From: Planctomycetales bacterium
GTDB taxonomy: Bacteria; Planctomycetota; Planctomycetia; Planctomycetales; Planctomycetaceae
Direction: 5' to 3'
Assembly (NCBI GenBank): GCA_020050375.1
Contig: JAGVKR010000708.1
Location: 1-14,599, forward strand
DNA length: 14,599 bases
A model generated the notes under the pieces. The model ran no database searches and was not told where the DNA came from. It saw only the letters and a list, made by a program, of their open reading frames with translations. The first letter of the stretch is position 1; every line of letters starts with the position of its first letter. The translations under genes and the position numbers were made by a program. Below are positions 1-14,599 of the stretch, piece after piece.

Positions 1-129
1 ATAGTAGTACATCGCCGGCCGACGCCCCTCGCGCAGCACCGGCGGCTCCCCCTCGGCAATGTACCAGTGCCGCGCCGGCTCGTCGAACGGCGTGTTGAGA
101 ATTGGTTCGGGAACTTCGTACTGGGTCAT
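1..129 (-). CDS. Type III restriction endonuclease subunit (Res-like), N-terminal fragment
   Basis: Only the first 43 codons are inside the window; the gene continues past the left edge. The visible N-terminus contains the run PILNTPFDEPARHW followed by EGRRPA. I recognise this as the typical start of BPTD_3080-type/type III Res helicase-nucleases, which normally run to roughly 900-1000 residues with DEAD-box helicase and nuclease domains, none of which is visible here. In that family Res uses ATP to communicate along DNA and cleaves when its Mod partner meets unmodified sites. The ATG overlaps the TGA of the DUF4276 gene as ATGA, with only a weak Shine-Dalgarno, which suggests translational coupling. 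Its position as fourth gene after mod supports the assignment. The call rests on a short stretch and on context. Confidence 0.7.
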   Translation of the reverse strand, partial: MTQYEVPEPILNTPFDEPARHWYIAEGEPPVLREGRRPAMYYY

Positions 130-731
130 GGTTCGCACCGTGCCCGGAGGGCCGCAATTGCACGGCGGAGACTCTCGCTGTTTTTCTGGGCCACAAGTGG
201 CCTCCAATATTCCCGAAGGAACTCCGTCAGGCGTCCCGTGTAGTTCTTACCAACAATTCCCGGAGTTCCCGGTTCCGGTGTCATTTCTTCTCGAATGTCA
301 CGGGACTTCGACTTCCGAGCCAGATTGACCAGTGTCTGTTTCGGATTGGACTCGACGTCAGGATTGTTGGGAACGACGTCCGCGCTCACGCGAAGATACT
401 TCGCCAGCGACTCCCGGTCGGCCAGCAACCAGCTCTCGAGCATTCGTTCCGCGATCCGCAGCACGTAGTCCACGTGCTGCGGGCCACGAAGGTGTTCGCC
501 GATCAGGCCGCTGGGGCATGGTTCCCTCTCCAGGTCGGCCAGCGCAAAGACTGGTCCGAGCTGTGAGGCGGCTTGATTGTATTTTCCGACGCTTTCCCAG
601 AAGCTCTCACGTCCGCGCTTGTTGACGATCGTGCAGTTCGCCCCCATGTATCCCAGCGTGCCGAGAAGTTTCTCGGTTGCTGGCACTTCGAGATTCCCCT
701 CGACAACAGCCAGGACGACGTTTCGGGTCAT
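126..731 (-). CDS. DUF4276 family protein (putative TOPRIM-like nuclease partner of the ATPase)
   Basis: 201 residues. The start VLAVVEGNLEVPATEKLL carries an EG-x-x-E element (Glu11), followed by a hydrophobic strand ending in ADLERE (Asp66, Glu68). This arrangement fits a TOPRIM-like acidic centre. The block RIAERMLESWLLADRESLAKYL (about 92-113) and the C-terminal NYTGRLTEFL...YWRP segment (163-178) match what I know of DUF4276. Its biochemical activity is not established to my knowledge; metal-dependent nucleolysis is inferred from the TOPRIM resemblance. The ATG overlaps the stop of the upstream ATPase gene (ATGA) and its own TGA overlaps the res start. There is no clear independent ribosome binding site, so it is probably coupled to the ATPase. 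Family confidence is good; function is uncertain. Confidence 0.75.
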   Translation of the reverse strand: MTRNVVLAVVEGNLEVPATEKLLGTLGYMGANCTIVNKRGRESFWESVGKYNQAASQLGPVFALADLEREPCPSGLIGEHLRGPQHVDYVLRIAERMLESWLLADRESLAKYLRVSADVVPNNPDVESNPKQTLVNLARKSKSRDIREEMTPEPGTPGIVGKNYTGRLTEFLREYWRPLVAQKNSESLRRAIAALRARCEP

Positions 732-1900
732 GGTGCCAGCGTGTCGAAGAGCTTCAATTGGTTCATTCGGGTTTGGGGTACAACCGCCTCGCTCGCCGGA
801 ATCCCGGAGTCCATCAATCGGCGGACGTCTCGTTGACGTGCCCCGAGCACAGCCTGTGACCCGTTCGGAGTGGTTTGGATGAGGACGATTTCGTCCGCCG
901 AAATCCCCTCGTCCGTCAGCAAATCCACGCTATGGGTTGAAAGCAGCACTTGCCGGCCGTTGCCGGCGCGTTGCGCCCGGTAGATGAACGGACCCAGCTT
1001 CGACACGATGGCCGAATGGAGCGAGAGCTCGGGTTCCTCCAGCAGAAGGGGCCCCCCCGATTCCTGAAGCGCCCAGAGCAGACCGATCAAACGGAGTGTG
1101 CCATCGGAGAATTGGGTCTCTAACTGGTACGCCCCTTGCGGCCGCCAATGCTGAAAGCGCGCCTGCAAGTGCGGTCGCCCCTGCGGATCCTCGATTTGCG
1201 ACAATTCCTGAAGCTGCGGGGTCACATGCTTTAGGACCTTCTCGATGCGCTGCAATCGAGCCCGCTTTGTTCGTGGCTGCGTCTCACGAATCCGCTGTAG
1301 GAGATCGCGACCGTACGGATCCTGACCGATCGTAAATGAAGGCGCCGCCTGCCCCTCGCGAATCAGGTGGGGAACGGCATGGAGGTAGCTGATACTACGA
1401 AAGAACTCGGCGAGCTCGCGGAATTCCTGATTCGCCGTCACCTGCTGCAATGCGGTCTGCGAGAGACGTTCCGGATCCCGCTGATCCTCTTTCGAGGGAC
1501 GGCTCAGTAGCTCAAAAGTCGTCCCGTTCGATCGGATTCGTTCCACTTTTTCCCACTGTACCAGAGGAACCTGCTCCTTCGGCCCCTTGTGCGTGAATCC
1601 CAGATCGTATTTCCAACCATCGCCGTCCGCTGTGCTCACGGTGACGCACACGCGCACCGTCGAGTTCTGCCTTGCATACAGCGACCGCATTTTTTTCATT
1701 GAACCGCGCACTTCGACGGCCCGTGCAATCCCACCCCCTTCGGTCACCAGGTCGTGCAGGAAGCGAAACGAATTCAGCAAGTTCGACTTACCGCTGGCAT
1801 TTGGTCCAACAATGAACATCCGCCGTGCCAGGTCGAGCTCCACTTTCGTGAAGTTCATCCAGTTTTCGAGTTCCAACCGCGAAATCCAAAGCGTGCTCAC
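728..1900 (-). CDS. AAA family ATPase (AAA_21/ABC-type, SMC/RecF-like fold)
   Basis: 390 residues. It has a Walker A GPNASGKS (32-39) immediately after an N-terminal strand LELENWMNF, an ABC-type signature region FSDGT (264-268), a Walker B LLLEEPE (285-291) with catalytic Glu, and an H-loop STHS (His323). This is the order of OLD/RloA/AAA_15/AAA_21 ATPases that dimerise on ATP. The insert between Walker A and the signature (about 50-260) is helical and charged, with no zinc hook or long coiled coil evident. The start is GTG, overlapping the mod stop as GTGA. A strong Shine-Dalgarno GGGAGGG five bases upstream supports it. The downstream DUF4276 gene overlaps by 4 nt. By analogy with ATPase plus nuclease pairs, it probably senses a trigger and controls the DUF4276 effector; that role is inference. 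Confidence 0.85.
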   Translation of the reverse strand: MSTLWISRLELENWMNFTKVELDLARRMFIVGPNASGKSNLLNSFRFLHDLVTEGGGIARAVEVRGSMKKMRSLYARQNSTVRVCVTVSTADGDGWKYDLGFTHKGPKEQVPLVQWEKVERIRSNGTTFELLSRPSKEDQRDPERLSQTALQQVTANQEFRELAEFFRSISYLHAVPHLIREGQAAPSFTIGQDPYGRDLLQRIRETQPRTKRARLQRIEKVLKHVTPQLQELSQIEDPQGRPHLQARFQHWRPQGAYQLETQFSDGTLRLIGLLWALQESGGPLLLEEPELSLHSAIVSKLGPFIYRAQRAGNGRQVLLSTHSVDLLTDEGISADEIVLIQTTPNGSQAVLGARQRDVRRLMDSGIPASEAVVPQTRMNQLKLFDTLAP

Positions 1901-4740
1901 TTTGTCCCTCCCTTGACCGTCTTCACCACCAGCAACTCATTCCCCCGGTCATCGATCACCTTCACCGCGATCTGGCCATGCTCGCCCGGCTCGAAGGGAG
2001 CGCTCGTCGTGCCCGACAGGTGGTCCCAGACACTCTCTTCGTGCGTTCCCTTCAAGGCCTTCTTCAGGTTATCCCACGCACTCGTGCGGGGGAAGAACGC
2101 TTGCGAAACGTGGAAGCAGAGGCCGTTGTAATCGGTGTCGAGCAGCCAGGCGGGGACGTCGTTCCCCGCGCGGTGCTCCGGTTCCATTGTCACCGGGTCG
2201 AATACGTCCAGCCCCAATAGTTCGACTTGCAACTGGCCTCCCTTTTGTTTATGCAGCTTGACGTCCGGCAGGCCGCAGACGCTGAAAATCTGGCTCGACC
2301 GCATGTTTTTCAGCAAATCCCCCATCAGCAGGTCGGGGGTCGCCTGTACGTACGTCGCCGGAATCCCCATCACCCCCTCGCACTTCTCGACCAACTCGCG
2401 CGCATTCGGCTGGATCAGGAAGCCGACCACATACAAATGCGTGTAGTTCTTGGCGTGCGCTTCCTTCGCCGCTTCGTAAACGAGCTTCTCGCTCACCGCC
2501 CCGTTCTCGGGACCGAAGACGAAGGCGACCGGCGCCCCGTCCCTCCCCCCGTTCACGGGGGGATCGAGGGGGGGCGTCTGAGCTTCACCCCGCCCACCCC
2601 GGCCCCCACCCCGGCCCTCCCCGCGAACGGGGAGGGAGACGATCGCCTCCGCCGAGAGCGACAACGACCGCGCCGGCGGACGAACCTGCTTGAGCGTCAC
2701 CGTCTTGCCACCCCCGACCTGCAACACCGGACTGCGGCGGAGCGCTTCGAGCATGCGTTCGACGAATCGGCTGGGGGTGTCGTCGAGTGTTGTGGGTGGG
2801 AGTGTATTGGTCGCCAGTGCTTCAGGGGGCTCACGCCCCCCGCTCGCCCTTTCTCCCTGTCTCCCCGTCTCTCCGTCTCCCCCTCTCTCTTCCTCCCAAT
2901 CCATCGCCGCCGGAATCGTCGCCTCGACCCAGAACGGACCGGTGACGCGCGTCACGCCCGCGTCCGCTTCCGGCCGGTCGACAAGCACCTCCTCCTGCGG
3001 CGGTTCATTGTTCGCGATCGACTTGAGCGTCACGTGCGGGACGATCCCGCCGACTTCGTCCCCTTTCTTGTTCTGCTTCGGTTTATAGTCAAAGCCTCCC
3101 GCCGGACCGCGCTCGGTATCCTTGAGCGTATACCAAGGGAATGTCGCCGTGAGGAGCCGCTGACGGGCTAAGGCGAGAGGGACACGGCTGGTATCGGCAC
3201 TGATCCAACGTCGACCCCAGTGTTCGGCTACATAAGCCGTCGTCCCACTCCCGCACGTCGGATCGAGAACGAGGTCGCCCGGTGCCGTTGTCATCAGCAA
3301 GCAACGCTCAACGACTTTGCGATTGGTTTGCACGACGTACGAATGCTCATCAGTAAAGCTTCCAGTGCCAGTATCAAGCCAAACATTGTCGAGTTCCGTT
3401 GTTGGGTTATCTTCAGCGAGCAAAATCGAACGGATCGAATTCCCAGACTTGCGAATTCGATTCATTCGCACAAGCCGATCCATCTCATTGCCGGGCGTTG
3501 GGTCGTAACTCCAATGGCGATTCGGCGGTGGATTAAATGCTTCGTTCTCAAAGATATACGGGCCGCTGCGATCCCTTTGAAAACCCTGCGAGGTGAGTGG
3601 TCCGAGTGCACAAATTCGCCAACCTTTCGGTAGTGGCTCGCGCCCGTCGATCTCGCTTTGGCTTTGTCGCCGAACTGTCGACAAATCAGGAGATGCAATT
3701 AGCGTATACTGCTTTGCCCCTCTTTCGCCCGAGTCCTTTAGTTGGAGTACTGGTTTCATGCGCTGACGTGTATGATCCTTCGCGTAGCAGATCAAGAAGT
3801 CGACAATTGCAGGAATCTTGTCAGTGCTCTGGGAGCTGGTCTTGTAGAAGCTAATCACGCCGGAAAAATTCTCCGCCCCAAATACCTCATCCATTACCTC
3901 CCGCACGTGGTGCAGGTTTTCGTCGCTGATCTGCACAAAAATGCTGCCGCTCGGCGTGAGCAAATCGCGGCAGACGAGAAGCCGGTCGCGTAAGTACGTC
4001 AGATACGAGTGCAACCCCAGTTCCCATGTGTCGCGGTAGGCCTGGACCATCTCCGGCTCGCGCGTCATGTCGTCGTCATCGCCGTGCTTGACGTCACGCT
4101 TCCGCACGAACGGCTGGAAGTTGCTGCCGAACTTCACGCCGTACGGCGGATCCATGTAGATCATCTGCACCTGCCCCCCCAGCGACTCGTAGCGCAGGAG
4201 CGAGTTCATCACGACCAGCGAATCCCCGAGAATCAGCCGGTTGACCCACTGGTCCTGGTGCTCGTAGGCGCGGAGCACCTGATCGGTAATCGAATGCTGC
4301 GGGTCGGCGAAGAGCGCCAACTGCGTCTCGTGGCTGCGACGATGCCCGGAGAGCGTCTCCAGAATGGCCTGCGTCGACAGCCGCTCGTGGACAAACAGCG
4401 GCAGCGTCGGCACGTCGAACGACAACCGCTCGGCCTTGCCCGCCCAGTTGAGAAATGGTTTCGAGAGGGCCTTCAGCCGGGCGGCCGCTTCCTTGGCCTG
4501 CTCCAGCGATTCGGCGTCGAGAATCTGCTTGACAAGCGCTTCCCCTTGCTCCCGAGCGCTGTTTTGGCCATCCCAATCGAGTGCCGGCGAGAGCGAGCTG
4601 TCGTACCGATAGCGCTGTGGCGGCTTCTTCTTGCGAAACTGCGCCTGCGTCCCGACCTCGGGGCGCATCAGTGCCTTCGGCTCGGAGTGCTGATAGCTCT
4701 CGGCTTGCGGGGGTGCGGCCGGCTTCTTGCGCTTGCCCAT
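1897..4740 (-). CDS. Type III R-M system methyltransferase (Mod), beta-class N6-adenine
   Basis: 947 residues. Catalytic motif IV DPPY is at 197-200 and precedes the SAM-binding motif I DPTCGSGTT at 493-501. This order is that of beta-class adenine methyltransferases such as type III Mod. The 290 residues between them should include the target recognition domain. Residues 1-170 form a basic, charged N-terminal extension, and a long C-terminal region (about 540-947) follows the catalytic core, ending in a conserved-looking segment (740-947). Two low-complexity insertions, about 616-640 (rich in G, E, R) and 702-736 (GRGGGRGGRGEA and PPLDPPVNGG), are encoded by palindromic intergenic-type repeats that keep the frame. 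Base composition falls to about half G+C by hand count between roughly 3300 and 3900, against 60% or more around it. The ATG follows AGGAGG. It is the first gene of the R-M operon. Confidence 0.92.
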   Translation of the reverse strand: MGKRKKPAAPPQAESYQHSEPKALMRPEVGTQAQFRKKKPPQRYRYDSSLSPALDWDGQNSAREQGEALVKQILDAESLEQAKEAAARLKALSKPFLNWAGKAERLSFDVPTLPLFVHERLSTQAILETLSGHRRSHETQLALFADPQHSITDQVLRAYEHQDQWVNRLILGDSLVVMNSLLRYESLGGQVQMIYMDPPYGVKFGSNFQPFVRKRDVKHGDDDDMTREPEMVQAYRDTWELGLHSYLTYLRDRLLVCRDLLTPSGSIFVQISDENLHHVREVMDEVFGAENFSGVISFYKTSSQSTDKIPAIVDFLICYAKDHTRQRMKPVLQLKDSGERGAKQYTLIASPDLSTVRRQSQSEIDGREPLPKGWRICALGPLTSQGFQRDRSGPYIFENEAFNPPPNRHWSYDPTPGNEMDRLVRMNRIRKSGNSIRSILLAEDNPTTELDNVWLDTGTGSFTDEHSYVVQTNRKVVERCLLMTTAPGDLVLDPTCGSGTTAYVAEHWGRRWISADTSRVPLALARQRLLTATFPWYTLKDTERGPAGGFDYKPKQNKKGDEVGGIVPHVTLKSIANNEPPQEEVLVDRPEADAGVTRVTGPFWVEATIPAAMDWEEERGGDGETGRQGERASGGREPPEALATNTLPPTTLDDTPSRFVERMLEALRRSPVLQVGGGKTVTLKQVRPPARSLSLSAEAIVSLPVRGEGRGGGRGGRGEAQTPPLDPPVNGGRDGAPVAFVFGPENGAVSEKLVYEAAKEAHAKNYTHLYVVGFLIQPNARELVEKCEGVMGIPATYVQATPDLLMGDLLKNMRSSQIFSVCGLPDVKLHKQKGGQLQVELLGLDVFDPVTMEPEHRAGNDVPAWLLDTDYNGLCFHVSQAFFPRTSAWDNLKKALKGTHEESVWDHLSGTTSAPFEPGEHGQIAVKVIDDRGNELLVVKTVKGGTK
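1906..1912 (-). promoter_or_regulatory. Ribosome binding site for the GTG-initiated ATPase gene
   Basis: GGGAGGG on the minus strand, five bases before the GTG at 1900, inside the end of mod. It supports initiation at this GTG and independent loading of ribosomes in addition to termination-reinitiation. Confidence 0.6.
2541..2571. repeat. Palindromic GC-rich repeat inside mod (copy A)
   Basis: TCCCCCCG (2544-2551), loop TTCA, CGGGGGGA (2556-2563) make a perfect 8-bp hairpin, followed by ATCGAGGGGGG. It resembles intergenic REP-like palindromes, but it lies in frame in mod, where it encodes part of PPLDPPVNGG (about residues 723-732). Confidence 0.6.
2615..2636. repeat. Palindromic GC-rich repeat inside mod (copy B)
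   Basis: CCCTCCCCG (2615-2623), loop CGAA, CGGGGAGGG (2628-2636): a perfect 9-bp stem. It has the same design as the palindrome about 60 bp away (pyrimidine arm, four-base loop, purine arm), with a C-rich linker between them. It encodes LPVRGEGR in mod. Confidence 0.65.
2825..2895. repeat. Hairpin plus polypurine/polypyrimidine tract inside mod
   Basis: GGGGGC (2825-2830), loop TCAC, GCCCCC (2835-2840) form a 6-bp hairpin. A nearly pure pyrimidine tract follows to about 2895, built from variants of CTCCCTGT, CTCCCCGT and CTCTCCGT (period about 7-8). On the coding strand it gives the low-complexity residues about 616-640 of Mod. It looks like non-coding repeat DNA captured in frame. Confidence 0.55.
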
Positions 4741-4751
4741 CGTCGATTGGC

Positions 4752-4757
4752 CCTCCT
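4752..4757 (-). promoter_or_regulatory. Ribosome binding site of mod
   Basis: A perfect AGGAGG on the minus strand lies 11 bases before the mod ATG at 4740. The spacing is slightly long, but no other ATG/GTG fits better. I saw no convincing sigma70 promoter between this site and the end of the RhuM gene. Confidence 0.6.
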
Positions 4758-4881
4758 GAAAGGAGATCGCATTCTGTCACACTCCCCCAGGCAAATCCAT
4801 GACGGCACGCGTGTTTTCGCTACGGCGCGCTGCAACACTGACATCCACGGTCATCGATGTTTCAAAAGCGTCGACAATCGG

Positions 4882-4940
4882 ACGCACAGGGCGCGGCCTC
4901 TTGTCGCTGCCGCGACCCCGACGTCTGACGGACGTGGCGG
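4882..4940. repeat. Dispersed intergenic repeat, copy 1
   Basis: It shares a 24-nt block (4882-4905, 23 of 24 identical) and a 14-nt block GACCCCGACGTCTG (4914-4927, identical) with 6838-6900, in the same orientation. It lies between the RhuM and mod genes. Copy 2 has clearer hairpins, so this copy looks degenerate. The rest of the 276-nt gap (4741-5016) holds only the mod ribosome binding site that I can identify. Confidence 0.7.
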
Positions 4941-5016
4941 TCACCCCGGGTTTGGCACGCGAATCGTTTTTCCGCCCCCTTTTCCCATCCCAATCCGCTA
5001 TCGAGACGGCTGTCAA

Positions 5017-6144
5017 TCACTTCGGCATATCACCTTCGCCGGCAGGCGGCCGCTTCTTCTTCGTCGGTTTCTTCCCCGCCTCCTTCTTCGGCAAGGCGCG
5101 GCGCTTGTTCGTCAGGCGATTGACCTCGTCCACCACCGTGTCGAAATCGCTCGTCGGCTGCGTCGCTTCCAGGCGCCGGCGTTCCGCATCAAACCGCGCG
5201 AATTCGCCATGGGCGTGCTGCTCCGCCGCCTTGTGAGCGATCCGGCCGGCGTCGTGCAGCACCTCGCGCTCCGACAGTGTCAGAAAATCGTCGAGCTTAC
5301 CGATCCAGTCGGACATGTGCATTGGCCGGCGATTTCCTGCCTGCAGCTCGGCGAAGTCGAGATACGCCGAGACGATCAAATTGAGCGTCTTGAGCTCCTC
5401 TTCGTGCAGATAATTCTTGGCGATCGCGACGTCCGCTTTCCGAATCGGGCCGACCGGAGCGTTCTTCCAACTCGTCAGCCCCATCTGCGGTTTCGTCGCG
5501 TCGGCTCGCAGCCGGACGACCTCGGCGGCGGTGTGCCCGTGCGCCGCCCAGTGCATCTTGTTCTGAACCGTTTGAAAGAACGTCTTCGTCAGTTCGACAT
5601 CGGGGTCGTAATCGATGCTCGTCGCGTAGATGTCGGTGATCTTCTGGTAGAACATCCGCTCGCTCGATCGGATGTCGCGAATCCGAGCGAGCAGCTCGTC
5701 GAAGTAATCGTCTCCCAGAGTGCGGCCAGCCTTGATTCGTTCGTCGTCGAGCGTAAAGCCCTTGGCCAGCAGCTCGGCGAGGCGAGCCGTCGCCCATTGG
5801 CGGAATTGCGTCCCGCGCGGCGAGCGTACGCGGTAGCCGACAGCGATGATGGCGTCGAGGTTGTAGTGGTCGACGAGGCGAGACACCTGTCGGCTTCCCT
5901 CGGTTTGAACTATTAAGTATTGCTTAACAGTTGCCTCGGCCTGCAGTTCGCCCTCTTCGTAAATAGCTTTCAGATGCTGACTTACGTTCGGGACTGTGAC
6001 CTGGAACAGGTCCGCGATCAGCCGCTGCGAAAGCCAGACGGTCTGCCCGTCGAGCCGCACCTGCAACTGCGTCGAGCCGTCGCGATAGATCAGCATCTGC
6101 CCGTCGGGGGGCCATTCACCGGGCGATGAAAGGGGGGCGGTCAT
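5017..6144 (-). CDS. RhuM family protein
   Basis: 375 residues from the chosen ATG. The N-terminal part DGQTVWLSQRLIADLF...VSQHLKAIYEEGEL (about 32-67) looks like a DNA-binding helix-turn-helix segment. It is followed by the hallmark YNLDAIIAVGYRVRS (94-108) and RGTQFRQWA (110-118), which identify the RhuM family (first named from a Salmonella pathogenicity island). A lysine-rich tail (about residues 350-366) ends the protein. The molecular role of RhuM proteins is not settled; I recall them often beside restriction-modification and toxin-antitoxin genes. An in-frame upstream ATG at 6228 would add 28 residues inside the PIN gene without family resemblance. I chose 6144 because it overlaps the PIN stop as ATGA and lies at the normal distance before the conserved region. 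Confidence 0.9.
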   Translation of the reverse strand: MTAPLSSPGEWPPDGQMLIYRDGSTQLQVRLDGQTVWLSQRLIADLFQVTVPNVSQHLKAIYEEGELQAEATVKQYLIVQTEGSRQVSRLVDHYNLDAIIAVGYRVRSPRGTQFRQWATARLAELLAKGFTLDDERIKAGRTLGDDYFDELLARIRDIRSSERMFYQKITDIYATSIDYDPDVELTKTFFQTVQNKMHWAAHGHTAAEVVRLRADATKPQMGLTSWKNAPVGPIRKADVAIAKNYLHEEELKTLNLIVSAYLDFAELQAGNRRPMHMSDWIGKLDDFLTLSEREVLHDAGRIAHKAAEQHAHGEFARFDAERRRLEATQPTSDFDTVVDEVNRLTNKRRALPKKEAGKKPTKKKRPPAGEGDMPK

Positions 6145-6359
6145 GGCCTCTCCGTCAGGGAAACGCCCCAGCGCTTCAGCGTCTCGTCGTCCAGGGCAAA
6201 CTTGGGCCGCCGCAGAACCTCGGTGCACTCGGCCAGGATTTCAGGCGTGACGAGCCATCGCAGGTCATCCCGACCAGCCACGTAAAGCACGAAGCGTTCC
6301 GGCAGTTGATCGCGCAGCGCGGCCGACAGCAGGACGTTGGTGTCGATCAGTATGTTCAT
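6141..6359 (-). CDS. PIN-domain toxin (VapC-like), truncated after about half the domain
   Basis: 72 residues beginning MNILIDTNVLLSAAL, with the PIN acidic residue Asp6 in the DTN motif, then TPEILAECTEVLRRPKF (Glu44 as second acidic residue). Full PIN proteins of this type are about 130-140 residues and carry further acidic residues in the C-terminal half (the DPKD and TGD regions). Here the reading ends in LTERP and a stop at the RhuM start. I read the following bases in the PIN frame and found a short proline-rich run to another stop, with no PIN C-terminus, so this is truncation rather than a simple frameshift. Ribonuclease activity is therefore doubtful. The ATG overlaps the antitoxin stop (ATGA). 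Confidence 0.75.
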   Translation of the reverse strand: MNILIDTNVLLSAALRDQLPERFVLYVAGRDDLRWLVTPEILAECTEVLRRPKFALDDETLKRWGVSLTERP

Positions 6360-6595
6360 TGACCGGCCCGGTAGCGGTCGACTTCGTCACCGATCTCCTC
6401 ATCGGTGATGTTTTGCATGCCGGGGCGGCCGCGCACCTCGGCACTCACCTGCCGCCAGGCGGTGATGAATTCCTCGGCCGGGCGGCGTTTGGGGCTGATG
6501 CTGACCTCGACCTCGGTCCCTGGCGCGAACGGCACGCCGGCCAAATGGACTTGACCCTCACGTTCCACGGTCGCGGATGTTTCGTAGCTTTGCAT
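6356..6595 (-). CDS. AbrB/MazE-like antitoxin of the PIN toxin
   Basis: 79 residues. The N-terminal part (about 5-35, ATVEREGQVHLAGVPFAPGTEVEV) has the alternating hydrophobic pattern and G/P turns of a swapped-hairpin AbrB-type DNA-binding domain. The C-terminal part (about 40-79) is helical and acidic, as expected for the toxin-binding tail, and contains GRPGMQNITDEEI. Such antitoxins repress their own operon and neutralise the PIN ribonuclease. The gene precedes the truncated PIN gene with an ATGA overlap. Only a weak GGGGA stretch lies before the ATG. Since the toxin is shortened, this antitoxin may survive as an orphan regulator. Confidence 0.72.
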   Translation of the reverse strand: MQSYETSATVEREGQVHLAGVPFAPGTEVEVSISPKRRPAEEFITAWRQVSAEVRGRPGMQNITDEEIGDEVDRYRAGQ

Positions 6596-6721
6596 GGCAA
6601 TCCCCGCAGGAGTCGATGGACGACACCCCTATTGTTTCATGGACAAGGGTTGGAAGCAATCGGCCCTCGCCGTCGGGCACGGCCCGCGAGGTCCATCCGA
6701 CCAAACCCGCCGACTCGCGGA

Positions 6722-6949
6722 ATGGCAAAGAGGAATCCCGATCTGGCCGATCGGCTGACGGAGCTTGCAGAAAAGGCCGGCGACGGAGAACTCTCGTCGA
6801 CAGACCAGTTCCACCCGGAGAGTCGGCACGAGCGTAAACGCACAAGGCGCGGCCTCTTGTCCCGGCGTGCCGGGACCCCGACGTCTGCGGGACGTCGCGG
6901 CCAACCGGCGGCGGGGCCGCAGAGAGGTCAGTTTAGAGAGTGGAAATGA
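6722..6949 (+). CDS. Doubtful small ORF or gene remnant
   Basis: 76 codons from an ATG at 6722. The first part MAKRNPDLADRLTELAEKA...GELS has a coding look and faintly recalls small proteins with a LAEKANEGELTPEER-type helix. From about residue 39 the frame runs into the dispersed repeat (6838-6900) and becomes Arg/Gly/Pro-rich. It may be the 5' remnant of a gene cut by the repeat. The resemblance is from memory and weak. Confidence 0.22.
   Translation: MAKRNPDLADRLTELAEKAGDGELSSTDQFHPESRHERKRTRRGLLSRRAGTPTSAGRRGQPAAGPQRGQFREWK
6838..6900. repeat. Dispersed intergenic repeat, copy 2
   Basis: It pairs with 4882-4940 in the same orientation: 24-nt block at 6838-6861 and 14-nt block at 6874-6887. 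Between them lies the hairpin CCCGG-CGTG-CCGGG (6861-6874). Two GACGTC palindromes (in GACGTCTGCGGGACGTC) form a second potential stem. This is a REP-like structure. The two copies bracket the RhuM-PIN-AbrB module. Confidence 0.7.
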
Positions 6950-6988
6950 GAATGAGGGACCAGGGATCTTGAAGGAGGATCAAACGGC

Positions 6989-7075
6989 ATGCGACTTTAT
7001 TTCACAAAGCGCACGGTTCTGGAAAAGACGCGGCGTCTTCGTCTGTGCGGCCGTGCGCGGAGTCGGGAAAATTGA
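6989..7075 (+). CDS. Possible 28-residue basic peptide with strong ribosome binding site
   Basis: An AGGAGG at 6973-6978 lies ten bases before an ATG at 6989. The frame runs 28 codons to TGA at 7073-7075. The product (begins MRLYFTKRTVLEK) carries ten Lys/Arg residues and one Cys and has no membrane segment. No promoter is evident. It may be a leader or small protein, the relic of a lost gene, or chance. Confidence 0.22.
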   Translation: MRLYFTKRTVLEKTRRLRLCGRARSREN

Positions 7076-7092
7076 TGGGGGAAGCCAAGTGG

Positions 7093-7118
7093 GGAGTGCG
7101 GAATTCGGAGTGCGGAAT
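7093..7118. repeat. Duplicated 12-mer in a period-7 context
   Basis: GGAGTGCGGAAT occurs at 7093-7104 and 7107-7118, spaced 14 nt, twice the period of the array that follows at once. It looks like a diverged edge of the same heptanucleotide tract. Confidence 0.55.
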
Positions 7119-7126
7119 GGCGGAAG

Positions 7127-7245
7127 TTGGATGTTGGATGTTGGATGTTGGATGTTCGATGTTCGATGTTGGATGTTGGATGTTGGATGTTGGATGTTGG
7201 ATGTTGGATGTTGGAAGTTGGATGTTGGAAGTTGGATGTTGGATG
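7127..7245. repeat. Heptanucleotide minisatellite (TTGGATG), 17 tandem units
   Basis: There are 17 uninterrupted 7-nt units: 13 exact TTGGATG, two TTCGATG (7155-7168), and two TTGGAAG (7211-7217, 7225-7231). The 21-nt superperiod gives the same repeating heptapeptide (WMLDVGC cyclically) in all three plus frames and contains no stop, so it creates long false ORFs. No spacers are present, so it is not a CRISPR array. Confidence 0.95.
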
Positions 7246-7253
7246 TTCGCGTC

Positions 7254-7691
7254 TCACGCATTGTCGCATCCTCGCCGCTCGCCGCGCTTCGCCAGTTCGC
7301 CGGGGATGCCATCACACAGGATCTCTCCGCCGTTTCGCAGCTCTGTCGCTCTGTTCTCTGCCGCGCCGACTTGCGTCACACTCGGCTGCGCCTCGCGGCT
7401 AAACAGTTCTTTGGCGTTTGCGGTTATCCGCCCAGTCACCGATCCACCTGACTCCGGTTCAAAAAATAACTCAACTGACCAAATTATCAGCCCTATGATT
7501 ATCAGCAGGACCGACCCGGCGATTCGTACGGAACCCGATCTGCAGTCGAATCTTCCGACGCAAATCGGGACACTGGAGTCCGGAAAAACATCGTTCACGC
7601 AGTGTTTGGGGCATTTGTCCGATCGAAGTTCATTCGTGTCAATGACTTCCGCCGACGCCCCAAATTTCGGCCGCGCGGGCGCAGATCCCAT
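7254..7691 (-). CDS. Doubtful ORF with one membrane-like segment
   Basis: 145 codons. A strongly hydrophobic stretch SVLLIIIGLIIWSVELFF (about 60-77) would make a single membrane helix. The rest is polar without a recognised domain. No ribosome binding site precedes the ATG, whose upstream region is the stem-loop at 7695-7726. The 3' end touches the minisatellite edge. It could equally be chance in a slightly AT-richer stretch; I do not recognise it. Confidence 0.2.
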   Translation of the reverse strand: MGSAPARPKFGASAEVIDTNELRSDKCPKHCVNDVFPDSSVPICVGRFDCRSGSVRIAGSVLLIIIGLIIWSVELFFEPESGGSVTGRITANAKELFSREAQPSVTQVGAAENRATELRNGGEILCDGIPGELAKRGERRGCDNA

Positions 7692-7694
7692 CGG

Positions 7695-7726
7695 AAGGGG
7701 GCAAATGCTCGGTTTCGAGCCCCCTT
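7695..7726. other. Stem-loop, terminator-like on the plus strand
   Basis: Outer arms AAGGGG (7695-7700) and CCCCTT (7721-7726) enclose an inner stem GCTCG (7707-7711), loop GTTT, CGAGC (7716-7720), with a 6-nt bulge. TT follows to give a TTTT run on the plus strand. There is no plus-strand gene upstream for it to terminate, so its role is open. Confidence 0.35.
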
Positions 7727-7838
7727 TTCAATCCTCACTTTGTTCTGCGCTTTCCAGACGAATTTCCAGATTCGCACCGCGAGGCTCGGCAGACGGTTCG
7801 CGCACGGCGATGCACCGCGGACGAAGCCCTATCAGCGT

Positions 7839-7924
7839 GTTGAAAAAGGGGGACAGGCACCGACCGCTACGCCAAAATCGCGAGGAGCATCCGTGTGTGT
7901 CGGAGCCAGTCCCCGTTTTTCAAC
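7839..7924. repeat. 86-bp imperfect inverted repeat (MITE/REP-like)
   Basis: Two 26-nt arms (7839-7864 and 7899-7924) match at 23 of 26 positions as inverted repeats, each starting GTTGAAAAA at its outer end and containing GGGGAC. A 34-nt spacer separates them. There is no coding capacity. The A/T runs at the outer ends mean that transcripts leaving dinG would meet a hairpin with a U-run, so it may also act as a terminator. Confidence 0.7.
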
Positions 7925-7940
7925 AGCCAGCTATGCGCAA

Positions 7941-7958
7941 ATCCCGGGACGCCGGGAT
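7941..7958 (-). terminator. Hairpin directly after the dinG stop
   Basis: A perfect 7-bp stem ATCCCGG/CCGGGAT with a 4-nt loop lies one base beyond the dinG stop codon. Only a short TT follows on the minus strand, so on its own it is a weak intrinsic terminator; the inverted repeat beyond it may help. Confidence 0.4.
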
Positions 7959-7959
7959 G

Positions 7960-9963
7960 TCACCGATCGATCACAACCTCGCACTCCGGCAGGCTGTCGA
8001 GGAACATTTTGCCGTAGCGTTTCGTGCGGACGCGCGGGTCGAGGATCACGACCTGGCCGGTGTCGGTTTTCGTGCGGATCAGGCGGCCGAAGCCCTGCTT
8101 CAGTTTGATGATCGCCTCGGGAACCTGGTACTCCATGAAGGGAACGCCGCCGCGGGCTCGGATCGCCTCCAGCCGCGCTTCGAGCAGCGGGTGATCGGGG
8201 ACGCTGAACGGGAGCTTGGCGATGATCACGTTCTGCAACGCCTCGCCCGGCACGTCGACTCCCTGCCAGAAGCTGTCGGCGCCGAACAGCACGCCGCGCG
8301 GGTCGGTGCGGAAGCGTTCGAGCATCATTGTCCGCGGAACCCCTTCGGACTGGCTGTAGAGCGCGTAGCGGTTTTGCGTGAACCAGCTCGACAGCCGGCG
8401 GGCGCAGTTGTCGAGCATCTTGTAGCTCGTGAAGAGGACAAAGGCCCGTCCCTCGGTCTGCGCCACGTACTTTTTGATGCGCTCGCAGACGGCCGCTTCG
8501 TAATCGGCGGGAGCGGTGCTGGGGTCGGGCATGGTCGCGGGAAGAATCAACCGCGCGTTCTCGCGGAAGTTGAACGGGCTTCCCAGCTTCTTTTCGAGCG
8601 AGCGATCGAGCCCCAGCCGATTGCGGATGAAGTCGAAGCTCTGGCCGCCGACCGCCAGCGTGGCGCTCGTGAGAATCACCGTGGGGACTTCGTTGAACAA
8701 TTGCTCGCGGAGCACCGGGCCGACTTCGATTGGAGCCGACAGCAGCTCGACCCGTTCTCGTTTTCGGCCCGTGACCTCAATCCAGTAGACCGAATCTTTG
8801 ACGCTCTGCTTGAGCCACGAAGCGAGCGACGTGGCGAGCAGAATGCAGCGATCGGAGGCGGCGGTCAGCTCGATTTTGTCTTCCTCTTTTTCGATCCCTT
8901 TCGCGAAGACAGTGATCGACCGGGCCAGGCCCATCAGCGGTTCGCAGAGATCGACGTCGATCTGCGGCGGGGTCTGAAGCCGGCCGTTGGGAGGGCTTTT
9001 CGTTTCGCGCCAATGGCGCACGGCCTCGAACAGCTCCTGCGCGACGTGCCGCAGGTCGCTGACCAGCTTTTGCCCTTCGACGTGATTGTGATGCTTCAGC
9101 AGGCCGCGCTGCGTCCGCTCGTTGTAGAGCTTGCCGAACAGGTATTCGATCTGGCCGCTGGTGATTTTCAGACCCAGGTGATCGGCGGCCACCTGCTCAA
9201 CGGTGTGCGCTTCGTCAAACACCACGACGTCATAATCGGGCAGAATGCTGACTCCCTCGCGGCGGAGGGCCAGGTCGGAGAAGAACAGCGCGTGGTTGAC
9301 GATCAGCAAATCGGCGTTTGCGGCTCGCCGACGCGCCTGAAAATAGTAGCAGTCGTTGTAGGTCGGGCACTTTCGCCCCAGGCAGTTGCCGTGGTCGCTC
9401 TGGACCTCGTCCCAGACGTCGGGGAGCGCCTTGAAGTCGAGCGTCGCGCGGCTGCCGTCGGTCGTGACCTTCGACCAGCGGGCGATGTCCTTCAACTGAT
9501 CGATCTGCTGCGCCGTCGTGAAAATGGCGCTGGCCCGCTCCATGGCTCCTTTCAGCCGCCGCAGGCTGATGTAGTTCCCTCGTCCTTTGACGAGCACTGC
9601 CGAGAATTCGACGGGCAATACCGAGTTGAGAAACGGGATGTCGCGCCCCGTGAGCTGCTCCTGCAGGCTGATCGTGTGCGTCGAGATGACGATCCGCGTC
9701 CGTTTTTTTTCGCCCGTTTCGGGATCGCGATCTTCGCGCTCTCCCTGCCGGGCCGTTGCCGCGAGGATCGTCGGGACGAGATAGGCGAAACTCTTGCCGA
9801 CGCCGGTTCCCGCTTCGACGACAAGATGCGACTTCGAGGCGATCGCCTCGGCGACGGCATCGGCCATCGCGAGTTGCTGCGGTCGCGACTCGTAGCTCTT
9901 CAACCGCTGTGCGATCCGCCCCTGGGCGCCCAGGACCGATGCGGGAGTGAGGGGAAGGGTCAA
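7960..9963 (-). CDS. dinG: DinG/XPD-family ATP-dependent DNA helicase
   Basis: 667 residues of a superfamily 2 helicase acting on DNA repair or replication intermediates. Walker A AGTGVGKS is at 51-58, DEAH at 250-253, and the C-terminal motifs DSFWQGVDVPG and QGFGRLIRT complete the core. Three Cys (194, 199, 205) sit where the XPD-type iron-sulfur cluster binds, but the place of the first ligand (normally a GRGNYLC-type motif) reads GRGNYISLRRL, with Ile/Ser and no Cys. The start is TTG at 9963, chosen because GGAAGG lies eight bases before it, it is three bases after the phosphatase stop, and homologous-looking sequence (RIAQRLKSYESRPQQ) begins soon after. The first internal ATG would lose that conserved region. 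Last gene of the operon. Confidence 0.9.
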   Translation of the reverse strand: MTLPLTPASVLGAQGRIAQRLKSYESRPQQLAMADAVAEAIASKSHLVVEAGTGVGKSFAYLVPTILAATARQGEREDRDPETGEKKRTRIVISTHTISLQEQLTGRDIPFLNSVLPVEFSAVLVKGRGNYISLRRLKGAMERASAIFTTAQQIDQLKDIARWSKVTTDGSRATLDFKALPDVWDEVQSDHGNCLGRKCPTYNDCYYFQARRRAANADLLIVNHALFFSDLALRREGVSILPDYDVVVFDEAHTVEQVAADHLGLKITSGQIEYLFGKLYNERTQRGLLKHHNHVEGQKLVSDLRHVAQELFEAVRHWRETKSPPNGRLQTPPQIDVDLCEPLMGLARSITVFAKGIEKEEDKIELTAASDRCILLATSLASWLKQSVKDSVYWIEVTGRKRERVELLSAPIEVGPVLREQLFNEVPTVILTSATLAVGGQSFDFIRNRLGLDRSLEKKLGSPFNFRENARLILPATMPDPSTAPADYEAAVCERIKKYVAQTEGRAFVLFTSYKMLDNCARRLSSWFTQNRYALYSQSEGVPRTMMLERFRTDPRGVLFGADSFWQGVDVPGEALQNVIIAKLPFSVPDHPLLEARLEAIRARGGVPFMEYQVPEAIIKLKQGFGRLIRTKTDTGQVVILDPRVRTKRYGKMFLDSLPECEVVIDR

Positions 9964-9966
9964 CTC

Positions 9967-11724
9967 TCACGCCTTCCGATGAAAACAGATCAGGCAGATG
10001 TCGTCGCGCTGCGCCTGACCGTCGCAGAAAGCTTCGACGTCGCTGACGATCGCCTCTCCGAGCCGTTCCGCCTGCGGTGGAGCGGTTTTAGCAAACGCCA
10101 TCAGCCGCGTATTGCCGTACAACTCGTTGGCTTTGTTCATGGCTTCGGTCACGCCGTCGGTGAACATCGCCAGCGAATCGCCCGGTCCGATCTTCGTTCT
10201 GGCCTGGGTGTATTTCGTGCTCGAGTCGATCCCCAGCGGGAGCGAAGTGACCTTGGTCGCCAGCAGCTCCACATCGCCTTTGTGAGTCCTGAGCAGGGGC
10301 GGCAGATGACCGGCATTGACCACATCAACGGTGTGCGCCTTGGGATCGAGCACGGCGAACGCGAGCGTGATGAACCGATGCCCCAGGCCGCTCGCACAAA
10401 CCGCCGCGTTGAGCCCGGCCATGGCGTCGGCGGGCGTCGGCTTCGACAGCAATTCGTAACGGGCATCAGCGTACACGCGGGCCATCAGCAATGCGGCGGG
10501 AACCCCTTTGCCTGCGACGTCACCGACGCTGACGGCCACCCTTCCGCCGGGGAGCATCACGTAATCGAAGAAGTCCCCACCGACGCTCTGGGCCGCTTCG
10601 TAATAGTCGAAGAACTCGTACCCGGCGACCTTGGGCCGGTCTTTCGGCAGGAACCCGAGCTGAATCTGCGTGGCGAAATCGAGATCGCGCTCCAGATCGC
10701 GCTGGCGGAGCGCGGCGACGTGCAACTGGGCGTTCTCGAAACCCAGCGTGGCCTGGGCGGCGACGCTGGCCAATACTTCGAGATCCTCCTCCGTGAACTG
10801 CAAGGCGCTGTCGAGCGTGTCGACTTGAATCGCGCCGATCGCTTCGCCCGAAAGCGCCACCAGCGGCGCGCACATCACCGAACGGATCCGCAGGTTGGCG
10901 ATGCTTTCACTGAGGCTGAACCGGCTGTCGGACGCCGCGTCGGCGCTCAGAATCGCCCGCGCCTTGTTCATCGCCTCTTTCAGGATCGTCGTGCTCAGGC
11001 GGCTCGATTCCTCCATGTTCTCGCGACGCATCCGCATCGCCTTGATCTGCAATTGCCCGCTCGAAGGGTCTTTCAAAACGATGAACCCGCGATCGGCATG
11101 CGGCAAAATCTTGAACAGGCTCTCCAGAATTTTCGGCAGGACTTCTTCGGCCTTGAGCGTCCGCGCGAGGTTCTGGCTGATTTCCATCACCGCCCGAAGC
11201 TTGGCTTCCGGACGGACGGCGATGCGGGGATGCATTCCAACCGAGACATCGAGCGACGTGATGATCGACGAACTGTCGGATTCGTCGTCCTGCAGCACCG
11301 GCTGCTCGAACGCGCCCGTTTGTCGTTGCGGTCCGGACAACGAGGACAGGTCGGGAATCGTGGGCGCCCGTCCGCTGGAGGCCCCGGCTCCTCTGGCGGG
11401 AGCGGGATACGCGGGCGTGTCGCCGGGTGGCGGCGCCCCCTGGTAGAACCGCAGGACGACCTCACACACGCGCAGCTCGTCGCCGTCCCTCAATTCTGTC
11501 CGCCCCTGAATCCGCTCGCCGTTCACGAGCGTGCCGTTTCGGCTTCGGAGGTCTTCGACAAAATACGTCCCGTGACTTTCGAGGATCTGCGCGTGATTGC
11601 GGCTGACGGCGGCGTTGTCGAGCACGATCTGGCACGAAGGATGGCGCCCCATCACCATCCGCTCGCCCAAGAGCTCCAGCAACTGTCCCGGACAGCTTCC
11701 CTTGATGACTTTCAATACGGCCAC
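9967..11724 (-). CDS. FHA-GAF-SpoIIE (PP2C-type) phosphatase, cytoplasmic signalling protein
   Basis: 585 residues in three domains. An N-terminal FHA domain (about 5-95) has GRHPSC (Arg27), VSRNHA (Ser41, His44) and SRNGTLVNG (63-69), the phosphothreonine-binding signature. After a Pro/Ser-rich linker, a GAF domain (about 180-335) contains DRGFIVLKD and RSVMCAPL. A SpoIIE/PP2C-type Ser/Thr phosphatase (about 365-583) has metal-binding Asp in VGGDFFDY (384, 387), GDVAGKG (402), FTDGVTE (523) and RDDI (574-575). All catalytic positions look intact. The predicted role is to dephosphorylate partner proteins under control of a GAF-sensed signal while the FHA domain docks to a phosphorylated protein, possibly the adjacent kinase (inference). 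The start is GTG with AGAGGA eight bases upstream, 19 nt after the kinase stop. The dinG TTG is three bases downstream. Confidence 0.93.
   Translation of the reverse strand: MAVLKVIKGSCPGQLLELLGERMVMGRHPSCQIVLDNAAVSRNHAQILESHGTYFVEDLRSRNGTLVNGERIQGRTELRDGDELRVCEVVLRFYQGAPPPGDTPAYPAPARGAGASSGRAPTIPDLSSLSGPQRQTGAFEQPVLQDDESDSSSIITSLDVSVGMHPRIAVRPEAKLRAVMEISQNLARTLKAEEVLPKILESLFKILPHADRGFIVLKDPSSGQLQIKAMRMRRENMEESSRLSTTILKEAMNKARAILSADAASDSRFSLSESIANLRIRSVMCAPLVALSGEAIGAIQVDTLDSALQFTEEDLEVLASVAAQATLGFENAQLHVAALRQRDLERDLDFATQIQLGFLPKDRPKVAGYEFFDYYEAAQSVGGDFFDYVMLPGGRVAVSVGDVAGKGVPAALLMARVYADARYELLSKPTPADAMAGLNAAVCASGLGHRFITLAFAVLDPKAHTVDVVNAGHLPPLLRTHKGDVELLATKVTSLPLGIDSSTKYTQARTKIGPGDSLAMFTDGVTEAMNKANELYGNTRLMAFAKTAPPQAERLGEAIVSDVEAFCDGQAQRDDICLICFHRKA
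9972..9977 (-). promoter_or_regulatory. Ribosome binding site deciding the TTG start of dinG
   Basis: GGAAGG on the minus strand, eight bases before the TTG, within the last codons of the phosphatase gene. A GTG at 9970 is in another frame and is not used by dinG. Confidence 0.5.
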
Positions 11725-11732
11725 GGTTGACG

Positions 11733-11738
11733 TCCTCT
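11733..11738 (-). promoter_or_regulatory. Ribosome binding site deciding the GTG start of the phosphatase
   Basis: AGAGGA on the minus strand, eight bases before the GTG at 11724, in the short gap after the kinase stop. The GTG start places the first FHA strand correctly. Confidence 0.6.
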
Positions 11739-11743
11739 AAAGA

Positions 11744-13396
11744 TCATTCATTGTCGCGCTGTGGCCCGGTCTCCGGATGCGGGCCTTCCAGCAGGTTCTG
11801 CCATTCCTGATTCAACTCACTATCGATCTCCTTATGATTGCGCAACAGCGTATCGTCGAAAAGCGATTTCATCCGCCCGTCGAGCTTTCCGTAAAGAGAG
11901 AGCGACCTGACCTTTTCGATCACGATCTGCGACGCCTGGTATTCTCCGCGGTGGTGGAGGATGAACGCCTGTCCCGCCAGACCGAAGGCGCGAAACTCGG
12001 CGTCCGATTCGCCCGCCAAGTTGTTGAACAATGCGTCGGCCTCGTCAAACCGCCGCTTGGCGAGATGGAGCATCGCCAGTTGCTTTCGGGCCGAGCTCTG
12101 AAAGATTGCGTTGGACGGATGATAGTCGATCACTTTCTGCCAGGCCGGCTCGCTGGTCTTGAGGTTCATCGCATGGATGTACTGCTTCGCGGCCGAATCC
12201 ATATCCTGCGTCGAATCGGGCTTCGCTGGCACATCGAAAGGATTCGGCTCGCGCACCAGCCATCCAACGCCGGCCGACGCCGCGCCGGTCGCCAGTGCCA
12301 GCAGAACGAGGATCCAGGCCTGACTGGCCAGGGGGCGATCGGGAAGACGCCAGATTCCGGCGAGGATGCGGCCGACCGCTCCAGCGCCGGCACGCGTGTC
12401 GGCAGCCTCGTGCGCCGGTTCCTCTTCGGCGTCCGCTTCGACGTCCGCTTCCCCTTGCGTCAGCCGCTTCAGATCTTTGACGATCTCCTGCGACGTCTGA
12501 TAGCGTTTGTCCGGGTGCTTGGCCATCATCTTGTGGACAATACGGCACAAGACCGCCGGCAGATCGCCCCGCACCTGTTCCAGCCGTTCGGGTTCCTGCT
12601 TCAAATGCTGGACTGCGACCGAAAGCGCCGTTTCCCCGCGGAACGGCGGCGCCCCGGTCAGCATGTGGTAGCAGGTCACGCCGAACGAGTAGATGTCGGT
12701 CCGCGAATCGAGCTTGCGCCCGTTCACTTGCTCGGGGCTCATGTACAGCGGGGTTCCCATCGTGACGCCGACCTGCGTCAAATCGACCCGTTCGCCCGCC
12801 TGTGTGAGTTGCGCGAGCCCGAAATCGGCGACCTTCACGTCGCCGCGCCGCGTGAGCATGATGTTTTCGGGCTTGATGTCGCGGTGGACAATCCCGGCGG
12901 CATGTGCGGCTTGCAGGGCGCCGGCGACCTGCTTCATGATGTGCAGGGCCACGCCCATCTCCGGCGGACCTTTCCGCGTGACATACTCGCGCAGGTTCAT
13001 CCCCTGCACGTATTCCTGCGCGATGTAGTGCGTCCCGTTTTGCTCGCCGATCGTGTAGACCTGAACGATGTTGGGATGGCTCAGGGCGGCGGCGGCGGTT
13101 GCTTCGGTTTTGAACCGCTTGAGGTGCGTCTCGTCGGCCAGCCGCTCTTCACGCAAGACCTTGATGGCCACGTTTCGCTTGAGCGACATCTGCTCGGCGA
13201 GGAAGACTTCCGCCATTCCACCCTTGCCCAGCCGCCGCAGAATCCGGAATTCCCCCAAGGTCGTCTCGGGAATATCGTCGATCGGCTCGCTCATCGATCC
13301 CGCCGATGCGACCCCCACCGTGTCGTCCGTCGGGCGCGATGCGCCGACCGAAGACTCTGGGAGTTCCGGTCCGCGTGATGGTGGGCCTTGAGCCAT
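11744..13396 (-). CDS. Membrane-anchored Ser/Thr protein kinase (Hanks type, PknB-like)
   Basis: 550 residues. Kinase domain about 50-312: glycine loop LGKGGMAEVF (56-65), VAIK Lys79, Glu98, HRDIKPEN (171-178), DFG (191-193), GTPLYMSPEQ (214-223); all catalytic residues are present. An acidic linker (316-333) leads to one membrane segment (about 360-381, WILVLLALATGAASAGVGWL). About 165 residues beyond it lie outside the cytoplasm and contain helix pairs that look like TPR units (about 405-500, ARKQLAMLHLAKRRFDEADALF). The start at 13396 has AGGA 11 bases upstream; an ATG at 13294 (Met35) with GGCGGGA before it is a possible alternative. It is the first gene of the kinase-phosphatase-dinG unit. 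The substrate is unknown; the adjacent FHA protein is the natural candidate. Confidence 0.93.
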   Translation of the reverse strand: MAQGPPSRGPELPESSVGASRPTDDTVGVASAGSMSEPIDDIPETTLGEFRILRRLGKGGMAEVFLAEQMSLKRNVAIKVLREERLADETHLKRFKTEATAAAALSHPNIVQVYTIGEQNGTHYIAQEYVQGMNLREYVTRKGPPEMGVALHIMKQVAGALQAAHAAGIVHRDIKPENIMLTRRGDVKVADFGLAQLTQAGERVDLTQVGVTMGTPLYMSPEQVNGRKLDSRTDIYSFGVTCYHMLTGAPPFRGETALSVAVQHLKQEPERLEQVRGDLPAVLCRIVHKMMAKHPDKRYQTSQEIVKDLKRLTQGEADVEADAEEEPAHEAADTRAGAGAVGRILAGIWRLPDRPLASQAWILVLLALATGAASAGVGWLVREPNPFDVPAKPDSTQDMDSAAKQYIHAMNLKTSEPAWQKVIDYHPSNAIFQSSARKQLAMLHLAKRRFDEADALFNNLAGESDAEFRAFGLAGQAFILHHRGEYQASQIVIEKVRSLSLYGKLDGRMKSLFDDTLLRNHKEIDSELNQEWQNLLEGPHPETGPQRDNE

Positions 13397-13472
13397 GCTC
13401 GATGAATTCCTGATGCGCTACGCCGAAACCACTCATCGATCGGCTGGCGACAGCAACGACAAAGTCCCATTC

Positions 13473-13501
13473 ATCATACGTCGACCGGCCGGGAACAGCA
13501 A
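13473..13501 (-). promoter_or_regulatory. Putative sigma70 promoter of the kinase operon
   Basis: Minus-strand -35 TTGCTG (13501-13496) and -10 TATGAT (13478-13473), spaced 17 nt. The -10 matches at five of six positions and the -35 at three. It would give a leader of about 70 nt. Confidence 0.4.
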
Positions 13502-13562
13502 AGCCGCATCTGGTATGACCAACAATCTGTGCCCCGCCGAGGGACGCTCCGTTTCCCCGAAT

Positions 13563-13590
13563 TTGACTCACCCGCGCGCCCCCCTATAAT
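13563..13590 (+). promoter_or_regulatory. Strong sigma70-type promoter of the AAA+ gene
   Basis: -35 TTGACT (13563-13568) and perfect -10 TATAAT (13585-13590), spaced 16 nt. Transcription would begin near 13597, about 40 nt before the ATG. The rest of the divergent region 13397-13637 contains only the opposing promoter. Confidence 0.65.
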
Positions 13591-13637
13591 CGCAACACCC
13601 CGCATTGATCGACTCTCTCGCTGGACACCTTCCGCGC

Positions 13638-14599
13638 ATGACCAACCATCTGCCAGCCACCCTGGGTGAACTCCGCGCCCGTGGCTACAAAAGCCGCAGC
13701 GTCAAGGCCGAGATGCGAAGCAATTTGCTCGCCCGGCTCCGATCGGGAGAGCCTCTATTCCCCGGTATCATCGGCTATGACGAATCGGTGATCCCGCAGA
13801 TCGAAAATGCCGTTCTATCGCAGCACGACATGCTCTTTCTCGGCCTTCGCGGGCAGGGGAAGACCCGCATGCTGCGAATGCTGGTCAACTTTCTCGATCC
13901 CCTCATTCCGATCGTGGCCGGTTCCGAAGTCAACGACGACCCGCTTGCGCCGATCTCGAAATACGGCCGCGACATGCTCGAGCGCCACGGGGACGCCTGC
14001 CCCATCGCCTGGCTCCCGCGCGAGCGGCGGTATCACGAGAAGCTGGCGACTCCCGACGTGACGATCGCCGACCTGATCGGCGAGATCGACCTGATCAAGC
14101 ACGCCGAAGGGAAGCACCTCGCCAGTGAAGACGTGATGCACTTCGGCCTGATCCCGCGCAGTCATCGCGGCATCTTCTGCATGAACGAGCTTCCCGATCT
14201 CAGCCCCAAGATCCAGGTCGGCCTGTTCAACGTGCTGGAAGAGCGCGACGTGCAGATTCGCGGCTTTCCCGTCCGGCTGGAGCTCGACCTGGCGATGGTC
14301 TTCAGCGCCAACCCCGAAGACTACACCAATCGCGGTCGGATCGTCACACCGCTCAAGGACCGCATCGGCTCGGTCATCCAGACGCACTATCCGCTGACGC
14401 GCGAATTGGGAATGCAGATCACGCGTGAGAATGCGTGGGTCGAGCGCGACGGCGGAATCGACGTGCAGGTCCCCCGCTTCCTGCAGGAGATCGTCGAGGA
14501 AGTCGCCCGGCTGGCCCGCACCAGCGGCCACGTCAACCAGGCCTCGGGGGTCAGCGTCCGCATGTCGATCGCCAACTACGAGAATATGCTCTCGAATGC
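13638..14599 (+). CDS. MoxR/magnesium-chelatase ChlI-like AAA+ ATPase, N-terminal part
   Basis: The first 320 codons are visible; the gene runs past the right edge. Walker A is GLRGQGKT (69-76), the Walker B region GIFCMNELPDL (178-188, Asn-Glu in place of the usual Asp-Glu), sensor 1 VFSANPEDY (222-229, Asn225), and an arginine-finger region TPLKDRIG (237-244). ATPDVTIADLIGEIDLIK (137-154) and NRGRIVTPLK are typical of the ChlI-like proteins often annotated as magnesium chelatase or sigma54-interacting regulators. No sigma54-contact GAFTGA loop is seen, so the latter name would be wrong. Members usually pair with a VWA-domain gene and act as chaperone-like ATPases; the partner would be beyond the window. 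The ATG at 13638 has no good Shine-Dalgarno; an in-frame TTG at 13605 is less likely. Confidence 0.88.
   Translation, partial: MTNHLPATLGELRARGYKSRSVKAEMRSNLLARLRSGEPLFPGIIGYDESVIPQIENAVLSQHDMLFLGLRGQGKTRMLRMLVNFLDPLIPIVAGSEVNDDPLAPISKYGRDMLERHGDACPIAWLPRERRYHEKLATPDVTIADLIGEIDLIKHAEGKHLASEDVMHFGLIPRSHRGIFCMNELPDLSPKIQVGLFNVLEERDVQIRGFPVRLELDLAMVFSANPEDYTNRGRIVTPLKDRIGSVIQTHYPLTRELGMQITRENAWVERDGGIDVQVPRFLQEIVEEVARLARTSGHVNQASGVSVRMSIANYENMLSN

Follow-up and report, generated by a model that had tools for sequence, protein, structure and literature searches.

Described systems related to the locus

The pair of genes described here belongs to a family that is already catalogued, in that its two proteins match the PADLOC models HEC-01A and HEC-01B. 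In the passages of the literature drawn on here, HEC denotes "Hma-embedded candidate" (PMC10855318, PMC12988326), and the source of the term, as cited in PMC12988326 and PMC12255303, is a 2024 preprint by Payne et al. on defences embedded within prokaryotic immune systems; antiviral activity is stated for several HECs, including HEC-06 (PMC12988326). PARIS (AriA-AriB), proposed as a Class 4 OLD system (PMC10568477), relies on an AriA hexamer that keeps AriB inactive and frees it on sensing phage proteins such as Ocr, whereupon AriB cleaves tRNAs (PMC12409363); Ocr itself is said to inhibit host restriction (PMC12839542). The OLD protein of Bp cleaves DNA (PMC6755086). Embedded TOPRIM-linked OLD-ABC modules in BREX operons are termed backup suicidal effectors (PMC12839542), and DarTG2, as well as a pair made of an AAA-like ATPase and a putative RNA-binding protein, is reported between hsdS and hsdR (PMC12255303).

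The present locus resembles HEC-01 in the strong model matches of both proteins, an HEC-01A ATPase with an adjacent HEC-01B partner, and in being embedded within another defence system, but its host is a type III-like restriction-modification (R-M) operon, whereas HECs are named for Hma. Membership in PARIS was rejected because the small protein has no match to an AriB model at E <= 0.01, and the ATPase is nearer to HEC-01A than to AriA. With OLD Classes 1-3 and the Gabija protein GajA the pair shares the ATPase plus TOPRIM logic and the order Glu, DxD/E, Glu, Lys; these are single polypeptides, however, and both assignments were rejected because ATPase and TOPRIM lie here on two ORFs (390 and 201 aa). 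The gene after the pair is res, not the UvrD-like helicase GajB of Gabija. The BREX modules, as far as their published description is cited above, are likewise TOPRIM-linked OLD-ABC units in modification-based defence operons with the same proposed function, but they are described for BREX and BREX-related systems rather than for type III mod-res. The hsdS-hsdR cargo, as reported, is likewise a two-gene module in an R-M operon gap, but in a type I operon with the RptR repressor, and DarTG2 is an unrelated toxin-antitoxin effector.

Layout of the operon

The window, by which we mean the whole 14,599-nt stretch analysed, is the complete contig C243 of a genome that is 66.6% complete, and for this reason res is truncated. 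All genes of the operon are on the minus strand, in the order mod, ATPase, DUF4276-like gene and res when read leftwards, with 4 nt shared at each junction (Table 1). The first-pass annotation had placed the pair between Mod and Res with exactly these three overlaps, and the sequence bears this out. The overlaps suggest that the operon may be transcribed as one mRNA with coupled translation.

Table 1. Coordinates of the operon genes, motifs and junctions in the window.
Feature	Position (nt)	Strand	Description
mod	4740-1897	minus	947 aa; type III-like DNA methyltransferase; N6_N4_Mtase 2.5e-28; PADLOC MTase_III PDLC03632 3.1e-140
mod motif DPPYG	4138-4152	minus	motif position
mod motif DPTCGSG	3244-3264	minus	motif position
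ATPase (HEC-01A), ABC/SMC-head-like	1900-728	minus	390 aa; GTG start; PADLOC HEC-01A, AAA_21, AF2 model
DUF4276-like protein (HEC-01B)	731-126	minus	201 aa; fold predicted to be TOPRIM-like; presumed nuclease effector
res, N-terminal stub	129-1 (cut by contig end)	minus	43 aa; NF046055 restr_BPTD_3080 1.7e-07
mod stop / ATPase start, GTGA	1897-1900	minus	overlap, from sequence
ATPase stop / HEC-01B start, ATGA	728-731	minus	overlap, from sequence
HEC-01B stop / res start, ATGA	126-129	minus	overlap, from sequence

Both components of a type III R-M system were recovered, the Mod methyltransferase through the Pfam and PADLOC matches of mod and the ResIII-type Res through the stub together with an ORF on a second contig. 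The stub reached 29.6 bits against NF046055 (BPTD_3080-family restriction endonuclease), for which the whole-protein cut-off is 800. At E <= 1e-100 a single match to the window's res family appeared in the same genome, on G000:C145; it covers profile positions 66-966, lies above the cut-off and starts near the beginning of that contig, and the ORF matches ResIII at 5.4e-07. We infer from these matches that the C145 ORF is probably the remainder of the window res gene. In three Res proteins searched against Pfam at E <= 0.01, ResIII was the sole family matched. Within the mod frame, positions 2780-2905 form a dispersed repeat with at least 48 listed matches in the same genome, its own copy among them, and at least 7 of 8 related Mods lack the stretches 2788-2826 and 2857-2886.

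The ATPase matched PADLOC HEC-01A (PDLC04180) at 4e-134 over residues 6-383 and Pfam AAA_21 at 7.4e-28; its match to PADLOC AriA (3.4e-26) was far poorer than that to HEC-01A. The ABC-type motifs announced by the first-pass annotation were located as GPNASGKS from residue 32, including Lys-38, SDGTLR from 265, LLLEEPE from 285 and STHS from 321, which we take to be the Walker A, signature, Walker B and H-loop, respectively. In an alignment of 61 pairs including the window, Lys-38 was conserved in 58 rows, the other three being gapped, while Ser-265 to Arg-270, Glu-288 to Glu-291 and His-323 were conserved in all 61. The AF2 model of the ATPase (pLDDT 88.1) had the heads of Smc, PtuA and Rad50 among its best structural matches. 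AriA was not among the best 50 matches listed, which leaves room for a likeness to it. A tblastn search of plasmid records with the ATPase returned no match.

The small protein matched PADLOC HEC-01B (PDLC04194) at 2.4e-54 over residues 1-197; all ten PADLOC families matched at E <= 0.01 were HEC-01B, and the AriB model gave no match at that threshold. No Pfam family was found for the window protein at E <= 0.1. The name DUF4276 is used here because homologues carry PF14103, as do 7 of the 120 listed out of 314 found. A full-text search for DUF4276 found the name in no paper of the library searched, a PDB sequence search with the small-protein profile gave only three GTPase matches (E 1.1), and tblastn against phage records gave none.

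The predicted structure of the small protein (pLDDT 96) has an overall TOPRIM-like fold of the OLD/AriB type, with the OLD and PARIS TOPRIM domains as nearest neighbours at modest scores; the Bp OLD TOPRIM domain was the best match and a PARIS chain scored less than 1 Z unit below it. The model contains a TOPRIM-like acidic centre. These fold matches lend support to the earlier proposal of an ATPase working with a TOPRIM-like partner as in OLD and PARIS, and the predicted fold would place a DUF4276-type protein in the TOPRIM effector class with named residues that can be tested. The acidic layout proposed from the sequence, EG-x-x-E followed by D-x-E, is present in the window as EGNLE (Glu-11 to Glu-15) and D-L-E (Asp-66 to Glu-68), in TOPRIM order. 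Its core holds across the 61 aligned rows, with Glu-11 in 60, Asp-66 in 61 and Asp or Glu at 68 in 60; the second Glu of the first motif does not, since position 15 is variable (Asp 25, Ser 16, Glu 14, Thr 4, Gly 1). The stable set is Glu-11, Asp-66, Asp/Glu-68, Glu-99 and Lys-131, where the conservation of Glu-99, as of Trp-101 and Asp-105, is partly built in because L032-L107 were retrieved with the pattern [MEA][LI]ESW[LF]LAD.

The pair and the mod-res gap across genomes

Pair loci comprised 76 from one scan of named genomes and 7 strong relatives from 197 kin genomes; 28 of the latter genomes had an HEC-01B match at E <= 1e-3, and follow-up was confined to the 7 others with E < 1e-40. An ATPase ORF lay within 300 nt of an HEC-01B-like ORF (>100 bits) in 61 of 65 cases, the four without one being L074, L075, L083 and L177, and the ATPase/HEC-01B overlap was exactly 4 nt in 26 of the 61 other pair loci. 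Mod and/or res adjoin 8 of the 60 listed pair loci, spanning several phyla, so the arrangement is not unique to the genome of the window. Five of these loci have the order mod-pair-res, namely L032 (Verrucomicrobia), L035 (Betaproteobacteria), L059, L065 and L079; in L038 (WOR-3) mod precedes the pair and the contig ends after it, and L049 and L067 have the order res-pair-mod. In L032 (4679-12210) the mod next to the pair is broken into two ORFs and a central part of res is missing relative to L035, with the ATPase-TOPRIM pair uninterrupted. Two further loci have type I neighbours, a REase after L046 and a MTase before L061, and were scored as not embedded.

Counting the window, 9 rows were embedded, 37 were not, and in 15 the contig end was too close to decide, so that 37 of 46 decidable rows lack an adjoining mod or res, where "not embedded" means that the neighbours had no match to the mod and res queries used. 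L081, whose methylase match is 28%, was scored as undecidable; L083 (the small protein at a contig edge, then res) and L096 (a distant archaeal copy) were left uncounted and may be embedded. Of 10 large genes that flank other pair loci, 7 had no PADLOC match at E <= 1e-15.

Two trees, both built by a quick method, were compared with these labels. The pair tree requires at least 8 changes of embedded state. The Mod tree has 59 rows, a mixture of loci picked for HEC-01 and loci picked for res, of which 8 carry HEC-01; it omits L032, whose split Mod fell below the bit cut-off. It requires 7 label changes, 6 of them forced by well-supported branches, and shuffled labels gave a mean of 7.7, with 147 of 500 shuffles as low, so the HEC-01 label is no more clustered than in chance shuffles. 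Judged from these trees, on which gains and losses look alike, the pair has relocated repeatedly.

The gap between mod and res was surveyed through the window's res family, which at E <= 1e-100 was present in 57 of the 392 genomes sampled from the phylum, the window's own included. From 64 res places examined, 51 had mod and res on the same strand and 13 were incomplete, including the window's C145. The 51 places are not independent, since a number of genomes contribute two of them and some of the Mods are almost identical; 12 were adjacent (<200 bp), 1 was spaced at 372 bp and 38 at 400 bp or more, so that 39 of the 51 have a gap of 372 bp or longer. Genes in this survey are mechanical ORFs, and in the "adjacent" L140 and L148 over-extended starts produce long negative gaps. 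Within 34 of the 51 gaps lay 54 same-strand ORFs of at least 140 aa; among the 30 searched against Pfam, 25 matched a family at E <= 1e-3, and 22 of these were above a curated cut-off. The families include Schlafen AlbA_2, GmrSD, Bro-N, KilA-N, RhuM, DUF3800, HNH, N6_Mtase/Eco57I and AAA_16, and one gap holds an AAA gene paired with a subtilase gene. A profile search found no HEC-01B-like ORF in the 51 gaps, and the window is therefore the only HEC-01 case seen in the phylum sample.

The window's Mod belongs to a clade of 11 rows (support 100) that offers an empty site, single-gene cargo and the two-gene pair, and so permits clean comparisons. HEC-01 is carried by the window, L035 and L038; in L154 mod and res join directly with a 4-nt overlap; L159 carries a 178-aa PDC-S05-type ORF, L149 and L155 a 143-aa ORF, and L153 a short ORF. 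In L150 (3391-5040), L151 (3698-5335) and L160 (10392-12047) the slot is filled by a single ATPase of about 550 aa whose start overlaps the stop of mod by 4 nt. Towards their C-termini these ATPases have LYVEDFTD (or similar), VDGDA and EIESYL, which is TOPRIM order, and their E, DxD and ESW/ESY motifs are in register with the window small protein; a profile comparison with the DUF4276-like alignment scored weakly, with a probability of 13 and an E of 0.0022 for a single comparison, and the TOPRIM likeness is suggestive only. The mod-res gap is thus shared by split and probably also by fused ATPase-TOPRIM modules. The L154 Mod (3575-7417, 1280 aa) contains DUF559 (1.7e-31) and a match to Intein_splicing below threshold in its second half, and the L153 Mod ORF is also long (1300 aa).

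We tentatively propose, as a possibility short of an even chance, that the space between mod and res in this type III-like R-M family serves as a general docking slot where one defence module replaces another, often with start/stop overlaps kept, and that split (HEC-01) and fused ATPase-TOPRIM modules docked independently within one Mod clade. If so, the independent docking would be a sign that selection favours a TOPRIM fail-safe linked to restriction. The slot itself may already be described in the Payne et al. preprint; the less familiar part is how often the gap is occupied and its sharing by split and probably fused modules. We suggest this gap as a place to seek new defence genes.

Function of the pair

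The reading we favour, and hold to be fairly likely, is that the two genes form a defence module of the OLD/PARIS type, in which an ABC ATPase acts as sensor alongside a separate TOPRIM nuclease, and that they are carried as exchangeable cargo between mod and res. The module is recurrent, probably functional and of a catalogued kind. A complex of the two proteins, a nuclease activity with its target, a trigger and a role in defence are inferred. On the pattern of PARIS AriA-AriB, the ATPase would serve as sensor and gate and the TOPRIM protein as effector, both co-expressed with the R-M genes. An ATPase oligomer would hold or gate the TOPRIM protein until a phage cue releases or activates it, and a centre formed by Glu-11, Asp-66, Asp/Glu-68, Glu-99 and Lys-131 would then cleave nucleic acid, either host tRNA or DNA, to halt infection. 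The "back-up effector" idea of the first-pass annotation is plausible and has a published counterpart in BREX (PMC12839542).

Two variants of this reading differ in target or trigger. The TOPRIM protein could, in an OLD/Gabija-like manner, nick or degrade DNA, perhaps at ends made by Res, instead of following the tRNA route; we consider this rather unlikely. It would agree with the DNA cleavage reported for Bp OLD (PMC6755086), the top fold match, and with the Rad50, SMC and PtuA heads that the ATPase model resembles, but a PARIS chain scores less than 1 Z unit below that match and AriB cuts tRNA, so the fold does not settle the target, and the separate genes are closer to PARIS than to Gabija. 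Alternatively, the ATPase could sense phage inhibitors of R-M, as AriA is described as recognising Ocr (PMC12409363), which inhibits host restriction (PMC12839542), and fire the TOPRIM effector, which would make the location functional beyond shared transcription. The BREX backup effectors offer a parallel (PMC12839542, as cited), and so do the ATPases with weakly TOPRIM-like motifs in the same slot of L150, L151 and L160 and the type I genes beside L046 and L061. Against it stand the 37 of 46 decidable rows without adjoining mod or res, L046 and L061 among them, and the many unrelated kinds of cargo in the slot; we regard this trigger as unlikely.

The 4-nt overlaps at every junction could also be taken to mean that the ATPase and its partner are accessory subunits or regulators that modulate Mod-Res, and regulation of Res had indeed been suggested earlier. 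The same 37 of 46 rows dispense with such an R-M system; in the window's own Mod clade L154 joins mod directly to res, and L149, L150, L151, L153, L155, L159 and L160 hold other ORFs in the gap. In L049 and L067 the pair lies in reversed order, and elsewhere it has type I genes as neighbours. A role as Res regulator or subunit is very improbable on these grounds and was rejected; most probably the pair is defence cargo in its own right and not a Res subunit. That it is a catalytically dead or decaying passenger without function finds its sole point in the unconserved position 15, whereas the frames are open and overlapping and the ATP-site and acidic residues are kept across phyla, which makes decay scarcely credible.

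Other features of the window lie upstream of mod. Positions 5017-6595 hold a RhuM/PDC-S05 gene, whose likely start (ATG at 6144) is overlapped by 4 nt by a 72-aa PIN-like ORF (6141-6359); a 79-aa ORF before the latter had no Pfam match and is perhaps an antitoxin. A RhuM-type ORF also occupies the mod-res slot of L121, as a PDC-S05-type ORF does that of L159. At 7122-7247 there is a tandem array of 18 copies of the 7-bp unit GGATGTT, and a longer stretch around it has at least 52 listed matches in the genome, its own copy among them.
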